Source: Haloprofundus halophilus
Lineage (GTDB): Archaea; Halobacteriota; Halobacteria; Halobacteriales; Haloferacaceae
DNA length: 64,000 nt
Reading direction: 5' to 3'
Assembly: GCF_003439925.1 (NCBI RefSeq)
Contig: NZ_QQRR01000001.1
Coordinates: 496,001-560,000, forward strand
This document shows, one piece after another, positions 1 through 64,000 of this stretch (the first letter of the stretch is position 1; each line of letters opens with the position of its first letter). Both the position numbers and the translations under genes were made by a program. Under the pieces are notes generated by a model, which worked only from the letters and a program-made list of their open reading frames with translations, was not told where the DNA came from and did no database searches.

Positions 1-1
1 C

Positions 2-1666
2 TACCGCGTCGGCATCGCGGCCGACAGTCCCTACTACGACGCGGTGGCGGAGAGCCCCCCGCTCGCAGCGCGTCCGCCCGACGAAGCGGCGCTGAGAGAC
101 GGCGAGATAGACGCGCTGGTCCGTGGCAACGGAGTCGAACCCGCCGACTCCGAGCGCGGCCGCGCGGCCGCCGCCGCCTATCGGTCGGCGGTGCAGTCGT
201 ACAACGACCGCCGGATGCTCGCCGAGGAGAACCAGTCGGCGGCGTTCCCCGTCGTGGTCGAGATACGGTACGCCGACCGCGGGGAGGCGTCGGGCGGGTC
301 GGCCGCGACGGACGTCGGCGGCGACACCGAGTCGTCGGGCGGTGACGAGTCGTCGGGCGGCGACGAGTCGTCGAACGCCGAGAGCGAGTCGGGTGCTTCG
401 GGCGGGACGGGCGAGTCGGCCGGAGCCGACGAGTCGGACAACGCCGAGGGTGACGGGGGTCTCGCAGTCCCCGACGTCGGCGGCAGCGGTGCCCTCTTCG
501 GCGGCCAGAGCTCCGGGTCGCCGGCTGACATCGCGCCGCCCTTTCCCTTCGGGTCGCTCGTGCTCGCGTTCGCGTTCCTCGTTCCGGTGAACTTCGTCGT
601 CCAGTCGTACGGCAGCACGATGCTGAACGAGCGCATCAACCGCCGCGGCGAACTGCTTCTCGTCGCGCCGCTGTCGCCGACGAGCATCGTCGCCGGGAAG
701 ACGCTGCCCTACGCACTGGCGATTCTCGGCGTGACGACGCTCATCGCCGCCCTCGTCGGCGGCGGACTGCTCTCGGTCGCCGCGGTGTTCCCGCTCGCGC
801 TCGCGTACCTGGCGGCGACGTTCGTCGGCGCGATGTTCGCGCGCTCGTTCAAGGAACTCACGTTCGTCACCGTCGCGCTGTCGGTGTTTCTGACGACGTA
901 CGCGTTCGTCCCGGCTATCTTCACCGACGTGACGCCCATCGCGCTCATCTCGCCGCTGACGCTCGTCGTCCGCGACCTGCAGGGCGCGGCGGTGTCGGCC
1001 GGCGAGTACGCCTTCGCCACCGGCTCGTTCTACTTCGGGTCGGGCGTGCTGTTCCTGCTCGGCGTCGGCGTCTACCGCGAGGAGGACCTGTTCACCCAGC
1101 GGTCGGTCCCGCTGAAGTTCCTCGACGCGCTCGACAGCCGCCTCTCGGGGAAGCGCTCCGTCGCGGTGCTGAGCGCGCTGTTCATCCCGTTCGTCTTCGT
1201 CGCCGAACTGCTCGCGGTCGCGGTGCTGTTCGCGCTCCCGGTTCAGCTCTCGATGCCGCTTCTCCTGGCGTCGATCGCCGCCGTCGAGGAGTTCGCCAAG
1301 AGCGTCCACGTCTACGCCGGCTTCGAGAAGAACCGCTTCGAGCGGTCGGTGCCGACGGCGGTCGTGTTGGGTTCGCTGTCGGCCGTCGGCTTCTTCGCCG
1401 GCGAGAAAGTGACTGCCGTCGTCCAACTCGTCGGCCTGCCGGAGTTGGCGCTCGGACGGGCGGCGTTCGCCACCTCCGGTCTCCCCGGTATCGGCCCGGC
1501 GGGCGCGGTCGGCCTCCTCCTCGCACCGCTGCTCTTGCACGTCGTCACCGCGAGCCTCACGGCTATCGGCGCGAGCAGGAACCGGCTGCTCTACGTGGCG
1601 TCGCTGGTGGTCGCCGTCGCCGTTCACACCTTCTACAACCTCGCGGTGGTGGTCTCCCTTGCGTGA
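2..1666 (+). CDS. ABC-2 type permease fused to PrsW-like intramembrane protease domain (5' partial)
   Basis: The frame is open to the left window edge, so the start codon lies outside. Numbering from the first in-window GTG at 44, residues about 90-170 are a Ser/Gly/Asp/Glu-rich extracytoplasmic stretch. Residues about 175-345 form six hydrophobic segments with the NatB-like ABC-2 signature (LNERINRRGELLLVAPLS). The last third is a second polytopic domain carrying the three PrsW/CPBP-type motifs: EEFAK (415-419), FFAGE (450-454) and HTFYN (528-532). PrsW proteins are membrane-embedded metalloproteases, so this looks like an export permease joined to a protease. Its stop overlaps the TTG start of the next permease, implying translational coupling. 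The ATPase partner is presumably upstream. Transport substrate and proteolytic activity are unknown. Confidence 0.8.
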   Translation, partial: YRVGIAADSPYYDAVAESPPLAARPPDEAALRDGEIDALVRGNGVEPADSERGRAAAAAYRSAVQSYNDRRMLAEENQSAAFPVVVEIRYADRGEASGGSAATDVGGDTESSGGDESSGGDESSNAESESGASGGTGESAGADESDNAEGDGGLAVPDVGGSGALFGGQSSGSPADIAPPFPFGSLVLAFAFLVPVNFVVQSYGSTMLNERINRRGELLLVAPLSPTSIVAGKTLPYALAILGVTTLIAALVGGGLLSVAAVFPLALAYLAATFVGAMFARSFKELTFVTVALSVFLTTYAFVPAIFTDVTPIALISPLTLVVRDLQGAAVSAGEYAFATGSFYFGSGVLFLLGVGVYREEDLFTQRSVPLKFLDALDSRLSGKRSVAVLSALFIPFVFVAELLAVAVLFALPVQLSMPLLLASIAAVEEFAKSVHVYAGFEKNRFERSVPTAVVLGSLSAVGFFAGEKVTAVVQLVGLPELALGRAAFATSGLPGIGPAGAVGLLLAPLLLHVVTASLTAIGASRNRLLYVASLVVAVAVHTFYNLAVVVSLA

Positions 1667-2708
1667 CCGACGACTCACCATCGCGCGCCGCGAACTCTCG
1701 GTGCTGCGTTCGGAGAAGACTATCGTGCTGGCGCTCCTCATCCAGCTGTTCATCGCGGCGTTCTCGTCGTTTCTCGTCGTCGGACTCGTCTCGCTGTACG
1801 ACCCCGGCAGCTCGGAGGGGTACGACGTCGACGTCGGCGTCTCGGGGGAGGCTCGCTACGAGCTCGTCTACGCGGCTCACAGCGTCTCGGGGGCGCAGCC
1901 GGTTCTCTTCGACTCGGAGACGGCCGCCCGACAGGCGTTCGACCGTCGACAGGTCGACGCGATTCTCCACACCGACCGCCGCGGCGGGCGCGTACACGTC
2001 ACGGCGACGGTTCCCGACGACAACGTTCGGACGACGGTGACCGTCACGCAGGTACGCGACACGCTGCGGGAATTCGAGCGCCGCGAACGGTTCGAACGTT
2101 CGGAGTCGCTGTCGAGAACTCCGCTGGAGCTACCGGACGCGCCGGCGTCGAGCCCGTACCACGGCTTCACCTACACGGCGCTGATTCCGCTGTTGCTCTT
2201 TCTCCCCGTGTTCATCAGCGGGTCGCTCGTCGTCGACTCGGTGACCGAGGAGTTCGAGCGCGGCACGCTCGAACTGCTCCGCGTCGCCCCGCTGTCGCTT
2301 TCGGACATCGTCGACGGAAAACTGCTGGCTGCGGCGGGCCTCGCGCCCGCGCAGGCGGCGCTGTGGCTCGCGGTGCTCTCGCTCAACGGCACCGCTGTCT
2401 CCGGCGCGGGACGACTCCTCGCGCTCGTCGCCGCGCTGGCGGTGCTCGCCGCCGGTTTGGGCGTCGTCGTCTCGCTCGTCGCCGCCGAGCGCCGGACCGC
2501 CCAGCTGCTCTACTCGCTGGGCGTTCTCCTCGCGTTCGCCGGCGCGACGCTCTCGCCGCTGAGTCCCACGAACGTCGTCGCCCGCCTCGCCATCGGCAGC
2601 GCCGACGCGACGGTGACGCTCGTCGTCGCCGGCTACGTCGTCCTCGCCGTCGTCGCCTACGGCGGCGTTCGCACGGCGGTCGGTCGGTTCGACGCGACGA
2701 GCGTCTGA
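1659..2708 (+). CDS. ABC-2 type transporter permease
   Basis: A 349-residue membrane protein, starting with TTG and overlapping the upstream permease by 8 nt. It has one N-terminal transmembrane segment (about 22-46), a roughly 120-residue external domain, and five or six C-terminal membrane segments from about residue 170. The signature VTEEFERGTLELLRVAPLS matches the ABC-2/NatB coupling helix and parallels the motif in the neighbouring permease. The two probably form a heterodimeric permease with an ATPase encoded upstream of the window. Neighbour and topology support an exporter; the substrate cannot be inferred. Confidence 0.82.
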   Translation: MRDRRLTIARRELSVLRSEKTIVLALLIQLFIAAFSSFLVVGLVSLYDPGSSEGYDVDVGVSGEARYELVYAAHSVSGAQPVLFDSETAARQAFDRRQVDAILHTDRRGGRVHVTATVPDDNVRTTVTVTQVRDTLREFERRERFERSESLSRTPLELPDAPASSPYHGFTYTALIPLLLFLPVFISGSLVVDSVTEEFERGTLELLRVAPLSLSDIVDGKLLAAAGLAPAQAALWLAVLSLNGTAVSGAGRLLALVAALAVLAAGLGVVVSLVAAERRTAQLLYSLGVLLAFAGATLSPLSPTNVVARLAIGSADATVTLVVAGYVVLAVVAYGGVRTAVGRFDATSV

Positions 2709-2771
2709 CCGGCCGTCACGACTCGCACCGGCGGGACTGATTTTTTGCAACTTCGGCTCGTCTACTCGACC

Positions 2772-3404
2772 ATGCGGATACTCATCGCCGGCTCCCACGG
2801 CGGCGTCGGAACGCGCGTCACCGACCTCCTGAGCGACAGCGACCACGAGGTCAGAGCGATGGTCAGAGACGAAGCGCAGGTCCCCGAGATGGAGTCGTAC
2901 GGCGTCGAGACGGTCGTCGCCGACCTCACGAGCGACGACGACGTCGAGCGTGCGGTCCGCGGGTGCGACGCGGTACTGTTCGCCGCCGGCTCCGGCGGCG
3001 AGGACGTCGAGGGCGTCGACCGCGACGGGGCGATTCGGACGATAGACGCCGCCGAGGCGTTCGGCGCGTCGCGCTACGTCATGCTCAGTTCGATGGGCGC
3101 GGACGACCCCGAGTCGGGCCCGGAGGAGCTGCGCGACTACCTGGAGGCGAAGGCCGCAGCCGACCGCTACCTCCGCGAGAGCGAACTCGACTACACCGTC
3201 GTCCGACCGGGGGCGCTGACGAACGAAGACGGGACGGGCAGAATCGTCGCTGACGAGCGACTCGACGGGCCGGGCGAAATCACGAGAGACGACGTCGCCG
3301 GGACGCTCGCCGCGGCGTTCGAAGTCGAGAACACCGTCGGCAAGACGTTCGAGATTCTCGCCGGCGACGACCCCATCGAGAGGGCGCTGGAGAGCTTGGA
3401 CTGA
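2772..3404 (+). CDS. Atypical SDR, NAD(P)-binding NmrA/YwnB-like protein
   Basis: A 210-residue single-domain Rossmann protein. The N-terminal GSHGGVGTRV (about 7-16) is the glycine-rich dinucleotide-binding loop of atypical short-chain dehydrogenases, and the body (SSMGADDPESG, YTVVRPGALTNEDGTG) matches the NAD(P)H-binding family close to YwnB/YtfG. The start ATG at 2772 was chosen because the glycine loop then sits at the usual distance from the N-terminus; the in-frame TTG at 2745 would add nine unconserved residues. A T-rich TATA-like stretch lies just upstream. It is monocistronic and convergent with the next gene. Substrate unknown. Confidence 0.82.
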   Translation: MRILIAGSHGGVGTRVTDLLSDSDHEVRAMVRDEAQVPEMESYGVETVVADLTSDDDVERAVRGCDAVLFAAGSGGEDVEGVDRDGAIRTIDAAEAFGASRYVMLSSMGADDPESGPEELRDYLEAKAAADRYLRESELDYTVVRPGALTNEDGTGRIVADERLDGPGEITRDDVAGTLAAAFEVENTVGKTFEILAGDDPIERALESLD

Positions 3405-3452
3405 GCGGAGTGGCGCGGCGGGCGGTCGGCGTCGCTGCGCGTCCGTTCGCGC

Positions 3453-4859
3453 TCAGGGGGCGACGATTTCGACGACCGTCTCCGCGTCGACGACGAGGTT
3501 GTACGCCGCCTCGTCGTCGTTCCACAGACAGAGCACGTTCTCGAACCCGAGCACCGCGCCGTACGCTGCTTCCGCGAGCTCGCGGTTCAGCGCCGACTCA
3601 CGCGTGAGCACGGCGTAGTGGTCGACCGACTGGCTGCCGTCGCCGATTTTGAACACCGGGTTCCGGCCTTCGTCGTCGGCGAGGTCGTGGCTGAGTTTCA
3701 CCGCCAGGAGGTCGATGCGGTCGGTGACGTGGGCTTCCATCTCGGCCATCCGCGCGTGTCGGCTCCGGTCGGCGCGCAGGTCGACGCGTCGTTTTCCGTC
3801 TCTCCGGAGGATGCTGTAGGAGAACTGCACCGAGGTCTTGGTGAACGTGCCGTCGCTCGCGCCGCCCTCGTCGAGGCGGCGCTGGAACGCCGGCGGCTCC
3901 ACGTCGTCGCGCACGTCGAACGACCAGCCGCGGTCCGAGGGCGTCATCCCCGGCCACAGGCGGAGTTCGGGCGAGTACACCGTCGCGCCCGCCTCCGATT
4001 CGACTTCGCGTTCGACCTCTCGAAGTCCGATGCTCGTGTTGCGGTCGGCGGGCGCGAGCGCGACGACGGAGCCGTCTTCGGCCAGCGCGCCGAGGTAGCG
4101 ACGGACGACGGAGACCGGGTCGTCGACCTCGCTGAGCACGTTTCCGAACAGTACGAGGTCCGCGTCGCCGAGCGCGTCGAGGTCGAACGCCTCGGCCGTC
4201 TCGCGGTGAACCGTCGTCCGAAAGTTCTCGTTCGTCTCGTCGAGCAACCGTTCGAGCACGTCGGCGGCGGGGCTCGGTTCGACCGCGTGGTAGTCGACCA
4301 GGCAGTCGTCGGGCAGGTAGTCGTGCAGGCCGAGCGCCGGACCGCCGACGCCCGCGCCCACGTCGACGACGCGGAGCGTTCTCGGGAGCAGGCCGTTCTC
4401 GGCGAGGTCGTTCAGCACGTAGCCCACCTCGGCGTAGTAGTCCGCGAGGTGGTAGACGGCGTAGCCGAGCGCGGCCGTCTCGTCGTACTCCACGTCGTTC
4501 TGGTAGTAGTAGTCCTCCTTCAGCCGACGGACGGCCTCGCGGAGTTCGTCGCCCGACTCCCCCGTGTGCCAGTTCGCGCCGTAGCGCCCGACGAGCAGGT
4601 CTTCGACCGCGAACGAGTAGGCCTCGGGGAGTGTCGTCGGCCGCCAGTCGCGGACCGGAACCGGCGCGTCGTCGACGGGGACGAACGTGCCGTCCGCCTG
4701 TTCGACCAACCCGAGGTCGAACGCCTCCTCGCGCAGGGTCTGCTTGACGACCGCCGGGTGCGGGTAGCCTTCGACGTACTCGGCTATCTCCTCGGGGTCG
4801 ATGGGGCGGACGTTGCGGAGGTACTTCGCGTTCGAGACGACGGCCTCGCGGTCGGTCAT
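3453..4859 (-). CDS. Class I SAM-dependent methyltransferase, Rsm22-like
   Basis: A 468-residue protein with a central class I methyltransferase fold: motif I VVDVGAGVGGPALG (about 166-179), an acidic strand end (YHAVEPSP), and motif IV region DLVLFGNVLSEVDD. The helical N-terminal part (YLRNVRPIDPEEIAEYVEG) and C-terminal beta-rich tail fit haloarchaeal proteins assigned to the Rsm22 family, whose mitochondrial members act on the small ribosomal subunit. A ribosomal or RNA substrate is therefore likely but inferred. Its ATG overlaps the stop of tyrA by 4 nt (ATGA), so the two are co-transcribed and probably translationally coupled. Confidence 0.75.
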   Translation of the reverse strand: MTDREAVVSNAKYLRNVRPIDPEEIAEYVEGYPHPAVVKQTLREEAFDLGLVEQADGTFVPVDDAPVPVRDWRPTTLPEAYSFAVEDLLVGRYGANWHTGESGDELREAVRRLKEDYYYQNDVEYDETAALGYAVYHLADYYAEVGYVLNDLAENGLLPRTLRVVDVGAGVGGPALGLHDYLPDDCLVDYHAVEPSPAADVLERLLDETNENFRTTVHRETAEAFDLDALGDADLVLFGNVLSEVDDPVSVVRRYLGALAEDGSVVALAPADRNTSIGLREVEREVESEAGATVYSPELRLWPGMTPSDRGWSFDVRDDVEPPAFQRRLDEGGASDGTFTKTSVQFSYSILRRDGKRRVDLRADRSRHARMAEMEAHVTDRIDLLAVKLSHDLADDEGRNPVFKIGDGSQSVDHYAVLTRESALNRELAEAAYGAVLGFENVLCLWNDDEAAYNLVVDAETVVEIVAP

Positions 4860-5662
4860 CGGTTCTCACCTCCGTCGTCGGCGCTGTCGTCGCCGTCGCC
4901 GGCGTTGCGCCCGAGTTCTTCGGGGTCCGCGGTCTCGTGGCGCCCCGCCTCCCGGTACAGTTTCTCGAACGCCTCGCCCTCGGCGTCGGCGATTCGGGCC
5001 GCCGCCTCGGCGACGCCCGTCGCGCCGTCGAACGTCTCCTGAATCTCCGCGTACACGCGCGGGGTGCCGCCGGTGACGGTGTCGACGACGTCGTCCAGCG
5101 CGGCCGAAACCGGGGTGGCGAACTCCTCGCGGACATCCTCGGCGGCGAGCGCGTAGGCGAGCACCGCGGCGTGTGCGCCCGACTGCACCGTCTTCATCGC
5201 GCCGTCGTGCTCGCCGGCGGTCGTCTCGAAGACGTCGTTGCCGGCGGCGGCGAACGCCTCGTCGACGGCGTCGAGCGTCGGCCCGCCCTCGTCGACGACG
5301 GCGGCGACGTTGCCCGGCGCGTTCTCGGGGGCGAACAGCGGGTGGTAGCTCGCGCGTTCGCAGTCGGCGGCGTGTTCGCGCAGCGCCGACAGCGGCCCGG
5401 CCATCACCCCGGTCACGTCGAAGACGGCCCTGTCGGCGTTCGGCGCGTGCGCGGCGATGGCCGACTCGACCGCGGAGATGGGGACGGCGAGGCAGACGGC
5501 GTCGAAGCGTTCGTCGGTGTCCGTCGAGACGGCGCGGGCGTCGTGGGCCGCGGCCGCCGCTTCGGCGGCCTCGGAGTCGGTGTCGGCGAACGCCACCTCC
5601 GCCGAGAGCGTGTCGGCGACCCAGCGACCCATCGCGCCCGCACCGACGATGAGCAGTTTCAT
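4856..5662 (-). CDS. tyrA: Prephenate dehydrogenase
   Basis: A 268-residue NAD(P)-dependent enzyme that converts prephenate to 4-hydroxyphenylpyruvate in tyrosine synthesis. The N-terminus (MKLLIVGAGAMGRWVAD) contains the GxGxMG Rossmann loop, followed by D at the end of beta2 (FADTDS) and the conserved HPLFAPENAPG segment of archaeal TyrA around residues 118-130. The start at 5662 places the Rossmann loop at residue 7; the open frame extends upstream through a repetitive extragenic palindrome and is not coding. The gene lies within 10 kb of aroA and aroC, supporting an aromatic amino acid role. No chorismate mutase or ACT domain is attached. Confidence 0.88.
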   Translation of the reverse strand: MKLLIVGAGAMGRWVADTLSAEVAFADTDSEAAEAAAAAHDARAVSTDTDERFDAVCLAVPISAVESAIAAHAPNADRAVFDVTGVMAGPLSALREHAADCERASYHPLFAPENAPGNVAAVVDEGGPTLDAVDEAFAAAGNDVFETTAGEHDGAMKTVQSGAHAAVLAYALAAEDVREEFATPVSAALDDVVDTVTGGTPRVYAEIQETFDGATGVAEAAARIADAEGEAFEKLYREAGRHETADPEELGRNAGDGDDSADDGGENR

Positions 5663-5969
5663 TGCGCGTTCGTTGCCAACGCCGTCGCAAAAGGCGTTCG
5701 ATGCCACCTTTTTGCTGCGGGGGTGCGCTTCGCGCACCCCACTTGCAAAAATCTGGACCAAAAAGGCGCTCGCTCTCTCGAGCTCTCGTTCGCCTTCGGC
5801 TCACGAGAACTTCGTTCGCTCGCGTACAGCGGCCAAATTCCCGCCGGAATCGCTCCAATCCGAGACCACAGCACAACCCACTTCTCTCACCATCAACCGA
5901 TGACAACTACTACCGAAAGCGGAGTTTGTCGTGTTCTGTATACCGTTTGCCAATCCGTATCTCCTGCCC
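5663..5969. repeat. Intergenic region with a haloarchaeal extragenic palindrome
   Basis: No gene is supported in this 307-nt gap between the tyrA start and the MFS stop. It holds a perfect hairpin: GGGGTGCGC at 5720-5728 and GCGCACCCC at 5732-5740 around a TTC loop. An outer TTTTTGC/GCAAAAA pair (5709-5715 and 5745-5751) flanks it. This is followed by a run of CTCG/TTCG-rich text (5765-5830, with GCTCTCG and CGTTCGCTCGCG). The pattern resembles interspersed palindromic elements seen between genes in haloarchaea. It also interrupts the upstream region of tyrA. Confidence 0.6.
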
Positions 5970-7142
5970 TCACAACCCCAACTTCAACACTCGATTCACC
6001 GCGAGCACCGAGAAGCCGACGCCCATCACGCCGACGAGCAGGCCGACGGCGACGGCCCACCCCGCCGCGTCCGAGAGCGCGCCGACGACGAAACTGCCGG
6101 TCGCTCCCAGGAGCATGTACGCCGTCCGGACGAGGCCGAACCCCGCGCCGCGCTCCTCCGCCGAGAGTTTGTCGATGAAGCGCGACTGGATGGGCGCGCC
6201 CCAACTCATCGCCACGCCGACCATGCACGCGCCGACGACGAAGACGGGGAGCGTCGACCCCTCGATGAGCGTGGCGTAGCCGACGACGCCGAGACCCATC
6301 GACAGCGAGGCGGCGGCGTCGCGGTCGAACCGGTCCGACAAGTAGCCCATGACGGGTTGGGTCGCGCCGTGGACGACGAAGTACAGCGAGAACAGCGCGC
6401 TCGCCGTCGCCACCGAGAGGTCGTGGTATGCGACCAGAAACGTCGGGAGGAACGAGGCCGTCGCCTGCCAGGTGAACGCGCCGGCGACGGCCAGAATCGT
6501 GGTATAGACGATTTCGGGGCGCGAGAGCAGCTCGAACAGCGACGCGAACGCGAACCGTTCGCGCATCGGCTGGTCGGGTCGCTCCGGCGTCGTGGGTTCG
6601 ATACGCCGCTGGAACAGGAGGAACACCGGAACCGCGGCGATAGCGCCGAGCAGCATCGAGGCGCGCCAGTCGTAGCGGGCGGCGACGACGGCGGCGACGA
6701 CGGGCACGGAGAGCCCCGCGAGCGGCCCGCCCGCGACGTGGACGCCGATGGCGCGACCGATGTTCGAGAACTGCTTGGAGATGAACGTCGTGGCGACGGT
6801 GTAGTGCAGTCCCGCGCCCGCGCCGAGCGCGAGGGTGAACAGCGCGAACGTCGGAAACGACGGCGAGACGGCCAGGAGGAGGCTACCGACCGCGGTGAGG
6901 CCGACGGCGGCGAGGATGACGCGACGCTCGCCGAACCTGTCGCCGAGGACGCCGCTGGGAAACTGCATCGTCGCGTAGGCGGCCCACATCCCCGCGAGGG
7001 CGAGACCGACTGCGCCGTTCGACACCTCGAACTGGGCTGTGATGTCGGGGACGACCGGACTGATGGCGAGGCGCGCGACCATCGTCGCGAAGAACGCGAG
7101 CGTACAGAGGACGAGCACCGTGTTCCGGTAGCGCCAGTTCAC
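5970..7142 (-). CDS. Major facilitator superfamily transporter
   Basis: A 390-residue protein with about 12 hydrophobic segments in two halves. The first half carries the MFS loop 2-3 motif GVLGDRFGERRVIL (compare GxLaDrxGrkxxl) and the second half has the related GYLSDRFDRDAA. The start was set at GTG 7142, giving an N-terminus VNWRYRNTVLVLCTLAFF typical of this haloarchaeal subgroup; GTG 7160 is an alternative. The central loop is short. Family membership is secure but the transported compound is unknown. It is transcribed divergently from the NDUFA9-like SDR, with about 100 nt between the two starts. Confidence 0.87.
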   Translation of the reverse strand: MNWRYRNTVLVLCTLAFFATMVARLAISPVVPDITAQFEVSNGAVGLALAGMWAAYATMQFPSGVLGDRFGERRVILAAVGLTAVGSLLLAVSPSFPTFALFTLALGAGAGLHYTVATTFISKQFSNIGRAIGVHVAGGPLAGLSVPVVAAVVAARYDWRASMLLGAIAAVPVFLLFQRRIEPTTPERPDQPMRERFAFASLFELLSRPEIVYTTILAVAGAFTWQATASFLPTFLVAYHDLSVATASALFSLYFVVHGATQPVMGYLSDRFDRDAAASLSMGLGVVGYATLIEGSTLPVFVVGACMVGVAMSWGAPIQSRFIDKLSAEERGAGFGLVRTAYMLLGATGSFVVGALSDAAGWAVAVGLLVGVMGVGFSVLAVNRVLKLGL

Positions 7143-7245
7143 GCCGGGAATTGTCGACACCGGAGCAAGTGGGTTCGGATACCGGCAGCGGGCGGAAGAC
7201 TGTTGCCTGAGAAACACTTTTGCCCGTGCGTTCGGCTTCCATCCT

Positions 7246-8253
7246 ATGCGCGTATTCGTAGCCGGAGCGACGGGGGTGTTGGGCCGCCGACTCGTCTCGC
7301 AGTTCGCCGACCGCGGACACGAGGTGGTCGGCCTGACGCGCGACGCCGAAGGCGACGACCTCGTCGCCGACCGCGGCGGCGAACCGTATCGGGGTGACCT
7401 CTTCGACGCGGACTCGCTGGCGCTGGCCGCCGAAGGTGCCGACGTCGTCGTCCACGCCGCGACGTCGATTCCGACCGATCCGCTGGCGGCCGAGAACGAG
7501 TGGGAGCGAAACGACCGCGTCCGGAGGGAGGGAGCCCGCGCGCTCACGACCGCCGCCGCGTCCGTCGGCGCGACGCAGTATCTCCAACAGAGCGTCGTCT
7601 GGGTGGCCGCGAACTCTCGGGGCGACTTCTTCGACGAGTCGTCGCCGCCGCAGCCGACGCGCCTCACGCAGTCGGCCGTCGACGCCGAGCAGATCGCGAT
7701 GGCCGCGAGCGAGACGGCGCCGTTCTCGGCGTCGATACTGCGGTGTGGCGTCTTCTACGCGCCGGACGCCGTCCACACCCGGCAGTACGCCGAACGGCTG
7801 CTGCGGCGGCGACTACCCGCCATCAGTCGAGGGCCGCTCGGCCGCGGCGAGGTCGTCATCGCGCCGCTTCACGCCGACGACGCCGCGAGCGCGTTCGTCG
7901 CCGCCGCCGAGTCGGAGGCGACCGGACGGTGGCACGTCGTCGACGACGAACCGGTGTCGACTCGGGAGTTCCTCGAGACGTTCGCGGCGCTGTTGGACGC
8001 GCCGAGACCGATTCCGCTCCCCGCGTGGGTCGTCCGGATGACCGTCGGCCCGGCGGCCGTCTCGCAGTTCACCACGTCGATGCCGACGACGAACGACCGC
8101 TTCCGCGAGTCGACGGGGTGGGACCCGACGTATCCGACGTACCGCGAGGGACTCCGACAGGTCGTCGACCGCTGGCAGGGCGACGGGACGCTCGACGCGC
8201 TCCGGGCGGGGTCCGTCGACGGTTCGACGAACGGCGTGCTGGAGCGACGCTGA
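7246..8253 (+). CDS. NAD-dependent epimerase/dehydratase-family SDR
   Basis: A 335-residue extended/atypical SDR. The N-terminal VAGATGVLGRRL is the TGxxGxxG dinucleotide loop and DVVVHAAT marks beta4. The catalytic region has an SSVVWVA-like stretch (QQSVVWVAANSRGDFFDE) but no clear YxxxK, since the expected site reads SAVDAEQ. That suggests an atypical member rather than a classical sugar epimerase. The C-terminal half (VDDEPVSTREFLETFA) matches substrate domains of NDUFA9-like and nucleoside-diphosphate-sugar epimerase-like proteins. It precedes another SDR by 37 nt on the same strand, so the two may be one transcript. Substrate unknown. Confidence 0.8.
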   Translation: MRVFVAGATGVLGRRLVSQFADRGHEVVGLTRDAEGDDLVADRGGEPYRGDLFDADSLALAAEGADVVVHAATSIPTDPLAAENEWERNDRVRREGARALTTAAASVGATQYLQQSVVWVAANSRGDFFDESSPPQPTRLTQSAVDAEQIAMAASETAPFSASILRCGVFYAPDAVHTRQYAERLLRRRLPAISRGPLGRGEVVIAPLHADDAASAFVAAAESEATGRWHVVDDEPVSTREFLETFAALLDAPRPIPLPAWVVRMTVGPAAVSQFTTSMPTTNDRFRESTGWDPTYPTYREGLRQVVDRWQGDGTLDALRAGSVDGSTNGVLERR

Positions 8254-8290
8254 CACGAACAGTGAAGGTGCGACCGCGTGAACGTGGCCC

Positions 8291-9136
8291 ATGACCGACA
8301 AACCGCTCGACGGACGCGTCGCCTTCATCACCGGAACCAGTCGCGGCATCGGGAAAGCGCTCGCGCTCGCCTTCGCCGACGCCGGGGCCGCCGTCGTCTC
8401 GACGGGCAAGACGATGGACGAACACGAGCGACTGCCGGGAACCGTCACGCAGACCACCGAGGAGATACGCGAGCGCGGCGGCGACTCCATCGCGCTGCAA
8501 CTCGACGTCCGAGACGAGTCGAACGTCGAATCGGCCATAGAGGAGACCGTCGACGAGTTCGGCGGCATCGACCTCGTCGTCAACAACGCGGGCGCGATTC
8601 AGTTCGGCGGCGTCGACGACATCCCCGCCAAGCGCTTCGACCTCCTGATGGACGTCAACGCCCGCGGGGCGTACGTGACGACGCGCGCGGCGCTGCCGTA
8701 CCTCCGCGAGAGCGACCACGCCCACGTCGTGATGAACTCGCCGCCGACGACGATGGAACCCGCGCCCGGCAAAGCGGCCTACGCGCTCTCGAAGTACGGA
8801 ATGACGTTTCTCGCGCGGTCGCTCGCCGACGAACTGCGGAGCGACGAGGTCGCCGTCAACAGCGTCTGGCCCGTCTCCGCCATCGAGACGGAGGCGACGC
8901 GCCACTTCGAACTCGGCCGACCCGAGGACTGGCGCAAGCCGCAGGTCGTCGTCGACGCGATGCTCGAACTGGTGACGCGCGACCCGACCGAGTGTACGGG
9001 CAACGAGTTCTACGACGAGGAACTGCTCCGCGAGGCCGGCGTTTCGGAGTTCGCGCGGTACGCCGTCGTCGATGGGGCCGACCCCGGCCCGACATCGGCG
9101 CAGCTGTTCGATTCGAGATACGGGCAGAGCGAGTAA
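8291..9136 (+). CDS. Classical short-chain dehydrogenase/reductase, HSDL2-like
   Basis: A 281-residue SDR with TGTSRGIGKALALAF (coenzyme loop), NNAGAIQFGG (beta4 motif), a serine in VVMNSPPTT and the catalytic YALSK around residues 164-168. The insertion between beta2 and alpha3 (TGKTMDEHERLPGTVTQT) and the NSPP segment are typical of the hydroxysteroid dehydrogenase-like 2 group. That group acts on fatty-acyl or steroid-like substrates, but the haloarchaeal substrate is unknown. It is convergent with the M24 peptidase, whose stop lies 25 nt away. Confidence 0.85.
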   Translation: MTDKPLDGRVAFITGTSRGIGKALALAFADAGAAVVSTGKTMDEHERLPGTVTQTTEEIRERGGDSIALQLDVRDESNVESAIEETVDEFGGIDLVVNNAGAIQFGGVDDIPAKRFDLLMDVNARGAYVTTRAALPYLRESDHAHVVMNSPPTTMEPAPGKAAYALSKYGMTFLARSLADELRSDEVAVNSVWPVSAIETEATRHFELGRPEDWRKPQVVVDAMLELVTRDPTECTGNEFYDEELLREAGVSEFARYAVVDGADPGPTSAQLFDSRYGQSE

Positions 9137-9161
9137 CTACCGCGATTTGCCGGCAACGGTC

Positions 9162-10340
9162 TCAGTCGACGACGAGTTCGACGGGGTAGTCGGTGAAGTT
9201 CTCGTAGCCGTCCTCGGTGACGACGGCGATGTCCTCGATGCGGACGCCGCCGACCGCCGGGTCGTAGAGGCCGGGTTCGATTGTGACGACGTGGCCGGGT
9301 TTCAGTTCCTCGCCGTCGCTGCTGAGGCGGGGGCCCTCGTGGACGTCGAGGCCGACGCCGTGGCCGGTGCTGTGGATGAAGCCCGTCTCGGTCGTCGGGT
9401 CGCTTCGGAACGTCGCGTGGTCCGCGTTTTCGTAGACGTCGCAGACGGCGTCGTGGACGTCTTTACCGGTCGCACCGGGTTCGAGGGCGTCGAACGCTGC
9501 GTCCTTGGCGTCGGCGGTTAGCTCGAACCACTCGCGAATCTCCGCCGAGGGTTCGCCCTTCACGAACGTCCGCGTCATGTCGGCGTGATATTTGGTCGAT
9601 TTGCTCCGCGGGAAGATGTCGATGATGATGGACTCGTTCGCCAGGAGCGGGCCGCTGCCGCGGTCGTGGGGGTCGGCGGCGTGCTCGCCGCAGGCGACGA
9701 TGGTCTCGTCGAGCGCGCAGCCCTCGCGGAGGAGCGTGATCTCTATCTCCTGCTGCACGCGCTCGCTCGTCAGCGGGTCGCCCTCGTAGACGAGCGTGCC
9801 GTCGGCGGCGACGTCGGCGGCGCGGATGAGGTCCTCGGCGGCTCTCATCGCCGCTTCGTTGGCCTTCTGGGCGGCGCGGACGTTGTCGACTTCCTCCGCG
9901 GTCTTCACGGCGCGGATGTCGCCGAGCACGTCGCGTTCTTCGACGGTCACGTCGCCGCCCTGCTCGCGGAGGCCGTCGGCGGTGCCGAGCGGGAAGCGCT
10001 CGGGCGCGAGCACCGACTCGACGCCCGCGTCGTCGAGAAACGCCGCGATGGTCCGGGCACGGCCCTCTTTCGGTCCGTACTCGGCGACGCGTCGTCGGAA
10101 GTCGTACTCGGCGAGGCGGGAGACGGCGTCGGCGCGGCTCTCCTTCTTCGCGCGGCCGTACTCCAGGCCACTGACGAGCAGGCGCGTCTCGACGCCGGTG
10201 AACACGGTCACGAACGGGTCGGGGGCGTCGAATCCCGAGAGGTACAACTGGTTGGAGTCACCGCTGTCGGCGTCGAGAAGATAGCCGTCGAAACCCTCGG
10301 AATCGAGGTGTGCTGCGAGCGAGGAGAGGTTCGGTTCCAT
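9162..10340 (-). CDS. M24-family Xaa-Pro aminopeptidase/dipeptidase-like enzyme (first copy)
   Basis: A 392-residue two-domain protein. The N-terminal creatinase-like domain runs to about residue 170. The C-terminal pita-bread fold shows the full set of M24 metal ligands: Asp in IIDIFP, Asp in YHADMTRTF, His in [12 protein letters not shown], Glu in TIEPGLY and Glu in GGVRIED. It should cleave Xaa-Pro bonds using two metal ions. The ATG at 10340 gives the usual short N-terminus ([13 protein letters not shown]). It is divergent from aroA, with 110 nt between starts. A second M24 enzyme lies at 26476-27588. Confidence 0.85.
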
Positions 10341-10450
10341 ATCTCCGAGGGGACGCCGCGACGGTAAAGTGGTTGGCTTCCCGGAAGAGAGTCGGAACGG
10401 AATGTCACCGCGTCCGGTACCCTGATACCGGCCCGCACAGAGTGGCGAGT

Positions 10451-11746
10451 ATGGACGCGGAACTCTCTCAATCTCGGGTGCGCGGCACGGCTCGCGCACC
10501 GCCTTCGAAGAGCTACACCCACCGGGCGATTCTCGCCGCCGGCTACAGCGACGGCGCGACCGTCTACGACCCGCTTGTCAGCGCCGACACGAAGGCGACG
10601 ATGCGCGCTGTCGAGGCGTTCGGCGGCGACGTGACCCGCGAAGGTGACACGCTCGACATCGACGGCTTCGGCGGCCGTTCCGGCGTTCCGGACGACGTCA
10701 TCGACTGTGCGAACAGCGGAACGACGATGCGTCTCGTCACCGCGTGCGCGGCGCTCGCCGACGGCATCACCGTACTGACGGGCGACGACTCGCTCCGTTC
10801 GCGCCCGCAGGGCCCGCTGCTCGACGCGATTTCGGAGCTCGGCGGCCGCGCCGAGAGCACCCGCGGGAACGGGCAAGCGCCGCTCGTGCTGAAGGGGCCC
10901 GTCTCGGGCGGACGAGTGGCGATTCCGGGCGACGTGTCATCGCAGTACATCTCGGCGCTTCTGATGGCCGGGGCGGTGACCGAGGAGGGGATCGACGTCG
11001 ACCTCGAAACGCAACTGAAATCCGCGCCGTACGTCGATATCACGCTCGAAGTCCTGCGGGATTTCGGCGTCAGCGCGGAGGCGACCGAGCGCGGGTTCTC
11101 GGTCGCGGGCGGGCAGTCGTACGAACCGACCGACGGCGAGTACCACGTCCCCGGCGACTTCTCGTCGATCTCCTATCTGCTCGCCGCGGGGGCCGTCGCC
11201 GCCGACGAGGACCACGAACTCGTCGTCGAGGGTGCGTACCCGAGCGCGCAGGGCGACGCCGCCATCGTCGACGTGCTCGAACGGATGGGCGCGGCTATCG
11301 AGTGGGACCGCGAGAGCGGCCGCATCACGGTCAGAAAGTCCGAACTCTCGGGCGTCACCGTCGACGTCGGCGACACGCCCGATTTGCTCCCGACCATCGC
11401 GACGCTCGGCGCCATCGCCGACGGCGAGACGCGCATCGAGAACTGCGAGCACGTCCGCTACAAGGAGACGGACCGCGTGAGCGCGATGGCCGACGAACTG
11501 ACCGAAATGGGCGCTCTCGTCGAGGAAGAACGGGACGTGCTGACGGTGAAGGGCGACGTAACCTCGCTGTCGGGCACGACGGTCGACGGCTACCACGACC
11601 ACCGCATCGTGATGGCGCTCTCGGTGGCCGGACTCGTCGCCGACGGGACGACTCGCGTCCGAGGCGCCGAGCACGTCGACGTCTCCTTCCCGAACTTCTT
11701 CGACGTGTTCACCGAGTTGGGCGCGGACGTTCGGCTGCGGGAGTAA
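10451..11746 (+). CDS. aroA: 3-phosphoshikimate 1-carboxyvinyltransferase (EPSP synthase)
   Basis: A 431-residue enzyme of the shikimate pathway that joins shikimate-3-phosphate and phosphoenolpyruvate. Visible family landmarks are [16 protein letters not shown] (substrate-binding Lys/Ser/Arg), NSGTTMRL (about 96-103), [25 protein letters not shown] and [10 protein letters not shown]. Length matches the usual 420-440. The ATG at 10451 is the natural start; upstream in-frame codons are intergenic. With aroC 0.8 kb downstream and tyrA upstream it forms a loose aromatic amino acid cluster. Confidence 0.93.
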
Positions 11747-11963
11747 CGCGACGCGGTGGGGGCGAGTCGGTCGCGTAATCGAGTTGGCTAACAGACGGCG
11801 CGTCGAATGTGGCGACTGACGCGAACCGGGACGCCGTACACCCGCCTCGGCCGGTTCGCGGCGATTCGTCAAATCACGGGGGGTCTGGCCCCGCTTTCGT
11901 ACAAAAAGATCCGGCCGAGAACGGTGTCGTCACGCGGGCGTGGAAGGGCCACAGACAGCCGAT

Positions 11964-12437
11964 TTACCGCTCTCCGACGCCCGTCCGCCGCCGAATCGCT
12001 TCGACCCACCACGTCTTGAAGACGAGAATCCCGGCGGTGCCGACGACGGTGCCGACGGGCTTTCGCCGAATCGCCGAGACGAGCGCCACGGTTCCAGAGA
12101 CCGCGTTCACTACGTTGAGCACGTTCGGATAGCCGAAATCCATCGTACCCTTTCCGTCGCTCAGCCACGCTTCTTCGGCGAGGACGACCTCGCTGAACCA
12201 GTTGTCGGTGCGCTTCGGTTCGCCGAACAGCACCGGGTTGACGACGGTGAACGCGACGACCGCGGCGAGCAGCCGCCACTTTCGGCGGTAGATGGCGTAC
12301 ATCAACACGGGCGTGATGGCGAAGCGCGTCCCCGCGCTCCACGGATTCGAGTGTCTGCGCCAGAACCAGTTTTCGAGTCGCGCACGTAGCGAGCGCTGGT
12401 CGACGTTCGACGAGTCGACCGAGGCGGGGTCGGTCAT
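11964..12437 (-). CDS. Small membrane protein, DUF6653-like
   Basis: A 157-residue protein with two or three hydrophobic segments (around FAITPVLMYAIYR, LLAAVVAFTVVNPVLF and VLNVVNAVSGTVALVSAI). A conserved-looking N-terminal stretch ENWFWRRHSNPWSAGTRF and a WFSEVVLAEE motif recall haloarchaeal DUF6653 proteins, recognised from memory rather than by search. The start at ATG 12437 is preferred because the longer frame lacks haloarchaeal codon bias. It sits between aroA and aroC on the opposite strand. No biochemical role is known. Confidence 0.68.
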   Translation of the reverse strand: MTDPASVDSSNVDQRSLRARLENWFWRRHSNPWSAGTRFAITPVLMYAIYRRKWRLLAAVVAFTVVNPVLFGEPKRTDNWFSEVVLAEEAWLSDGKGTMDFGYPNVLNVVNAVSGTVALVSAIRRKPVGTVVGTAGILVFKTWWVEAIRRRTGVGER

Positions 12438-12560
12438 GCGGGAGCGTACGTGACCCGCCGAGATGAGGGTTCGCCCCGCACTGGGCGAAGTCTCGCCTCT
12501 CGCCGCCACGATTGCGCCTTTCTACAAACACTAAATGGCCGCGACACCGACCCCCCGGTA

Positions 12561-13718
12561 ATGAACGGCAACGGCTTCGGACGACTGTTCCAGTTTTCGA
12601 CGTACGGCGAGAGCCACGGCGACGCGATGGGCGTCGTCGTCAGCGGCTGTCCCGCGGGCGTCGAACTCGACGAGGAGGAGATTCAGCGCGAACTCGACCG
12701 GCGCAAACCCGGCCAGTCGATGATAACGACGAGTCGGGGCGAACCCGACGAGGTGTCCATCCACAGCGGCCTGCAGGACGGCTACACGACGGGCACCCCC
12801 ATCGGCATGACCATCGAGAACAAGGACGCGCGCTCGGGCAAGTACGAACCGTTCGTCACCGCGCCGCGACCCTCGCACGGCGACTTCACCTACTCGGCGA
12901 AGTTCGGCACGCGCAACTGGGGCGGCGGCGGGCGCTCCTCGGCGCGCGAGACGGTGAACTGGGTCGCCGCGGGCGCGGTCGCCCGGCAGGTGTTAGAGCA
13001 GTCGGAGTACGACGTCCAGATCAAGGCGCACGTCAACAAGATCGGCGACGTCGAAGCGCCGGAGGTGACGTTCGAGGAGATGCTCGAACACACCGAGGAG
13101 AACGACGTTCGGTGTGCACACCCCGAGACTGCCGAGAAGATGCGCGAACTCACCGACGAGTACCAGAAGGCGGGCGACTCCATCGGCGGGAGCATCTACT
13201 TCGAGGCGCGCGGCGTTCCGCGAGGATTGGGCGCGCCGCGCTTCGAGTCGTTCCCCTCCCGCCTCGGCCGAGCGATGTTCTCGATTCCGGCGACGACGAG
13301 CGTCGAGTACGGTCTCGGCAAGGAGGCCAGCGAGTGGACCGGCCACGACCGAAACGAGGACTGGGAATTTGGAGAAAACGGCGACCCAGTCCCCGTGGGG
13401 AACAAACACGGCGGGCTTCAGGGCGGCATCACGACGGGTCAGCCCATCTACGGCGAGGCGACGTGGCACGCGCCGACGTCGATTCCGAAGGAGCAGACGA
13501 CCGTCGACTGGGAGACCGGCGAGGAGAAGCAGGTGCAGGTCGTCGGCCGCCACGACCCCGTGTTGCCGCCGCGCGCGGTGCCCGTCGTGGAGGCGATGCT
13601 CTGGGTGACGGTGCTCGACTTCATGCTGCTCGCGGGGCGCATCAACCCGGACAGGTTGGACGGGCGCGTGGGAGAGTACGACACCGAGTACCACCCGAAC
13701 AGTCCGGAGAACGAGTAG
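12561..13718 (+). CDS. aroC: Chorismate synthase
   Basis: A 385-residue enzyme that makes chorismate from EPSP using reduced FMN. The three family signatures are present: GRLFQFSTYGESHGDAMGVV at the N-terminus, the RRKPGQS segment with the following TSRGEPDEV, and the C-terminal NKHGGLQGGITTGQPI with AVPVVEAML. Two internal blocks, including FGTRNWGGGGRSSARETVNW, form the flavin-binding region. Length agrees with archaeal AroC. The ATG at 12561 follows the non-coding promoter region shared with the divergent DUF6653-like gene. Confidence 0.94.
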   Translation: MNGNGFGRLFQFSTYGESHGDAMGVVVSGCPAGVELDEEEIQRELDRRKPGQSMITTSRGEPDEVSIHSGLQDGYTTGTPIGMTIENKDARSGKYEPFVTAPRPSHGDFTYSAKFGTRNWGGGGRSSARETVNWVAAGAVARQVLEQSEYDVQIKAHVNKIGDVEAPEVTFEEMLEHTEENDVRCAHPETAEKMRELTDEYQKAGDSIGGSIYFEARGVPRGLGAPRFESFPSRLGRAMFSIPATTSVEYGLGKEASEWTGHDRNEDWEFGENGDPVPVGNKHGGLQGGITTGQPIYGEATWHAPTSIPKEQTTVDWETGEEKQVQVVGRHDPVLPPRAVPVVEAMLWVTVLDFMLLAGRINPDRLDGRVGEYDTEYHPNSPENE

Positions 13719-13742
13719 CGTCGAAGCGCTCGGCGCTCTTAG

Positions 13743-13781
13743 CGTCCGGTCGCCGTGACTGATATTTCTAGTGACCGGACG
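13743..13781. repeat. Inverted repeat after aroC, followed by paired TTGTAAAC boxes
   Basis: CGTCCGGTC at 13743-13751 is exactly inverted by GACCGGACG at 13773-13781 around a 21-nt AT-rich loop. It sits just past the aroC stop and could fold as a transcript-end hairpin. Two direct TTGTAAAC boxes follow at 13792-13799 and 13818-13825, 26 nt apart. The rest of the 242-nt gap to porA is AT-rich and probably holds the porA promoter; TTTACTTC near 13901 is a TATA candidate. Confidence 0.45.
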
Positions 13782-13960
13782 ACGAATACATTTGTAAACA
13801 AGGAACTCGGTTCGTAGTTGTAAACGACCGCAAATTCCGGCAACCGACGGGCGATTCTGCAATTCTTCATAATCATTCTATGACAACCTATAGCAAAGAC
13901 TTTACTTCGACGCTGGCTACAATCGCACACTGGCGGCCCGACACGGGCCAGGACTCAAAT

Positions 13961-15862
13961 ATGACTAACGACGAACTTATCTGGCGAATCGCAGGGGGGT
14001 CCGGGGACGGGATCGCCTCGACGAGCCAGAACTTCGCAAAGGCCCTGATGCGCTCGGGCCTCAACGTTTTCACGCATCGACACTACCCGTCGCGGATTCG
14101 CGGCGGTCACACGTACACCGAGATTCGGGCCTCCGCCGACCCCGTCAAGTCCCGCGGGGACGGCTACAACTTCCTGCTGGCGCTGGGCGACTCGTTCGCC
14201 CGGAACCCCCAGCAGAACGCCTACTACGGCAACGAGGAGATCAAACCGCTCTCGGAGAACCTGGACGAACTCCGCGAGGGCGGCGTCATCATCTACGACT
14301 CCGGCCTGCTCGACGCGTCGGAGATAGAGGACTTCGACGAGCGCGTCGAGGAGAACAACTGGCACGTCTACGACCTCGACCTGCGCACGATGGCCCGCGA
14401 ACACGGCCGCGAGGTCATGCGCAACACCGCCGGCGTCGGCGCGACCTGCGCGCTCGCGGACATCGACCTCGAGTGGATCGAGGAGCTGATGACCGACGCG
14501 ATGCCGGAGAAGATTCTCGAGCCGAACCTCGAAATCCTTCACGAGGCGTACGACATGGTCGAAGAGGAGTACGATGTCGACGCCCACGACGTGAAGATTC
14601 CCGAGGGCGAGCACGACGAGGAGCAGGTGCTCATGTCCGGGTCGGACGCCATCGCCTACGGCGCCATCGACGAGGGCTGCCGCTTCATCGCGGGCTACCC
14701 GATGACGCCGTGGACCGAGGTGTTCACCATCATGACGCAGAACCTGCCCGAACTCGGCGGCATCTCCGAGCAGGTCGAAGACGAGATCGCGGCGGCGGCG
14801 CTCGCGCTCGGCGCGAGCCACGCGGGCGTGAAAGCCATGTCCGGCTCCTCGGGCGGCGGCTTCGCGCTGATGTCCGAACCGCTCGGCCTCGCGGAGATGA
14901 CCGAGACGCCCGTCGTCCTCGTTGAGGCGATGCGCGCCGGTCCGTCGACCGGGATGCCGACGAAACCCGAGCAGGGCGACCTCGAACACGTCCTGTACAC
15001 CTCGCAGGGCGACTCCCACCGCATCGTGTTCGCGCCCGGCACGGTCACCGAGGCGTACACGCAGACGCGGAAAGCGTTCAAAATCGCCTACGAGTACCAG
15101 ATTCCGAGCATCGTGCTCTACGACCAGAAGCTCGGCGGCGAACTCGTGAACGTCCCGGCGAGCCACTTCGACGAGGACCCGAACCCGTCGCTCGGGTCGA
15201 CGCTCACCGAGGAGGAGATCGCCGACGCGCCGCACGACGAGTCCGGCAAGTTCTCGCGGTTCCGCTACGACACGCCCGAGGACAACGGCGTCGCGCCGCG
15301 GTCGATCCCCGGTCAGAAGGGCGGTCGCTTCCTCGCCACCGGTAACGAGCACATGCCGGAGGGCCACATCAGCGAGTCGCCCGAGAACCGCGTGTTCCAG
15401 ATGGACAAACGGATGCGCAAACTCGAAGCCATCCGCGAGGAACTCGACGGCGACGGCGTCAACAACACGCTCCACGGCGAGGAAGACGCGCAGTACGGCT
15501 TCCTCACCTTCGGGAGCTCCCAGGGCACCGTCGAAGAGGCGGTCGACCGCCTCAACGACGCGGGCCACTCGGTGAAGTCGCTCGGCGTCAGCGAGATGGC
15601 GCCGTATCCGGTCGAGCAGGTGAAGGAGTTCATCGAGAGCGTCGACGAGGTGCTCGTCGTCGAGATGAACGCCTCCGCGCAGTTCCGCGGACTGACCCAG
15701 AAGGAGATCGGACAGTACGGCGAGAAGCTCTCGAGTCTCCTGAAGTACAACGGAAACCCCTTCGAGCCCGAAGACATCGTCGAGGGCTTCGAGGTGAACA
15801 TCGTCGAAAACGACGACCATCCCCACACGCGAACGAAGTTCGTACCAGCAGCGGGTGACTAA
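13961..15862 (+). CDS. porA: 2-oxoacid:ferredoxin oxidoreductase, fused gamma-alpha subunit (PorA type)
   Basis: A 633-residue subunit. The first 200 residues are a gamma domain (IAGGSGDGIASTSQNFAKAL, HRHYPSRIRGGHTYTEIRAS). The remainder is the pyrimidine-binding alpha domain (SGSDAIAYGAIDEGCRFIAGYPMTP) and the C-terminal transketolase-like domain. Together with PorB it oxidatively decarboxylates a 2-oxoacid to acyl-CoA and reduces ferredoxin, a central step in haloarchaeal metabolism. Subunit sizes (633 plus 312) fit the haloarchaeal pyruvate enzyme better than the smaller 2-oxoglutarate enzyme, but substrate choice is an inference. The ATG at 13961 begins MTNDELIWRIAGG; upstream codons are promoter. 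Confidence 0.85.
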   Translation: MTNDELIWRIAGGSGDGIASTSQNFAKALMRSGLNVFTHRHYPSRIRGGHTYTEIRASADPVKSRGDGYNFLLALGDSFARNPQQNAYYGNEEIKPLSENLDELREGGVIIYDSGLLDASEIEDFDERVEENNWHVYDLDLRTMAREHGREVMRNTAGVGATCALADIDLEWIEELMTDAMPEKILEPNLEILHEAYDMVEEEYDVDAHDVKIPEGEHDEEQVLMSGSDAIAYGAIDEGCRFIAGYPMTPWTEVFTIMTQNLPELGGISEQVEDEIAAAALALGASHAGVKAMSGSSGGGFALMSEPLGLAEMTETPVVLVEAMRAGPSTGMPTKPEQGDLEHVLYTSQGDSHRIVFAPGTVTEAYTQTRKAFKIAYEYQIPSIVLYDQKLGGELVNVPASHFDEDPNPSLGSTLTEEEIADAPHDESGKFSRFRYDTPEDNGVAPRSIPGQKGGRFLATGNEHMPEGHISESPENRVFQMDKRMRKLEAIREELDGDGVNNTLHGEEDAQYGFLTFGSSQGTVEEAVDRLNDAGHSVKSLGVSEMAPYPVEQVKEFIESVDEVLVVEMNASAQFRGLTQKEIGQYGEKLSSLLKYNGNPFEPEDIVEGFEVNIVENDDHPHTRTKFVPAAGD

Positions 15863-15864
15863 TC

Positions 15865-16803
15865 ATGAGTGCATTCAGCGCAATCGGAGAAGGCAAAGAA
15901 ATCGACCGCAACGACTACACGCCCGGACTCGAACCGCAGGCCACGTGGTGTCCCGGCTGTGGTGACTTCGGCGTCCTGAAGGCGCTGAAGGGCGCGGCCG
16001 CGGAGCTCGGCAAGTCGCCCGACGAGATGCTGCTCGTCACGGGTATCGGCTGCTCGGGGAAGCTCAACAGCTACTTCGAGAGCTACGGCTTCCACACCAT
16101 CCACGGCCGCTCGCTGCCGATCGCTCGCGCGGCGAAGCTCGCCAACCCTGGCGTCGAAGTCGTCGCCGCCGGCGGCGACGGTGACGGCTACGGGATCGGC
16201 GGCAACCACTTCATGCACAGCGCGCGCGAGAACCACGACATGACGTACATCGTGTTCAACAACGAGATCTTCGGCCTCACGAAGGGCCAGACCTCGCCGA
16301 CGAGCCCGATGGGCCACAAGTCGAAGACGCAGCCGCACGGCAGCGCCAAGCAGCCGCTCCGGCCGCTGTCGCTGTCGCTGACCTCCGGCGCGTCGTACAT
16401 CGCGCGCACCGCCGCGGTCAACCCGAACCAGGCGAAAGACATCATCGTCGAGGCGATGGAGCACGACGGCTTCTCGCACGTCGACTTCCTCACCCAGTGT
16501 CCGACGTGGAACAAGGACGCCCGGCAGTACGTCCCGTACATCGACGTTCAGGACTCCGAGGACTACGACTTCGACAACACCGACCGCCGCGAGGCGGCGG
16601 AGATGATGCACGAGACCGAGGACGCCCTCCACGAGGGGAAAGTCCTCACGGGCCGCTACTACGTCGACAGCGACCGCCCGTCCTACCAGGAGGAGAAACA
16701 GCGCATCGGCGAGATGCCCGAGGAACCGCTGGCCGAGCGGTACTTCGACGACAGCTACGAGTGGGAGCGCTCGTACGACCAGTTCCTCGACAAGCACAAG
16801 TAA
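15865..16803 (+). CDS. porB: 2-oxoacid:ferredoxin oxidoreductase, beta subunit (PorB type)
   Basis: A 312-residue thiamine-diphosphate-binding subunit. It shows the N-terminal ATWCPGCGDFGVLKAL, the ThDP/Mg motif GDGDGYGIGGNHFMHS...NNEIFGLTKGQ, and TSPMGHKSKTQPHG in the active-site region. There is no [4Fe-4S] ferredoxin-type domain beyond the cysteines shown. It begins 3 nt after the porA stop and is clearly in the same operon. Length matches the pyruvate-type beta subunit. Confidence 0.87.
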   Translation: MSAFSAIGEGKEIDRNDYTPGLEPQATWCPGCGDFGVLKALKGAAAELGKSPDEMLLVTGIGCSGKLNSYFESYGFHTIHGRSLPIARAAKLANPGVEVVAAGGDGDGYGIGGNHFMHSARENHDMTYIVFNNEIFGLTKGQTSPTSPMGHKSKTQPHGSAKQPLRPLSLSLTSGASYIARTAAVNPNQAKDIIVEAMEHDGFSHVDFLTQCPTWNKDARQYVPYIDVQDSEDYDFDNTDRREAAEMMHETEDALHEGKVLTGRYYVDSDRPSYQEEKQRIGEMPEEPLAERYFDDSYEWERSYDQFLDKHK

Positions 16804-16920
16804 CCGCGAGTACCGCGGCGTCGTCGCGTGACTCGCCGTCTTTTCTTTCGACCGCGTCCCGAGAGCGAGCGGTCTCTCGGTCGGTATTTCACATCCCGAA
16901 GAACTGATTTCGCGTTCGCA

Positions 16921-16930
16921 ACATATTTTT
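16921..16930 (+). promoter_or_regulatory. TATA box of the Lrp-type regulator gene
   Basis: ACATATTTTT lies 24-33 nt before the ATG at 16954, the spacing expected for a haloarchaeal TATA box with a nearly leaderless transcript. Confidence 0.5.
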
Positions 16931-16953
16931 GCCGTGAACCGAAATAAACGCAC

Positions 16954-17382
16954 ATGGGAGCCACATCCACGGAGGACCGCATCCTCGCCGTCTTGGAGCA
17001 GGATGCGCAAGCCTCCTACGCCGACATCGCGGAACGAGCGGGGGTGTCGAAACCGACCGTCCGGAAGTACATCCGGAAACTGGAGGACAGCGGGGTCATC
17101 GTCGGGTACTCCGCCGACGTCGACCCGAAGAAACTCTCCGGACAGTCGATCGCGCTGGTCGGCGTCGACGTAGAGAGCGAACGCTACGTCGAAGCGACGC
17201 GCGCGATGAAAGACCTCGACGCGGTGGAGGCGCTGTACACCTCGTCGGGCGACCACATGCTGATGGCCGAGGTGCGCGCGAAAGACGGCGACTCGCTCGG
17301 CGACGTGATCAGCGACCACATTCTGAGCATCGACGGCGTCACCGCCGCTCACCCTTCGTTCCTCCAAGAGCGTCTGAAGTGA
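16954..17382 (+). CDS. Lrp/AsnC family transcriptional regulator
   Basis: A 142-residue protein with an N-terminal winged helix (ILAVLEQDAQASYADIAERAGVS, recognition helix KPTVRKYIRKLEDSGVI) and a C-terminal RAM/AsnC ligand-binding domain with the GDHMLMAEVRAKD core. Such proteins form octamers and respond to amino acids. It has its own TATA box 24-33 nt before the start. Its position right after porAB suggests, but does not prove, a link to 2-oxoacid or amino acid metabolism. Confidence 0.88.
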   Translation: MGATSTEDRILAVLEQDAQASYADIAERAGVSKPTVRKYIRKLEDSGVIVGYSADVDPKKLSGQSIALVGVDVESERYVEATRAMKDLDAVEALYTSSGDHMLMAEVRAKDGDSLGDVISDHILSIDGVTAAHPSFLQERLK

Positions 17383-17411
17383 CCGACTGACGAATCGAGC
17401 CCCGCGAGCGT

Positions 17412-17726
17412 TCAGTAGCGACGGCCGAGCCCCGCGAGTACGGCGACGCCCGCCGACCCGACGAGGACCGTCACGGCGTAGCCAACCCACAGCGGCGTAT
17501 TCAGCCCGCTCGTCAGTTCGAGAACGCCGTACACCACCGTCACGACGCCGACGAAAAACGAGAACCCACCGGCGAGATACGAGGCCCGCTCGCCGTCGGC
17601 CGTCCGCCGCGACCGAGCGTCCCGGAAGTGCTCGTCGCCGTCGGCGAAGACGATGTGGTAGCCCACTCCGACGACGAACCCGCCCGCGACGAGCAGGGTC
17701 ACTCCCGTCACCCAGTCACCGACCAT
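17412..17726 (-). CDS. Small membrane protein of unknown function
   Basis: A 104-residue protein with three hydrophobic segments (WVTGVTLLVAGGFVVGVGYH, YLAGGFSFFVGVVTVVYGVL, WVGYAVTVLVGSAGVAVLAG) separated by a charged loop rich in Arg and Asp. The start at ATG 17726 puts the first membrane segment at residue 4; GTG or ATG codons upstream would overlap the promoter of dinB. It is divergent from the polymerase gene by 100 nt. No recognised family. Confidence 0.65.
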   Translation of the reverse strand: MVGDWVTGVTLLVAGGFVVGVGYHIVFADGDEHFRDARSRRTADGERASYLAGGFSFFVGVVTVVYGVLELTSGLNTPLWVGYAVTVLVGSAGVAVLAGLGRRY

Positions 17727-17826
17727 GGCCCTCACTGGTTCCCACACTGATATGAACGTTCGGACCCGAACCAGTTTCACTCCGGTTGGGAAACACTAAG
17801 AACGCCCCGAGGTCAACTCCGAGACG

Positions 17827-19305
17827 ATGAGCGGCGAGACGCTTCCCGGCGCGAGAGGAGACGCCGAGGAGCGTATCGTGTTCCACGTCGACATGGACTG
17901 CTTCTACGCGTCCTGTGAGCGGCTCAAAGAGCCCGAACTCGACGGAGAGCCCGTCGTCGTCGGGATGGGGTACGAACCCGGCGAGGGCCACGGCGCCGTC
18001 GCCACCGCGAGCTACGAGGCCCGCGCCCACGGCGTCGACAGCGCCCAACCCATCACGCAGGCGCTCGACGCGCTCCCCCGCGCCGCCGACGCCGAGTTGG
18101 ACGACGACGGCAACCCCGCGGACCCCGACGTGCCGGCGGTCGGCTACTATCGCCCCGTCGACATGGAGTACTACAAGGAGGTGAGCGCGCAGGTCAAAGA
18201 GATTCTCCACGACTGCGCCGACGTGGTTCGGGAGGTGAGCATCGACGAGGCGTACCTCGACGTGACCGAGCGGACCGCCTGGCAGACAGTGAGCGGAGGG
18301 AGCGGCGATGGAGGGAACAGCGATAGAGGTAACGACGACGGAAGCGAGCGGACCCTCGCGGAGGGGTACGCTCGCCACGTCAAGCAGCGAATCGACCGCG
18401 AAGTCGGCGTCACCGCCAGCGTCGGCGTCGGCCCGAACATGAGCGTCGCCAAAGTCGCCAGCGACTACGACAAGCCGAACGGCCTCGTCGTCGTCCGCCC
18501 CGAGGAGGTCTGGTCGTTTCTCGACCCGCTGGACATCGAGGAAGTCCACGGCGTCGGCCCCGTCACCGCGCGCGAACTCCGCGAGATGGGTATCGACACC
18601 GCCGGCGACCTCGCAGCGGCGGACCCGCACCGCCTGGGAGAGACGTTCGGCGAGCGGGGTCGCGAACTCCACCGCCGCGCCCGCGGCGACGACGACAGGG
18701 CAGTGACGCCGACGGGGCTCCCGAAGAGCCTCTCGCGGGAGTCGGCGTTCACGAGACCCACCTCCGAGAGCGAGGCGATGCGCGAGAAAGTGCGCGCGCT
18801 CGCGGCGGACGTCGCCGAGCGCGCGCAGAGTCGCGGGGCGCTCTACCGCACCATCGGCATCAAAGTCGTCCAACCGCCGTTCGAGGTGAACACCCGCGCG
18901 AAGTCGCTTCCCGGACCGGTCGACGACCCCGGGCTCGTCGAGTCGGTCGCGCTGGAGCTGTTGACGGAGTTCGACGGGAGCCGGGTCAGAAAACTGGGCG
19001 TCCGCGTCTCCAACCTCGACTTCGCCGAGGGCGACCAGGCCAGCCTCGACGGGTGGGAGAACGCGACCGGCGAAGCCGTCGAAGAGACCGAAACGTCGCC
19101 GTCCCGGTCGAACGACCCCGCGACGAGCACCGCGAGCGACGGTTCCGAGACGAACGACTCTGATACGAACGACGGCCGGACGAAGCGGACCCTGGGCGAC
19201 TGGGCGGCCGACCACGCCGACTCGAAACGGCGGAGAGACGCCGACTCCGGCGAGAGATCGACCGAATCGACGGACGGTCAGGCCTCCCTGACCGAGTTCG
19301 AGTGA
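17827..19305 (+). CDS. dinB: Y-family DNA polymerase IV (translesion)
   Basis: A 492-residue lesion-bypass polymerase. Catalytic acidic residues are visible as HVDMDCFYAS (D22, D24) and SIDEAYLDV (D140, E141). These are followed by the helix-hairpin-helix thumb region (LDIEEVHGVGPVTARELREMG) and the little-finger domain. A Gly/Ser/Asp-rich insert occupies about residues 155-180. The tail after about 400 is a disordered acidic linker ending in QASLTEFE, a good PCNA-interacting PIP box at the extreme C-terminus. That supports recruitment by the sliding clamp. Confidence 0.92.
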   Translation: MSGETLPGARGDAEERIVFHVDMDCFYASCERLKEPELDGEPVVVGMGYEPGEGHGAVATASYEARAHGVDSAQPITQALDALPRAADAELDDDGNPADPDVPAVGYYRPVDMEYYKEVSAQVKEILHDCADVVREVSIDEAYLDVTERTAWQTVSGGSGDGGNSDRGNDDGSERTLAEGYARHVKQRIDREVGVTASVGVGPNMSVAKVASDYDKPNGLVVVRPEEVWSFLDPLDIEEVHGVGPVTARELREMGIDTAGDLAAADPHRLGETFGERGRELHRRARGDDDRAVTPTGLPKSLSRESAFTRPTSESEAMREKVRALAADVAERAQSRGALYRTIGIKVVQPPFEVNTRAKSLPGPVDDPGLVESVALELLTEFDGSRVRKLGVRVSNLDFAEGDQASLDGWENATGEAVEETETSPSRSNDPATSTASDGSETNDSDTNDGRTKRTLGDWAADHADSKRRRDADSGERSTESTDGQASLTEFE

Positions 19306-19338
19306 CCGAACAGCCATCCGGATGACAGTATCCGACAC

Positions 19339-19347
19339 TCTTATTTG
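19339..19347 (+). promoter_or_regulatory. TATA box before the Thr-rich secreted/anchored protein
   Basis: CTTATTTGC is 22-30 nt upstream of the ATG at 19369, consistent with a leaderless transcript. Confidence 0.45.
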
Positions 19348-19368
19348 CGAACGTTTCGGAATCGAATC

Positions 19369-20010
19369 ATGAAGCGACGGGGGATCCTCGGTCTAGTCGC
19401 GGGAACCACCGTCGGGTGGACAGCGGCGTCGTTCGTGTTTCTGAGCAGCGGCGACGACGCGGACGGTGCGAACGGTACGAATGGGGCGAACGGCACGAAC
19501 GGGGCGAACGATACCGACGCCCCCGTCGACGAGAGAAGCGGGGAGACGCCCGCGGCGTCGTCCTCGCAGACCGAGAGAGCCGGACAGTCGTCCGGTGAGT
19601 CGGTCGACGACGGAGAGGCTGAAACGGAGGCGGACAGCGCCGACGACGAACCGACGACAACAACCGCGACGACGACGGAGGAACCCGCAACGTCCCAGCC
19701 GACGACGGAACCGGAGAACCTCCGCGAGAAGATAGACGTACACACGACCTCGACGGGCGTCGGCGACGAGCCCGGCGAGGAGGTGTCCATCAACTACGTC
19801 ATCAGAAACGACCACGAGTTCGCCGTCGACATCGCGTTCGAGGCGACGCTTCGCCTCGCCAACGGAGCGACGCAGCGAACGGAGCGCACCGCCCGAATCG
19901 ACGGCGGGTCGCTCACGAGCGGCGAGTTCGTCTTCGACGACCACGAGCGGCGCGCGACCGGGTGGGGGTTCTCGTTGCAGACGGTCGAACGGGCGTCGAC
20001 GCAGCCCTGA
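19369..20010 (+). CDS. Membrane-anchored extracellular protein with low-complexity linker
   Basis: A 213-residue protein. The N-terminus MKRRGILGLVAGTTVGWTAA is a signal or anchor sequence. It is followed by about 100 residues of Asn/Gly/Thr repeats (GTNGAN units) and acidic Ser/Thr-rich text. The C-terminal beta domain of about 90 residues (VSINYVIRNDHEFAVDIAFEATLRL) resembles immunoglobulin-like folds that pack on the cell surface. No lipobox cysteine is present, so the anchor is probably an uncleaved helix. The ATG at 19369 fits a TATA box 22-30 nt upstream. Function unknown. Confidence 0.68.
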   Translation: MKRRGILGLVAGTTVGWTAASFVFLSSGDDADGANGTNGANGTNGANDTDAPVDERSGETPAASSSQTERAGQSSGESVDDGEAETEADSADDEPTTTTATTTEEPATSQPTTEPENLREKIDVHTTSTGVGDEPGEEVSINYVIRNDHEFAVDIAFEATLRLANGATQRTERTARIDGGSLTSGEFVFDDHERRATGWGFSLQTVERASTQP

Positions 20011-20095
20011 AACGGGATACGGCCGCCGCGTCCGAGAGGGGGTACGACAGCAGGAACTATAGGGTCCGCCTCTGAGGTAGCCACCAACGACCAAC

Positions 20096-22138
20096 ATGAC
20101 GGACGTAGAAACCATCACCGTCGCGGACGTGAGCGACGGACCGGGCGGGACCGACGACGCCGAACCGGGAACGACCGTCCGCCTTCCAGCGGTCGAGATT
20201 CTCACCGGACGCGGCTTCATCACCGGCAAGTCGGGGTCCGGGAAGTCGAACACCGCGAGCGTCGTCATCGAGAAGCTGCTCGACTCGCAGTTCCCCGTCC
20301 TCATCGTCGACACCGACGGCGAGTACTACGGGCTGAAGGAGGAGTACGAAATCCTCCACGCCGGCGCCGACGAGGAGTGCGACATCGTCGTCAGTCCCGA
20401 GCACGCCGAGAAGATAGCGACGCTCGCGCTCGAACAGAACGTCCCCATCATCCTCGACGTGTCGGGCTACCTCGACGAGAACGATGCCGAGGAGATGCTG
20501 TTGCAGACGGCGCGACAGCTGTTCGCCAAGGAGAAGAAACTGAAGAAGCCCTTCCTGATGCTCGTCGAGGAGTGCCACGAGTACATCCCGGAGAAGGGCG
20601 GGATGGGCGAAGCGGGGAAGATGCTCATCAAAATCGGCAAGCGCGGGCGGAAACACGGGTTGGGAATCGTCGGCATCAGCCAGCGCCCCGCCGACGTGAA
20701 GAAGGACTACATCACCCAGTGCGACTGGCTGGTGTGGCACCGTCTCACGTGGGGTAACGACACGAAAGTCGTCGGTCGCATCCTCGGCAAGGAGTACGCC
20801 GACGCCATCGAGAGCATGAACGACGGCGAGGCGTTCATGATGACCGACTGGAGCGAGACGCTCCGCCGGGTCCAGTTCCGCCGCAAGCAGACGTTCGACG
20901 CGGGGGCGACGCCCGGCCTCGACGACTTCGAACGCCCGGAGCTCAAATCCGTTAGCGGCGACCTCGTCTCGGAACTGCGCGACATCTCCGACGAGGAGGC
21001 CCAGAAAGAGAGCACCATCGCCGACCTCAGACAGGAGTTAGAGAAGAAGGACGCCGAGATTCGGCGGCTCAAGCAGGAACTGGAGGAGGCGCAGGACCTG
21101 AGTCGGATGGCCGACCAGTTCGCGCAGGCGCTGCTCCAGAAAGCAGAAGCGCCGTACCGCGGCGGCGACGGTCGGAACTTCGCTCGGCCCGAGCACGCGC
21201 AAGCGGCGCTCGGCGAGTACGAATCCGACGAGACGCCGGCGATGGTCGGTCCGGTCGACTCCGGGGCCGCGACGCAGAACGGTCAGCGGGACGCGACGGC
21301 GGCGGAAACGTCCGCAACGAACGAGACGAAAGCGAGTGTCGCAGAAACGACCGAGGGAGACGGAGCCGACGGTCGACCCGACGAACCCGCGTCGGAGTCA
21401 TCGACGGCACCGGCTCCAAGCGAAGACGCGACCCGAGACGGTGACGGCAGGCCGTCCGGCGGCTCTCGGCGCGCCATCGTCGACGAACTCCGGGAGGTCG
21501 TCGAATCGCTCGACGACGTGACCCGCGAGATGCTCGCGTACTACAGGGCGAAGGACCTGAGCACGCCCGTCGACGCCCACGTCGGCGCGGGCCACTCCGG
21601 CGACCAGCAGCTCGCCTACGGCCGGAACCGAGCGCTCCGAAAGGCGGGGTTCATCGAGCACGTCGGCCGCGGTCGGTACCGGTACACGCTCCCCGAACTC
21701 GTCCGCGACGAGTACGCCGACAGACTCGCCGAGGGCGAGTTCGCGGCGACCGTCGCTGCCGTCGAATCGTCGTTTTCGGACCTCTCGGTCGGTCGAGTCG
21801 GCGGGGACGGCAACGCCGACGGACCCCTCGAATCGGCTTCGGACCCTGCGACGACAACCGAGAACGCGACCGACGAAGCGGACACCCGGCAAGACGACGA
21901 ACCGTCGGAGTCGGCGGAGCCGGCGGAGTCGGCTGCCTCGACGGCAAACGGAACGACGCCGGGCGTCGTCGGACACGAACTCGAGAACGCTGAAATCGTC
22001 GAGAACTATGCGGAGTCCGAAGTGTCCGAGGCGGTACAGGACGGGCTCTCAGACGACGAAGCCGAAGCGTCCGACGGCGTCGAAACGGCGGCCGAGGGGG
22101 AGACGACGCCGTCCGACGACGCCGAGATAATCGAGTGA
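20096..22138 (+). CDS. HerA-like ATP-binding protein with C-terminal winged helix
   Basis: A 680-residue protein. An N-terminal HerA/FtsK-type ATPase carries Walker A GKSGSGKS (44-51), Walker B FLMLVEECHEY (about 152-162) and an arginine-rich sensor segment (GKRGRKHGLGIVGISQRPADV). A coiled coil spans about 300-345 (KESTIADLRQELEKKDAEIR). A long acidic linker leads to a possible winged-helix domain at about 465-545 (EVVESLDDVTREMLAYYR), and the tail after 560 is disordered and acidic. Classical HerA works with NurA nuclease in resection, but no NurA gene is nearby, so a helicase or translocase role is inferred from the ATPase alone. Confidence 0.8.
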   Translation: MTDVETITVADVSDGPGGTDDAEPGTTVRLPAVEILTGRGFITGKSGSGKSNTASVVIEKLLDSQFPVLIVDTDGEYYGLKEEYEILHAGADEECDIVVSPEHAEKIATLALEQNVPIILDVSGYLDENDAEEMLLQTARQLFAKEKKLKKPFLMLVEECHEYIPEKGGMGEAGKMLIKIGKRGRKHGLGIVGISQRPADVKKDYITQCDWLVWHRLTWGNDTKVVGRILGKEYADAIESMNDGEAFMMTDWSETLRRVQFRRKQTFDAGATPGLDDFERPELKSVSGDLVSELRDISDEEAQKESTIADLRQELEKKDAEIRRLKQELEEAQDLSRMADQFAQALLQKAEAPYRGGDGRNFARPEHAQAALGEYESDETPAMVGPVDSGAATQNGQRDATAAETSATNETKASVAETTEGDGADGRPDEPASESSTAPAPSEDATRDGDGRPSGGSRRAIVDELREVVESLDDVTREMLAYYRAKDLSTPVDAHVGAGHSGDQQLAYGRNRALRKAGFIEHVGRGRYRYTLPELVRDEYADRLAEGEFAATVAAVESSFSDLSVGRVGGDGNADGPLESASDPATTTENATDEADTRQDDEPSESAEPAESAASTANGTTPGVVGHELENAEIVENYAESEVSEAVQDGLSDDEAEASDGVETAAEGETTPSDDAEIIE

Positions 22139-22253
22139 CCGTCGTCGGGTGGCTGACCCGTTTCCGACCGGTGACCGATTCGCTCTCGACTCTCCGCCGG
22201 TCCGACCGCCGATAACCGGACGTTGCCGGACGACGGTCCCGTCTAGGCGGCCC

Positions 22254-22898
22254 TTACAGTTCCGAGACGAGGTCTTCGAGCGCCGCCCGCGGGTCCTCAG
22301 CCTTCGCGACGCCGCTAGCGAGGAGGATACCCTCCGCACCCAACTCTGCGGCGGCGGTCACGTCGTCGCCCGTCGAGACGCCCGCACCGCAGAACAGGTC
22401 GACGCCGTCGTCGACGGCGTTCACCGCGTCGACGGCGTCGCGGACGATGTCGGGGTCGGCGCTGCTGACCGAGACGTCGCCGCCGATGAGCTCCGGCGGT
22501 TCGACGGCGACGGCGTCCGGGCCGAGCGCCGCGACGGCACCGGACTGTTCGGGGTTGTTCGCGCAGACGATAGTGTCGAGGCTCGCGCGCTCGGCGGCCT
22601 GCATCGACGCGTCGATGTCGGCGAGTTTGAGGCGGTTCTCCGAGTGGTTGAGGAGCGTGCCCGTCGCGCCGGCCTCGGCGACGGCCTCCGCGAGCGTGCT
22701 GCCGGTGTGGCTGCCGTACTCGACGGGACTGACGTGCTGGGCCCATGTCTCCACGTCGGTCTCGGCGACGCGCGAGAGGTGCGCCGCCTGCGGCGCGACG
22801 GCGATGCGGACGCCGGAGTCGTCGGCGACGTCGCGGGCGGCCGACGCTACTTCGACTGGGTCGCACGGATACGCCTTCAGGTTCACCAGGATGAACAT
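22254..22898 (-). CDS. tpiA: Triose-phosphate isomerase (archaeal short type)
   Basis: A 214-residue TIM-barrel enzyme interconverting glyceraldehyde-3-phosphate and dihydroxyacetone phosphate. The active-site residues are visible: Lys in [11 protein letters not shown], His in LLNHSENRL and Glu in AVEPPELIG, with the C-terminal phosphate loop [10 protein letters not shown]. At 214 residues it is the shorter archaeal form. The ATG at 22898 was chosen because it starts the first barrel strand; nine upstream in-frame residues are proline-rich and not conserved. Confidence 0.92.
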
Positions 22899-23083
22899 AC
22901 CGATAAGAGGCGTCGGGGGCGGCAAATAGGTTCGTCTTCCCGAAACCGAGCGAACGCCGGCTTCGGTGCTGCGTCGGGGGACGGTTCGAGCTATCGTCGG
23001 CGGTATCCACGACTTACAGCGAGTAGGCGAGCTATAGCTATATTCGCTCCCGTCCTACGTGAGAGTATGTCGGGAGGAAGACG

Positions 23084-23311
23084 ATGAGCACGGGAAGTTC
23101 GCCGCAGGTCGAGGAGGTACTGGAGGCGCTGGAGACGCTCGGGCCCGTCGTACGGAGAGTCGCGTTCTGGACGGCGGTGGTGATACCGGTGGTTCTCATC
23201 GGACTCGTCGTCACGAAACCCGGACTCCAAGGAGAGCGGGGAACCTGGTTTCTCGCCTTACTGCTGTTGAACCTGGTAGCGCTCGTCGTCGGCCACCGCC
23301 ACAACCGGTAA
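23084..23311 (+). CDS. Small two-helix membrane protein
   Basis: A 75-residue protein with an amphipathic N-terminal region (VEEVLEALETLGPVVRRV) and two hydrophobic helices (FWTAVVIPVVLIGLVV and WFLALLLLNLVALVVG). Codon use matches neighbouring genes. It is convergent with the aMBF1 gene, whose stop is 6 nt away. A TATA-like TAGCTATATTC lies about 40 nt upstream. Function unknown. Confidence 0.6.
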   Translation: MSTGSSPQVEEVLEALETLGPVVRRVAFWTAVVIPVVLIGLVVTKPGLQGERGTWFLALLLLNLVALVVGHRHNR

Positions 23312-23317
23312 CTCGAC

Positions 23318-23845
23318 TCAGTCTTTCCGTTTGACGACGTCGCCGAGCGTCGTCGTCGTCGACCCGCCGCCGGACCAGTCCGCGTCGTCGGTGTTCCCGC
23401 CCTCGGTGAGCGAGATGTCGAGTTTGCGCTCCAGCTTGTTCCGCACGGCGTCGCTGGGGAGGATGTCGCCGCGTTCGAGTTTGCGGATGAGACTCGCCTT
23501 CTCGTTGAGTCGCTTGGCGAGGTCCTCCTGGCTGAGACCCTCGGCCTCGCGGGCCTCCCGGATTCGGTCGTCGTAGTCGCCGGCGATCTCGTCCATATCG
23601 TCGAACATGTCGCGCCGGCGACGGCGAGACCCTCCGGACGAGGACGAAGACGAGGAGGAACTGGACGAAGCGTCCGATTTCCCGCTCGACGAGGTGGAGT
23701 ACTTCGTCGAGGCGGAACTGGTGGATTCAGTGCGGACCTCGGTCCCGAACCCTTTGCAGTTCTCACAGAGTTCGAGTTCGGCACCTTCGACTTTCGTGGT
23801 TGTGAGCGATGCCTGCTCGGCACCACACATCTCGCACTGTGGCAT
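23318..23845 (-). CDS. Archaeal multiprotein bridging factor 1
   Basis: A 175-residue protein with an N-terminal zinc ribbon (C4, C7, C27, C30), a serine-rich linker that includes a run of ten or more serines, and a C-terminal Cro-type helix-turn-helix (GLSQEDLAKRLNEKASLIRK, LERGDILPSDAV). This architecture is that of aMBF1, the archaeal relative of the eukaryotic MBF1 coactivator; archaeal members associate with the ribosome or transcription machinery. The Ser-rich linker is longer than usual but otherwise the protein is typical. Confidence 0.9.
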   Translation of the reverse strand: MPQCEMCGAEQASLTTTKVEGAELELCENCKGFGTEVRTESTSSASTKYSTSSSGKSDASSSSSSSSSSSGGSRRRRRDMFDDMDEIAGDYDDRIREAREAEGLSQEDLAKRLNEKASLIRKLERGDILPSDAVRNKLERKLDISLTEGGNTDDADWSGGGSTTTTLGDVVKRKD

Positions 23846-23902
23846 ACGCCCCGTAGACGACGACGTGGTATAAAATACACGACGGCGGTGTCGACGCCCG
23901 GT

Positions 23903-24517
23903 TCAGTTCAGGTCCGACCACGCGCCCCAGAAGCGCTGGAGCGCGGTGAAGTGACCGACGACGGCGAACAGCACGAGCAGCAACCCGACCAGCGAGAGAC
24001 CGGCGACGAGCGGTCCGGGGACGACGGCGGCGACGACGCCGACGAGGCCGACGAGCGCGAGTCGGTCCGCGCGACCCAGCAGGCCGCCGTACTGGCGACC
24101 GAGGCCGACCGCCTGAATCTGCGTCCCGAGGTAGGAAGTCATCAACACGCCCGTCACGGCCGCGAGACCGAGGCCGTAGCGACCGATTCCGGCCGCTAAA
24201 CCGACCAACACGGCGATGTCGGCGTATCGGTCGAGAACGTGGTCCAGGAGGTCGCCGCCCGAGGAGGCGACGCCCTGTTCGCGGGCGAGCGCGCCGTCCA
24301 GCAGGTCGAGCCAGCCGTTGACGAAGACGAAGAACGCGCCCAGAACGTACCAGACGGTCGCGTCCGGCGACGCGACCCAGAACGCCCCGCCGGCGGCGAC
24401 GGCGAAGCCGAAGGCGATGACGCTCACGCCGTCCGGTGTCAGTCCCAACTTGTTCGCGCCCGTCACGAGCGGGTCGAGCAGCCGGTCGGCGACGGGGCGC
24501 AGTTGGTCGAGCGTCAT
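23903..24517 (-). CDS. CDP-alcohol phosphatidyltransferase (first copy)
   Basis: A 204-residue membrane enzyme with about six hydrophobic segments. The catalytic signature D-G-x2-A-R-x8-G-x3-D-x3-D begins at DG 74-75 (DGALAREQGVASSGG) and is complete. It transfers a phosphatidyl (archaetidyl) group from CDP-archaeol to an alcohol such as glycerol phosphate, inositol phosphate or serine; which one is not readable here. Its ATG overlaps the stop of the AK6-like kinase gene by 4 nt, and hisC precedes that, so the three genes are an operon. Confidence 0.85.
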   Translation of the reverse strand: MTLDQLRPVADRLLDPLVTGANKLGLTPDGVSVIAFGFAVAAGGAFWVASPDATVWYVLGAFFVFVNGWLDLLDGALAREQGVASSGGDLLDHVLDRYADIAVLVGLAAGIGRYGLGLAAVTGVLMTSYLGTQIQAVGLGRQYGGLLGRADRLALVGLVGVVAAVVPGPLVAGLSLVGLLLVLFAVVGHFTALQRFWGAWSDLN

Positions 24518-25056
24518 AGATACTCCAGGTAGTCGACCGTGCCGGCCGACGGCTCGCGGTCGCCGGCGACGACGGCGCGAATCGCCTCGGCGACGGCCGC
24601 CGGCGACCGGTCTGTCGTCTCGATTTCGTACACGGAGTCGACGCCGTTCTCTTCGACCGCTTCGGCGAGAATCACGTCGAGCGCTTCGCTCTCTCGGTTC
24701 TCCGCGGCTTTCGCCTCGTTTTCGCCACGGTCGAGGAGGCGAGATTCGAGCACGTCCGGCCGACAGCGGAGGACGACGACGCGGTCTGCGGACAGGAGGT
24801 GCGCGAGGTGGGACTCGACGACAGTCACGTCGCCGCCGTCGTCGTCGGAGTCGCCCGCTTCGCCGTACTCCTCGTCGACCCACGCCGCCAACTTCTGGAC
24901 GTCGACGACCAGCGAGTCGCGCTCCTCGTCGCGTTCGGTCCAGAACTCACGGTCGCGCACCTCGTCGTTGAGGTGGGCGACGGCGAACTCGTCTTCGAGC
25001 AGCGCCGTGGCGCTCGTCTTCCCGGTGCCGGGCGTGCCGGTGACGGCGACTCTCAT
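24514..25056 (-). CDS. AK6-type adenylate kinase family protein
   Basis: A 180-residue P-loop kinase. Walker A is GTPGTGKTS (7-15), and the domain order with a DVQKLAAWVDEEY region and VVESHLAHLLSADRVVVLRC fits the AK6/Fap7 family. Eukaryotic members act in 18S rRNA maturation and phosphorylate AMP. It shares 4-nt overlaps with hisC upstream and the phosphatidyltransferase downstream, indicating translational coupling. A ribosome-biogenesis role is possible but not shown by the sequence. Confidence 0.83.
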   Translation of the reverse strand: MRVAVTGTPGTGKTSATALLEDEFAVAHLNDEVRDREFWTERDEERDSLVVDVQKLAAWVDEEYGEAGDSDDDGGDVTVVESHLAHLLSADRVVVLRCRPDVLESRLLDRGENEAKAAENRESEALDVILAEAVEENGVDSVYEIETTDRSPAAVAEAIRAVVAGDREPSAGTVDYLEYL

Positions 25057-26135
25057 GCTTTGGCCTCGGTCAGAACGCGGTTGAGCGTCTCCACCGCGCG
25101 TTTCGTCTGCTCCTCGGTACCGCAGGAGATGCGGATGCAGGCGGGGAGTCCGAAACTCGAGCAGTCGCGGACGATGACGCCCTCTCGCTGGCAGGCGTCT
25201 GCGACGGCGGTTCCGTCACCGACCTCGGCGAGCACGAAGTTGCCCGCGCTCTCCCACGTCGGCGCGTCGAGGTTCTCGTACAGGTATTCGCGCGCCCAGC
25301 GTGCGCTCTCGACGCTCTTCTCGACGTGGTCGCCGTCGTCGAGCGCGGCGAGCGCCGCGCGGCAGGCGAGTTCGTTCGCCGCGAACGGCGTGTTGACTCG
25401 GGCGTAGGCGTCGCCCCACGTCTCGGGCACGACGGCGTAGCCGATACGGAGGCCGGCGAGACCGTACGCTTTCGAGAACGTGCGGAGGACCGCGAGATTG
25501 TCGTGGTCGCCGAGCAAGCCGACCGCGCTTGGCTGGTCGGCGTACTCGCCGTAGGCTTCGTCGACGACGACGAGCGTGTGGTCGTCGACGGCCGCGAGAA
25601 GCGAGACGAGTTCCTCGCGGGGGAACTCCGACCCGGTCGGGTTGTGCGGCGAGGTGAGGTAGACGACGCGCTCGCCGTCGTACGCGCCGAGGACGTTCTC
25701 GGCGGTCTGCGCGAAGTCGTCGCCCTTCGAGAGACCGTAGGTGGACGAATCGCCGTGGACGTACCGCGCGCTCATCGAGTAGTAGGCGAAGCCGGGTTCG
25801 GGGACGAGAATCCCGTCGCCCGGGTCGAGCATCGCGCGGTGGAGGTAGTCGATGGCGCCGTCGGCGCCGGGGCTGACCCACACCTGTTCGGCGGCCACGT
25901 CCCACTTCGACGCCAGTTTCTCCGTGAGGTCGGCGTGGGAGGTGGTCGGGTAGACGTCGAGGTCCGGCGCGGCCGCTTCGACGGCGTCGACCGCGTCGGG
26001 ACTCGGCCCGTGGGGGTTCTCGTTCGACGAGAGTTTCACGAGGTCGTCGGGGTCGAGACCGAGTTCGCGGGCGACCTCCTCGATTCCCCGGCCGGGGACG
26101 TACGGTGAGTTCGCGGAGAGGTCCCGTGGTTCCAT
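25053..26135 (-). CDS. hisC: Histidinol-phosphate aminotransferase
   Basis: A 360-residue fold-type I PLP enzyme of histidine synthesis. Landmarks are KLSSNENPHGPSPDAVDA at the N-terminus, SPHNPTGSEFPREEL, VVVDEAYGEYAD, the PLP lysine in RTFSKAYGLAGLRIGY and the C-terminal arginine in CIRISCGTEEQ. These match HisC better than general aspartate aminotransferases. The ATG at 26135 has a TATA box 24-32 nt upstream. It is the first gene of the hisC-AK6-phosphatidyltransferase operon. Confidence 0.87.
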   Translation of the reverse strand: MEPRDLSANSPYVPGRGIEEVARELGLDPDDLVKLSSNENPHGPSPDAVDAVEAAAPDLDVYPTTSHADLTEKLASKWDVAAEQVWVSPGADGAIDYLHRAMLDPGDGILVPEPGFAYYSMSARYVHGDSSTYGLSKGDDFAQTAENVLGAYDGERVVYLTSPHNPTGSEFPREELVSLLAAVDDHTLVVVDEAYGEYADQPSAVGLLGDHDNLAVLRTFSKAYGLAGLRIGYAVVPETWGDAYARVNTPFAANELACRAALAALDDGDHVEKSVESARWAREYLYENLDAPTWESAGNFVLAEVGDGTAVADACQREGVIVRDCSSFGLPACIRISCGTEEQTKRAVETLNRVLTEAKA

Positions 26136-26158
26136 GTTCGGTACGTGTTTGTGGCGGG

Positions 26159-26167
26159 TCTTAAGGG
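26159..26167 (-). promoter_or_regulatory. TATA box of the hisC operon
   Basis: On the minus strand CCCTTAAGA is 24-32 nt before the hisC ATG at 26135, supporting that start and a leaderless operon transcript. Confidence 0.5.
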
Positions 26168-26256
26168 TGCTTACACCGGACGAGAGGCGGGGACGACGAC
26201 GGGAGTCCGCCGGCCTACAGACGGGGCCGTCGGTCGGGACGAGACCTCGAAAGTTT

Positions 26257-26424
26257 ATGACCGAGAAGGGGACCACCCGCTTCCGTGAACTGACTTACGC
26301 CGCGACGGGGTCGAGGCGGGTGTACGGTGCGCCCCTCACGGAGACGATGCAACTCCGCAAGGGCGGCGACGAGGAGTACGTCGACGGTGCCGTCGTCGTC
26401 GAGGTGACCGACGAGAATCCGTAG
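26257..26424 (+). CDS. Possible small protein of 55 residues
   Basis: A 55-codon frame starting at ATG 26257 (MTEKGTTRFRELTYAATGSR) and ending before the second M24 gene. It is slightly acidic with no recognisable domain. The region is otherwise intergenic between hisC and the peptidase, and the codon third positions look coding, but no promoter at the proper distance is clear and AAAGTTTATG may itself be a TATA element. Treat as tentative. Confidence 0.35.
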   Translation: MTEKGTTRFRELTYAATGSRRVYGAPLTETMQLRKGGDEEYVDGAVVVEVTDENP

Positions 26425-26475
26425 TCGGTCACCGAAAGCCATACACTTAGTAAGCGTCGTGCGTCTCGCTCACCA

Positions 26476-27588
26476 ATGACAGATAGATACGCCGACCGCC
26501 GGTCGGCGCTGTTCGAGGAACTCCCCGAGTCGGTCGAGACGGTGTACGTCGCCCCCAGCGAGACGCTTCGCTACCTCTCGGGGCTGTCGATGCACCAGAG
26601 CGAACGACCGACGCTGCTCGTGCTCTCGCGGGAGGCGGGACCGGCGGCCGTCCTCCCGGAACTGGAGACCGACCGCGCCGCCGACGCACTCGGCGACGAC
26701 GTGCCGTTCTACACGTACGGCGACGCGACGGACCCGACGCGGGCGGCGAGCGAGGCGTTCGACCGGCTCGCCGCCGACAGGGCGTTGTCGGGCGAAGCCG
26801 CCGTCGAGTTTCGGTCGACCCGGGTGCTGGAGTACACCCTCCTCACCGACTACCACGACCCCGAGTCGATACGCGACCTCGAACCCGCCGCGGCGGCGCT
26901 CCGGGCCAGAAAGGACGAGTCCGAACGCGACTCGATGCGGAAGGCGGCGCGCATCAGCGACCGAGTGCTGCAGGAGACGTTCGAGGACATCGAAGTCGGC
27001 ACGACCGAACGCGACGTGGAGCGAGCCATCGAAAAGCGCGTCATCGACAGCGACGCCGACGGCTACGCGGGCGGCATCGTCACCGCCGGCGAACGTACCG
27101 CCTTCCCGCACGCGAACACCGGCGACACGGAAATCGAGGAGGGCGACCTCGTGATGATAGACTTCTACATCCGGGTCGACGGCTACTTCTCGGATATCAC
27201 CCGCACCGTCGCCGTCGGCGACCCCGGCGAGGAGTGCCGCGACATCTACGAAGTCGTCCGCGAGGCGGCTCGCGCCGGGCGCGAGGCCGTCGCCGAGGGC
27301 GTCGAGTATCAGGAACTCGACCGCGCCGCGCGGCAGGTCGTCGACGACGCCGGCTACGGCGACTACTTCCCCCACCGACTCGGCCACGGCCTCGGGTTGG
27401 AGGGTCACGAGCCGCCGTACCTGGTCGAAGGTAACGACGCGACGCTCACCGTCGGCAACGCGTTCACCGTCGAACCGGGCGTCTACGTCGACGGCGTCGG
27501 CGGCGTCAGAATCGAAGACGACGTGTTGTTGACCGAAGACGGAGCGGAAGTGCTGACCGAGACGCCGCGAGACCTGCGAGTTCTGTAG
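26476..27588 (+). CDS. M24-family Xaa-Pro peptidase (second copy)
   Basis: A 370-residue protein with the creatinase-like N-terminal domain (to about 150) and the pita-bread catalytic domain. Metal ligands are visible: Asp in [11 protein letters not shown], Asp in YFSDITRTV, His in [12 protein letters not shown], Glu in TVEPGVY and Glu in GGVRIED. It resembles prolidase/aminopeptidase P and should act on Xaa-Pro peptides. A TATA-like CTTAGTAA lies about 21-28 nt upstream. It is clearly diverged from the copy at 9162-10340, so the two likely have different substrates. Confidence 0.86.
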
Positions 27589-27690
27589 CGCCCGGCGGAG
27601 CGAGTCTGCGACTCGTCGGCCGGAGCGTCGGACCGCGGCGCCGGCGTTCCTTTTTCATCGTTTTGTCGCCAGCGAGTCCGACCGCCGGAC

Positions 27691-27700
27691 GTATTTTTAT
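27691..27700 (+). promoter_or_regulatory. TATA box of the UPF0173-like hydrolase gene
   Basis: GTATTTTTAT ends 29 nt before ATG 27729. An alternative in-frame ATG at 27699 overlaps this box, so it is unlikely to be the start. Confidence 0.5.
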
Positions 27701-27728
27701 GCGTAACTGCTCCGTAGAACGGCACGCT

Positions 27729-28463
27729 ATGGAACTCACCTGGCACGGACATTCGACGTGGTACGTCACCGTCGGCGACACCGACCTGCTCATCGACCCG
27801 TTCTTCGACAACCCGAAGACGTCGCTCGACCCGTCGGACGTCGACGACCCCGACTACGTGCTCCTCACTCACGGCCACGCCGACCACATCGGCCACGCCG
27901 GCGAGTTCTCCGACGCAACGCTCGTCGCGGTGCCGGAGCTCGTCTCCTACGCGAAAGAGGAGATGGGCTTCGAGGACGCCGTCGGCGGCATGGGGATGAA
28001 CATCGGCGGCACCGTCGAGTGCGGCGACGCCTACGTGACGATGCACCGCGCCGACCACACCAACGGCGTCAACACCGGCTACGAGTACGACGTCGGGATG
28101 CCGGGCGGGTTCGTCATCTCCGACACCAAGCCGACGCAGGTGTCCGACGACGAGTCGACCACCTTCTACCACGCGGGCGACACCGGCCTGATGACCGAGA
28201 TGCGCGAGGTCATCGGTCCGTACCTCGAACCCGACGCCGCGGCGCTACCCATCGGCGACCACTTCACGATGGGCCCGTGGCAGGCCGCCATCGCCGCCGA
28301 CTGGCTCGACGTCGACTACGCGTACCCGATGCACTACGACACGTTCCCGCCCATCGAACAGGACACCGACGACTTCCGGCGCGAAGTGGAGGCGACGGGG
28401 TCCGACGCCGAAGTCGTCGTCCCCGAAGCCGACGAGTCGTTCACCCTCGAAGAGGGGTACTGA
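27729..28463 (+). CDS. UPF0173-type metallo-beta-lactamase-fold hydrolase
   Basis: A 244-residue MBL-fold enzyme. The N-terminus [20 protein letters not shown] and the zinc motif [11 protein letters not shown] (HxHxDH) are those of the UPF0173 metal-dependent hydrolase group; further ligands are His in MHRADHTNG, Asp in HAGDTGL and the C-terminal PMHYDTFPP. The start at 27729 agrees with the TATA box 29 nt upstream. The substrate is not known for this group. Confidence 0.86.
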
Positions 28464-28561
28464 ACCGCCGGGAAGGTCGGCGTTCGCGACTGTCCGGATT
28501 TCGCGTCTTTCACCCCGCTAAAACGACCATTTTTGTGAACGGCAGTGGTTGAGAGAGATGT

Positions 28562-28957
28562 ATGGCGAAAGAGGTACACACCGTTTCCGAGGAAGGGTAC
28601 AGCGCGACCAGTCAGATACGGGAGTTCGAGGTGGATATCGACTCGAATGGCGAGGACGCCCCCGACACGCTCGAGAGCCTGCTCGCGGCGTACGCGTCCT
28701 GCTTCGTCCCGGCACTCCGCGTCGGCGGGCGCCAGCGGGGCGTCGACGACCTCGGGCGCATCGAGATCGACGTGACTGGGGAGTTGAACGACGACGACAA
28801 ACTCGAGTCGGTCGCCTTCGACGTCCGCGTCGAACCGGCGCTCGAAGACGACCAGGGCAAGGAGATCCTCGAGCGCGCCTTCGAGCTCTGTAAGGTCCAC
28901 GACGCGCTCAAGGAGAGCCTCCACGCGGAGACGACCATCGAGGGCGGGTCGGACTAA
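28562..28957 (+). CDS. OsmC family protein, tandem copy 1
   Basis: A 131-residue OsmC/Ohr-fold protein. Both redox cysteines are present: one in LLAAYASCFVPALR and one in AFELCKVHDALKESL. Such proteins reduce organic hydroperoxides through a thiol cycle. The gene is about 50% identical in layout to the next OsmC gene, with the same length and shared SQIREFEVDID/SEVGDFELSID and VGGxQRGxDDLGxxxID segments, so it arose by tandem duplication. A T-rich promoter element is about 30 nt upstream. Confidence 0.84.
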   Translation: MAKEVHTVSEEGYSATSQIREFEVDIDSNGEDAPDTLESLLAAYASCFVPALRVGGRQRGVDDLGRIEIDVTGELNDDDKLESVAFDVRVEPALEDDQGKEILERAFELCKVHDALKESLHAETTIEGGSD

Positions 28958-29169
28958 CGCGCGACGGCCGGGTCCGGGTCGTCGCGTCGTCACGTCACGT
29001 CGCCCCCGCCCGGTATCGGTCCGACCGGTGCCGGTCCGTCGGCGATATTTCCCGGCGAGAACCGCCGAACCGTTACCGAGAACGAGCGAGTATTTTCCGG
29101 CGGAGCGGGGTATCAGTTGGTCGCCGATGAAGCAATCTTTAGGACGTTCCAGTTCCACGTTCGGTACGT

Positions 29170-29565
29170 ATGACGGACATCCAGACGACGACAGTCAGCG
29201 AAGAGGGCTACGCGAGCACCAGCGAAGTCGGTGACTTCGAACTCTCCATCGACGCCACCAACGAGCAGGGGCCGGACCCGAACTCGGTTCTCGTCGCGGA
29301 CTACGCGTCGTGTTTCCTCCCCGCGTTCCGCGTCGGCGGCTCCCAGCGCGGCTTCGACGACCTCGGCAAACTCCAGATCGACGCCGAGGCCGACCTCGAC
29401 GGCGACGACGACCTCACGGCGATTCGCTTCGACATCTACGTCGAGGCCGACCTCGGCGACGAGGTCGACGAAGTCGTCTCGCGCGCAGAGGACATCTGCC
29501 ACGTCCACGCGGCGCTCCGCGAGGAACTTCACGCCGACGTCGCGGTCAACGACGGCGCGTTCTGA
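29170..29565 (+). CDS. OsmC family protein, tandem copy 2
   Basis: A 131-residue paralogue of the preceding gene, with both cysteines conserved (VADYASCFLPAFR and AEDICHVHAALREEL). It is not in a tight operon with copy 1: 212 nt separate them and a TATA-like TCTTTAGGA lies 26-34 nt before the ATG, so it is likely transcribed independently. Peroxide detoxification is inferred from the family. Confidence 0.84.
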   Translation: MTDIQTTTVSEEGYASTSEVGDFELSIDATNEQGPDPNSVLVADYASCFLPAFRVGGSQRGFDDLGKLQIDAEADLDGDDDLTAIRFDIYVEADLGDEVDEVVSRAEDICHVHAALREELHADVAVNDGAF

Positions 29566-29615
29566 GCGCGCGCTCGTAAACGCCGATTTTTCCGGAACTG
29601 GAGGGCGGAGAGTCG

Positions 29616-29747
29616 CTACTGTCGACGGTAGCTTCGATAGCTCATCGCCTGTCCGTCGACGATGACCGTCTCGCGCTCTTCGGGGTCGTACACGGGGCTC
29701 TGAGTCCGCTCGTCGCGGAAGCGGTAGGGACTGTCGTCGCCTTCCAT
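29616..29747 (-). CDS. Small basic/acidic protein of 43 residues
   Basis: The frame MEGDDSPYRFRDERTQSPVY to SYRSYRRQ is 43 residues, tyrosine- and arginine-rich, with no cysteines. An ATG at 29747 is preceded on the minus strand by a T-rich TATA-like element around 29771-29778. Small proteins of this style are common in haloarchaea. No function can be assigned. Confidence 0.5.
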   Translation of the reverse strand: MEGDDSPYRFRDERTQSPVYDPEERETVIVDGQAMSYRSYRRQ

Positions 29748-29819
29748 ACCCCCCGTTCGTCGTTCCCGTACAAAATTGTGAGGGGTGTTCTCACGAACCA
29801 CGAATGTTCGGCGGTCGAC

Positions 29820-30416
29820 TCAGTCGTCGGCCGCGACGGACGCGGACTCGTGGTCGACTGTCGTCCCGAGCACGTCGAGGAACTGCGAGAGCCACTCGGG
29901 GTGGTCCGACCAGTCGTGTCCGGTGACGAGGTTGCCGTCGGTGGTCACCTCGTCGACCCACGCGCACCCGGCGGCCTCGCACTCGGCGCGAACGGCGGGG
30001 TAGGAGGTCATCTCGTAGCCGTCGAGGACGCCCGCCGCGGCCAAGATTTGGGGGCCGTGACAGAGCGACGCGACGGGCTTTCCCTCCTCGAAGAAGTGGC
30101 GGACGTAGTCGAGGACCGCGTCGTACGTTCGGAGGTACTCCGGCGCGCGCCCGCCGGGGACGACGAGGCCGTCGTACTCCGCGGGGTCGACGTCGTCGAA
30201 CGTCGCGTTGAGCGTGAAGTCGTGGCCGCGCTCCTCCAGATACGTCTGGTCGCCGCGGAAGTCGTGGACGGCGGTCTTGATCCGGTCGCCGGCCTCCTTC
30301 TCGGGGCAGACGGCGTCCACCTCGTGACCGATCATCTGCAGGGCCTGGAACGGCACCATTATCTCGAGGTCCTCGCCGAAGTCGCCGACTATCATGAGCA
30401 GTTTCTTGCCTGACAT
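29820..30416 (-). CDS. DJ-1/PfpI family protein
   Basis: A 198-residue protein of the class I glutamine amidotransferase-like fold. The nucleophile elbow is VASLCHGPQIL (C119), the oxyanion glycine region is GLVVPGGRAPEYL, and E15 in GDFGEDLEIM fits the conserved acidic residue of PfpI. Members act as proteases, chaperones or glyoxalases/deglycases; which applies here cannot be told. The ATG at 30416 gives a standard N-terminus (MSGKKLLMIVGDFGED). Confidence 0.86.
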   Translation of the reverse strand: MSGKKLLMIVGDFGEDLEIMVPFQALQMIGHEVDAVCPEKEAGDRIKTAVHDFRGDQTYLEERGHDFTLNATFDDVDPAEYDGLVVPGGRAPEYLRTYDAVLDYVRHFFEEGKPVASLCHGPQILAAAGVLDGYEMTSYPAVRAECEAAGCAWVDEVTTDGNLVTGHDWSDHPEWLSQFLDVLGTTVDHESASVAADD

Positions 30417-30490
30417 GGCGTGTGAGAGTGATTCACGCAGGGAGATAACGTTTCGTCGGGGCGAACCGGTCGCGGTTCCGATAAGTCCGG

Positions 30491-31279
30491 CTACCGGTCG
30501 CCGACGACCCGCTCGATGTCGGCGAAGGAGTCGAGGACGTAGTCGGGTTCGACCGCCGACTCGGCCAGCGCGCGGTCGTCGGCGATTCCGGTCTTCACGA
30601 GCACCGTCGTCATCCCCGCCGACGCGCCCAGCGCGATGTCGGTGTCGAGTCTGTCGCCGACGACGAGACACCGTTCGGCGTCGTGACCGAGGCGGTCGAG
30701 GGCCAACCGGCGGGCGTGCGCGGAGGGTTTACCGAGCGTCGCGTCGGGCGAGCGACCGACGACGCCCGCGACGGCGTGGGTCATCGCGCCCGACCCCGGC
30801 AGGTCGCGGTCGACCGCCGGGATGGTCATGTCGGGGTCGGTGCTCAAGAACGGAACCGACTCGTCTTCGAGCGCGACCATCGCCGCCACGAGGTCGTCGT
30901 AGTGGAACCCGCGGTCGATAGAGACGACGACGGCGTCGGCGGCCGTCGGGTCGGCCGTGACGGTCAACCCCGCGTCCTCGAACTGGTCGGTGAGGCCGGT
31001 CTCGCCCACGACGAACAGCGAGTCGTTCGCGTGCTCGGCTTCGAGGTACGCCGTCGTCGCCGTCCCCGAGGTGAGCACTTCGTCGGGGCCGACGTCGACG
31101 CCGGCGCGGGCGAAGCGCTCGGCGTACGCCGGGGGCGCTTTCGTCGGGTTGTTCGAGAAGAAGACGCGGTCGACGCCCGCCCGACGCAGGGCGTCGAGTC
31201 CGCTCGTCGCTCCCGGTATCCGCTCGTTACCCCTGAGAACCGTCCCGTCGACGTCGAGTACTGCCCCGCGAAACTCCAT
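30491..31279 (-). CDS. HAD-IIA family hydrolase (NagD/phosphoglycolate phosphatase-like)
   Basis: A 262-residue HAD phosphatase. Motif I is VLDVDGTVL (D9, D11), motif II FFSNNPTKAP, motif III lysine in TLGKPSAHA and motif IV VVGDRLDTDIALG. The cap between motifs II and III is of the HAD-IIA type found in NagD and eukaryotic p-nitrophenyl phosphatases. It should hydrolyse a small phosphorylated metabolite. The ATG at 31279 begins right before the first strand. It is divergent from the arfA operon. Confidence 0.88.
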   Translation of the reverse strand: MEFRGAVLDVDGTVLRGNERIPGATSGLDALRRAGVDRVFFSNNPTKAPPAYAERFARAGVDVGPDEVLTSGTATTAYLEAEHANDSLFVVGETGLTDQFEDAGLTVTADPTAADAVVVSIDRGFHYDDLVAAMVALEDESVPFLSTDPDMTIPAVDRDLPGSGAMTHAVAGVVGRSPDATLGKPSAHARRLALDRLGHDAERCLVVGDRLDTDIALGASAGMTTVLVKTGIADDRALAESAVEPDYVLDSFADIERVVGDR

Positions 31280-31446
31280 CGTCCCTCGTACGCCGTCCGC
31301 GATGTTGAACCCGGCGGTGGCCGAACGGTCGCACCGCCGCCGACGAACAGCGTTCGGTCGCATCCGTCCCCGTGCGGGGCGTTTTCACGGCGAGAGTCGG
31401 AGTCGAACCAAAGAACAATGTACTCCCAACCCCTCTATCGGACACC

Positions 31447-32226
31447 GTGACGAACACGCAGTTGACGCTCATCCAGATAGACAACTACGGACCCTGGACG
31501 GTCACCCCCGAACCGAGACGGGAGATGGACCTCCAGACGCTGCAGTCTCGCCTCTTTGCGGACCTCGCGCAGTTCGTCGGCAGCCGCGACGGCTACGCCT
31601 TCTTCACGCGCTTCGACAACATGGTCGCGGTGACCAACGGCCTCGATCGCGCCGACCACGAGCTCATGCAGGAGTCGATTCGGAACCGCTATCCAGTCAC
31701 CCTGAGCCTCGGCGTCGGCGTCGACGAGGTGCCCGTCGAGGCCCTCGAACGGGCGACCGAGGAGATTCAGCTCGCCGGCAGCGCCCAGGACGGCGACCGC
31801 CGCGAGGTGCTCGGCGGCGAGTTCCGCGCCTCCTCGGGCACCGACGACCTCAACATCGCCCACTTCGACGTCAACGACGCCACCGGCAAGTACACCGACC
31901 GCCTCAACGAGTTCGACTCGTTCATCCACATCGAGCAGGGCTACGCCAGCCTGATGCGCCACATGCGCGAGGCGCACGGCGCGCTCTCCTTCTTCGTCGG
32001 CGGCGACAACATCATCTCCGTCTGCCCCTCGCTGTCGGAGAGCGAGTACCGAAGCGCCATCGAACACGTCGAGTCGGAGGTCGGCGTCGAACTGAAGGTC
32101 GGCGTCGGCGCGGGCGAGAGCGCCCACGTCGCCGGCTTCGCGGCCAAGCACGCGCTCGAAGACTGTCGGCACCGCGGCACCGACGTCGAGTTCGCGGCCG
32201 CACCGGCGCACGTCGGCGACGACTGA
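31447..32226 (+). CDS. arfA: GTP cyclohydrolase III (archaeal)
   Basis: A 259-residue enzyme. It shows the repeated ferredoxin-like halves of GTP cyclohydrolase III: TLIQIDNYGPWTVTPEPRRE at the N-terminus and HFDVNDATGKYTD in the second half, each followed by YAFFTRFDNMVAVTNG or SFFVGGDNIISVC (GGDN motif). The enzyme opens GTP to the formylaminopyrimidine nucleotide that starts archaeal riboflavin and F420 synthesis. The start is GTG 31447. It heads a very compact operon: the next gene starts 2 nt after its stop. Confidence 0.9.
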   Translation: MTNTQLTLIQIDNYGPWTVTPEPRREMDLQTLQSRLFADLAQFVGSRDGYAFFTRFDNMVAVTNGLDRADHELMQESIRNRYPVTLSLGVGVDEVPVEALERATEEIQLAGSAQDGDRREVLGGEFRASSGTDDLNIAHFDVNDATGKYTDRLNEFDSFIHIEQGYASLMRHMREAHGALSFFVGGDNIISVCPSLSESEYRSAIEHVESEVGVELKVGVGAGESAHVAGFAAKHALEDCRHRGTDVEFAAAPAHVGDD

Positions 32227-32228
32227 CC

Positions 32229-33272
32229 ATGCCCGCACGCTCCGTGACGTTCACCGCGCCGCGCGAAGTCCGCGTCACGGAGTCCGAGATTCCGACGCCC
32301 GACCCCGACGAGATGCTCGTCGAGACGACGTACTCGGCTATCAGCCCGGGGACGGAACTGCTCATCTACCGCGGAGACGCCCCCAGAGAGCTGAGAGCCG
32401 ACGAGACCATCGGCGCGCTCGACGGCTCGCTCGACTACCCGCTCCGGTACGGGTACGCGGCCGTCGGTACCGTCGCCGCCGTCGGCGCCGACGTCGACGA
32501 GGCGTGGACGGGCCGGCGCGTGTTCGCGTTTCGTCCCCACGAGAGCCACTTCTGCGCCTCGCCGAGCGAACTCCACGCGGTGCCCGACGACTGCTCGATG
32601 GCGACGGCGTCGCTGCTGCCGAACGTCGAGAGCGCGGTCAACTTCGCGATGGACGGCCGACCGATGGTCGGCGAGCGCGTCGTCGTCTTCGGGCAGGGGC
32701 TGGTCGGTCTGCTGACGACGGCCGTGCTCTCGTCGTTTCCGCTCGACGAACTCGTCACCGTCGACGAGATCGGCGAACGACGGCAGCTATCCAGAGAGTT
32801 CGGCGCCGACGAGAGCATCGCCCCCGAGGAGGTCGGCGAGCGATTCGACCCGTCGGGGCCACTGGACGGCGGTGCGAGCGGACGCGTCGGCGACGGCGCG
32901 GACCTGACGTTCGAGCTGTCGGGGAACCCCGCCGCGCTCGACGCCGCCGTCGGCGCGACGGGGTACGACGGCCGCGTCGTCGTCGGGTCGTGGTACGGGA
33001 CGAAACCGGCGACGCTCGACCTGGGCGGGCGGTTTCACCGCAGTCGCATCCGACTCGAAAACAGCCAGGTGAGCACGCTCGACCCGCCGCTTCGCGGCCG
33101 ATGGGACAACGACCGACGCCTCGACGTCGCGTGGGACTACCTCGCGGAACTCGACGTCGAACGCCTGCTCACACACCGTGTTCCCGTCGGCGACGCCGAA
33201 CGCGCCTACGAGTTGCTCGATTCGAACGCCGAAGCCGCCGTGGGTATCCTCTTTACGTACCGCGACCCGTAA
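32229..33272 (+). CDS. MDR-superfamily dehydrogenase without canonical zinc ligands
   Basis: A 347-residue medium-chain dehydrogenase. It has a GroES-like N-terminal domain (YSAISPGTELLIYRGDAP) and a Rossmann domain with VVFGQGLVGLL (GxGxxG). The structural four-cysteine zinc site is absent and the catalytic Cys/His-Glu pair of alcohol dehydrogenases is replaced. Only one cysteine appears, in ESHFCASPSEL. This resembles BchC-like or threonine-dehydrogenase-like MDR proteins. It sits between arfA and a pterin-synthase-like gene, suggesting a redox step on a nucleotide- or pterin-derived side chain. An upstream open frame of over 400 codons is a GC artefact; ATG 32229 is the start. Confidence 0.78.
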   Translation: MPARSVTFTAPREVRVTESEIPTPDPDEMLVETTYSAISPGTELLIYRGDAPRELRADETIGALDGSLDYPLRYGYAAVGTVAAVGADVDEAWTGRRVFAFRPHESHFCASPSELHAVPDDCSMATASLLPNVESAVNFAMDGRPMVGERVVVFGQGLVGLLTTAVLSSFPLDELVTVDEIGERRQLSREFGADESIAPEEVGERFDPSGPLDGGASGRVGDGADLTFELSGNPAALDAAVGATGYDGRVVVGSWYGTKPATLDLGGRFHRSRIRLENSQVSTLDPPLRGRWDNDRRLDVAWDYLAELDVERLLTHRVPVGDAERAYELLDSNAEAAVGILFTYRDP

Positions 33273-33279
33273 CGAGAGT

Positions 33280-33657
33280 ATGTACTCGGTAACCGTCCGC
33301 CGGTCGTTCATCGCCCAGCACTTCCTGACGGTCCCCGACCCCGGCCCGGAGGGCGAGTTGCACTCGCACCGCTTCGACGTCGAACTCCGGTTCGAGGGTC
33401 CGACGCTGAGCGAGTACGGCTACCTCGTCGACATCGACGACGTGAAGGCGGCGCTGTCGCCGGTCGTCGAGCGGTACCGCGACGCGACGCTGAACGATCT
33501 CCCGGAGTTCGAGGAGGAGAATCCGAGCGTCGAGCGACTCGCGCGGATTCTCTGCGAGGCGGTCGTCGACGAGGCGACGCTCGACGGCCCCGAACGGGTC
33601 CGCGTGACGGCGTGGGAGGACGAGGAGGCAGCGGCGGCGTACGAGACGGCGCTCTGA
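33280..33657 (+). CDS. PTPS/QueD-like protein lacking catalytic Cys, Asp-His
   Basis: A 125-residue tunnelling-fold protein of the 6-pyruvoyl-tetrahydropterin synthase/QueD family. The three zinc histidines are kept: H14 (AQHFL), H28 and H30 (LHSHRF). Aligned by eye with E. coli QueD, the catalytic Cys is Glu24, and the catalytic Asp-His pair is Arg67-Asp68 (ERYRDATLND against ERLDHHYLND). The C-terminal VxVxE glutamate is out of register (VRVTAWE). The flanking LNDLPEF and NPSVERLAR are typical. So it is probably not a standard PTPS or QueD. It is 7 nt after the dehydrogenase and directly abuts the glycosyltransferase. Confidence 0.8.
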   Translation: MYSVTVRRSFIAQHFLTVPDPGPEGELHSHRFDVELRFEGPTLSEYGYLVDIDDVKAALSPVVERYRDATLNDLPEFEEENPSVERLARILCEAVVDEATLDGPERVRVTAWEDEEAAAAYETAL

Positions 33658-34752
33658 ATGCGCGTCGGCCTCCTCGTCTACGGCGACCTCGACGAACGCT
33701 CCGGGGGCTTTCTCTACGACCGCCGGCTCGTCGACCACCTGCGCGAACGCGGCGACGACGTCGTCGTGTTCTCGCTACCCGAGCGCGGATATCTCCCCTC
33801 TCTGGCGGACAACGTCGACACCTCGCTGTCGCGCCGAATCCGCGCTGCCGACCTCGACGTCCTGCTACAGGACGAGCTCTGCCACCCGTCGCTGGCGTGG
33901 TTCAACCGTCGACTCGGCGTCGACGCACCGGTCGTCGCCGTCGTCCACCACCTCCGCGTCGACGAGACGCGCCCGACGTGGCGAAACGCGCTCGTTCGGC
34001 GTCTCGAACGGGCGTATCTCCGGTCGGTCGACGCGTTCGTCTGCAACAGCGAGACGACGCGCCGGGCCGTCTCGACGCTCGTCGGCGACGGCTCGGCCGG
34101 GACTACCGAACCGTCGGTCGTCGCCTACCCGGCGGGCGACCGCTTCGGGACGACGGTCACCGGCGCTCGCGTCCGAGAGCGCGCACGCGACGGCCCGCTT
34201 CGCGTCGTCTGCGTCGGCAACGTCACGAGACGCAAGAACGTGGAGACGCTCCTGGCGGGGTTGGCGCGAGTCCGCCAACGCTGGGAACTCGTCGTCGCCG
34301 GGAGTCTCACCGGAGACCCCGAGTACGTCGAAGAACTCCGCGCCGCCGTCGACCGGGCGGGGCTGGCCGACCGCGTCCGTTTCACCGGCCGACTCGCGGA
34401 CGCGGAACTGGCGGCGCTGTACGAGCGAAGCCACCTGTTCGCGATGCCCTCGACGTACGAGGGGTTCGGCATCGCCTACGTCGAAGCGATGGGGTTCGGA
34501 CTCCCGGTCGTCGCGTCCGCCTCCGGCGGCGCGAGCGAACTCGTCGCCGACAGAACGAACGGCTATCTGGTCGACCCCACCGACCCGACGGAGGTGACGG
34601 ACGCCGTCGCCCCGCTGTGTCGGAACCGCGAACGCCTCGCGCGGATGGGGTTGGCGGCGTTGGCGACGTACGGAGCGCACCCGACGTGGGCAGAGACGGG
34701 CGCGCGCATCGCGGCGTTTCTCGACTCGCTCGTCGGTTCGGATTCGGTCTGA
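33658..34752 (+). CDS. GT4-family glycosyltransferase
   Basis: A 364-residue GT-B retaining glycosyltransferase. Visible are the N-terminal glycine loop DERSGGFLYDRRLVDHL, the DVLLQDELCHPSLAW region, VGNVTRRKNVETLLAGLARV in the C-terminal domain and the family signature EGFGIAYVEAMGFGLPVVAS with the E-x7-E pair. It uses a nucleotide sugar, with unknown acceptor. Its ATG follows the PTPS-like stop without a gap, so it is the last gene of the arfA operon. That makes a small-molecule acceptor linked to the pterin/pyrimidine genes plausible, though lipid or protein acceptors remain possible. Confidence 0.85.
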   Translation: MRVGLLVYGDLDERSGGFLYDRRLVDHLRERGDDVVVFSLPERGYLPSLADNVDTSLSRRIRAADLDVLLQDELCHPSLAWFNRRLGVDAPVVAVVHHLRVDETRPTWRNALVRRLERAYLRSVDAFVCNSETTRRAVSTLVGDGSAGTTEPSVVAYPAGDRFGTTVTGARVRERARDGPLRVVCVGNVTRRKNVETLLAGLARVRQRWELVVAGSLTGDPEYVEELRAAVDRAGLADRVRFTGRLADAELAALYERSHLFAMPSTYEGFGIAYVEAMGFGLPVVASASGGASELVADRTNGYLVDPTDPTEVTDAVAPLCRNRERLARMGLAALATYGAHPTWAETGARIAAFLDSLVGSDSV

Positions 34753-34860
34753 GCGGCCGGTTCGACTCGGCGCCGGCCGGGTCGTGCCGAACGGCTGCGT
34801 CGGTGAGACGACGGTAGGACGGTCGTCGGGAGACCGCGGTCGATGTCGAAGAGCGAAGGA

Positions 34861-34975
34861 CGAGCGGCGGCGGAGAACGGCGGCGGAGAGCAGTAGTCAG
34901 GCGAGCGGCGGCGGCGAAGAACGACGGCGGAGAGCAGTAGTCCGCGAGCGGTGGCGGCGGAGAGCGGCGGTCGGG
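34861..34975. repeat. Purine-rich minisatellite-like direct repeats
   Basis: Three imperfect units begin CGAGCGGYGG at 34861, 34902 and 34945, about 41-43 nt apart. The first two also share GGAGAGCAGTAGTC (34885-34898 and 34929-34942). The stretch is G/A-rich on the plus strand, runs almost to the small zinc-finger gene and contains no supported gene. Confidence 0.55.
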
Positions 34976-34979
34976 CGTG

Positions 34980-35189
34980 CTACTTCCGCTCGCGGTGGCG
35001 GCGTTGCGCGTCGGTGCCCGAGACGAGTTCGAGTTCCGGGACCTGCTCGTGGACGGCGAGCGGACCGTGTACCTCGCGGACGTGCTGTCGGAGGTTCGGG
35101 ACGCCCACGGCGACGAACTGTTCGTCACAGCCGTCGACCGGGCACGGTCCGGTGTACCTGTACGGTTCGCCTCTGGGTCGGTCGCTCAT
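34980..35189 (-). CDS. Small C2H2-type zinc-finger protein
   Basis: A 69-residue protein with one C2H2 finger: C-x4-C in CPVDGCDEQF, then H-x4-H in LRQHVREVHG. Such small haloarchaeal finger proteins often bind DNA or regulate, but there is no direct evidence here. The start is ATG 35189 on the minus strand. Its C-terminus is basic (RRHRERK). The GT4 gene is on the other strand; the repeat tract lies beyond its stop. Confidence 0.6.
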   Translation of the reverse strand: MSDRPRGEPYRYTGPCPVDGCDEQFVAVGVPNLRQHVREVHGPLAVHEQVPELELVSGTDAQRRHRERK

Positions 35190-35503
35190 CGCCGCTCTCT
35201 CCCGTCCATGGGGACGCCTACGTGTCTCCGTATGTAAACCTTCTTTTTTGTGATTGCGGATTCAGTGGTAGGAGGGGCTCGGACTCGGCTCCGCGTTCTC
35301 CCCGTCGAACGGACGACTGTCGACTGCGGCGGTACGTCGGTACGCCTCCCGAAGAGGCGAACTTCGATGCGCTCTCGGGGGTCACAGTTTCGGCGTCGAT
35401 GCCGGGCGCTAGACGCCGGCCGAGAGCTGATAATCTACCGTTCGGCAGTTTTTGGTAGTAACTTGGAGAAAGCTTATTATTAGAGAGTTCACCGAGTATC
35501 TTG
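35190..35503. other. Gene-free interval between two small genes
   Basis: No gene is supported in these 314 nt. A T-rich element at about 35233-35250 (TGTAAACC, CTTTTTTG) may be the promoter region of the minus-strand zinc-finger gene. AGCTTATTATTAG at about 35470-35482 is a good TATA candidate for the gene starting at 35504. Short frames here have non-haloarchaeal composition. Confidence 0.4.
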
Positions 35504-35698
35504 ATGTCCACGACCGGTCCGTTCCGAAAGTCGACTCGTCAGAGCGAGGGTTCGCAGCACTCGAGCCGGGAACTGAAACTGGGGAGTCCGCCGACCACCG
35601 CCGTCGAAGACGGAATCAGCGACGAACAGATCGCGTGGCTTCAGCGGTTGGTCGACGCTCGGAGGAGCGACAGAGAGCCGAAGTCGCGCGACGAGTAG
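35504..35698 (+). CDS. Small hypothetical protein of 64 residues
   Basis: The frame from ATG 35504 encodes MSTTGPFRKSTRQSEGS onward with a C-terminal amphipathic helix (ISDEQIAWLQRLVDARRSD). A TATA-like TTATTATT is 24-31 nt upstream, as expected for a leaderless gene. No domain is recognised and there are no cysteines or membrane segments. It precedes the tRNA-Trp gene on the opposite strand. Confidence 0.5.
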   Translation: MSTTGPFRKSTRQSEGSQHSSRELKLGSPPTTAVEDGISDEQIAWLQRLVDARRSDREPKSRDE

Positions 35699-35803
35699 CG
35701 GCCGGCCGCAGTCGAGAAGCGCCGGTCGGAGCGGATGGTTACCGGAAACCGCCTTCGGGGAGTGCGCACGCACTGCTCGACGGTGGGTGTCGCGAGGAGT
35801 TAG

Positions 35804-35978
35804 TGGGGTCGGAGGGATTTGAACCCCCGATCGACTGATATCTCCGGTCCGCCTCGGAACTCCAGAGGGTCGTCGTCGCGAACCGATGATCAGTCGGTCG
35901 CTCGGTATATCAGTCTGGAGTTTCGTCCCGGGCGTCGCCTCTGGAGTCAGTCGCCATGCCGGGCTTGGCCACGACCCC
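35804..35978 (-). tRNA. tRNA-Trp (CCA) with a ~101-nt intron
   Basis: On the minus strand a 38-nt 5' exon (35978-35941) and 36-nt 3' exon (35839-35804) form a standard cloverleaf. It has a 7-bp acceptor GGGGTCG/CGACCCC, D-arm GCC/GGC, anticodon stem ACTGA/TCAGT with loop CTCCAGA, and T-arm around TTCAAAT. The discriminator is A, and CCA is not encoded. The ~101-nt intron (about 35840-35940, ends uncertain by 1-3 nt) interrupts after the anticodon. It contains a near-copy of the anticodon loop (AACTCCAGACTGATAT), a complementary CTCTGGAGTT and two CTGA motifs. Haloarchaeal tRNA-Trp introns are known to act as box C/D guides for 2'-O-methylation of their own pre-tRNA. A TATA-like CCTTTAGTG is at about 36000-36008. 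Confidence 0.93.
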
Positions 35979-36023
35979 TCGTCTTCTCATTGTCGCAAAA
36001 CCACTAAAGGGGTTTCGATTCGG

Positions 36024-36245
36024 TTACCGGTCGTCGTCGGCCCACTCGCAGTCCTGACATTTGTAGCCGGTGACGAACTCGGTGACGCTCGGCATGTACC
36101 CGACGCTGAGGACGTTGCCGCCGCACTCCGGGCAGTCGAAGTCGGCGTCGTCGATGCTGTCGGCTTCCATCGGGCGTTCGCCCTCGACCAGTTCGGCGAG
36201 TCGTTCGGCCGTCACCATCCGGCCTTCAACGACGCGATTGCTCAT
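36024..36245 (-). CDS. Zinc-ribbon protein, DUF5795-like
   Basis: A 73-residue protein. The C-terminal half has two CxxC pairs (DCPECGGNVLSVGYMP and YKCQDCEWAD) making a zinc ribbon. The N-terminus MSNRVVEGRMVTAERLAELV and the MPSVTEFVTGYKC stretch match haloarchaeal proteins labelled DUF5795 (from memory). The start at ATG 36245 gives the conserved N-terminus. It is divergent from the YdjM-like gene. Function unknown; nucleic-acid binding is typical of zinc ribbons. Confidence 0.78.
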   Translation of the reverse strand: MSNRVVEGRMVTAERLAELVEGERPMEADSIDDADFDCPECGGNVLSVGYMPSVTEFVTGYKCQDCEWADDDR

Positions 36246-36343
36246 ACGTCTCCCAGACGACGAACCCACCTAAGTTCTCTGTCTTCGTCGACACACCGCC
36301 ATCGGCCCCGAGATTTACCAATCTACGAAGCGAACTGTACGCT

Positions 36344-36868
36344 ATGGTTGACGTCAGTGGACACATCGGAATCGCACTGTTGGCACTCTCACCGGCGTGG
36401 TTTCTCGTCGACCGCGAGTCGGCGGTGGCGTTCATCGCCCTCGGAACGCCGTTCGGAATGCTACCTGATATCGACCTGTACCTGAGCAAGGCGGTCGCGA
36501 CGGTCCAGCACCACGGGGTCACCCACACGCTTCTGTTCGTGGGTATCGTAAGTGCCGTGCTCGGTCCGCTTCTGGGTCGAACGCTCGTCCCGTGGTTGGC
36601 CGACCGAGGGTCGCTGTCGCGGGCGGCGGACGCACTCGACCGACCGTCGACGTTCGCCGGATTGGCGGTGTTCGTCGGCGGGGCCGCTCACGTGTTCGGG
36701 GACATCCTCTCGGCACCTGACATCTCACAGCCGATAGAACCGCTGTGGCCGCTCGTTCCGGGGAGCGTCGGCATCGACGTCGTCTACTACAACTCGAACC
36801 CGGTGAACTTCGGACTGCTCGCCGCGGGCGTGTTGGTCAACGTCGGGTTCTGGTGGTGGCGGAAGTAG
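36344..36868 (+). CDS. YdjM-like membrane-bound metal-dependent hydrolase family protein
   Basis: A 174-residue membrane protein with about five hydrophobic segments. The conserved residues of the YdjM/DUF457 family are visible: H in VSGHIGIALLALSP, D in GMLPDIDLYL, HHGVTHTLLF and H/D in AAHVFGDILSAPD. The family is described as a putative metal-dependent hydrolase, and E. coli YdjM is LexA-regulated. Its role in archaea is unknown. Confidence 0.8.
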   Translation: MVDVSGHIGIALLALSPAWFLVDRESAVAFIALGTPFGMLPDIDLYLSKAVATVQHHGVTHTLLFVGIVSAVLGPLLGRTLVPWLADRGSLSRAADALDRPSTFAGLAVFVGGAAHVFGDILSAPDISQPIEPLWPLVPGSVGIDVVYYNSNPVNFGLLAAGVLVNVGFWWWRK

Positions 36869-36904
36869 CGTCGGAGCCGAAACGGGGCGGTGAACCGTCG
36901 GCGT

Positions 36905-37897
36905 TCAGAGCCACGGCGCGCGCGAGTCGTCCTCGCCGGGGTAGCCGTACGCGGGACCGGACTCTTCTTCGGGGTCGTCGTCCCCGTGGACCGCCGACCG
37001 CGGGGCGTCGCCGCCGTCGGCGACCGGGTTGTCGGCGACTCGGCCGTCCGAACGCCGGTCGTCGGACACCCGGCCGGTGGGCGGCCGGTCGTCGTAGTCG
37101 CTCGGTTCGCCCGTCTCCGCGGCGTCGGCGTCGTCGGACGCGCTGGGGTCGTACGAGAACGCAGCCGTCACGCAGAGCACGCCGAGCGCGACTGGGTAGT
37201 GGGTGTTCATGATGCCGAGCACCGACAGCGCCAGCATCGCCAGCGCCACCGAACTCCCGAAGCGGAACAGGTCGATGTCGACCTTCCCGCGCAGGTGGTC
37301 GCCGAAGACGGCGACGCCGAGCGCGAAACCGACGCCGACGCCCGCGGCGGCCGCGCCCGCGAGCACGGTCACGGGGTCGAGGTCGACGACCAACTGCGCG
37401 CCGGCGGGGTCGAAACTCGCCACGAGACCGAGGCCGATGATGACCGCCGGACCCGGCAGATACTTGCCGACCTCGGCGCTCGCCGTCTTCGCCGCGATAG
37501 CGATGATGACGACGCCGGCGAAGCGCTCGAAGATGGCGATGTTCAGCAGACTCTCGATGGTTCCCGCGAGGGCGGCCTCCACGGCCGCCAGCGGAATCAA
37601 CACGGCGCCCAAGAGCAGCACCGACTGTATCTGTTCGCGCCGCGTCCCGTCCATCTCCGCGAGGATGACCGCCATCGTCGCGGAGCCGCCGAAGATGAGA
37701 AGCCCCGTCTCGACGATTCCCACCGGTGAGAACATCGTCGCGCCGCTGGCGGTCGTCGTCGTCAGCGCCCCCGCTAACACGAGCGCGGGGAAGATACCGT
37801 CGACGAGCGGCAGCGCCATCACGGTCGCCAGGAGACGCGTCGCGCCGCCGACCTGCTGCTCTAAGCGCAGCGCAATCGGGTGCTGTGAGACACTCAT
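36905..37897 (-). CDS. Polytopic membrane protein, DUF5794-like
   Basis: A 330-residue protein. The first 230 residues contain about seven hydrophobic segments (for example LLATVMALPLVDGIFPALVLAG, GVVIIAIAAK, LAGAAAAGVGVGFALGVAV). The last 90 are a disordered acidic tail full of Asp/Arg/Gly. It looks like the haloarchaeal DUF5794 family, which is conserved but uncharacterised. The gene starts at ATG 37897, followed upstream by a long non-coding region. Confidence 0.7.
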   Translation of the reverse strand: MSVSQHPIALRLEQQVGGATRLLATVMALPLVDGIFPALVLAGALTTTTASGATMFSPVGIVETGLLIFGGSATMAVILAEMDGTRREQIQSVLLLGAVLIPLAAVEAALAGTIESLLNIAIFERFAGVVIIAIAAKTASAEVGKYLPGPAVIIGLGLVASFDPAGAQLVVDLDPVTVLAGAAAAGVGVGFALGVAVFGDHLRGKVDIDLFRFGSSVALAMLALSVLGIMNTHYPVALGVLCVTAAFSYDPSASDDADAAETGEPSDYDDRPPTGRVSDDRRSDGRVADNPVADGGDAPRSAVHGDDDPEEESGPAYGYPGEDDSRAPWL

Positions 37898-38385
37898 CTG
37901 AGACTAACGGCCGTCACCTTCGGCCAGACGGTGATACGAGCGCAAGCCCGAGGACGCGGACCACCACGGTCGTCCTCCGCCTACAAACCCCGATTTAATT
38001 GTGAGCCACATCGCTGTAAAGAGGGTGCCGGAGTTGCAGTCTGGTCGACCGGCAGTGCGCAGTGCGGCTGAACTCTCGGAGTTCATGGCTGAACTAATTC
38101 GGACAGAACTATTAAGTGTTGTGTGGGAAGCGAGTGCATACGGCAGCGTACTCGCACTCTAATTTATAAGCCGAACCTACGATTTGACGAATAGTTACTC
38201 GTTTTGCTGTAGTATCCACGACGGACCGCTTCGTATCGGGTAAATATTGCACCGAACGGCGAACCGTCCGCCGTGACGCCCAAATATATACACATAGATG
38301 TATAGTACTCGCGATTACAGTGAGAAACATCCGCAAGTGGATGCTATCTCGCAACGTTTTTGTCCGGACGGCCGGGACCCCTTAC
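37898..38385. other. Long AT-richer intergenic region before guaB with short repeats
   Basis: No gene is supported in 488 nt. The palindrome GAACTC-TCG-GAGTTC is at 38070-38084. The word GGCTGAACT occurs at 38066-38074 and 38088-38096, and a third GAACT is at 38106-38110. An inverted GAGTGC/GCACTC pair (38132-38137 and 38154-38159) precedes AATTTATAAG (about 38162), a strong TATA-like box. A second TATA-like cluster AAATATATACAC is at 38282-38293. A small RNA or two guaB promoters would explain the layout. Confidence 0.45.
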
Positions 38386-39879
38386 ATGGCGAACGACGTT
38401 CCCGACGACACGTTCTCGGAGAAACTACGAGTACCGGAAGCGCTGACGTTCGACGACGTCCTCCTGCGACCGATGGAGAGCCGCGTCGAACCCGACGACG
38501 CGGACGTGGCGACGCGAGTCTCGAAAAACGTCGAACTCAACATCCCCGTTCTCTCGGCGGCGATGGACACCGTCACCGAGAGCGGCATGGCCATCGGGAT
38601 GGCCCGCGAGGGCGGTCTCGGTGTACTGCACCGGAACATGCCCGTCGAGGCGATGGTCGCCGAGATCGAACGCATCAAGCGCGCGGACGAGCTCGTCATC
38701 CGCCGCGAGAACGTCGTCACGGCGCACCCGAGTCAGACCGTCCGCGAGGTCGACGCGATGATGGAGTCCGAGGGCGTCAGCGGCGCGCCCGTCGTCGACG
38801 ACGACGACATCGTTCTCGGCATCATCTCCGGCACCGACATCCGTCCGTACCTCGAAGTCGGCGAGAGCGACGAGGTCCGCGAGGCGATGACCGACGAGGT
38901 CATCACCGCCGGCGAGGACGTGACCGCCCGCGACGCGCTCGAACTGATGTACGACTACAAAATCGAGCGCGTCCCCATCGTCGACGAGAACGACCGCCTC
39001 GTGGGACTGGTGACGATGCAGGGCATCCTCCAGCGCCGCGAGCACGAGCACGCCGCCCGCGACGACGAGGGGCGACTCGTCTGCGGCGTCGCCGTCGGCC
39101 CGTTCGAGACCGACCGCGCCGTCGCCGCCGACGGGGCGGGCGCGGACGTGCTGTTCATCGACTGCGCGCACGCGCACAACCTCAACGTCATCGACAGCGC
39201 CCGTAGCATCAAATCCGAGGTCGACGCCGACGTGGTCGTCGGCAACATCGGCACCCGAGAAGCCGCCGAGGCCGTCGTCGACTTCGCCGACGGCGTGAAA
39301 GTCGGCATCGGGCCGGGGTCCATCTGTACGACCCGGGTCGTCACCGGGTCGGGGATGCCCCAGATAACGGCCGTCGCCGAAGTCGCCGACGTCGCGAGCA
39401 GGGAGAACGTCCCGGTCATCGCAGACGGCGGGATTCGCTACTCCGGCGACGCCATCAAGGCCATCGCCGCCGGTGCGGACGCGGTGATGCTCGGTTCCTA
39501 CTTCGCGGGGACCCAGGAGGCGCCCGGCCGCGTCATCACGATGAACGGCAAGAAGTACAAGCAGTACCGCGGCATGGGCAGCGTCGGCGCGATGCGCTCG
39601 GGCGGCGGCGACCGCTACCTCAAAGACGCCGACGAGGACGAGGAGTTCGTCCCCGAGGGCGTCGAGGCCGCCACCCCGTACAAGGGGACGCTCGCCTCCG
39701 AGCTCCACCAGCTCGTCGGCGGCATGAAGTCCGGGATGGGCTACGTCGGCGCGGAGACGCTCCCCGGGTTCAAAGAGCGCGCCCGGTTCGTCCGCGTCTC
39801 CTCGGCGGGCCAGACCGAGGGCCACCCCCACGACGTGATGATCACCGACGAAGCGCCGAACTACAGTCCGCAGGAGTAA
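38386..39879 (+). CDS. guaB: IMP dehydrogenase
   Basis: A 497-residue enzyme oxidising IMP to XMP in guanine nucleotide synthesis. The N-terminus [15 protein letters not shown], the CBS pair at about 105-220 ([18 protein letters not shown] and [19 protein letters not shown]) and the catalytic loop GPGSICTTR with the nucleophile C314 are all present. The phosphate loop DGGIRYSGD and the flap [15 protein letters not shown] follow. Length is standard. The ATG at 38386 is the natural start, since the in-frame upstream codons lie in promoter sequence. Confidence 0.94.
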
Positions 39880-39990
39880 ACGGCCGGACGCCGGCGCTTC
39901 GTTCGACGCCGGACGGCGAAGTCGATTTTACGACGGGTCGGTCGGAACGAAGGAACAGTTATTAATCGTTATGTTGTCGATTCGACTCTG

Positions 39991-41064
39991 ATGGACACCG
40001 CGGAGTTACGTCGAGCGCTCGAAGACGCCGAGCTATCGCAGTACCAGGCCGACGCGTACACGGCGCTGCTCCGACTGGGTTCGGCCAGCGCTACCGAACT
40101 CGCCGACGCCTGTTCGGTTCCGACCGCCCGAATCTACGACGTTCTCCGCGACCTGGAGGCGAAGGGGTACATCGAGACGTACGAGCAGGATAGTCTCCAC
40201 GCCCGCGCGAACGAACCGCAGGCCGTGCTCACCTCGCTTCGGGGCAAAGCCGAGCGGTTCACCGCCGCCGCCGCCGAAATCGAGGAGCGCTGGGAGCAAC
40301 CCGCCGTCGACGACCACATGGTGAGCATCGTCAAGCGTTTCGAGACGGTGTTCGACCGCGCCCGCGACATCGTCCGCGAGGCGGAGACGGAGGTGCAGGT
40401 GTCGGCGACCGCCGAGCAGTTCAGGCGGCTTCGGCCCGCGCTCTCGGCGGCGTACGACAACGGGGCGGTCGTCAGCGTTTCGCTTCACACCGATTCGGAG
40501 ACGACCCCCGACGCCCTGCCCGAGGCGAGGGCGTACGAGGGAGTCGCCACGGAGGTCCGCCACCGGCGGCTGCCGGCGCCGTTCATCGTCCTCGTCGACC
40601 GGAGCCAGACCTGTTTCACGCCGCACGCGCGCTCGGTCAACCGATACGGCGTGCTCGTCGACGACTACACGCTCACGTACGTCTTCCACTGGTACTTCCA
40701 GACGTGTCTCTGGGAGGTGTGGGAGACAGTGTACGATGCGCGCCCGACCGAACCGCCGCTCGTCTACGCCGACATCCGACGGTTCGTCCGCGAGATGGAG
40801 CCGTTGCTCGACGACGGGGCGACGATTCAGGTCCGAGTCGAGGGGTTCGACACGCAGAACGGGGAGGCGACGTCGTTCACGGGGACGCTCGTCGACGTCT
40901 CGTACGCCGGAACGTCGACGAACGGCGAGCCGCCGCTGTCGCAGCTGGCGGGCGAAACCGCACTCACGGTGGACGTCGACGGCGAGACCAGAACCGTCGG
41001 TGGCTGGGGAGCGGTCGTCGAGGATATCGAGGCCAACAGGCTGACCGTCGAATCGGTTCCGTAG
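39991..41064 (+). CDS. TrmB-family transcriptional regulator
   Basis: A 357-residue protein. An N-terminal winged helix (LSQYQADAYTALLRLGSASATE, recognition SVPTARIYDVLRDLEAKGYIE) is followed by a phospholipase-D-like effector domain typical of TrmB (VEVQVSATAEQFRRLRPALS). The C-terminal beta domain could bind sugars. TrmB proteins in haloarchaea control sugar and energy metabolism, but no sugar-uptake genes flank this copy, so its regulon is not deduced. Confidence 0.86.
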   Translation: MDTAELRRALEDAELSQYQADAYTALLRLGSASATELADACSVPTARIYDVLRDLEAKGYIETYEQDSLHARANEPQAVLTSLRGKAERFTAAAAEIEERWEQPAVDDHMVSIVKRFETVFDRARDIVREAETEVQVSATAEQFRRLRPALSAAYDNGAVVSVSLHTDSETTPDALPEARAYEGVATEVRHRRLPAPFIVLVDRSQTCFTPHARSVNRYGVLVDDYTLTYVFHWYFQTCLWEVWETVYDARPTEPPLVYADIRRFVREMEPLLDDGATIQVRVEGFDTQNGEATSFTGTLVDVSYAGTSTNGEPPLSQLAGETALTVDVDGETRTVGGWGAVVEDIEANRLTVESVP

Positions 41065-41185
41065 CCGAAGAGGACAGATTTCTTACAACAGCGCAGCTGC
41101 TATTTCACTCACAAGAGGTATCTTGATATAGCGTCGTCCGCCATGGAGGTGATATGGGCGTTTGCCGGGCAACGAGGGGAGGCCG

Positions 41186-41785
41186 ATGACCGACGAACCG
41201 CCGCTGGTGCTCGTCGTCGAAGACGAAGCCGACCTCGCCGACCTCTACGTGGCGTGGTTGGACGACGAGTACCGAGTCCGTACCGCGTACGGCGGTCACG
41301 AGGCGCTCTCGGAGTTGGACGACGACGTCGACGTCGTGCTTCTCGACAGACGGATGCCGGGTCTCTCGGGCGACGAGGTTCTCGACGCCGTCAGGGACCG
41401 GGGTATCGACTGTCGCGTCGCGATGGTGACCGCCGTCGAACCCGACTTCGACATCGTCGAGATGGGGTTCGACGACTACCTCGTCAAACCGGTCACCCGC
41501 GAGTCGCTTCTGGGGACCGTCTCGGACCTCCTCCTTCGGAGCGAGTACGACGACGGCGTCCGCGAACTGTTCGCGCTCGCCTCGAAGAAGGCCGTACTGG
41601 AGGCCGAAAAAGACGAGTCGACGCTCGCCGAGACCCCCGAGTACCGGCAACTCGACGCGCGACTCAGCGAGGTGCGGTCGAATCTCGACGAACGGTTACA
41701 GGGCGTCGACCACGACAGTTTCGTCGGGATGTACCGAGATATCGACCGCGAGGACTCGTTCGGGTTCGACGAGTTCGACGAGTAA
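41186..41785 (+). CDS. HalX-type response regulator
   Basis: A 199-residue protein. The receiver domain (1-120) has the acidic pair VEDEAD (D13 region), phospho-acceptor D54 in VVLLDRRMPG, Thr in AMVTAV and Lys in DDYLVKPV. The C-terminal 75 residues form the HalX coiled/helical domain (ELFALASKKAVLEAEKDESTLAET) found only in haloarchaea. An SD-like GGGGAGG stands 3-5 nt before ATG 41186. No histidine kinase is adjacent, so its partner is elsewhere. Confidence 0.9.
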   Translation: MTDEPPLVLVVEDEADLADLYVAWLDDEYRVRTAYGGHEALSELDDDVDVVLLDRRMPGLSGDEVLDAVRDRGIDCRVAMVTAVEPDFDIVEMGFDDYLVKPVTRESLLGTVSDLLLRSEYDDGVRELFALASKKAVLEAEKDESTLAETPEYRQLDARLSEVRSNLDERLQGVDHDSFVGMYRDIDREDSFGFDEFDE

Positions 41786-41823
41786 TCGACCCTCTCTGGT
41801 CAGTTCTTCCGCCTCGGTGCCGG

Positions 41824-42222
41824 TTATCGCCGCCCGTAGCCCCACTCTTCCATCACGTCGACGACGTCGCCGACGTTCCTGAGCCCGGCCGTGACGACCG
41901 CTTCGCGCACGTCCAGCGACATCACGTCGTCGCCGTCGAATCGGTCGGCGAGTTCGCGTTCGAGCGCGTCGAGCCGTTCGGCGGTCGTCGGTCGGACGTA
42001 GACGGGGAGCGCGTCGCGGTCGGCTTTCACCGTTCGACGGGCGAAGATGAACGGCAGTTCGACGGCGTCCGAACCGGCCGACGCGTCGGCTCGGTCGGCA
42101 GCGGACTCGGCTTCGGCGTCCGGCTCTCCGTCGGGCGTCGACGTTTCGGCACCGTTCTCGACGTTCGCCGGGACGTCGCCGTAGGTGTCGCCCGCGGCGC
42201 CGTACCGGTCGTCTTTGGTCAT
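41824..42222 (-). CDS. ParA-partner protein (small acidic, C-terminal helical)
   Basis: A 132-residue protein with an acidic disordered first 60 residues and a structured C-terminal 70 (LPFIFARRTVKADRDALPVYVRPTT, ERLDALERELADRF, VMSLDVREAVVTAGLRNVGDVVDVMEEWGY). It overlaps the parA stop by 4 nt (ATGA), the usual partner position for a ParB-like or adaptor protein. No ParB, HTH or CopG signature is visible. The N-terminal acidic tail and basic FARRTVKADR segment could contact ParA and DNA. Function is inferred from position. Confidence 0.6.
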   Translation of the reverse strand: MTKDDRYGAAGDTYGDVPANVENGAETSTPDGEPDAEAESAADRADASAGSDAVELPFIFARRTVKADRDALPVYVRPTTAERLDALERELADRFDGDDVMSLDVREAVVTAGLRNVGDVVDVMEEWGYGRR

Positions 42223-43064
42223 TGCGCCACCTCCACGTCGAGCGCCGCCTCGACGCTCCCGCGTTCGACGATGCGGGCGACGGTGTCGAACTGGTCGAGC
42301 AGGTCCTCCTCGTACGGACGGAGGTCTCTGGTCTCGGCGCTGTCGGCGAACTCGAAGACGCTCATGTGGTTGCGCCACGCCTCCTTCAGCACGTCGCGCT
42401 TGCGGACGCCGAACGGCGTCACCGGCTTGCCGTCGGTCTCCAGTTCCTCGCGGACCTCCCGGTAGATGTTGGAGTCGCCGACCTCGTTGGGGACGACCGC
42501 GAGGATACCGAGCGCGAACGCGTCGTCGAACGTCCGGAACCCGCGTTCCATGCTGTCGAGCGTATCCTCCAGACCGTCGATGGAGACGCTTCCCTTCCGC
42601 GTGAGCTCGATGGGGATGACCACGTCTCGCGCGGCGACGAGCGCGTTGTCGACGAGGACGTTCAGCGTCGCCGGGGGGTCGACGAGGAAGTAGTCGTACT
42701 CGCCCGCCAGCGGCGACAGCGACGAGCGCAACTGGAACTCGCGCAGCGAGGTGTTGCGCGCGGCCATCTCGCTCTCGATGTTCGCCAACCCCTCGTGAGA
42801 CGGAATCAGGTCGAAGTCACCCGCGTCGACGACGAGCTCGGACGCGTCGCGTTCCTGGTCGAGGAGAACGTCGCCGAGGTGGTCGTCGTCGGTCGTCTTC
42901 AGGTCGCCGAAGCCGACGTGATCTGTCAAGCTACCGAGTTGCGGGTCCAAATCGACGACGAGGACGTCCGCATCCCGCCGCCCGAGCGCGGCCGCCGTGT
43001 TCGTCGCCATCGTCGTCTTCCCGACGCCGCCGGATTCGCTCCACATCGTCACTGCCCGTTTCAT
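42219..43064 (-). CDS. ParA-family ATPase of SojC type
   Basis: A 281-residue ParA/MinD ATPase. The P-loop is WSESGGVGKTT (P-loop Lys16) but the signature lysine preceding GG in most ParA proteins is Ser11. Switch I (VDLDPQLGSLTDH) and switch II (FLVDPPATLNVLVDNAL) are intact. Haloarchaeal plasmid and virus ParA proteins of this subgroup also show S-E-x-G-G. It likely partitions DNA or positions a large complex with the downstream partner. A phased 12-bp repeat array lies about 95-155 nt upstream of its start. Start ATG 43064 is preferred over 43091. Confidence 0.82.
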   Translation of the reverse strand: MKRAVTMWSESGGVGKTTMATNTAAALGRRDADVLVVDLDPQLGSLTDHVGFGDLKTTDDDHLGDVLLDQERDASELVVDAGDFDLIPSHEGLANIESEMAARNTSLREFQLRSSLSPLAGEYDYFLVDPPATLNVLVDNALVAARDVVIPIELTRKGSVSIDGLEDTLDSMERGFRTFDDAFALGILAVVPNEVGDSNIYREVREELETDGKPVTPFGVRKRDVLKEAWRNHMSVFEFADSAETRDLRPYEEDLLDQFDTVARIVERGSVEAALDVEVAQ

Positions 43065-43437
43065 GGCCTGCGCTTTCGCAGAGCCGTACATAAATCTCCG
43101 TCAGACAATCGCGCCGTCGAAACCCGCTGGATAGCTCCGCTCATACCTTCTTAGACATATATCTGGAAATATGTCTGGAAATCAATCCGGGTAGATTTCC
43201 AGATATCTGTGTGGAAATTCGATAGACGGCGTCCCCGCCTCAGGTGACCCTTCCTCTCGGAGGCCGGACGCTGTTTCTGCTCGGAAGGGGATTCGTCCTC
43301 GTGTCGACCGTCGTCGATTTGCTTTCACGGCGTTCGGCCGTCTGTGTAGCCGGTGAGCATTTCCTCGTACGCCGGCTCCGCCGTCGTTCTACCGGCGCTT
43401 CGAAAACAGTTATTCTGGCGGCGTCTCGATTCGCCCC
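43065..43437. other. Upstream region of parA; no gene
   Basis: The 373-nt gap between parA and the small membrane gene holds the 12-bp repeat array (43159-43218), AT-rich flanks and two divergent promoters. A TATA-like TTTATGTAC lies on the minus strand at about 43086-43094, close to the parA start. ACAGTTATTC at about 43406-43415 serves the plus-strand gene. No further gene is supported. Confidence 0.6.
43159..43218. repeat. 12-bp phased repeat array upstream of parA
   Basis: Five consecutive 12-nt slots: ATATCTGGAAAT (43159-43170), ATGTCTGGAAAT (43171-43182), a non-repeat 12-nt spacer (43183-43194), the exact reverse complement ATTTCCAGATAT (43195-43206) and a 10/12 match CTGTGTGGAAAT (43207-43218). 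The array could bind ParA, its partner or a repressor, acting as a parS-like site or operator. Confidence 0.75.
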
Positions 43438-43632
43438 ATGCAGGACTCTGCACGCGTACAGAAAGCGATCCGTGAGTACAAACTTCGGAGACTCATCTCG
43501 CTCGGATTCTTCGTCGCGTTTCTCGTCGCCGTGGGGACGCTCCAGTTCGGCGGCGATAGTACTCTCGCCGTCGTGTTTTCTCTCGCGGCGCTTGTGCTCA
43601 CCGTCGTGATCGGTATGCGACTCTGGCAGTGA
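43438..43632 (+). CDS. Small two-helix membrane protein
   Basis: A 64-residue protein with a charged N-terminal helix (VQKAIREYKLRRL) and two hydrophobic helices (ISLGFFVAFLVAVGTLQF and LAVVFSLAALVLTVVIGM). A TATA-like element is 23-32 nt before ATG 43438. Function unknown. Confidence 0.6.
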   Translation: MQDSARVQKAIREYKLRRLISLGFFVAFLVAVGTLQFGGDSTLAVVFSLAALVLTVVIGMRLWQ

Positions 43633-43826
43633 CCTCGAATTCGGGAAGTCGACACCGATGCAGATGCGGGCTGCCTCGACGGTCTCGTCACCTCCACAGT
43701 TTCGTCGAACTTCAACGACCCGACGCCCGTGTGAACTGAAATCCGGTCCGATCCCAGAGCCGGCAACGCCGAGCGGGACCGGGACCTGGCTACTGCACCG
43801 CTCTGGACTGTCGCTGGGTCAGCAGC

Positions 43827-44684
43827 CTACGGTGCGAGCGTGAGGCCGTCTTCGGCAACGACTACGTCGCCGTCGAAGACCGACTCGGCATCGCGTTGCA
43901 TTGCGTCGAGGTCGCGGTACGGCATGATGTGCGTGAGAACGAGCGTCTGCACGCCGGCGTCCTGCGCGATCTCACCGGCGTCTGTCGCATCACAGTGATT
44001 GGCGGTCAACGTAGACCTGTCGAGTCCTTCTTCTCCTGCTGCATGCTGTGGCCACACGAACTGCTCGTCCGCGTTCGGGACGCGGTCTTCATCGACTGGG
44101 GCGGTGTTGCAGTCCTGAACGAGGATGTCCGCGCCGTCGGCGAACTCGGCGAGCGACGGGATTTTCCGTGTGTCACCGGAGAAGACGATCGACGACCCCG
44201 TTTCGTGCTCCTCGAACCGGTAGGCGTACGTCTCGACCGAGTGCTCGACTGACACTGCGTCTATCTTCCAGCCGTCCATCTGGCGACTGAACCCGTCCGT
44301 CACGAGTTCGGTTTCGATACCGGAGATGCCGTCCGTCGGGTAGATATCCTTGCGGTACTCGATGTCTTCCGCGTAAACGTCGTACAGCGCGTCGACGAGC
44401 CGGTCGGTGCCGTCCGGGCCGTACACCGTGAGCGATCCACGACCGGCCTCGGTCCAGCTCGTGAAGGCGAAGTGGAAGAACGACGCGTTGTGATCCATGT
44501 GATGGTGAGTGAAAAACAGCGTCTCGATCTCTCCCATATCGACGTCGGCGTCCATCAGGCCGTAGACCGTCTTGGGCCCGCAGTCGACCATCACCGTGTC
44601 GCCTGCGACGTCGATCACGAGGCTCGTGCCGCCACGTTCCGGAATCGGAACAGGACTTCCAGTCCCGACGAGGGTGATCTCCAT
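43827..44684 (-). CDS. MBL-fold metallo-hydrolase, RNase Z/arylsulfatase-like
   Basis: A 285-residue metallo-beta-lactamase-fold protein. The zinc motif is FFTHHHMDHNA (HxHxDH), with further ligands His in VEHSVETYAY, Asp in VFSGDTRKIPSL and the C-terminal LTHIMPYRD. The long insert and N-terminus MEITLVGTGSPVPIPERGGT match the RNase Z-like/arylsulfatase group acting on diverse substrates. Codon bias and base composition are slightly weaker than in neighbouring housekeeping genes. The start at 44684 gives the conserved N-terminus; a GTG at 44699 would add five residues. Confidence 0.83.
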   Translation of the reverse strand: MEITLVGTGSPVPIPERGGTSLVIDVAGDTVMVDCGPKTVYGLMDADVDMGEIETLFFTHHHMDHNASFFHFAFTSWTEAGRGSLTVYGPDGTDRLVDALYDVYAEDIEYRKDIYPTDGISGIETELVTDGFSRQMDGWKIDAVSVEHSVETYAYRFEEHETGSSIVFSGDTRKIPSLAEFADGADILVQDCNTAPVDEDRVPNADEQFVWPQHAAGEEGLDRSTLTANHCDATDAGEIAQDAGVQTLVLTHIMPYRDLDAMQRDAESVFDGDVVVAEDGLTLAP

Positions 44685-45008
44685 GGAAGAGCGTACCACA
44701 GCTTCGCCTTTGTATGTTCGTGCCTCTACCCGACGTGCGGTCCCGTACGCGCTCTAGGCCGAGTCTCCCGACGGAACGTGGCAAGAACGCACTTGTCGCT
44801 AGCCTCCCGAAGAATGAGTAGATGGCTTCGGAGTGAGACGAGGGCACAGGAACTGCAGTCGCGCTCGGAGCCGGAGTAGCAACTGGCCCTGCAACAGATC
44901 AACTACCGATGGAGAGATTTCCCTCGAACTACGCTTCGCCGTCACGGTCGACGACGGACGGTCCAAATAATGAGTCGACTCTGTTCTCCTGCTCGAGGCT
45001 CTCGGGCG
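44685..45008. other. Lower-GC interval with no supported gene
   Basis: In 324 nt there is no frame with haloarchaeal codon use and no RNA gene was recognised. Base composition is visibly closer to half A+T than the flanking core genes. It separates the MBL gene from the frameshifted SnoaL-like gene. Confidence 0.4.
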
Positions 45009-45397
45009 TTACGAACCGTCGACCTCAACCACGTAGGACGTCATCGTCTGGATCTTCGCATCCTTCGCGTGGCTACTGAACTCGTAAACGTCGCAGAAGG
45101 CGTACACCGTGCCGTCGGCGAGGTTCACCGTCCCGTCTACCGACGCGGTCGCTCCGTGCGTGATGACGTGGTCGATGGTCAGCGCCGTCGTGTCGACGTC
45201 GACCATCTCCTCGACGGCGTCGGCGAAGTCGTCTCGTCCGCTGATCTCTCGGTCGCTGACGATGGTCCATTCGACGTCGTCGGTGACTGTATCGAGGAGA
45301 CACTCGACATCGTTTTCGGCGAACGCGACGTTGAACTCCTTGAGGAGCGCCTTCTTTGGGGCGTTTCCGCAGTCCTCCCCGACGTGACCGTCGTCAT
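45009..45397 (-). pseudogene. SnoaL/NTF2-like protein with apparent 1-nt frameshift near its N-terminus
   Basis: The ATG at 45397 overlaps the stop of the VOC gene (ATGA), as a coupled start would. That frame reads MTTVTSG and is then lost. The family sequence continues one frame over as GEDCGNAPKKALLKEFNVAF onward to the end. Adding one G to the GGGG run at 45377-45380 would restore MTTVTSGEDCGNAPKK. The body (VEWTIVSDREISGRDDFADAVEEM) is a SnoaL/NTF2-like cone fold. Either the gene is broken or the assembly has a homopolymer error. The only in-frame start upstream of the break, at 45506, lies inside the VOC gene. Confidence 0.65.
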
Positions 45398-46320
45398 ATT
45401 CGGACGTCCTCGTCGGCCGTGCCGGCGTACGCTTCCTCCAGCGTCTCGATGTCGAGTTTCTGCATCCCGAGCATCGCCTCAGTGACCCGCCCCGCCCTCT
45501 CAACATCCTCGTCTCTCTGGAGTTCGGTAAGGACCGACGGGACGACCTGCCACGAGACGCCGTACCTGTCTTTCAACCAGCCACACCGGCCCTCTTCCCC
45601 GCCGTTCGCGGCGAGTTCGTCCCAGTAGTAGTCGACTTCGTCCTGATCGGAACAGTCGACGAGGAACGAGATCGCCTCGGTGAAGCCGAAGTCGTGGTCC
45701 TGAGCGCTGTCCATCGCTGCGAAATGTTGGTCGCAGAGCGTGAAGTCGGCGAACATCACCGTTCCCTCCTCGTCCGGCGGCTGGTCGGGGCCGTAGCGAG
45801 CCACGTCGTTGACCCCGGCGTCGTCGAACACCGACGCGTAGAACGCCATCGCGTCCTCCGCCTGGCCGCACCGTTCGCCGACGAACATCAGGGACGGAAC
45901 GATCGTTCGGTCCGGAACGTCGTCGGCGTGGATCACCTGCCACGAGACGCCGTAGGCGTCCTCGGTCCAGCCGTACCGGTCGCTGAACGGGTACGAATCG
46001 AGGGGCATCAGCGGTTCGCCACCCCCCGACAGCTCTGCCCAGAGCTCGTCGACTTCCTCCCTCGTCGGACAGTTGACGACGAACGAGATCGCCGGGGTAA
46101 ACTCGAATCGAGGGCTACCGTTGAGCGCGAGGAACGACTGTCCCTCGAGCTCGAACTCGATGGTCAGGATACTGCCTTCCGGTCGGCCCGAAGCCTCCGC
46201 TGACATCTCGTCGTACCGACTGATGGCGCCGACTGACGAGTCGTCGAAGATATTCGTATACCGGTTCACCGCCTCCTCCGCGTCGCCGCCGAACCAGAGG
46301 TTCGGAGTGATCTTCTGCAC
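45394..46320 (-). CDS. Duplicated PhnB-like VOC domain protein
   Basis: A 308-residue protein made of two PhnB-like glyoxalase/VOC modules, each with F/L-W-F or FVGE strand, AEEAVNRYTNIF or AEDAMAFYASVF, and GxxFLALNG/CDQHFAAMDS. It has the paired DRYGWTEDAYGVSWQV/KDRYGVSWQVVPS ends. The first start MQKITPNLWF is typical of the family, so GTG 46320 is chosen; GGGAGG 8-13 nt upstream supports it. A longer frame back to 46425 would overlap the marR stop. PhnB-like proteins have no settled function. It precedes the frameshifted SnoaL gene and follows marR in the same direction. Confidence 0.75.
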   Translation of the reverse strand: MQKITPNLWFGGDAEEAVNRYTNIFDDSSVGAISRYDEMSAEASGRPEGSILTIEFELEGQSFLALNGSPRFEFTPAISFVVNCPTREEVDELWAELSGGGEPLMPLDSYPFSDRYGWTEDAYGVSWQVIHADDVPDRTIVPSLMFVGERCGQAEDAMAFYASVFDDAGVNDVARYGPDQPPDEEGTVMFADFTLCDQHFAAMDSAQDHDFGFTEAISFLVDCSDQDEVDYYWDELAANGGEEGRCGWLKDRYGVSWQVVPSVLTELQRDEDVERAGRVTEAMLGMQKLDIETLEEAYAGTADEDVRI

Positions 46321-46421
46321 GGTCACGCCTCCCGGTATCTCGACGATACGGGGTCGGTCGTTCGCGTTTTCTGCTCGGCTTGACGGTCTATTGGTGGCAT
46401 CGTTGGTCTCCGTTCGTGGTC

Positions 46422-46820
46422 TCACTCCGTCTCCAGTTGCTCCTCGACTTCGTCTTGGGCCTCCTCCCAGGCAGGGTAGGCGCGCTCGATCTTCTCGCGG
46501 CCGGTCGGGGTCAGCTTCAGTTTGCGCATCCGGTCGTCGTCTGACTCTGCCTCGTCGATCCAGCCTTCGTCTTCGAGTCGGTTCGCACTCCGGGTGAGCG
46601 ACGTCCGGTCGAGTCCGAGGAGGTCGGCGAGTTCCCCCAACGGAGTCGGTTCTGTCTGTGCCAACGCAGCGAGGATGGAGAACTGCGTCGCCCGTAGGCC
46701 GTGGGGACGAAGCTTCTCCTCGTAGAGCCGCGTGATTTCACGCGCTCGTTTCCGTGCGGCGAGACAGTGGCAGTTCTTGGTGGCGGAGAGGTCCACGCGG
46801 GTGGTACGCGGCACGTGCAT
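46422..46820 (-). CDS. MarR-family winged-helix transcriptional regulator
   Basis: A 132-residue protein with winged-helix recognition segment LGLDRTSLTRSANRLEDEGW and wing (ESDDDRMRKLKLTPTGREKIE), plus the dimerisation helices of MarR. A cysteine-bearing N-terminal stretch KNCHCLAARKRAREITRLYEE could sense oxidation or metals. It is the first gene of a group with the VOC and SnoaL-like genes and may control them. Start ATG 46820; an upstream GTG at 46826 would add two residues. Confidence 0.82.
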   Translation of the reverse strand: MHVPRTTRVDLSATKNCHCLAARKRAREITRLYEEKLRPHGLRATQFSILAALAQTEPTPLGELADLLGLDRTSLTRSANRLEDEGWIDEAESDDDRMRKLKLTPTGREKIERAYPAWEEAQDEVEEQLETE

Positions 46821-47041
46821 ATACACGTATCTGTCCTGTCGGTTTGGTTCGTGCCGAAACGAGACGAGTTGAAGAGTGTGCGCTCACGATTCGCATCTAC
46901 GGACCGGTGTCTCGCTCAGAGAGTGCTGAAACCGTTCGCGGTCGAACACACCTCCCGCGGATCCTGCGTCGGCCTTCCGAAAATGTACGGCCTATCCCGG
47001 TTGGGCAGAATCGGTATCGCAAAGTGTAGTTTATGGGTCGC

Positions 47042-48181
47042 TCACCGAGCGTCGACGAACCGCTCGATGCGGTCCATCGCCGTCCGCAATTCGTCGAGAC
47101 CGGTCGCGTAGGAGACGCGGAGGTGACCCTCACCGCCGGTGCCGAAGACGCTACCGGGGACGACGGCCACGTCCTCCTGGCGAAGTAGTTCCTCCGCGAA
47201 GCGCTCGTCGTCGCCGCCGCAGCGCGGGAACGCGTAGAACGCGCCGCGGGCCTCGAAGCAGTCCAGCCCCATCTCGTCGAACCGCGAGAGGACGAACCGC
47301 CGGCGGCGGTCGTACTGGTCGCGCATCTCGACTACCTCTTGGTCGCACGACCTGAGCGCTTCCAGTGCGGCGTACTGCGCCGTCGTCGGTGCGGAGAGCA
47401 TCGAGTACTGGTGGATGCGGTTCATCGCTCGAATCGCCTCCGGCGGTCCCATCGCGTAACCGAGCCGCAGTCCCGTCATCGCGTAGGCTTTCGAGAAACC
47501 GTTGAACACTACGGTTCGCTCGCGCATCCCGGGGAGCGTCGCGATGGAGGCGTGCTCGCCCTCGTACGTGAGCGCGGCGTAGATCTCGTCCGAGAGTACC
47601 ATCAGGTCGTGGTCGACGGCGAACTCCGCCACTTCGGCGAGTTCGGAGCGACTCATCGTCGCCCCGGTCGGATTGTTCGGATAGCAGAGTATCAACTGCT
47701 CGGCGTCCTCCGCCCCCGCGTTCGTCAGGTCCTCGTAGGTGAGCGCGAAGTCGTTCTCGACCCGCGTCGGCACGGCCAGCGGCTCACCGCCGGCGAAGAC
47801 GACGCCCGGAACGTACGAGATGTACGACGGTTGAGGGACGGCCACGCGGTCGCCGGGGTCGACGAACGCCCGCATCGCCACGTCGAGCGCCTCGCTCGCG
47901 CCGGTCGTCACGAGAATCTCCTCGTCGGGGTCGTAGTCGAGGTCGTACCGCCGAACGTGGTCGGCTATCTCCGTCCGCAGTTCTCGCATGCCGCGGTTCG
48001 CCGTGTACGAGGTTCGCCCGCGTTCGAGCGAGTCGATGGCGGCCGTTCTGGCGGCCCACGGCGCGCTGAAGTCCGGTTCGCCGACGCCCAGCGAGATGAC
48101 CTCCTCCTTCTCCTCGGCGAGTTCGAAGAAGCGCCGAATCCCCGACGGCGGGACGCGTTCGACGCGGTCGGCGATTCTCAT
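47042..48181 (-). CDS. Class I PLP-dependent aminotransferase
   Basis: A 379-residue aspartate-aminotransferase-fold enzyme. Landmarks are LGVGEPDFSAPW, TTGASEALDVAMRAF, CYPNNPTGATMSRSEL, the aldimine lysine in NGFSKAYAMTGLRLGY and the carboxylate-binding Arg in HLRVSYATG. This matches haloarchaeal alanine/aspartate-type aminotransferases. Its start overlaps the stop of the preceding Lrp gene by 4 nt, so the two form a transcription unit and the Lrp likely regulates it. Specific amino acid unknown. Confidence 0.86.
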   Translation of the reverse strand: MRIADRVERVPPSGIRRFFELAEEKEEVISLGVGEPDFSAPWAARTAAIDSLERGRTSYTANRGMRELRTEIADHVRRYDLDYDPDEEILVTTGASEALDVAMRAFVDPGDRVAVPQPSYISYVPGVVFAGGEPLAVPTRVENDFALTYEDLTNAGAEDAEQLILCYPNNPTGATMSRSELAEVAEFAVDHDLMVLSDEIYAALTYEGEHASIATLPGMRERTVVFNGFSKAYAMTGLRLGYAMGPPEAIRAMNRIHQYSMLSAPTTAQYAALEALRSCDQEVVEMRDQYDRRRRFVLSRFDEMGLDCFEARGAFYAFPRCGGDDERFAEELLRQEDVAVVPGSVFGTGGEGHLRVSYATGLDELRTAMDRIERFVDAR

Positions 48182-48672
48182 GGCGAGATCGAGAGGCGGT
48201 CGTCGTCGTCTCGGTCGCCGAAGACGATGCCGCGGTCCTTGTACGTCTCCATCACGAAGTGCGTCACCGTCTGCGTCACCTCGGGGATGGGCGCGATCTG
48301 CTCGGAGATGAACTGCGAGACGTCGTGCATCGACTCGCCCTCCACGAGGATTGCGAAGTCGTAGTCGCCCGAGAACAGCCGCAACGACGACACCTGCGGG
48401 AACTTCACGATACGGCGAGCGATGTCCTCGTAGCCCGTCTCACGGTCGAGTTCGACGTTGAGTTCGACCTCCGCCTGAACGTGTTCGTCGTCGTCGGCCA
48501 ACTGTTGCCAATCGACCACCGCCTGATACCCCCTGACGACGCCATCGTCTTCGAGTTCGGTGATCGTTTCCTCGACTGTCGCCTCGTCGAGACCGGTCTG
48601 TCGCGCAATGTCGGTCGTGCTCTCCCGAGCGTTCGACAGCAGAAGGTCGAGAATCTTCCGTCGCTGGTCCAT
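48178..48672 (-). CDS. Lrp/AsnC family transcriptional regulator (with aminotransferase)
   Basis: A 164-residue regulator with winged helix (RRKILDLLLSNARESTTDIARQTG and DEATVEETITELEDDGVV) and AsnC/RAM domain (LRLFSGDYDFAILVEGESM). The C-terminal tail is acidic. It is upstream of and overlaps the aminotransferase by 4 nt, in the same operon, suggesting coordinated control by an amino acid ligand. A TATA-like element (CCTTACATC, minus strand) is about 26-34 nt before its start. Confidence 0.88.
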   Translation of the reverse strand: MDQRRKILDLLLSNARESTTDIARQTGLDEATVEETITELEDDGVVRGYQAVVDWQQLADDDEHVQAEVELNVELDRETGYEDIARRIVKFPQVSSLRLFSGDYDFAILVEGESMHDVSQFISEQIAPIPEVTQTVTHFVMETYKDRGIVFGDRDDDDRLSISP

Positions 48673-49122
48673 ACGGCCTCGTTATCGCCATCGATGTAAG
48701 GGTTTACGCCCGACGCAATAAACCGAATAGCGCGATACGGACTTTGGGTGTCCTCTCGCAACAGCTGGTGAGACAGCAACGAAAGTCGGTCGGGTACAGT
48801 GTCTAAGCCGAATCGCGCGCATGGTTCTAAGACGAACGTTTCCGCGAGAGTTCGCACGCGACCGTTACCGTTGAGGCCGAAATCCTGCGGCCGCGTCGGT
48901 TCGGGTCGCTATCATCCGAGAAGGCCGCCTTCGACGGTGATTCGAGTCGGCCCACATATCACGCCGGAGGACGCCCGTCGCTCGCGCCGCCGGTCTTGTG
49001 AAGTCTCGACCGAGCGGTGAGGCCGCGAAACCGCAGTATTGAGGTGGTGTTGGCGGCCGGACTGCACCACCGCGCTGAGGCTATCCGTCCGTGCGACCTA
49101 CTGACTCGACAGGTGGTACACG
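48673..49122. other. Gene-free interval between the Lrp operon and a membrane protein gene
   Basis: No convincing gene or RNA gene was seen in 450 nt. The right part before ATG 49123 includes AGGTGG, a weak SD. The left part includes the minus-strand promoter of the Lrp gene. Short frames here have poor codon bias. Confidence 0.4.
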
Positions 49123-49626
49123 ATGGCACAAGCATACCCCTCTCGGATGCCGACCGAGACAGGCTCTCGGGTCTGGACCGCGTCGGCGTTGGCGGGACTC
49201 GTCGCCGGAATTGCGATGGGTCTCGTCATGCAGTTCGTCATGAACGCGATGCCTCTCATCGGGGCGCTCGTCGGGCAACCGACCGTCGTCGGCGGGTGGG
49301 TTCTCCACCTCGTCATCAGCGTCGTCTTCGCGCTCACGTTCGCGGCGATAATCACGCGCACGTCGCTGTCACGCTACGGTCGAACGACGCTCGGCACGGT
49401 CGGCCTCGGACTCGCCTACGGTGCGGTCCTCACCGTCGTCGCCGGCTGGTTCGCGCTGCCCATCTGGGCGAACGCGGTCGGCGCGGGACCACTCCCCGTC
49501 CCGCTGGTGGTTCCGATGGGCGTGGTCACGCACCTGCTGTACGGTCTCGTCCTCGGCGGCGTCTACGCGTACGCCCGCGGGACGACCGAGTCGGAACCGA
49601 CCGAGGAGACGAACGCTCCCGCCTGA
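49123..49626 (+). CDS. Small membrane protein, four-helix type
   Basis: A 167-residue protein with four or five hydrophobic segments (ALAGLVAGIAMGLVMQFV, GWVLHLVISVVFALTFAAII, GTVGLGLAYGAVLTVVAGWF, VPMGVVTHLLYGLVLGGVYA). The repeated small-residue helix pattern and conserved histidines (HLVIS, THLLYG) match a haloarchaeal family sometimes mislabelled as histidine kinase; no kinase motifs exist here. An SD-like AGGTGG precedes the ATG. Confidence 0.65.
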   Translation: MAQAYPSRMPTETGSRVWTASALAGLVAGIAMGLVMQFVMNAMPLIGALVGQPTVVGGWVLHLVISVVFALTFAAIITRTSLSRYGRTTLGTVGLGLAYGAVLTVVAGWFALPIWANAVGAGPLPVPLVVPMGVVTHLLYGLVLGGVYAYARGTTESEPTEETNAPA

Positions 49627-49676
49627 GCGTCGGACCCTGAACGTCGGACTCTCTTTTTCGGACGCGATCGAACCGC

Positions 49677-49871
49677 TCAGGCGACCCACCCGTCGCCGAC
49701 GAGTTCGCCGACCAGTTCCTCCCAGTCGTCGAACTCGACCGAACAGTGCGGGCTCTGCGAGAGATGTGCCGGGAAGGCGTCGACGCCGTCGTCGAGCGTC
49801 GACAGACAGAACGGACAGCGAGACGGGTCCGCCCACGCGCGCGTCAGATACGAGATGTGCGGAGTGTACAC
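49677..49871 (-). CDS. Small zinc-binding protein
   Basis: A 64-residue protein with CPFC at residues 19-22 and a downstream H/C pair (AHLSQSPHCSVEF), a compact zinc-finger arrangement resembling DUF7501-like haloarchaeal proteins. It starts with GTG 49871. The acidic C-terminus FDDWEELVGELVGDGW is typical. It lies downstream of, and on the opposite strand from, the membrane protein. Confidence 0.55.
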   Translation of the reverse strand: MYTPHISYLTRAWADPSRCPFCLSTLDDGVDAFPAHLSQSPHCSVEFDDWEELVGELVGDGWVA

Positions 49872-49956
49872 GGTAGCGACACGACAGCCCCGGGGTAGTT
49901 ATACTCCGACGGTTCGCATCGAAACGTTATACCGCCCCTAGCGACCCTTCTACAGC

Positions 49957-50382
49957 ATGAACTATCTCCCGTGGGCGCTTCTGGCGCTGGTGACGTACAC
50001 GCTCGTCGCACCGCTGATGAACTTCGCGACGACCGGGGATTCCGCGGTCCCGAGCAACGTCGCGACGCTGATGTCGAACACGATTCTCGTTCTCGTCACG
50101 CTCGGTCTCGTCGCGTTCACGAACGAGAACGCGGTCAACTACATCACCCATCCGAAGTCGCCGTACATCTACGCCGCCGGTCTCTGTCTCTCCATCGGCA
50201 TCCTCTCGTACTACCGGGCGCTCTCCCTGGGACAGGTGAGCGTCGTCACCCCCGTCTTCGGCATGTTCCTCGTGACGAGTTCGATACTCGGAATCGTCTT
50301 CCTCAACGAGTCGTTCACCGCCCGGAAGGCCGCCGGTATCGCTCTCGCGGTCGTCGCCGTCTACCTCGTCACCGTCGAGTGA
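49957..50382 (+). CDS. Single-repeat EamA/DMT-superfamily transporter
   Basis: A 141-residue protein with four hydrophobic helices forming one EamA repeat (WALLALVTYTLVAPLM, GQVSVVTPVFGMFLVTSSILGIVFLNESFTARKAAGIALAVV). Half-length EamA proteins act as dimers like EmrE. A TATA-like ACGTTATACC is about 24-35 nt upstream. Transported molecule unknown. Confidence 0.78.
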   Translation: MNYLPWALLALVTYTLVAPLMNFATTGDSAVPSNVATLMSNTILVLVTLGLVAFTNENAVNYITHPKSPYIYAAGLCLSIGILSYYRALSLGQVSVVTPVFGMFLVTSSILGIVFLNESFTARKAAGIALAVVAVYLVTVE

Positions 50383-50448
50383 GTCGGCCCCTCGCTCTCC
50401 GGACGCGACAGAACCGGTACGGTGGGCGCTCTCTTCGGTGACTCAGTG

Positions 50449-50495
50449 TAGCTATCCGTATAGATAGCCGGATAGATACCCAGATAGCTATTCGA
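50449..50495. repeat. Short inverted and 12-bp direct repeats
   Basis: TAGCTATC at 50449-50456 is inverted as GATAGCTA at 50483-50490. Between them, units starting ATAG recur every 12 nt at 50460, 50472 and 50484. The stretch lies downstream of the EamA gene and before the convergent RNA-binding protein gene, where a hairpin terminator or protein-binding site would fit. Confidence 0.55.
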
Positions 50496-50596
50496 ATTGC
50501 CGTCGGGGAACGCGGACCGATGAGGTCCCGGCGGAGTCGACCAACGCCGTCGAAAAGTGCCGTGTGGACGAGGGGTGAGCGTCGCGCTCGTCTCGG

Positions 50597-51028
50597 CTAC
50601 GCCCTCGCGGTTTCGAGTGCGTTCCGCGCGTTCTCGATGGCCGCGTCGCGTTTTGCGGGATACGCTTCGACTTTCGCCCGGAGCGTGATTCCCTCGCCGA
50701 GGCGGACTTCACCTCTGAACGCCGCCTGTTTGTCGAGTCGGACGAAAAACGAGCAGTTGTCGTCGACTCTGTCGTCCAGTTCCGCCAGGAGGCGGTCGAG
50801 TTCGTCCAGTTCGCTCAGCTGTGAGAGGACGTGCCTGAGGTCGTCGGCGTTCTCGACGCGCGCCGAGAGAACGACGATACGGTCGCCGTGATACCCTTTG
50901 TTCTCGACGCGCTCGACTTCGAACTCTTCGGGGAGGAACGTCCGGAGCGCCTCCTCGACTCGCTTTTCGTCCTCGGTCGCGTAGCAGAAGCTCCGAACGT
51001 CGATGTAGTGAAACGGAACGCTGGCCAT
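50597..51028 (-). CDS. RNA-binding protein of COG1325 (exosome-associated) family
   Basis: A 143-residue protein of the archaeal COG1325 RNA-binding family, with FHYIDVRSFCYATEDEKRVEEAL at the N-terminus and the segment VRLDKQAAFRGEVRLGEGITLRAKVEAYP in the C-terminal part. It is about the usual size. Such genes commonly sit near RNA-processing genes, and the protein is thought to act with the exosome, but no exosome genes are in this window. Confidence 0.8.
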   Translation of the reverse strand: MASVPFHYIDVRSFCYATEDEKRVEEALRTFLPEEFEVERVENKGYHGDRIVVLSARVENADDLRHVLSQLSELDELDRLLAELDDRVDDNCSFFVRLDKQAAFRGEVRLGEGITLRAKVEAYPAKRDAAIENARNALETARA

Positions 51029-51059
51029 GGACGGGGTACTCGGGGAACCGAAAAAAGCC

Positions 51060-51278
51060 CTACTCCTCGTCGGCGTCAGTGTCGGTGTCGGCGTCGCTCT
51101 CCTCGGTCGCCTCCAACGAGTCGGCGGAGACGCCCGTCTCCTGGCCGTCCTCGAAGCTCACCGTGTACGTCGCCTCGCCGAACATCGTCTCCATCACCTG
51201 CGTGACGGTACCGACGTCGCCGTCGAACTCGCTGTGTTTGTCGTGGAACACCACGCGGTCGTCTTTTTCGAAGCTCAT
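51060..51278 (-). CDS. Small KOW/SH3-like domain protein
   Basis: A 72-residue protein. Residues 1-50 form a short beta barrel motif (DDRVVFHDKHSEFDGDVGTV, YTVSFEDGQETGVSADSL) typical of DUF1918/KOW-like domains; the last 20 are an acidic tail. Start at ATG 51278. It follows the RNA-binding protein gene on the same strand by 31 nt. Function unknown. Confidence 0.7.
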   Translation of the reverse strand: MSFEKDDRVVFHDKHSEFDGDVGTVTQVMETMFGEATYTVSFEDGQETGVSADSLEATEESDADTDTDADEE

Positions 51279-51387
51279 ACCCTCCGTTCCCGTCGATGGC
51301 GTAAAAGGACGATGGTTCGACGCCCGTCGGTCGAGCGCCGCCGCGCGGACCGGCAGGCGTTTCACCGGCCGCGACCCCTCCGAAGAC

Positions 51388-51594
51388 GTGTCTCTCGTCA
51401 GCGTCAGTTGCCCCGCCTGCGGCGCGTCGGTGTACGTCTCGCTTCCCGCCGGTCGTCGGTTCGTGACGGCCGAACCCGGCGAGGGGGTCGGAGACGGCGA
51501 AGAACGCACGGACCTGGAGACGACGACGGCGACGTGTTCGGCGTGCGACGCCTCGTTTCCGGTGATACACGGCGGTGGCTCCGGCGAACGATAG
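51388..51594 (+). CDS. Small zinc-ribbon protein
   Basis: A 68-residue frame starting GTG 51388. Two CxxC pairs are seen: SCPACGASVYV and TCSACDASFPV, about 35 residues apart, forming a zinc ribbon. The loop is acidic with Gly-rich text. It sits between divergent and convergent neighbours with no clear operon. No paralogue in this window. Confidence 0.5.
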   Translation: MSLVSVSCPACGASVYVSLPAGRRFVTAEPGEGVGDGEERTDLETTTATCSACDASFPVIHGGGSGER

Positions 51595-51709
51595 CGAACG
51601 GGCGACCGGCGTCGGACGCACCCCGCGGTCGGGCAGCCGCGCTCCGGCCTCGTTCGACCGCGGTCGGTACGCAGCGCACGGTCCCGGTGGACGTCCTCGT
51701 ATTCGAAAC

Positions 51710-52081
51710 TCAGGTGACGACCGCGTAGACGAACAGGAACCCGAAGTAGAGGACGACCAGTGCACCGAGCGAGATGAGGCGGAATCGCTTGAGGTCGGCT
51801 TCCTCGGCGGCGTAGGCGTCCCGGTACGCTTCGACTTCGGCCGCGGAGAGCGCGTCGGCGTGGTTCAGTCCGCGGTGGAGTGCGAGATGCCGCTCCTCGA
51901 CGAACGGGTCGCCGCAGTGGCGACAGCGGAAAGCGGCTTCGCCGTCGTCGACGCGCCGTCGGCCCGCTGCGTGGGGGACGTCGCTACTACTCGACGGCTC
52001 GGTGTTCGGCGCGCCGCTGTCGTCGCGGTCTTCGCGGTCTTCGGTTCGGTCGGGTCGCGGCGTCGAGTTCGAGTCGGTCAT
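51710..52081 (-). CDS. Zinc-finger protein with C-terminal membrane helix
   Basis: A 123-residue protein: a disordered acidic N-terminus, a C2H2 finger (FRCRHCGDPFVEERHLALHRGLNH, split here for length: RCRHC and HLALHRGLNH), and a C-terminal transmembrane helix (LISLGALVVLYFGFLFVYAV). Its ATG overlaps the stop of the upstream 501-residue membrane protein gene by 4 nt, so they are coupled. It probably acts with that membrane protein near the respiratory oxidase gene. Confidence 0.72.
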   Translation of the reverse strand: MTDSNSTPRPDRTEDREDRDDSGAPNTEPSSSSDVPHAAGRRRVDDGEAAFRCRHCGDPFVEERHLALHRGLNHADALSAAEVEAYRDAYAAEEADLKRFRLISLGALVVLYFGFLFVYAVVT

Positions 52082-53583
52082 ATGTAGGGTGGCGTCGCGG
52101 GTGGTTCGCTCACGATCCAGAGGCTGACTATCGTGTACAGCACCATCACGACGGTGACGCCGTACTGGCTGTGGATGGCCTGCAGACGGTCGGGAAACAG
52201 TTCGTACGCCACCGCGTGGGCGACCCAGACGGCGACGAGGTGGCCCAAGAGGACGAAGAACAGTTCGAGGCCGCCGAACCACGACGGCAGCGACGCCAGC
52301 GTGAGCGGGTTCTGCGGCGGCGCGAGCGTCGAGAGCGTCGCCAGGTCGACGAGCGTCGAACCGCCGACGTCGAGGAGCGTGGGCGACAGCGACAGCATCA
52401 CGCCGAGGTTGTGCGCGAGGTGGTAGCCCGCCGCGATGGCGAGCAGCGACGGCGCGAACCGCTCGGCGAGGAACTCGGTGCTGTGGTACGTCTCGGCGTA
52501 ACGGCGGGCGAGTCGCGCCGACCACCAGTACACCCGGAGGAAGAGCAGAAACCCGAGCAGGTAGACGAGCAGGTAGCCGAGAAGCGGCGGCGTCCCGAGG
52601 CCGACGAGTTCGATGACGAACCACGCCCAGAGGTTCGTCCCGACGAAGCCGTCGTAGGTGGTGACGTAGACGACGGCGACGACGAACGCCACCTGGTCGC
52701 GGCCGACGACCAGCCCCGCCTCCGAGAGGCCCGCCCCCGGCAGGCGGAATCGAACGCCGTCGTCGGTGCGGTCGAGCGGCGCGGCGCGGCCGTAGAACTC
52801 GAACGCCCGCGAGATGGGGTCGACCGTCCCGAACCATCGGTCGGGACCGAAGACGACGCTGCCGAGCACCGAGACGCCGGCGTAGGCAACGATGACCGCC
52901 GCGAGCGCCCGCGGTTCGTCGCCGATGGGCGCGACGACCTCGACGAAGATGAGCGCCAACAGCCCGGCGACGGCGGGCCACGCGCCGTAGCGCTCGGGGT
53001 ACTCGCGGTTCAGCGACGGGAGGAGTTCGGCGAGCACGCGGAACGGGTTCAGCGTCGGCCACGTGTTGCCGACGAGGTAGACGGAGGCGACGTAGCCGCC
53101 CCACCAGCCGACCCAGACGACGAGAATCGCGAGGTTTCTGAGCTGCGTATCCGGGCCGACGAAGCCGACGTACACCGTGAGGGCGAGGACGCCCACGCCG
53201 ACGAGTCTCCCCGCCGCGCGGAGGAGTCGACCGGGCGACGAGAGCGTCCCGCCCCAGTCGTGAATCGAGCGGATGAAGCGTCGGTCGGTGACGAAACTGG
53301 CGAGGAGAAACGACGCGCCGACGGCCCCGCCGCCGGTGAGCAGGAAGAGCCACGTCGGAATCTCGAGCGTCCCCGGGGCGGCGCTGCGGACCGCCCCGGC
53401 GTGAGCGGCGGCGACGCCGACGAACGCCGAGAGCGCGAACGCGGCGGCGACGAGAGCGGCAGCGAGCGAACCGACGAGTCGAGACGCCGACCGGCGGTTG
53501 CGGTCGGTCGTCCCGGCGTCGCCGTCGCAGGGGGCGGAGTCGTCGCGGCTTCGACGGCCGGCCGAGCGGGGGCGTGGAGCCAT
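52078..53583 (-). CDS. Large polytopic membrane protein near oxidase subunit III
   Basis: A 501-residue protein with a basic N-terminus and about 11 hydrophobic segments. Blocks such as GNTWPTLNPFRVLAE, GPDRWFGTVDPISRAFEFYG and GYHLAHNLGVML look conserved in haloarchaeal proteins of unknown function. His residues in the last block (HLAHN) could bind metal or haem. It is divergent from coxC by 134 nt, so a role in oxidase assembly or electron transport is plausible but inferred. Confidence 0.7.
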   Translation of the reverse strand: MAPRPRSAGRRSRDDSAPCDGDAGTTDRNRRSASRLVGSLAAALVAAAFALSAFVGVAAAHAGAVRSAAPGTLEIPTWLFLLTGGGAVGASFLLASFVTDRRFIRSIHDWGGTLSSPGRLLRAAGRLVGVGVLALTVYVGFVGPDTQLRNLAILVVWVGWWGGYVASVYLVGNTWPTLNPFRVLAELLPSLNREYPERYGAWPAVAGLLALIFVEVVAPIGDEPRALAAVIVAYAGVSVLGSVVFGPDRWFGTVDPISRAFEFYGRAAPLDRTDDGVRFRLPGAGLSEAGLVVGRDQVAFVVAVVYVTTYDGFVGTNLWAWFVIELVGLGTPPLLGYLLVYLLGFLLFLRVYWWSARLARRYAETYHSTEFLAERFAPSLLAIAAGYHLAHNLGVMLSLSPTLLDVGGSTLVDLATLSTLAPPQNPLTLASLPSWFGGLELFFVLLGHLVAVWVAHAVAYELFPDRLQAIHSQYGVTVVMVLYTIVSLWIVSEPPATPPYI

Positions 53584-53686
53584 CGCCGAGAGTAGGGCGA
53601 GTCGCCACGAGTAAGTTGCGACTTCGCGCCACCCGTCGACGGTCGAACCAACTGCAGGCGATTACTCCGCGCCGCAAGTAGGGAGG

Positions 53687-53694
53687 TTTTTTAG
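53687..53694 (+). promoter_or_regulatory. TATA box of the oxidase subunit III gene
   Basis: TTTTTTAG is 24-31 nt upstream of ATG 53718, supporting a leaderless transcript. Confidence 0.5.
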
Positions 53695-53717
53695 TGGACC
53701 GACGGCAACTCACGGGC

Positions 53718-54575
53718 ATGAGTACGCAAGAATCACACGAGGACCACGGGCACCACCTCCCGGCCGTCGAGGACTGGCCGCGAGGGTTCGGCGAGGCGTC
53801 GTGGTGGCCGTTCGTCACCGCCGTCGGCGGCGCGGGGCTGTACGTCGGCGCGGCGCTGTACATCATCGCGGCGGGCAACCCCGACCTGCTGCCGGCCATC
53901 GCCGGACCGGCCGTCTTCGTCGGCAGCGTCGGCCTGTTCCTCGTCGGCATCTACGGCTGGGTGTACCACGCCTTCGTGAGCCACTTCTGGTCGCGCGACA
54001 CGCACGCGAACGGGTCGATGGCGCTCAAGTGGGGGATGGTCGCGTTCCTCGGCTCCGAACTCGCGACGTTCGGCGCGGTGTTCACGTACTACTTCTTCAT
54101 CCGCGCCGGGACGTGGCCGCCGCAGGAGCTACCGCACCTGCTCGGTTCGCTCGTGCTGGCGAACACGGCGCTGCTCATCGCGTCGAGTTTCACGCTCCAC
54201 TGGGCGCACGTCGCCATCCGCCGCGAGAACCGCCGCCAGTTCATTCTCGGTCTGGTCGTGACGCTCGTGCTCGGTGTCGTCTTCATCGCCGGACAGGTGC
54301 TCGAGTACTACGAGTTCATCGTCAACGAGGGCTTCACGCTCACCAGCGGCATCTTCGCCAGCGCGTTCTTCGGACTCACCGGCCTCCACGGCCTGCACGT
54401 GAGCCTCGGCGCGGTGCTCCTCGGCATCGTCCTCGTCCGCGCGCTCGCCGGGCAGTACTCCGCCGACCGTCACGTCTCGGTCAGCACCGCCTCGATGTAC
54501 TGGCACTTCGTCGACATCGTCTGGATCTTCCTCGTCGTCGTGCTGTACGCCGGCGCCGTCGTCGGCGGCGCGTAA
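53718..54575 (+). CDS. Cytochrome c oxidase (haem-copper oxidase) subunit III
   Basis: A 285-residue protein with seven hydrophobic helices. Family landmarks are WPFVTAVGGAGLYVGAAL, MVAFLGSELATFGAVFTYYFF, INEGFTLTSGIFASAFFGLT-type text (here VNEGFTLTSGIFASAFF), GLHGLHVSLGAVLLG and SMYWHFVDIVWIFLV with the conserved HxxD/WxF. It is part of an aa3-type terminal oxidase; subunits I and II are not in this window. A TATA box is 24-31 nt upstream, so it is transcribed alone and divergently from the polytopic gene. Confidence 0.9.
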   Translation: MSTQESHEDHGHHLPAVEDWPRGFGEASWWPFVTAVGGAGLYVGAALYIIAAGNPDLLPAIAGPAVFVGSVGLFLVGIYGWVYHAFVSHFWSRDTHANGSMALKWGMVAFLGSELATFGAVFTYYFFIRAGTWPPQELPHLLGSLVLANTALLIASSFTLHWAHVAIRRENRRQFILGLVVTLVLGVVFIAGQVLEYYEFIVNEGFTLTSGIFASAFFGLTGLHGLHVSLGAVLLGIVLVRALAGQYSADRHVSVSTASMYWHFVDIVWIFLVVVLYAGAVVGGA

Positions 54576-54703
54576 CGCCGGACGGGCACACGACACACGT
54601 TTTTCGCATCCCATCTTCGAGCGCCGGCCGCGGGCGCGACGCGAGCCGTCCGGCGCGCGCCGTTCGCCGAAACAGTTCTCACGGACGAGCGAGGAGGTGA
54701 CCT

Positions 54704-55147
54704 ATGAGCAGCGAGGAGACGGGAGAGCTGTACGACACGTACGTCGCCGCGCTCCAGCACGGATTGGTCGAACTCCCCGAGGGCGTGCGTCTGCTGGGCG
54801 TCGTCCGCCGGCCGACGCGGTGGTTTCACGCCGCCGTCGACGAAAACCGCCCGTCGCTCGCGCCGCCGGAGACGCTCTTAGACGAGTTCTCGCGGGAGCG
54901 CGACGACCTGAAGATGGCCGGTCTCTGCGACGAGGGCGCGCACAACGCCGCGTGGGAGAACATCGGGTTCGGGGAGCGCTATCGGGAGTATCTCGACGCC
55001 GACGAGCCGCGGGCGGCGCTGGAGTCGCTCGCGGCCGAACTCCGCGCGGGCGACGACGCGGCGCTCGTCTGCTACGAGAACACCGAGAAGAAGCGGTGTC
55101 ATCGGACGGTTCTTCGGGACGTGCTCGCCGACCGCCTCCGACAGTAG
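54704..55147 (+). CDS. DUF488-like protein
   Basis: A 147-residue protein whose C-terminal CYENTEKKRCHRTVL is the signature of the DUF488 family (Cys-Tyr-Glu...Cys-His-Arg). The rest is alpha/beta (LYDTYVAALQHGLVELPEGV, PETLLDEFSRERDDLK). DUF488 proteins are uncharacterised. An SD-like GAGGTGA precedes the ATG. Confidence 0.72.
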   Translation: MSSEETGELYDTYVAALQHGLVELPEGVRLLGVVRRPTRWFHAAVDENRPSLAPPETLLDEFSRERDDLKMAGLCDEGAHNAAWENIGFGERYREYLDADEPRAALESLAAELRAGDDAALVCYENTEKKRCHRTVLRDVLADRLRQ

Positions 55148-55283
55148 TTCCGGGCGGAACGACTAGCTTCGGTCAGAGCAGATAGTTCCGGACAGCGTTA
55201 CTAGCTCCGACCAGAGCGGCAGTGCGACGCGCCGTTCTCATCACCCGCGTAACACTTATTCGGCAACAGTACACGCGTTCACT

Positions 55284-57737
55284 ATGCATTCGAATCCGCG
55301 GCGAGTCGCGCTCAGCGTCGTCCTCGCCGGGGCGCTCGTCGCCTCGGCGGTGCTGGGCGGGACGTACCTCTCGCTTTCGGCCCCGTTCTCCGGGAGCGTC
55401 TACGAGGGCGTCGACGGCGGCGTCGGCGACGGCGAGCGCGTCGAGAACCCCTACGGCGAGGCGACGGTGACGTACGACGAGTACGGCGTCCCCCACGTCG
55501 ACGCCGAGAACGAGGAGGCGCTGTACTTCGCGGTCGGCTACGTGCAGGCGAGAGACCGCCTCTTCGCGATGGACCTCCAGCGGCGGCTTATCTCCGGTGA
55601 GCTGTCGGCTGCGGTCGGCGAGGCGGCCGTCGAATCCGACGAGTTCCACCGCTCGATGGACTTCGAGGCGGCGGCGGAGGCGTCCTGGGAGTCGGTGCGG
55701 GACACCGAGGCCGGCCCCGGCGTCGAAGCGTTCTCGGCGGGCGTCAACCACTACGCAGAGACGCAACCGCTGCCGCCGGAGTTCGGGATGCTCGGCTACG
55801 AACCCGACGAGTGGACGCCCGTGGACACGCTGCTCGTCGGCAAGCAGATCTCGTGGACGCTCTCGGGCAACTTCGCCGACATGCGCCGCGAGACGGTTCG
55901 CTCGCGCCTCGGCGCGGACGCGGCGGCCGAGCTGTATCCCGACGCGCTCGACCACGAGACGCCGAACGTCCGCGGCGAGTCGGACGCGGTACCGTACGCG
56001 CCCGACGGGAACGTCTCCGAATCGTTCGGCGGTGACGAGTCGGCGGGTGTCGCCGGAACCGAGACACCGGCATCGCAGTCCGCCGACGTCGCCGGCCTCT
56101 ACGACTGGGTGCGGGCGTACGAGTCGGAACCCGGAGTCGGCTCGAACAACTGGGTCGTCTCGGGGAACCTCACCGAGTCGGGGTCGCCGCTTTTGGCGAA
56201 CGACCCGCACCTGCAACTGACGGTGCCGGCGCTGTGGTACGAGATGCACCTCACGACCGACGAGACGAACGTCCGTGGCGTCACCTTTCCCGGAATCCCG
56301 TTCGTCGTCATCGGCCAGACGGAGGACGTGGCGTGGGGGCTGACGAACGTCGGCGGCGACTTCACCGACCAGTACACCTACGAGACCCGCGACGGCGAGT
56401 ACCTGTACGACGGCGAGTACCGACCGTTCGAGACGACGACCGAGACCATCGAAGTCGCCGACGGCGAGGACCGCACGGTTACGGTGCGAAAGAGCGTCCA
56501 CGGGCCGGTCGTCGAACGCGAGGGCGTCGAGGTGGGCGTCGCCTGGCCCGGCTTCTCGGCGACCAACGAGAGTCTGGGCGTCTACCGGTTGAACCACGCG
56601 TCCGAGATGAGCGACGTGGAGGAGGCGCTCGAAATCTGGGACGCGCCGGCGCAGAACGTCGTCGCCGTCGACCGCGCCGGCGAGACGCTGTACTACCCCG
56701 CCGGAAAGTACCCGATTCGCCGCACCGACGGCGACGTCGTCCGCGGGAACCGAATCTTCAACGGCTCCGCGGGCGAGGGCGAGTGGCGGGGTTACGAACC
56801 GTACGGTACGTCGTCGTGGTCCGGCTTCGCCCCGTTCGACGCCATCCCGCACCTCGACAACCCCGACTACGTCGCCACGGCGAACCAGCGCGTCGTCGAC
56901 GACCCGCCGTTCTACGTCGGGACGAGCATGACGTTCGCCGACCCGTATCGCGGGCAGCGAATCTACGAACTGCTCGACGAGCGCGCGAACGCGGGGACGC
57001 CGATGACGCCGGAGGACATGAAGCAGATTCAACGCGACGTGGAGAGCGAACGAGCGGCCGCGTTCACCGAGTACGCTCTGTCGTCGACGAACGCCTCGGT
57101 CGGTCTCTCGGCGGCCGCACGCGAGGACGCCCGAACGCTCCGCGGGTGGAACGGGTCGATGCGCGCCGACTCGGAGGCGGCGCTGATTTACGCCGTGTGG
57201 ATGCAGGAGTTCACGAACGCGACGTTCGCCGACGAGTTCGGCGCGCAGGGCCTCGACGAGGGGTACTACCCGCGCGACTACGTTCTGCAGGGGTTCGCCG
57301 AGGACAGCGACTGGTACGACGACAATCGAACGAGAGCGGTCGAGACGCGCGCGGAGATCGCCGCCATCGCGATGAACCGGACCGCCGAGCGAATCGACGA
57401 AAGGGGCTACGAGACGTACGGCGACTACAACCGACTCGACCTGAACCACCCGTTCGGGCAGGCGTTCCTCGACTACCCCGAGCGAGCGATGGACGGGTCG
57501 CCGGACACGGTGTTCAACTTCCGAACCGAGAGGCAGGTCGGGAGCAGTCTGCGGATGGTCGTCAGTTTCGAGAACGACTCATCGGCGAGCATCCCCGGCG
57601 GCAACTCCGGTAACCCGTGGTCGCCGCAGTACGACGACCAACTTGATATGTGGGCCGACGGTGAGTACAAACCGATGACGCTCGACTCGCCCGGGGGCGA
57701 CCCCGACCTCGTGTTCGTCGCGGAGGGTTCGTCGTGA
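55284..57737 (+). CDS. Penicillin acylase family N-terminal nucleophile hydrolase
   Basis: An 817-residue precursor. An N-terminal signal/anchor helix (VALSVVLAGALVASAVLGG) is followed by the alpha-chain region with YDEYGVPHVDAENEEALYFA and VQARDRLFAMDLQRR. The autoprocessing site is VGS-NNWVVSG, with nucleophile Ser287, and the beta chain carries NDPHLQL and VWLTN-like text (AWGLTNVGGDF). Family members hydrolyse amides such as beta-lactam side chains or acyl-homoserine lactones. The precise substrate in haloarchaea is unknown. The enzyme is likely exported. It overlaps the next gene by 4 nt. Confidence 0.9.
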   Translation: MHSNPRRVALSVVLAGALVASAVLGGTYLSLSAPFSGSVYEGVDGGVGDGERVENPYGEATVTYDEYGVPHVDAENEEALYFAVGYVQARDRLFAMDLQRRLISGELSAAVGEAAVESDEFHRSMDFEAAAEASWESVRDTEAGPGVEAFSAGVNHYAETQPLPPEFGMLGYEPDEWTPVDTLLVGKQISWTLSGNFADMRRETVRSRLGADAAAELYPDALDHETPNVRGESDAVPYAPDGNVSESFGGDESAGVAGTETPASQSADVAGLYDWVRAYESEPGVGSNNWVVSGNLTESGSPLLANDPHLQLTVPALWYEMHLTTDETNVRGVTFPGIPFVVIGQTEDVAWGLTNVGGDFTDQYTYETRDGEYLYDGEYRPFETTTETIEVADGEDRTVTVRKSVHGPVVEREGVEVGVAWPGFSATNESLGVYRLNHASEMSDVEEALEIWDAPAQNVVAVDRAGETLYYPAGKYPIRRTDGDVVRGNRIFNGSAGEGEWRGYEPYGTSSWSGFAPFDAIPHLDNPDYVATANQRVVDDPPFYVGTSMTFADPYRGQRIYELLDERANAGTPMTPEDMKQIQRDVESERAAAFTEYALSSTNASVGLSAAAREDARTLRGWNGSMRADSEAALIYAVWMQEFTNATFADEFGAQGLDEGYYPRDYVLQGFAEDSDWYDDNRTRAVETRAEIAAIAMNRTAERIDERGYETYGDYNRLDLNHPFGQAFLDYPERAMDGSPDTVFNFRTERQVGSSLRMVVSFENDSSASIPGGNSGNPWSPQYDDQLDMWADGEYKPMTLDSPGGDPDLVFVAEGSS

Positions 57738-58084
57738 GCACCGGTACGCGCGCCGACTCGGCGCTCGCGCCGATACGCACCGGTCGGTACGCAGAACTCG
57801 CGCTGATTCTCGCCACCGCCGTCGGCGTCGCGGCGACGACGGTTCACTGGACGGGCCTCGTCGTCGGCGGCGTGCTCGTCGGCCTCGTCGCCACCTCGCT
57901 CTCGCGCGCCGTCGTCAACGGTCTCACGTTCGGCCTGGTCGTCCTGTTCGCCTTCGCCGCGTGGTTGCTGTACGAAGGCGCGCTCTCGACGGCGCTCCAG
58001 ACCGGTCAGATCGGCGTGCTGGCCGTCGTAGCGGCGTTCGCACTGCCGCTCGCGGCGGCCGTCGCGGTTCGGGCGCTCGTCTGA
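57734..58084 (+). CDS. Small membrane protein coupled to the acylase gene
   Basis: A 116-residue protein starting GTG 57734 and overlapping the acylase stop (GTGA). It has three or four hydrophobic segments (LALILATAVGVAATTVHW, LVVGGVLVGLVATSLSRAVV, FGLVVLFAFAAWLLYEG, VLAVVAAFALPLAAAVAV). Coupling implies a role with the acylase, for example as membrane partner, but no family is recognised. Confidence 0.6.
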   Translation: MSTGTRADSALAPIRTGRYAELALILATAVGVAATTVHWTGLVVGGVLVGLVATSLSRAVVNGLTFGLVVLFAFAAWLLYEGALSTALQTGQIGVLAVVAAFALPLAAAVAVRALV

Positions 58085-58114
58085 ACACGACGCCCTCGCT
58101 TCGACCGGACGACC

Positions 58115-58166
58115 GCGCGGCATAGAAGATAACGGCGCGGCATAGATGACGACCGCGCGGCATAGA
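58115..58166. repeat. Three 12-bp direct repeats with 20-bp period
   Basis: GCGCGGCATAGA occurs exactly at 58115-58126, 58135-58146 and 58155-58166, with a 20-bp period. The array ends just before AACTATATTTC (58167-58177), a TATA candidate for the gene starting at GTG 58190. Two helical turns per unit suggests same-face protein binding. Confidence 0.7.
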
Positions 58167-58189
58167 ACTATATTTCGAGCACCGCATAT

Positions 58190-59017
58190 GTGCATGTGTC
58201 CGGGAGCAATCGCGTCCGCCGCGAGAGCGCGCTCGCCAGTCTCCGCCGCCGTCTCGGCGGATTCGCGAGCGTCGCCGCGCTGGCGACGCTGTTCGTCGCC
58301 AGCGCGCTCTCTACGACTCGCGCCGCGACGACCGCGGCGGTCGGAACCTGGTTCCTCGTCGCCGCCGCGGTTCTCGCAGTCGAACTCTGGTGGGCGCTTC
58401 GACAGCTCGACCGGAACCGTCGGGCGGGTGAGACGCTGTTCGCTCGTCTCGGAGCCGGCAACCTCGTCACGCTCGGTCGGGGCGTGCTCTTGGCGTGGGT
58501 CGCCGCGTTCGTCGTCGTCGACTGGGCCGAAACCGCCGCGTTGCTGTGGATACCCGCCGCACTCTACGGAACCGCCGCCGCGCTCGACCTGCTGGACGGG
58601 ACGCTCGCGCGACGAAACGACCGCGTCACCGGCTTCGGCACCACGTTGGACCTGGAATACGACGCCCTCGGCGTGCTCGTCGCCTGCTCGGTCGGTGTCG
58701 CCGCCGGGCTGCTGCCCGTCTGGTATCTCCCGGTCGGCTTCGCACGCTACGCGTTCGGCCTCGCACGCGACCTGCGCCGTCGCCGCGGGGCACCCGTCTA
58801 CGACCTGCCGCCGCGCGTCGGTCGCCGCCTGCTCGCGGGGCTCCAGATGGCGTTTCTCGCCGTGGCGTTGTCGCCGGTGCCCGACCAGCGCGCGAGAGCC
58901 GTCGGTGCGGTGGCGTTCGGCGGCGCGCTGCTGCTCGGGTTCGCCCGCGACTGGCTCTACGTCTCCGGGCGCGTCGGCGACGGCGCGACCAAACCGACCG
59001 AACACGTCGTCGACTGA
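58190..59017 (+). CDS. CDP-alcohol phosphatidyltransferase family protein (second copy)
   Basis: A 275-residue membrane enzyme. The motif D-G-x2-A-R-x8-G-x3-D-x3-D starts at DG 136-137 (DGTLARRNDRVTGFG) and is complete. About 135 residues precede it, an extended N-terminal part with two or three extra hydrophobic helices and a basic start (RVRRESALASLRRR). This makes it different from the 204-residue copy at 23903-24517. It probably makes another polar lipid headgroup. The start is GTG 58190 (GTG 58196 possible) and a repeat array plus TATA-like box lie immediately upstream. Confidence 0.82.
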   Translation: MHVSGSNRVRRESALASLRRRLGGFASVAALATLFVASALSTTRAATTAAVGTWFLVAAAVLAVELWWALRQLDRNRRAGETLFARLGAGNLVTLGRGVLLAWVAAFVVVDWAETAALLWIPAALYGTAAALDLLDGTLARRNDRVTGFGTTLDLEYDALGVLVACSVGVAAGLLPVWYLPVGFARYAFGLARDLRRRRGAPVYDLPPRVGRRLLAGLQMAFLAVALSPVPDQRARAVGAVAFGGALLLGFARDWLYVSGRVGDGATKPTEHVVD

Positions 59018-59041
59018 GCGGTCCGGCGACGACGGGCTCCC

Positions 59042-59977
59042 TCAGCATCGACCGTACACGTCGAGGTGATGCGCGACAAGCGAGAGTTCGCCGCGTTCGA
59101 CGGCCGCGTGGCGCTCGTCGGCCCACGCGTCGAAGCCGTCGATTTCGCCGCTCTCTCCCACGGAGTCCTCGAAAAACGAGAGCAGGTGGTGCAGAAAGTA
59201 CGCCTCGTCGCCCGCGTACGGTGGCGTTACAACCCAGTCGGAGCCGCCCGCGGCGAGCAGCTCGCCGCCGGCCTCGGGGGCGGCCGCGAGCAACTCACGG
59301 CCCGTTCGGCTTCCGCCGGGACGGTTCGGGGCGTCCATACTCGCGTGGTAGGCGTCGACGATTCGGGCCTCCAGTTCGGGCTCCGGCGTCGGCGCGAACC
59401 CCGTCTCGCCGTCGAAGGTGACCGGGAAGTACCAGCGCCCGTCGGCGGCGAGCGCCGAGAAGATGGCCGGGAGCGCCGAGTCGAGGTCGACGACGTCCAG
59501 AAACGCGGCGGCGACGACGAGGTCCCACCGCCTTTCGGTGGCTTCGAGGAAGTCGAAGGCGTCGGCGGCGACGAACGAGACGCCGATCTCCTCGGTCGCG
59601 GTCGAGAGTACGAGGTCGTGTCCCGCGTCGTTCTCGATTTCGTCGCTCTCGCCGCTCTCGTCGCCGCCGTCGACGGCGTACCCCGCCTCCGACGCCCACT
59701 CGACGCACCGCTGGCGGCCGCGTTCGAGGCTCGTCCCGTCTCTGTCGACGAGCGTGTACGAGACTCGGTCGGGAAGGCGGTTCCAGTCGAGCAGCCGGCG
59801 AAGCATCGAGCCGAGACCGCCGCCGAGGTCGAGAACGCGGACCTCGTCGCGGGCGTCGGCGACGGCCGCGAGGTCCGCGGTCACCGCGTCGAGCGTCGGG
59901 CGGTGAAGCGCCCGGTCGTCGACGCGCTCTTTCGCCGCGAGATAGCGCTGAAACGAGTACGACTGGGGACGTGACAC
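59042..59977 (-). CDS. SAM-dependent methyltransferase
   Basis: A 311-residue class I methyltransferase. Motif I is VRVLDLGGGLGSMLRRLL (about 46-63), the acidic strand end is YTLVDRDGTSLERG, and motif IV region is WDLVVAAAFLDVVDLDSALP. An acidic low-complexity insert (GGDESGESDEIENDAG) interrupts the fold near residue 105. The C-terminal half may carry substrate specificity. It is convergent with the phosphatidyltransferase by 25 nt. Substrate unknown. Confidence 0.78.
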   Translation of the reverse strand: MSRPQSYSFQRYLAAKERVDDRALHRPTLDAVTADLAAVADARDEVRVLDLGGGLGSMLRRLLDWNRLPDRVSYTLVDRDGTSLERGRQRCVEWASEAGYAVDGGDESGESDEIENDAGHDLVLSTATEEIGVSFVAADAFDFLEATERRWDLVVAAAFLDVVDLDSALPAIFSALAADGRWYFPVTFDGETGFAPTPEPELEARIVDAYHASMDAPNRPGGSRTGRELLAAAPEAGGELLAAGGSDWVVTPPYAGDEAYFLHHLLSFFEDSVGESGEIDGFDAWADERHAAVERGELSLVAHHLDVYGRC

Positions 59978-60187
59978 GGCCGTACGTCGGTCGCGGGAAT
60001 CAAAGAGCTACTGACGAGGGCGAGAGAGCGGCGGTCGTAGCCGGAGGGAAAATCGGCAGCGGTCACCCGAAAAGCCGCCCCAAAGGAGGCGGCGGTCGGC
60101 CGATGGCTGACAGCCGTCAGACGGCTGACTGACACGTACTTGCGCGTCCGGAAAGTATTTGCTTCGGGTGTGGTGAAGTAGCATCAA

Positions 60188-62473
60188 ATGGACAGCGACG
60201 TAATCGAGACAGTCACCGGGTGGGAGGAGCGACCGTTCGACGGCGGGTACGCCGGTCTCTCCGACCTCGCGGCCGCGGGGTTCACCGGGGCCGTCAGCGC
60301 CGACATGGCGTGGGCGTTCTTCGTCAATGGCCGCGTCGTCGGCGTCTTCGGGGGTACCATCGAGTCCTTCGAGAGCGCCGAGGGAACCGCCTACACCGCA
60401 CCGGACCCCTCGCTACCGCTGCTCTTTACGATGCGAGAGCAGGGCGGCGAGACGCGGGCGAGCTACTACACGAACGAGACGTCGATCTCGGAGGCCGACG
60501 CCACGCTGAAGTCGGGGAAGTTCACGGGCTACATCGAACTCTCCGAGAACGTGCTCTCGGGCGACTACTACGTCGTCTACCACGGCGGCAAGTCGATGAG
60601 CGCGGCGTTCGTCGGCAACAACCGGACGCTCCTGACGGGGGAGGAGGCGTTCGAACGCGCCGACGACGAGGTGGGCATCTTCGAGGTGAAAACCGCCGAC
60701 GTCGACGTCGTCGAGATTCCGGAGCCCGAGCCGGAACCGGAGCCAGCGCCCGAGGAGTCCGCCGCGGAGGACGACCAGGGAGACGTGACGTTCGGCGCGG
60801 TCGGAAGCGCCGAGTCCGAGGCGGCGACCGACGAGCCGGCGAACGCGACGGACGGGACGGCGAACGCGACCGACGCCGGAGCCGAAGAGGACTCGACCGC
60901 GGACCGAGCGGCGGTCGATTCGGAGTCGGATGACCGGCTCTCTGGACCCATCGCCGAGACGGAAGAGGTCGCCACCGAGACCGAGACGCCGACGGACCCG
61001 ACGCCGGCCGAAGCCGAGGCCGCCGCGCACGCAGCCAGCGAGCAGGCGAGCGACGAACCGGCGAGCGACGAACCGACGAATGCTGACGCCGGAGGCGCCT
61101 CTACGGGGACTCCCGAAGTCGGCAGGGGCGAGAACGACGACGCCGACGGCGACGACAGCGACCACCAGCGGACCGATACGACCGCCCAGACGCACCCCGA
61201 GCCGCGCGAGCCTTCGAGTGACTCCGCGGCCGTGTCCGCGGGCGAGGACGCCAACGCGGCCGACGGTGCCGTGGACCCCGACGTGTTCTCCGAGGAGGCC
61301 GAGTGGCGGAACGCGAAGTCGATACCGGCGCTGGACCCCGAACAGACCGAGGTGAACGAGTACGCGGACGACGACGGACGGCGGCGGCGGAGACGTCGTC
61401 GACAGGCCGCGCAGACCGACCGCACCCCCGACGAGGACGCCGCCGCGCGGCGCTCGAAGGGCGGTCAGCCCCGGCAGGCGGCCGCGCAGAAGCAGCAACC
61501 GACCGCCGCGAGCGCCGAACTCGAACAGCGCCTCGAACGCGCCGTTGCGGCGAAGGAGACCGCCGAGACCGAGCGCCAACAGGCGCTGGAGCGGCTCTCG
61601 ACGGTCGAAGCCGAACGCGAGGAGCAGCGCGAGCGCGCCGACCGCCTCGCGGAGTCGGTCGAGCGGTTGGAGGAGACGGTCGAGTCGCTCGAAGCGAAAC
61701 TCGAAGCCGCCCAAGCCGGGAGCGACGACGGGTCCGCGCCCGAGCGGACGATGGGCCGCAAAGAGGCGCTCGACGGGACGAACCTGTTCGTCCGCTACGG
61801 AACCAAGAGCGGCGGGACGCTGGAGAAAGCTCACGCGGGCGAGGTCGACCGCCCCGAGGTCATCGAAAATCTTCGGCTCGAGCACCACACGCGCTTCGAG
61901 ACCGAGGGACTCCACGTCGAAGGGGAGTCCTACGAGGAGTTCCTCGAAGGCACCGTCGAGCACGGTTTCGTGAAGTGGGTCGTCGACGACCTGCTGTACG
62001 AGATCCGCGACACTGGCAACGTCGCCGCGATGCAGGAACTGTTCGACGCGATTCCGAAGATAGACCGGGCCGAGCTCGGCGGCGATGTCTCGGTGCAGTT
62101 CACCGAGAACGGCGAGGAACACCGCGAACAGCGGACGTTCGACGTGGTGCTGCGCGACCGGATGGGCAACCCGCTTCTGGTCGCCGACGTCAACGACTCG
62201 CGGGCGGCGGCGTCGGAGGCGATGATGTCCTCGCTCGTCCAGAACGCCGGACAGGTCGCCGAGACGAGCGACTCGCTGGGCGCGTCGTTCCTCGTGACGA
62301 CGAGTTACTTCGAGCCGGAAGCGTTAGAGACGGCCGCCGACGCGACGGGCGGTGGACTGCTCAGTCGCGGCAAGCGAAAGAGTCTGGTCCGACTCACCAG
62401 AAAGCGGGGATTCCACCTCTGTCTCGTCGAGACCCGTAACGGCGACTTCCATCTGAACGTTCCGGAGCTCTGA
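60188..62473 (+). CDS. Long acidic coiled-coil protein with possible endonuclease-like C-terminal domain
   Basis: A 761-residue protein. Residues 1-175 form an alpha/beta domain (DMAWAFFVNGRVVGVFGG). Residues about 180-440 are acidic, Ser/Thr/Glu-rich and disordered. Residues about 445-511 are a coiled coil (ELEQRLERAVAAKETAETER). Residues 522-761 are a conserved-looking domain with FDVVL...LLVADVND, in which D652 and D667-x-N669 could correspond to a degraded PD-(D/E)xK core. Haloarchaeal relatives seem to be labelled DUF7527, from memory. It could be a cell-division or DNA-linked protein; function unknown. Confidence 0.6.
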   Translation: MDSDVIETVTGWEERPFDGGYAGLSDLAAAGFTGAVSADMAWAFFVNGRVVGVFGGTIESFESAEGTAYTAPDPSLPLLFTMREQGGETRASYYTNETSISEADATLKSGKFTGYIELSENVLSGDYYVVYHGGKSMSAAFVGNNRTLLTGEEAFERADDEVGIFEVKTADVDVVEIPEPEPEPEPAPEESAAEDDQGDVTFGAVGSAESEAATDEPANATDGTANATDAGAEEDSTADRAAVDSESDDRLSGPIAETEEVATETETPTDPTPAEAEAAAHAASEQASDEPASDEPTNADAGGASTGTPEVGRGENDDADGDDSDHQRTDTTAQTHPEPREPSSDSAAVSAGEDANAADGAVDPDVFSEEAEWRNAKSIPALDPEQTEVNEYADDDGRRRRRRRRQAAQTDRTPDEDAAARRSKGGQPRQAAAQKQQPTAASAELEQRLERAVAAKETAETERQQALERLSTVEAEREEQRERADRLAESVERLEETVESLEAKLEAAQAGSDDGSAPERTMGRKEALDGTNLFVRYGTKSGGTLEKAHAGEVDRPEVIENLRLEHHTRFETEGLHVEGESYEEFLEGTVEHGFVKWVVDDLLYEIRDTGNVAAMQELFDAIPKIDRAELGGDVSVQFTENGEEHREQRTFDVVLRDRMGNPLLVADVNDSRAAASEAMMSSLVQNAGQVAETSDSLGASFLVTTSYFEPEALETAADATGGGLLSRGKRKSLVRLTRKRGFHLCLVETRNGDFHLNVPEL

Positions 62474-62481
62474 GAGAACAG

Positions 62482-62787
62482 CTACCCTTCGACTTCGACC
62501 GCGTCTTCGATTTTCATCGTGTCGAGCTTGTCGACGATCTCGTCGAGTTTGCCGTCGAGTTCGTCGACGAACTCGGCCGTTCGCTCGGTCGTGATCGCAC
62601 CTTGGCTCGACGGCTCGATGAGGTTCTCCTCCTCGAGGACGCGCAGCGAGTAGCGGACCTTGTGGTGGGGGTAGCCGGTCTCGTTCGACATCTTCACGAT
62701 ACCGATGGGTTCGTTCTCGATGACCATCTTCAGGACTTGGAGGTGTCGTTCGAGCATGTCCACCTCTTTTTCGAGTCTGTCTATCAT
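62482..62787 (-). CDS. Small winged-helix regulator
   Basis: A 101-residue protein. A leucine-rich N-terminal helix precedes a winged helix (IVKMSNETGYPHHKVRYSLRVL, EENLIEPSSQGAITTER) and a coiled C-terminal helix (FVDELDGKLDEIVDKLDTMK). It matches the COG3432-type archaeal predicted transcriptional regulators. A TATA box CTTTTAAAG is 27-35 nt upstream and a TTGTTAAC box lies between it and the start, suggesting autoregulation. Confidence 0.8.
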   Translation of the reverse strand: MIDRLEKEVDMLERHLQVLKMVIENEPIGIVKMSNETGYPHHKVRYSLRVLEEENLIEPSSQGAITTERTAEFVDELDGKLDEIVDKLDTMKIEDAVEVEG

Positions 62788-62813
62788 GCCATTTGTTAAC
62801 TTGTCTTCGCTCC

Positions 62814-62822
62814 CTTTAAAAG
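62814..62822 (-). promoter_or_regulatory. TATA box of the small winged-helix regulator
   Basis: Minus-strand CTTTTAAAG lies 27-35 nt before ATG 62787. TTGTTAAC boxes flank the promoter at 62793-62800 and 62876-62883. Confidence 0.5.
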
Positions 62823-62993
62823 TTGCTGTCCGGTCCGGCGAGAACGGTAGGGATTGTCATTGTACAACACGTCTATTGTTAACCGTTTGGATTCGCCACG
62901 AGGCGGAGGGAGATACACGTTCGTGTTCAACTCTCCTGAGGTCGGCGGTCGCCTGTGCGCACCCGTGTTCATTTTTCGACGACGGACCGTAAC

Positions 62994-63002
62994 CGGTTTA
63001 GC
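62994..63002 (+). promoter_or_regulatory. TATA box of purA
   Basis: GGTTTAGCG is 23-31 nt before ATG 63025 and supports that start. Confidence 0.45.
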
Positions 63003-63024
63003 GAGTGCCGCAGAATCGGCGACT

Positions 63025-64000
63025 ATGACTGTCACAATCGTCGGCTCGCAGTTGGGCGACGAAGGCAAGGGCGCGCTCGTCGACCTCTGGGGCGGCGACG
63101 CCGACGTGGTCGTCCGCTATCAGGGCGGCGACAACGCCGGACACACCGTCGTCGAAGACGGGACCGAGTACAAGCTCTCGTTGGTTCCCAGCGGTGCCGT
63201 GCGCGACAAGATCGGCGTTCTCGGGAACGGCTGCGTCGTCAACCCCGAGACGCTGTTCGAGGAGATGGACGCGCTACGCGAGCGCGGCCTCGACCCCGAC
63301 GTTCGCGTCGCCAAGCGAGCGCACGTCATCCTCCCGTATCACCGCCGACTCGACGGCATCGAGGAGGAGGCGAAGGCCGACTCGGGCGTGAAGGTCGGCA
63401 CGACCGGCCGCGGCATCGGCCCGACGTACGAGGACAAGGCGGGCCGCCGCGGTATCCGCGTCGGCGACCTGCTCGACCCCGAGATTCTGCGCGACAGACT
63501 GGAGTACGTCGTCCCGCAGAAGCGCGCCATCGTCGAGGACGTCTACGGACTCGAAGCCGGCGACGAACTCGACGTCGACGCGCTCCACGAGCGGTGCACC
63601 GAGTACGGCCGCCGACTCGCCGAGGAGGGGATGCTCGTCGACTGCGGCGACTTCCTCTACCGCCGCCGCGACGAGGGCGACAACGTGATGTTCGAGGGCG
63701 CGCAGGGCACGCTCATCGACATCGACCACGGCAACTACCCGTACGTCACCTCCTCGAACCCGACGGCCGGCGGCGCGGCCGTCGGTTCGGGCGTCGGGCC
63801 GACCGTCGTCGGCCGCGGCGAAGTCGTCGGCATCGTCAAAGCGTACCTCTCGCGCGTCGGCGAGGGGCCGCTGCCGACGGAGCTCGACGGCGACGAGCGC
63901 GAGGAGGAACTCGCCGACTTCATCCGCGAGAAGGGCGGCGAGTTCGGCACCGTCACCGGTCGTCCGCGCCGCATCGGCTGGCTCGACGTGCCGATGCTCC
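63025..64000 (+). CDS. purA: Adenylosuccinate synthetase (3' partial)
   Basis: The first 325 codons of purA, cut by the window end. The GTP-binding P-loop GSQLGDEGKGALVDLW is at the N-terminus, followed by GGDNAGHTV with the catalytic His, VGTTGRGIGPTYEDKAGRRG (IMP loop), EGAQGTLIDIDHGNYPYVTSS and KAYLSRVGEGPLPTEL. It makes adenylosuccinate from IMP and aspartate. Like guaB it acts on IMP, but they are 24 kb apart. The ATG at 63025 has a TATA box 23-31 nt upstream. Confidence 0.95.
   Translation, partial: MTVTIVGSQLGDEGKGALVDLWGGDADVVVRYQGGDNAGHTVVEDGTEYKLSLVPSGAVRDKIGVLGNGCVVNPETLFEEMDALRERGLDPDVRVAKRAHVILPYHRRLDGIEEEAKADSGVKVGTTGRGIGPTYEDKAGRRGIRVGDLLDPEILRDRLEYVVPQKRAIVEDVYGLEAGDELDVDALHERCTEYGRRLAEEGMLVDCGDFLYRRRDEGDNVMFEGAQGTLIDIDHGNYPYVTSSNPTAGGAAVGSGVGPTVVGRGEVVGIVKAYLSRVGEGPLPTELDGDEREEELADFIREKGGEFGTVTGRPRRIGWLDVPML

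Follow-up and report, generated by a model that had tools for sequence, protein, structure and literature searches.

Members of the PTPS family are grouped by their active-site motifs, with CxxxHGH in PTPS-I, CxxxxxHGH in PTPS-II, and ExxHGH in PTPS-III (motifs as given in a section of PMC5041015). PTPS-IV, in which the catalytic residues are changed, has FGPAQ as its signature, and PF00925 and PF01872 neighbors have been published for it (PMC5445326). In cyanobacteria, pterin glycosides are made with a GTP cyclohydrolase, a PTPS, and a glycosyltransferase (PMC3546692, in part; the PTPS part also in PMC5041015). One of these compounds is cyanopterin, a 6-hydroxymethylpterin with an O-methylated sugar chain, pteridine glycosyltransferases being used for their synthesis, and solfapterin, an archaeal neopterin glycoside, is named among the references of the same source (PMC3546692). 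Here a window of 64,000 nucleotides, the whole stretch of DNA that was analyzed, was found to encode a PTPS-fold protein of 125 amino acids on the forward strand (33280..33657). The protein is a variant with a zinc site and an acid pair that stands beside the published PTPS-IV, and the parts of the pathway around it can be named. The preliminary description of this reading frame had missed the operon, a second, true QueD in the genome, and the published PTPS-IV.

The PTPS-like protein and its active-site residues

The reading frame is real and encodes a PTPS/QueD homolog, as had been proposed, with a score of 94.2 bits against PF01242 (cut-off 22.4). The NCBIfam scores lie below their cut-offs, with 48 bits for the QueD equivalog TIGR03367 (cut-off 89.25) and 33.5 bits for the broader PTPS/QueD subfamily (cut-off 125.5). 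The AlphaFold model has a mean pLDDT of 95.4 and a pTM of 0.86, and its comparison with the 17 best PTPS/QueD structures resulted in VIA Z values of 14.7–18.6, in agreement with membership of the PTPS superfamily (T-fold). The top solved match is SCO6650 (PDB ID 3d7j), with a Z value of 18.6, 1.5 Å over 125 residues, and 31% identity; E. coli QueD (PDB ID 4ntk) gave a Z value of 16.4, and a Foldseek search of the model returned the same family.

Residue equivalences to QueD were taken from the alignment with the E. coli structures 4ntk and 3qn0, and the search for relatives started either from the window protein or from a profile built on them (A1), a recruitment that could bias the set. A scan of genome contigs resulted in 37 relatives, comprising 31 from haloarchaea, 3 from Rhodothermia (two Salinivenus and one MAG), 2 from Chloroflexota, and 1 from Legionella, and extra loci were added by whole-genome searches. 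Among the 108 matching haloarchaeal genomes, those read besides the contig-scan loci were G000 and four low scorers. The main alignment contains 57 non-duplicate rows of the group, including the window protein and leaving out same-place duplicates (L040, L070–L073, L075–L077, and L084), together with 9 PTPS-IV and 25 QueD-like rows. Group labels were assigned from locus and score gap, independent of Glu24.

The position of the catalytic Cys of QueD is occupied by Glu24 (codon 33349..33351; all codons are on the forward strand), and the position of the Asp-His pair by Arg67-Asp68 (33478..33483), as the preliminary description had assigned them. Position 24 is Glu in 57/57 rows of the group, Cys in 25/25 QueD-like rows, and Ala in 9/9 PTPS-IV rows. 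Position 68 is always acidic in the 57 relatives (49 Asp, 8 Glu) and is His in 24/25 QueD-like rows, and position 67 is variable (Arg in 33, Ala in 14, Lys in 6, and others). The same changes recur throughout the orthologs, with neither the Cys nor the Asp-His pair of QueD retained in any of the 57, and no other invariant Cys or His column was found in a 19-row alignment. His14 (33319..33321), the first His of the zinc site, is invariant in the 57 rows, as are Ser29, His30, Asn72, Asn81, Ser83, and Glu85. The remaining zinc-site motif is comprised of His28-Ser29-His30 (33361..33369) and reads HSH as opposed to HGH. The window protein has His14, His28, and His30, as the preliminary description had stated. 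Across the group, position 28 is His in 44/57 and Asn in 13/57 rows, so that not every member has the third zinc ligand and the metal is perhaps dispensable in part of the group. The metal site may be changing inside the group. The exchange of His28 for Asn is seen in L029, L033, L034, and most Chloroflexota loci, where Glu24 and His30 stay fixed. In a divergent haloarchaeal subgroup (L106–L109; E about 1e-35) the loop ahead of HSH is altered, with the Glu four residues before HSH kept.

Glu113 (33616..33618) had been described as out of register. It is in fact in register in 56/57 rows of the group, 9/9 PTPS-IV rows, and 25/25 QueD-like rows, and aligns with the Glu that anchors the pterin ring in the PTPS family. 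The changes at Glu24 and Arg67-Asp68 are neither chance nor decay. In the alignment an invariant Glu and a second, always acidic residue occupy the two positions that are catalytic in QueD, with the pterin-binding positions intact, and the alignment together with the fold match predicts that Glu24 and Asp68 are positioned in the active site.

Position within the PTPS family

The motif of the window protein, E24xxxHSH, matches none of those of PTPS-I, -II, -III, or -IV. Where PTPS-I has CxxxHGH and Asp-His, the window protein has E24xxxHSH and Arg67-Asp68; the CxxxxxHGH motif of PTPS-II does not occur in the protein; ExxHGH of PTPS-III does not fit, position 25 never being Glu (Gly in 29, Asn in 23, Ala in 4, and Ser in 1 of the 57 rows) and position 29 being Ser in 57/57; and FGPAQ of PTPS-IV is absent, with Glu24 in 57/57 rows where PTPS-IV carries Ala. 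A maximum-likelihood tree was calculated from 91 rows and 125 columns, which are few columns for the number of rows, and in it one branch unites the 57 rows of the new group (100/99) and the 9 PTPS-IV rows fall together (100/98). The two groups are adjacent relative to QueD (97/68), where long branches meet, so that this join is tentative; PTPS-IV (FGPAQ; SCO6650, PDB ID 3D7J) is likely, on these alignments, to be the sister clade of the new group. The window protein aligns with PTPS-IV and SCO6650 free of gaps over residues 1–32, with His14, Gly22-Pro23, and His28 in common. In contrast to the His30 and acid pair of the window group, which lacks FGPAQ, PTPS-IV has Ala24, Ala30, and no acid at position 68 (9/9 rows).

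The likeness to QueD/PTPS-I (PDB ID 4NTK and 3QN0) comprises the T-fold, the zinc-site His residues, the pterin-anchoring Glu, and the NPSxE motif, whereas the window protein lacks the catalytic Cys and Asp-His and is encoded away from queuosine genes, with the genome's own QueD located separately. This separate protein carries CxxxHGH and is followed by a radical-SAM reading frame with CxxxCxxC, which by eye reads as QueE. In one Salinivenus genome three PTPS proteins are encoded, with CxxxHGH, CxxxxxHGH, and ExxxHSH. A literature search found no function for the E24/D68 subgroup. PTPS-V and PTPS-VI are reportedly defined by Phillips 2012 (COG0720), and our guess is that the group could already be named there or in the work on SCO6650, PTPS-V being a candidate.

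Gene partners and co-occurrence with the SGTE dehydrogenase

In the window the PTPS-like gene belongs to a run of four genes on the forward strand, separated by gaps of 2, 7, and 0 nt. The run begins with GTP cyclohydrolase III (ArfA; 31447..32226; 284 bits for PF05165 and 402.6 bits for NF002587; GTG start set by relatives), which yields a formylaminopyrimidine nucleotide. It continues with an MDR dehydrogenase of 347 amino acids carrying an SGTE motif (32229..33272; PF00107 and PF08240) and, after the PTPS-like gene, ends with a GT4-type glycosyltransferase of 364 amino acids (33658..34752; PF00534, 128 bits), whose start codon comes right after the PTPS stop. No RibD_C gene was found near the PTPS-like gene of the window, and the single RibD_C of the genome lies elsewhere. 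Downstream of the glycosyltransferase gene and antisense to it is a reading frame of 69 amino acids (34983–35189, reverse strand; MSDRPRGEPYRYTGPCPVDGCDEQF...HVREVHG) that resembles a small C2H2 zinc finger (C-x4-C...H-x4-H), and between the two lies a G-rich 44-bp tandem repeat of 2.5 copies (34864–34970). A tandem pair of similar 131-amino acid reading frames (28562–28957 and 29170–29565) has an OsmC-type look by eye.

Neighbor profiles, with family names from Pfam, were run on 58 loci covering 6 kb either way of the PTPS-like gene. The 32 main haloarchaeal loci contain the dehydrogenase in 30, GTP cyclohydrolase III in 22, a glycosyltransferase in 19, and a methyltransferase, a CDP-alcohol transferase, and DUF7475 in 12 each, the absences here and in the other groups being soft because several loci have short flanks. 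In Haloferax, GTP cyclohydrolase III precedes the cassette at each of the 9 contig-scan loci whose sequence extends that far. In the divergent haloarchaeal loci the dehydrogenase, glycosyltransferase, methyltransferase, CDP-alcohol transferase, and DUF7475 are each present in 4/4. The three Rhodothermia loci all have the dehydrogenase, GTP cyclohydrolase II, RibD_C, and a methyltransferase, with a glycosyltransferase and a CDP-alcohol transferase in one each. Among eight Chloroflexota loci the dehydrogenase and a glycosyltransferase are each found in seven, GTP cyclohydrolase II, RibD_C, and a methyltransferase in three each, and a CDP-alcohol transferase in one. One of the two Legionella loci has the dehydrogenase, glycosyltransferase, GTP cyclohydrolase II, and RibD_C, and the other has none of them; this second, more diverged copy belongs to Legionella wadsworthii (L099, G203:C7) and has no partner genes in 18 kb. 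At L036, too, no partner genes were found within its 12 kb. The partners of the PTPS-like gene differ from the sets for queuosine, biopterin, and folate synthesis.

The partners shared with PTPS-IV are the dehydrogenase, glycosyltransferase, RibD_C, GTP cyclohydrolase II, and CDP-alcohol transferase, and the neighborhood of PTPS-IV type (GTP cyclohydrolase II with RibD_C) is present in the bacterial members L030–L032, L035, L037, and L101. In nine PTPS-IV loci from Pseudomonadota the dehydrogenase, glycosyltransferase, and RibD_C are found in all nine, the CDP-alcohol transferase in eight, an LPG-synthase-type membrane protein in seven, a creatininase in six, GTP cyclohydrolase II in four, and a methyltransferase in one. 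The nearby creatininase-like, LPG-synthase-type, and CDP-alcohol transferase genes (L090–L098) hint that the PTPS-IV product is perhaps membrane-linked or exported. The idea of a FAPy-releasing GTP cyclohydrolase II gained no support, as the cluster copies beside the creatininase-like gene keep the Tyr that we take to be Tyr105 of the E. coli enzyme.

Across 195 Halobacteriales genomes the PTPS-like protein is found in 108 (87 of the 157 good ones) and the dehydrogenase in 104. Both are present in 104 genomes, the PTPS-like protein alone in 4, the dehydrogenase alone in 0, and neither in 87, in counts that ignore kinship. With one match taken per genome, 88/104 pairs lie within 2 kb, and the pairing is not purely a matter of linkage because 16/104 do not, some of these 16 being on different draft contigs. 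The closest kin of the dehydrogenase in the PDB are RspB and the sorbitol, butanediol, and xylitol dehydrogenases. MDR enzymes of the sorbitol, butanediol, and xylitol type usually have Cys and His-Glu zinc ligands. In the alignment of the SGTE dehydrogenase these ligands were not seen, and Ser36, Gly41, and Glu43 of the SGTE region are invariant.

Proposed pathway and alternative explanations

The demonstrated part of our explanation comprises the fold, the conserved residues, the partner genes, and their co-occurrence, and beyond these we infer a substrate, an order of steps, a reaction, and a product. Judged from its conserved residues, the role of the PTPS-like protein is most likely catalysis upon a pterin-type substrate. 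We see an even chance that the members of this PTPS subgroup are active enzymes with a catalytic acid pair and that the protein performs one step in a dedicated pathway to a glycosylated pterin. A GTP cyclohydrolase (III in haloarchaea and II in bacteria) and a RibD reductase lacking the deaminase (ArfC in the haloarchaeon) would provide 2,5-diamino-6-ribitylamino-4-pyrimidinone phosphate. The SGTE dehydrogenase would oxidize a side-chain hydroxyl, proposed to be the ribityl 2'-OH, and the 2'-ketone would then close on the 5-amino group to give what is formally dihydroneopterin phosphate, a ring closure that we deduce from structure and known chemistry. In the PTPS-like enzyme the metal-site His residues would orient the pterin-type substrate and Glu113 would hold it, and Glu24 and Asp/Glu68 would take over the proton transfers that are performed by Cys and Asp-His in QueD. 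The pterin side chain would thereby be rearranged or cleaved, most likely by an acid-base retro-aldol reaction or tautomerization, and the product would be decorated by GT4, and in many relatives by the methyltransferase as well, to give the glycosylated pterin. The earlier suggestion that a protein with the metal kept and with new acids may catalyze a different reaction is supported by the fixed acids in archaea and bacteria, the separate clade, and the other gene partners.

In the bacterial RibD_C proteins of L031, L037, and L095, RibD_C either stands alone or is joined to GTP cyclohydrolase II, and no deaminase domain was found; as the cluster RibD reductase would work without deamination, the 2-amino (pterin-type) ring is probably kept. 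At least two RibD_C matches are present in 12/14 bacterial genomes, and the genomes with a single match (G680 and G760) have none near the PTPS-like gene, so that the cluster copy looks dedicated. The glycosyltransferase, and the methyltransferase where present, suggest a conjugated pterin. PTPS-IV has these partners and yet lacks Glu24, His30, and Asp68, so that the partners alone are no proof of a catalytic role for the acid pair. Counting against the pathway are the glycosyltransferase lying beyond 6 kb in 13/32 main haloarchaeal loci, L036 with its lack of partners, and the window genome with no second RibD_C near the gene. GTP cyclohydrolase I (PF01227) was not found in the window's genome and FolE2/MptA is present, which gives the genome another way to dihydroneopterin, so a second route needs a reason.

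The cyanobacterial route, with GTP cyclohydrolase I, PTPS-II, sepiapterin reductase, and BGluT/PgtA, likewise combines a cyclohydrolase, a PTPS, an oxidoreductase, and a glycosyltransferase. In contrast, sets of the window type pair a RibD-type reductase with cyclohydrolase II or III, and their dehydrogenase is of the MDR and not the SDR type, to which sepiapterin reductase belongs. Phosphohalopterin is a haloarchaeal compound, and a literature search with this term found no paper carrying it. A wider proposal, which we put forward tentatively and consider somewhat doubtful, is a pterin route independent of GTP cyclohydrolase I that would run through riboflavin-type intermediates (ArfA/ArfB or RibA, RibD reductase, SGTE dehydrogenase, acid-pair PTPS, and glycosylation) and would be common to haloarchaea and distant bacteria, with PTPS-IV in a sister pathway.

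The operon shared with GTP cyclohydrolase III could also mean that the protein completes the usual archaeal route to riboflavin or F420, supplying for instance the phosphatase or the deaminase that this route lacks. Deletion of HVO_1284 (arfA) leads to riboflavin auxotrophy and a gap remains in the haloarchaeal riboflavin pathway (PMC8305020), and PTPS-IV is said to act in F420 synthesis in a remark on unpublished work (PMC5041015). We nevertheless consider this role unlikely: a glycosyltransferase and a methyltransferase would be out of place in a missing flavin step, and bacteria with a long-frame RibD elsewhere carry the set anyway. Moreover, riboflavin is needed by all, and a function in its synthesis is disfavored by the 87/195 Halobacteriales genomes that have no PTPS-like protein.

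The loss of all canonical catalytic residues, the zinc His missing in 13/57 rows, and SCO6650, the nearest solved structure, which reportedly lacks both zinc and the catalytic triad, would suit a protein with no catalytic activity, a binder or carrier passing a pterin or pyrimidine intermediate from the dehydrogenase to the glycosyltransferase. This carrier role, already raised in the preliminary description, is improbable because Asn81, Ser83, Glu85, Glu113, and both acids are conserved and the dehydrogenase co-occurs almost always; a carrier would have no need for two fixed acids exactly at the lost catalytic positions.

We think it quite improbable that the protein is a folate enzyme like PTPS-III, which would convert dihydroneopterin phosphate to 6-hydroxymethyldihydropterin by a Glu-based retro-aldol reaction for folate or methanopterin. 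A Glu does replace the Cys, as in the Plasmodium enzymes (PDB ID 1Y13 and 2A0S), where the titles of 3LZE and 3M0N name E37A/E37C as a "catalytic residue mutant". However, the Glu of PTPS-III lies three residues before HGH (ExxHGH, in the section of PMC5041015 on motifs), whereas that of the window group is one residue farther away, four before HSH, position 25 is Gly, Asn, Ala, or Ser in 57/57 rows, and the conserved neighbors are non-folate genes. A degenerate or diverged QueD still active in archaeosine synthesis is rejected as highly improbable, for although the nearest Pfam and NCBIfam names are PTPS/QueD, the 48 bits fall short of the QueD cut-off of 89.25, the acids are fixed, the group is a separate clade in the tree, the genome's own CxxxHGH protein adjoins the CxxxCxxC radical-SAM reading frame, and the Salinivenus genome encodes all three of the CxxxHGH, CxxxxxHGH, and ExxxHSH proteins.

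PTPS-family proteins are a textbook example of misannotated paralogs, and PTPS-IV, with similar partners, has been published before its function was worked out. What the new group contributes is a variant in which the zinc site is accompanied by two fixed acids, together with a defined set of partners, among them a dehydrogenase that is never found without the PTPS in 195 genomes. The proposed pathway is testable in Haloferax, for which genetics are available, and its study could uncover a pterin conjugate not described before and perhaps another way of making pterins from GTP.

Follow-up and report, generated by a model that had tools for sequence, protein, structure and literature searches.

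Introduction

The described system nearest to the locus analyzed here is SegAB of the Sulfolobales, in which a ParA-type ATPase (SegA) is combined with a ribbon-helix-helix protein (SegB). The Walker A motif of ParA-type ATPases is usually of the deviant form KGGVGKT, with a signature lysine, and the repeats known from type Ib partition systems are shorter than 12 bp. The site recognized by SegB is a single 13-bp motif, TCTAGA-S-TCTAGA, with 46 sites of which about 84% lie inside genes; SegB binds dispersed sites and has been reported to organize and compact DNA (PMC12284271). Reviews of the field name no haloarchaeal chromosome segregation system (PMC5120986; PMC7617429), and we found no published description of haloarchaeal sites of the kind reported below in the open-licence literature.

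The DNA analyzed here, a stretch of 64 kb (hereafter, the window), is haloarchaeal and belongs to the genus Haloprofundus. It contains the features of a type I partition locus: a Soj-like Walker ATPase whose gene shares an operon with a small second gene, and repeated candidate sites near this operon.

Results

The Repeat Array and Its Unit

Six consecutive 12-bp palindromic units (43147..43218, no strand assigned) make up the parA-proximal array, a candidate centromere/parS site located 83-154 bp upstream of parA. In order, the units are CTTCTTAGACAT (43147-43158), ATATCTGGAAAT (43159-43170), ATGTCTGGAAAT (43171-43182), CAATCCGGGTAG (43183-43194), ATTTCCAGATAT (43195-43206, an exact inverse), and CTGTGTGGAAAT (43207-43218). 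The original prediction had described five 12-nt slots at 43159-43218, and both their sequence and their coordinates were confirmed; the extent of the array had been underestimated, as a sixth, weak slot precedes them. The third of the five slots lies where it had been placed, but instead of being a spacer it is a weak copy of the unit. Tandem and inverse copies are indeed present; since the consensus unit, MTWTCYRGAWAK (163 units from 47 arrays), is itself palindromic, there is no difference between “direct” and “inverted” copies, and this distinction was abandoned. The matrix used for collecting the 163 units was symmetrized, which biases the collection to palindromes; the unsymmetrized starting set was already symmetric, and the units of the window genome alone already gave a symmetric matrix.

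When two mismatches are allowed, the 12-mer is present three times in the 64 kb, each time within the parA-proximal array, while the mean over 100 shuffles of the window was 0.25 occurrences and three were never reached. The exact composite array is found only once in the 3.47-Mb genome, across which 12-mers with a single mismatch are scarce and dispersed. In contrast to the exact composite, degenerate phased arrays of the MTWTCYRGAWAK-type unit are present elsewhere in the genome.

The Operon

The parA gene (42219..43064, minus strand) encodes a ParA/Soj-type ATPase of 281 aa that has no N-terminal HTH and carries the Walker A motif SGGVGKT. Its product matched AAA_31 (1.2e-30) and Soj structures (down to 1.9e-19). 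The signature lysine is missing from the ParA of both the chromosomal type (SGGVGKT) and the plasmid type (AGGVGKT) at every locus at which the motif was read, L022 being left out because its automated reading was erroneous. A TATA-like box, TTTATGT (43088..43094, minus strand), lies 24-30 nt upstream of the start codon, and parA is probably leaderless. Beside this box, between the array and parA, the element GTCTGACG (43099..43106, minus strand) is located at -42. Each of the 11 chromosomal-type parA genes, like most of the plasmid ones, is preceded by this element at a near-fixed distance of -42 to -45; the element was not found before the parA genes of pNRC200 and pHME132. Both the 12-bp and the 13-bp systems (see below) possess it, at -42 to -48, with one copy at -65 in which the last base is changed (L008-L023, L031, L013-L018, L130-L132).

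The partner gene (41824..42222, minus strand), which overlaps the parA stop codon by ATGA, encodes a protein of 132 aa that we propose as the array-binding protein. Its N-terminal half is acidic, probably disordered, and begins with a conserved MTKDDRYG; besides this start, the C-terminal domain is strongly conserved among the orthologs. No match to the partner was obtained in Pfam, NCBIfam, PHROG, or the PDB sequences (the latter searched with two profiles), and no ParB domain was detected in it with Pfam and NCBIfam. The C-terminal domain was modeled as strand-helix-helix-helix with a pLDDT of 82, and this predicted order of elements is that of ribbon-helix-helix proteins. Foldseek returned no match for the domain model, and a single weak VIA row was obtained (Z 2.8, rmsd 4.5, 46 aligned); we therefore make no claim of a ribbon-helix-helix fold. 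Matches of the whole-partner model to UBA-like helical domains were discarded as not meaningful, the model being poor (pLDDT 59).

Conservation and Distribution

All five Haloprofundus genomes examined contain orthologs, as do three Halogranum, two Halegenticoccus, one Halobium, and one Haladaptatus strain. At each of the 11 orthologous loci where parA is adjacent, 12 bp was the best repeat lag in the 300 bp upstream of this gene; measured against dinucleotide shuffles, the summed z was 14.4. This phase has been kept while the array sequences themselves have diverged.

Arrays are present in 12 of the 170 genomes of the family, 10 with many matches and two with one or two. All 10 many-match genomes encode the partner, so that arrays occur in 10/11 genomes with the partner vs. 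2/159 without it (1-2 matches each); the corresponding Fisher p of 1.7e-13 overstates the evidence, because related genomes are not independent. Halobium salinum (L032, L110) has kept the partner, but the 2.5 kb upstream of this gene contain no parA, and there are no arrays above noise in the genome. The system is patchy: as the partner was found in only 11/170 genomes, it does not qualify as a segregation system of haloarchaea in general.

The dispersed arrays were first detected with a degenerate two-unit pattern run over the genome, and a 36-bp profile, R1, was then built from five dispersed arrays and nine parA arrays. Applied to 24 genomes, R1 gave 7-16 matches in those with the parA-partner pair and 0-2 weak matches in those without it. 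The chromosome of the window genome carries five array sites in addition to the parA-proximal one, and one of them is inside the window: CTATCCGTATAG ATAGCCGGATAG ATACCCAGATAG CTATTCGAATTG (50452..50499, no strand assigned), flanked by the convergent 3′ ends of genes for an EamA transporter and an RNA_binding family protein and positionally conserved in genomes G001-G004. As to gene context, convergent ends flank two of the five dispersed arrays and tandem genes another two; the remaining array is between divergent genes. The arrays were intergenic where examined and contain 3-6 units each. Two further candidates were set aside: the phased-looking match C1:935722, recovered by neither R1 nor a second profile, R2, and the one-mismatch pair C1:1186733/1186753, whose members are separated by 20 bp of AT-rich DNA, are out of phase, and were found by neither profile; this pair was ascribed to chance.

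Wherever one of the five dispersed sites was found in another Haloprofundus species, it is flanked by the same genes as in the window genome; the G003 site missed by R1 was recovered by R2, in the predicted spacer. Several sites are in place, or nearly so, in Halegenticoccus and Halogranum as well. Some of the cross-genus sites are near the same genes, on the opposite side of one gene (L090, L100, and L102 vs. L033), as if they had moved locally. Conservation was 0.58 in the arrays vs. 0.44 in the flanking spacers.

The six arrays are spread over ~0.6 Mb of the arc that separates two conserved cdc6 genes, without being placed at either of these; the cdc6 nearest to the parA array is about 195 kb away. 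On three single-contig chromosomes, all R1 sites fell within 29% of the half-chromosome around parA, a clustering with p of about 0.002-0.006 per chromosome, the three chromosomes not being independent of one another. In four genomes, the outermost array on one side is 20-33 kb from a conserved cdc6 (G000 C1:704241, G001 C1:1719203, G003 C1:1857974, and G004 C1:399259).

The original prediction had named random placement without conserved synteny as its refutation, and the opposite was found: the phase is conserved before orthologous parA genes with an adjacent partner, the sites are positionally orthologous, and they co-occur with the gene pair. The further copies for which a search had been proposed turned out to be not exact composites but the degenerate phased arrays at the five other chromosomal sites and related arrays on megaplasmids.

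Megaplasmid Relatives

The closest plasmid relatives of the partner are encoded on three Haladaptataceae megaplasmids, where the 12-bp TCYRGA motif is present, dense at parA. A larger plasmid family, which includes pNRC200 and Haloferax mediterranei pHME132, carries 13-bp TGTTCA arrays, and 13 was the best lag at 19/19 plasmid-type loci tested. The 13-bp arrays before the megaplasmid parA genes consist mostly of TGTTCA units, often in two or three blocks (L013-L018, L025, L111-L129, L133, L134). The type of array thus follows the partner clade, which suggests that it is the partner that reads the DNA; this argument is not exclusive, since the ParA sequence differs between the two groups as well.

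Discussion

Our analysis makes it likely that a chromosomal partition system of the ParA type uses the array upstream of parA as its operon-proximal, parS-like centromere and that the partner binds all six arrays. We infer that binding of the partner activates ParA and serves chromosome segregation. Partner dimers would occupy the parA-proximal array and the five dispersed arrays, one dimer per 12-bp palindromic unit; the DNA-bound partner would stimulate the ATPase of ParA, perhaps via the N-terminal MTKDDRYG, and the marked chromosomal arc would be moved or spread on the ParA-coated nucleoid, as in other ParA systems. Possibly, the parA-proximal array also autoregulates the operon. Counted against the partition reading were the polyploidy of haloarchaea, with regard to the need for active partition, the patchy distribution of the system, the failure of the partner model to match a solved structure, and the placement of the arrays between two cdc6 genes instead of at one.

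The arrays could instead be operators of a transcription regulon, with the partner or a different regulator in control of parA and the neighboring genes. This would fit an array just upstream of the parA promoter and another, at +46 kb, between divergent genes, and autoregulation of partition operons is common. We nevertheless regard a regulon as improbable: two of the five dispersed arrays are between convergent 3′ ends, no common theme connects the EamA transporter, SRAP, MutS-like, inositol phosphatase, and GMC oxidoreductase neighbors, the arrays are grouped around parA, and there are none where parA is missing (Halobium). Little probability is likewise given to the arrays marking or organizing a chromosomal domain, in a MatP/matS-like or SegB compartment role, without moving DNA. 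The restriction of all sites to one ~0.6-Mb arc between two conserved cdc6 genes accords with such a role, as does the case of SegB, which binds dispersed sites and has also been reported to organize and compact DNA (PMC12284271); the operon, however, includes a ParA ATPase, and the megaplasmid relatives place their arrays densely at parA, as partition predicts. Domain marking is, moreover, compatible with partition, so that these two readings are not exclusive.

The original prediction had proposed partition sites or replication-control operators, and it is the partition side that gained the better support. Replication control typically uses phased iterons, and the megaplasmid relatives are within a few kb of cdc6 genes; these points were counted in favor of replication-control iterons or of a functionless relic of an integrated megaplasmid. 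Both possibilities appear very remote for the chromosomal arrays. An iteron of a replication origin was ranked low because of the absence of a nearby cdc6 gene (the nearest is ~195 kb off), and the location of some arrays between convergent 3′ ends likewise favors a partition site over it; a relic is opposed by the six arrays having been kept in place across species and conserved above their spacers.

We are inclined to regard the partition system proposed here as an undescribed archaeal system, with a new family of centromere-binding proteins and a lysine-less ParA, distributed over megaplasmids and chromosomes, in which about six conserved arrays define a segregation domain on a polyploid chromosome. 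The close relatives on the Haladaptataceae megaplasmids suggest that it shares its origin with megaplasmid partition systems, and a single partition family would here serve megaplasmids as well as chromosomes. The question addressed is that of active chromosome segregation in polyploid haloarchaea, for which six predicted sites per chromosome and named genes are now available; the sister plasmid systems add a second specificity, which makes binding, specificity, and segregation directly testable.

Comparison With Known Systems

The locus resembles SegAB in that parA overlaps a small gene behind it, which encodes the proposed site binder, and in having a site before the operon together with dispersed chromosomal sites with a TCTAGA-like core (PMC12284271). 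Unlike in SegAB, 3-6 units, each a TCYRGA-centered palindrome, are repeated in tandem every 12 bp, at about six sites that are intergenic where examined; homology of the partner to SegB was not detected (no PDB sequence match with two profiles). A Soj-like ATPase and a few dispersed sites in one part of the chromosome are shared with bacterial ParABS (Soj/Spo0J-parS), whereas the partner is not of the ParB type (no Pfam match), tandem 12-bp palindromes take the place of a single parS, and the cluster of sites is not evidently an origin-located one.

Type Ib plasmid partition systems (ParFGH, delta-omega) likewise combine a short, HTH-less ParA with a small partner gene and phased repeats upstream of the operon; unlike them, the present system is chromosomal, with dispersed arrays, a 12-bp palindromic unit, and a partner without detectable sequence relation to theirs. 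With pNRC200 and pHME132, the locus has in common a homologous ParA, the C-terminal domain of the partner, the gene order, the gene overlap, and the upstream phased array. These two systems differ from it in being plasmid-borne, in their 13-bp TGTTCA instead of 12-bp TCYRGA units, and in their partners, which are 31-40% identical to that of the chromosomal system in the conserved domain.
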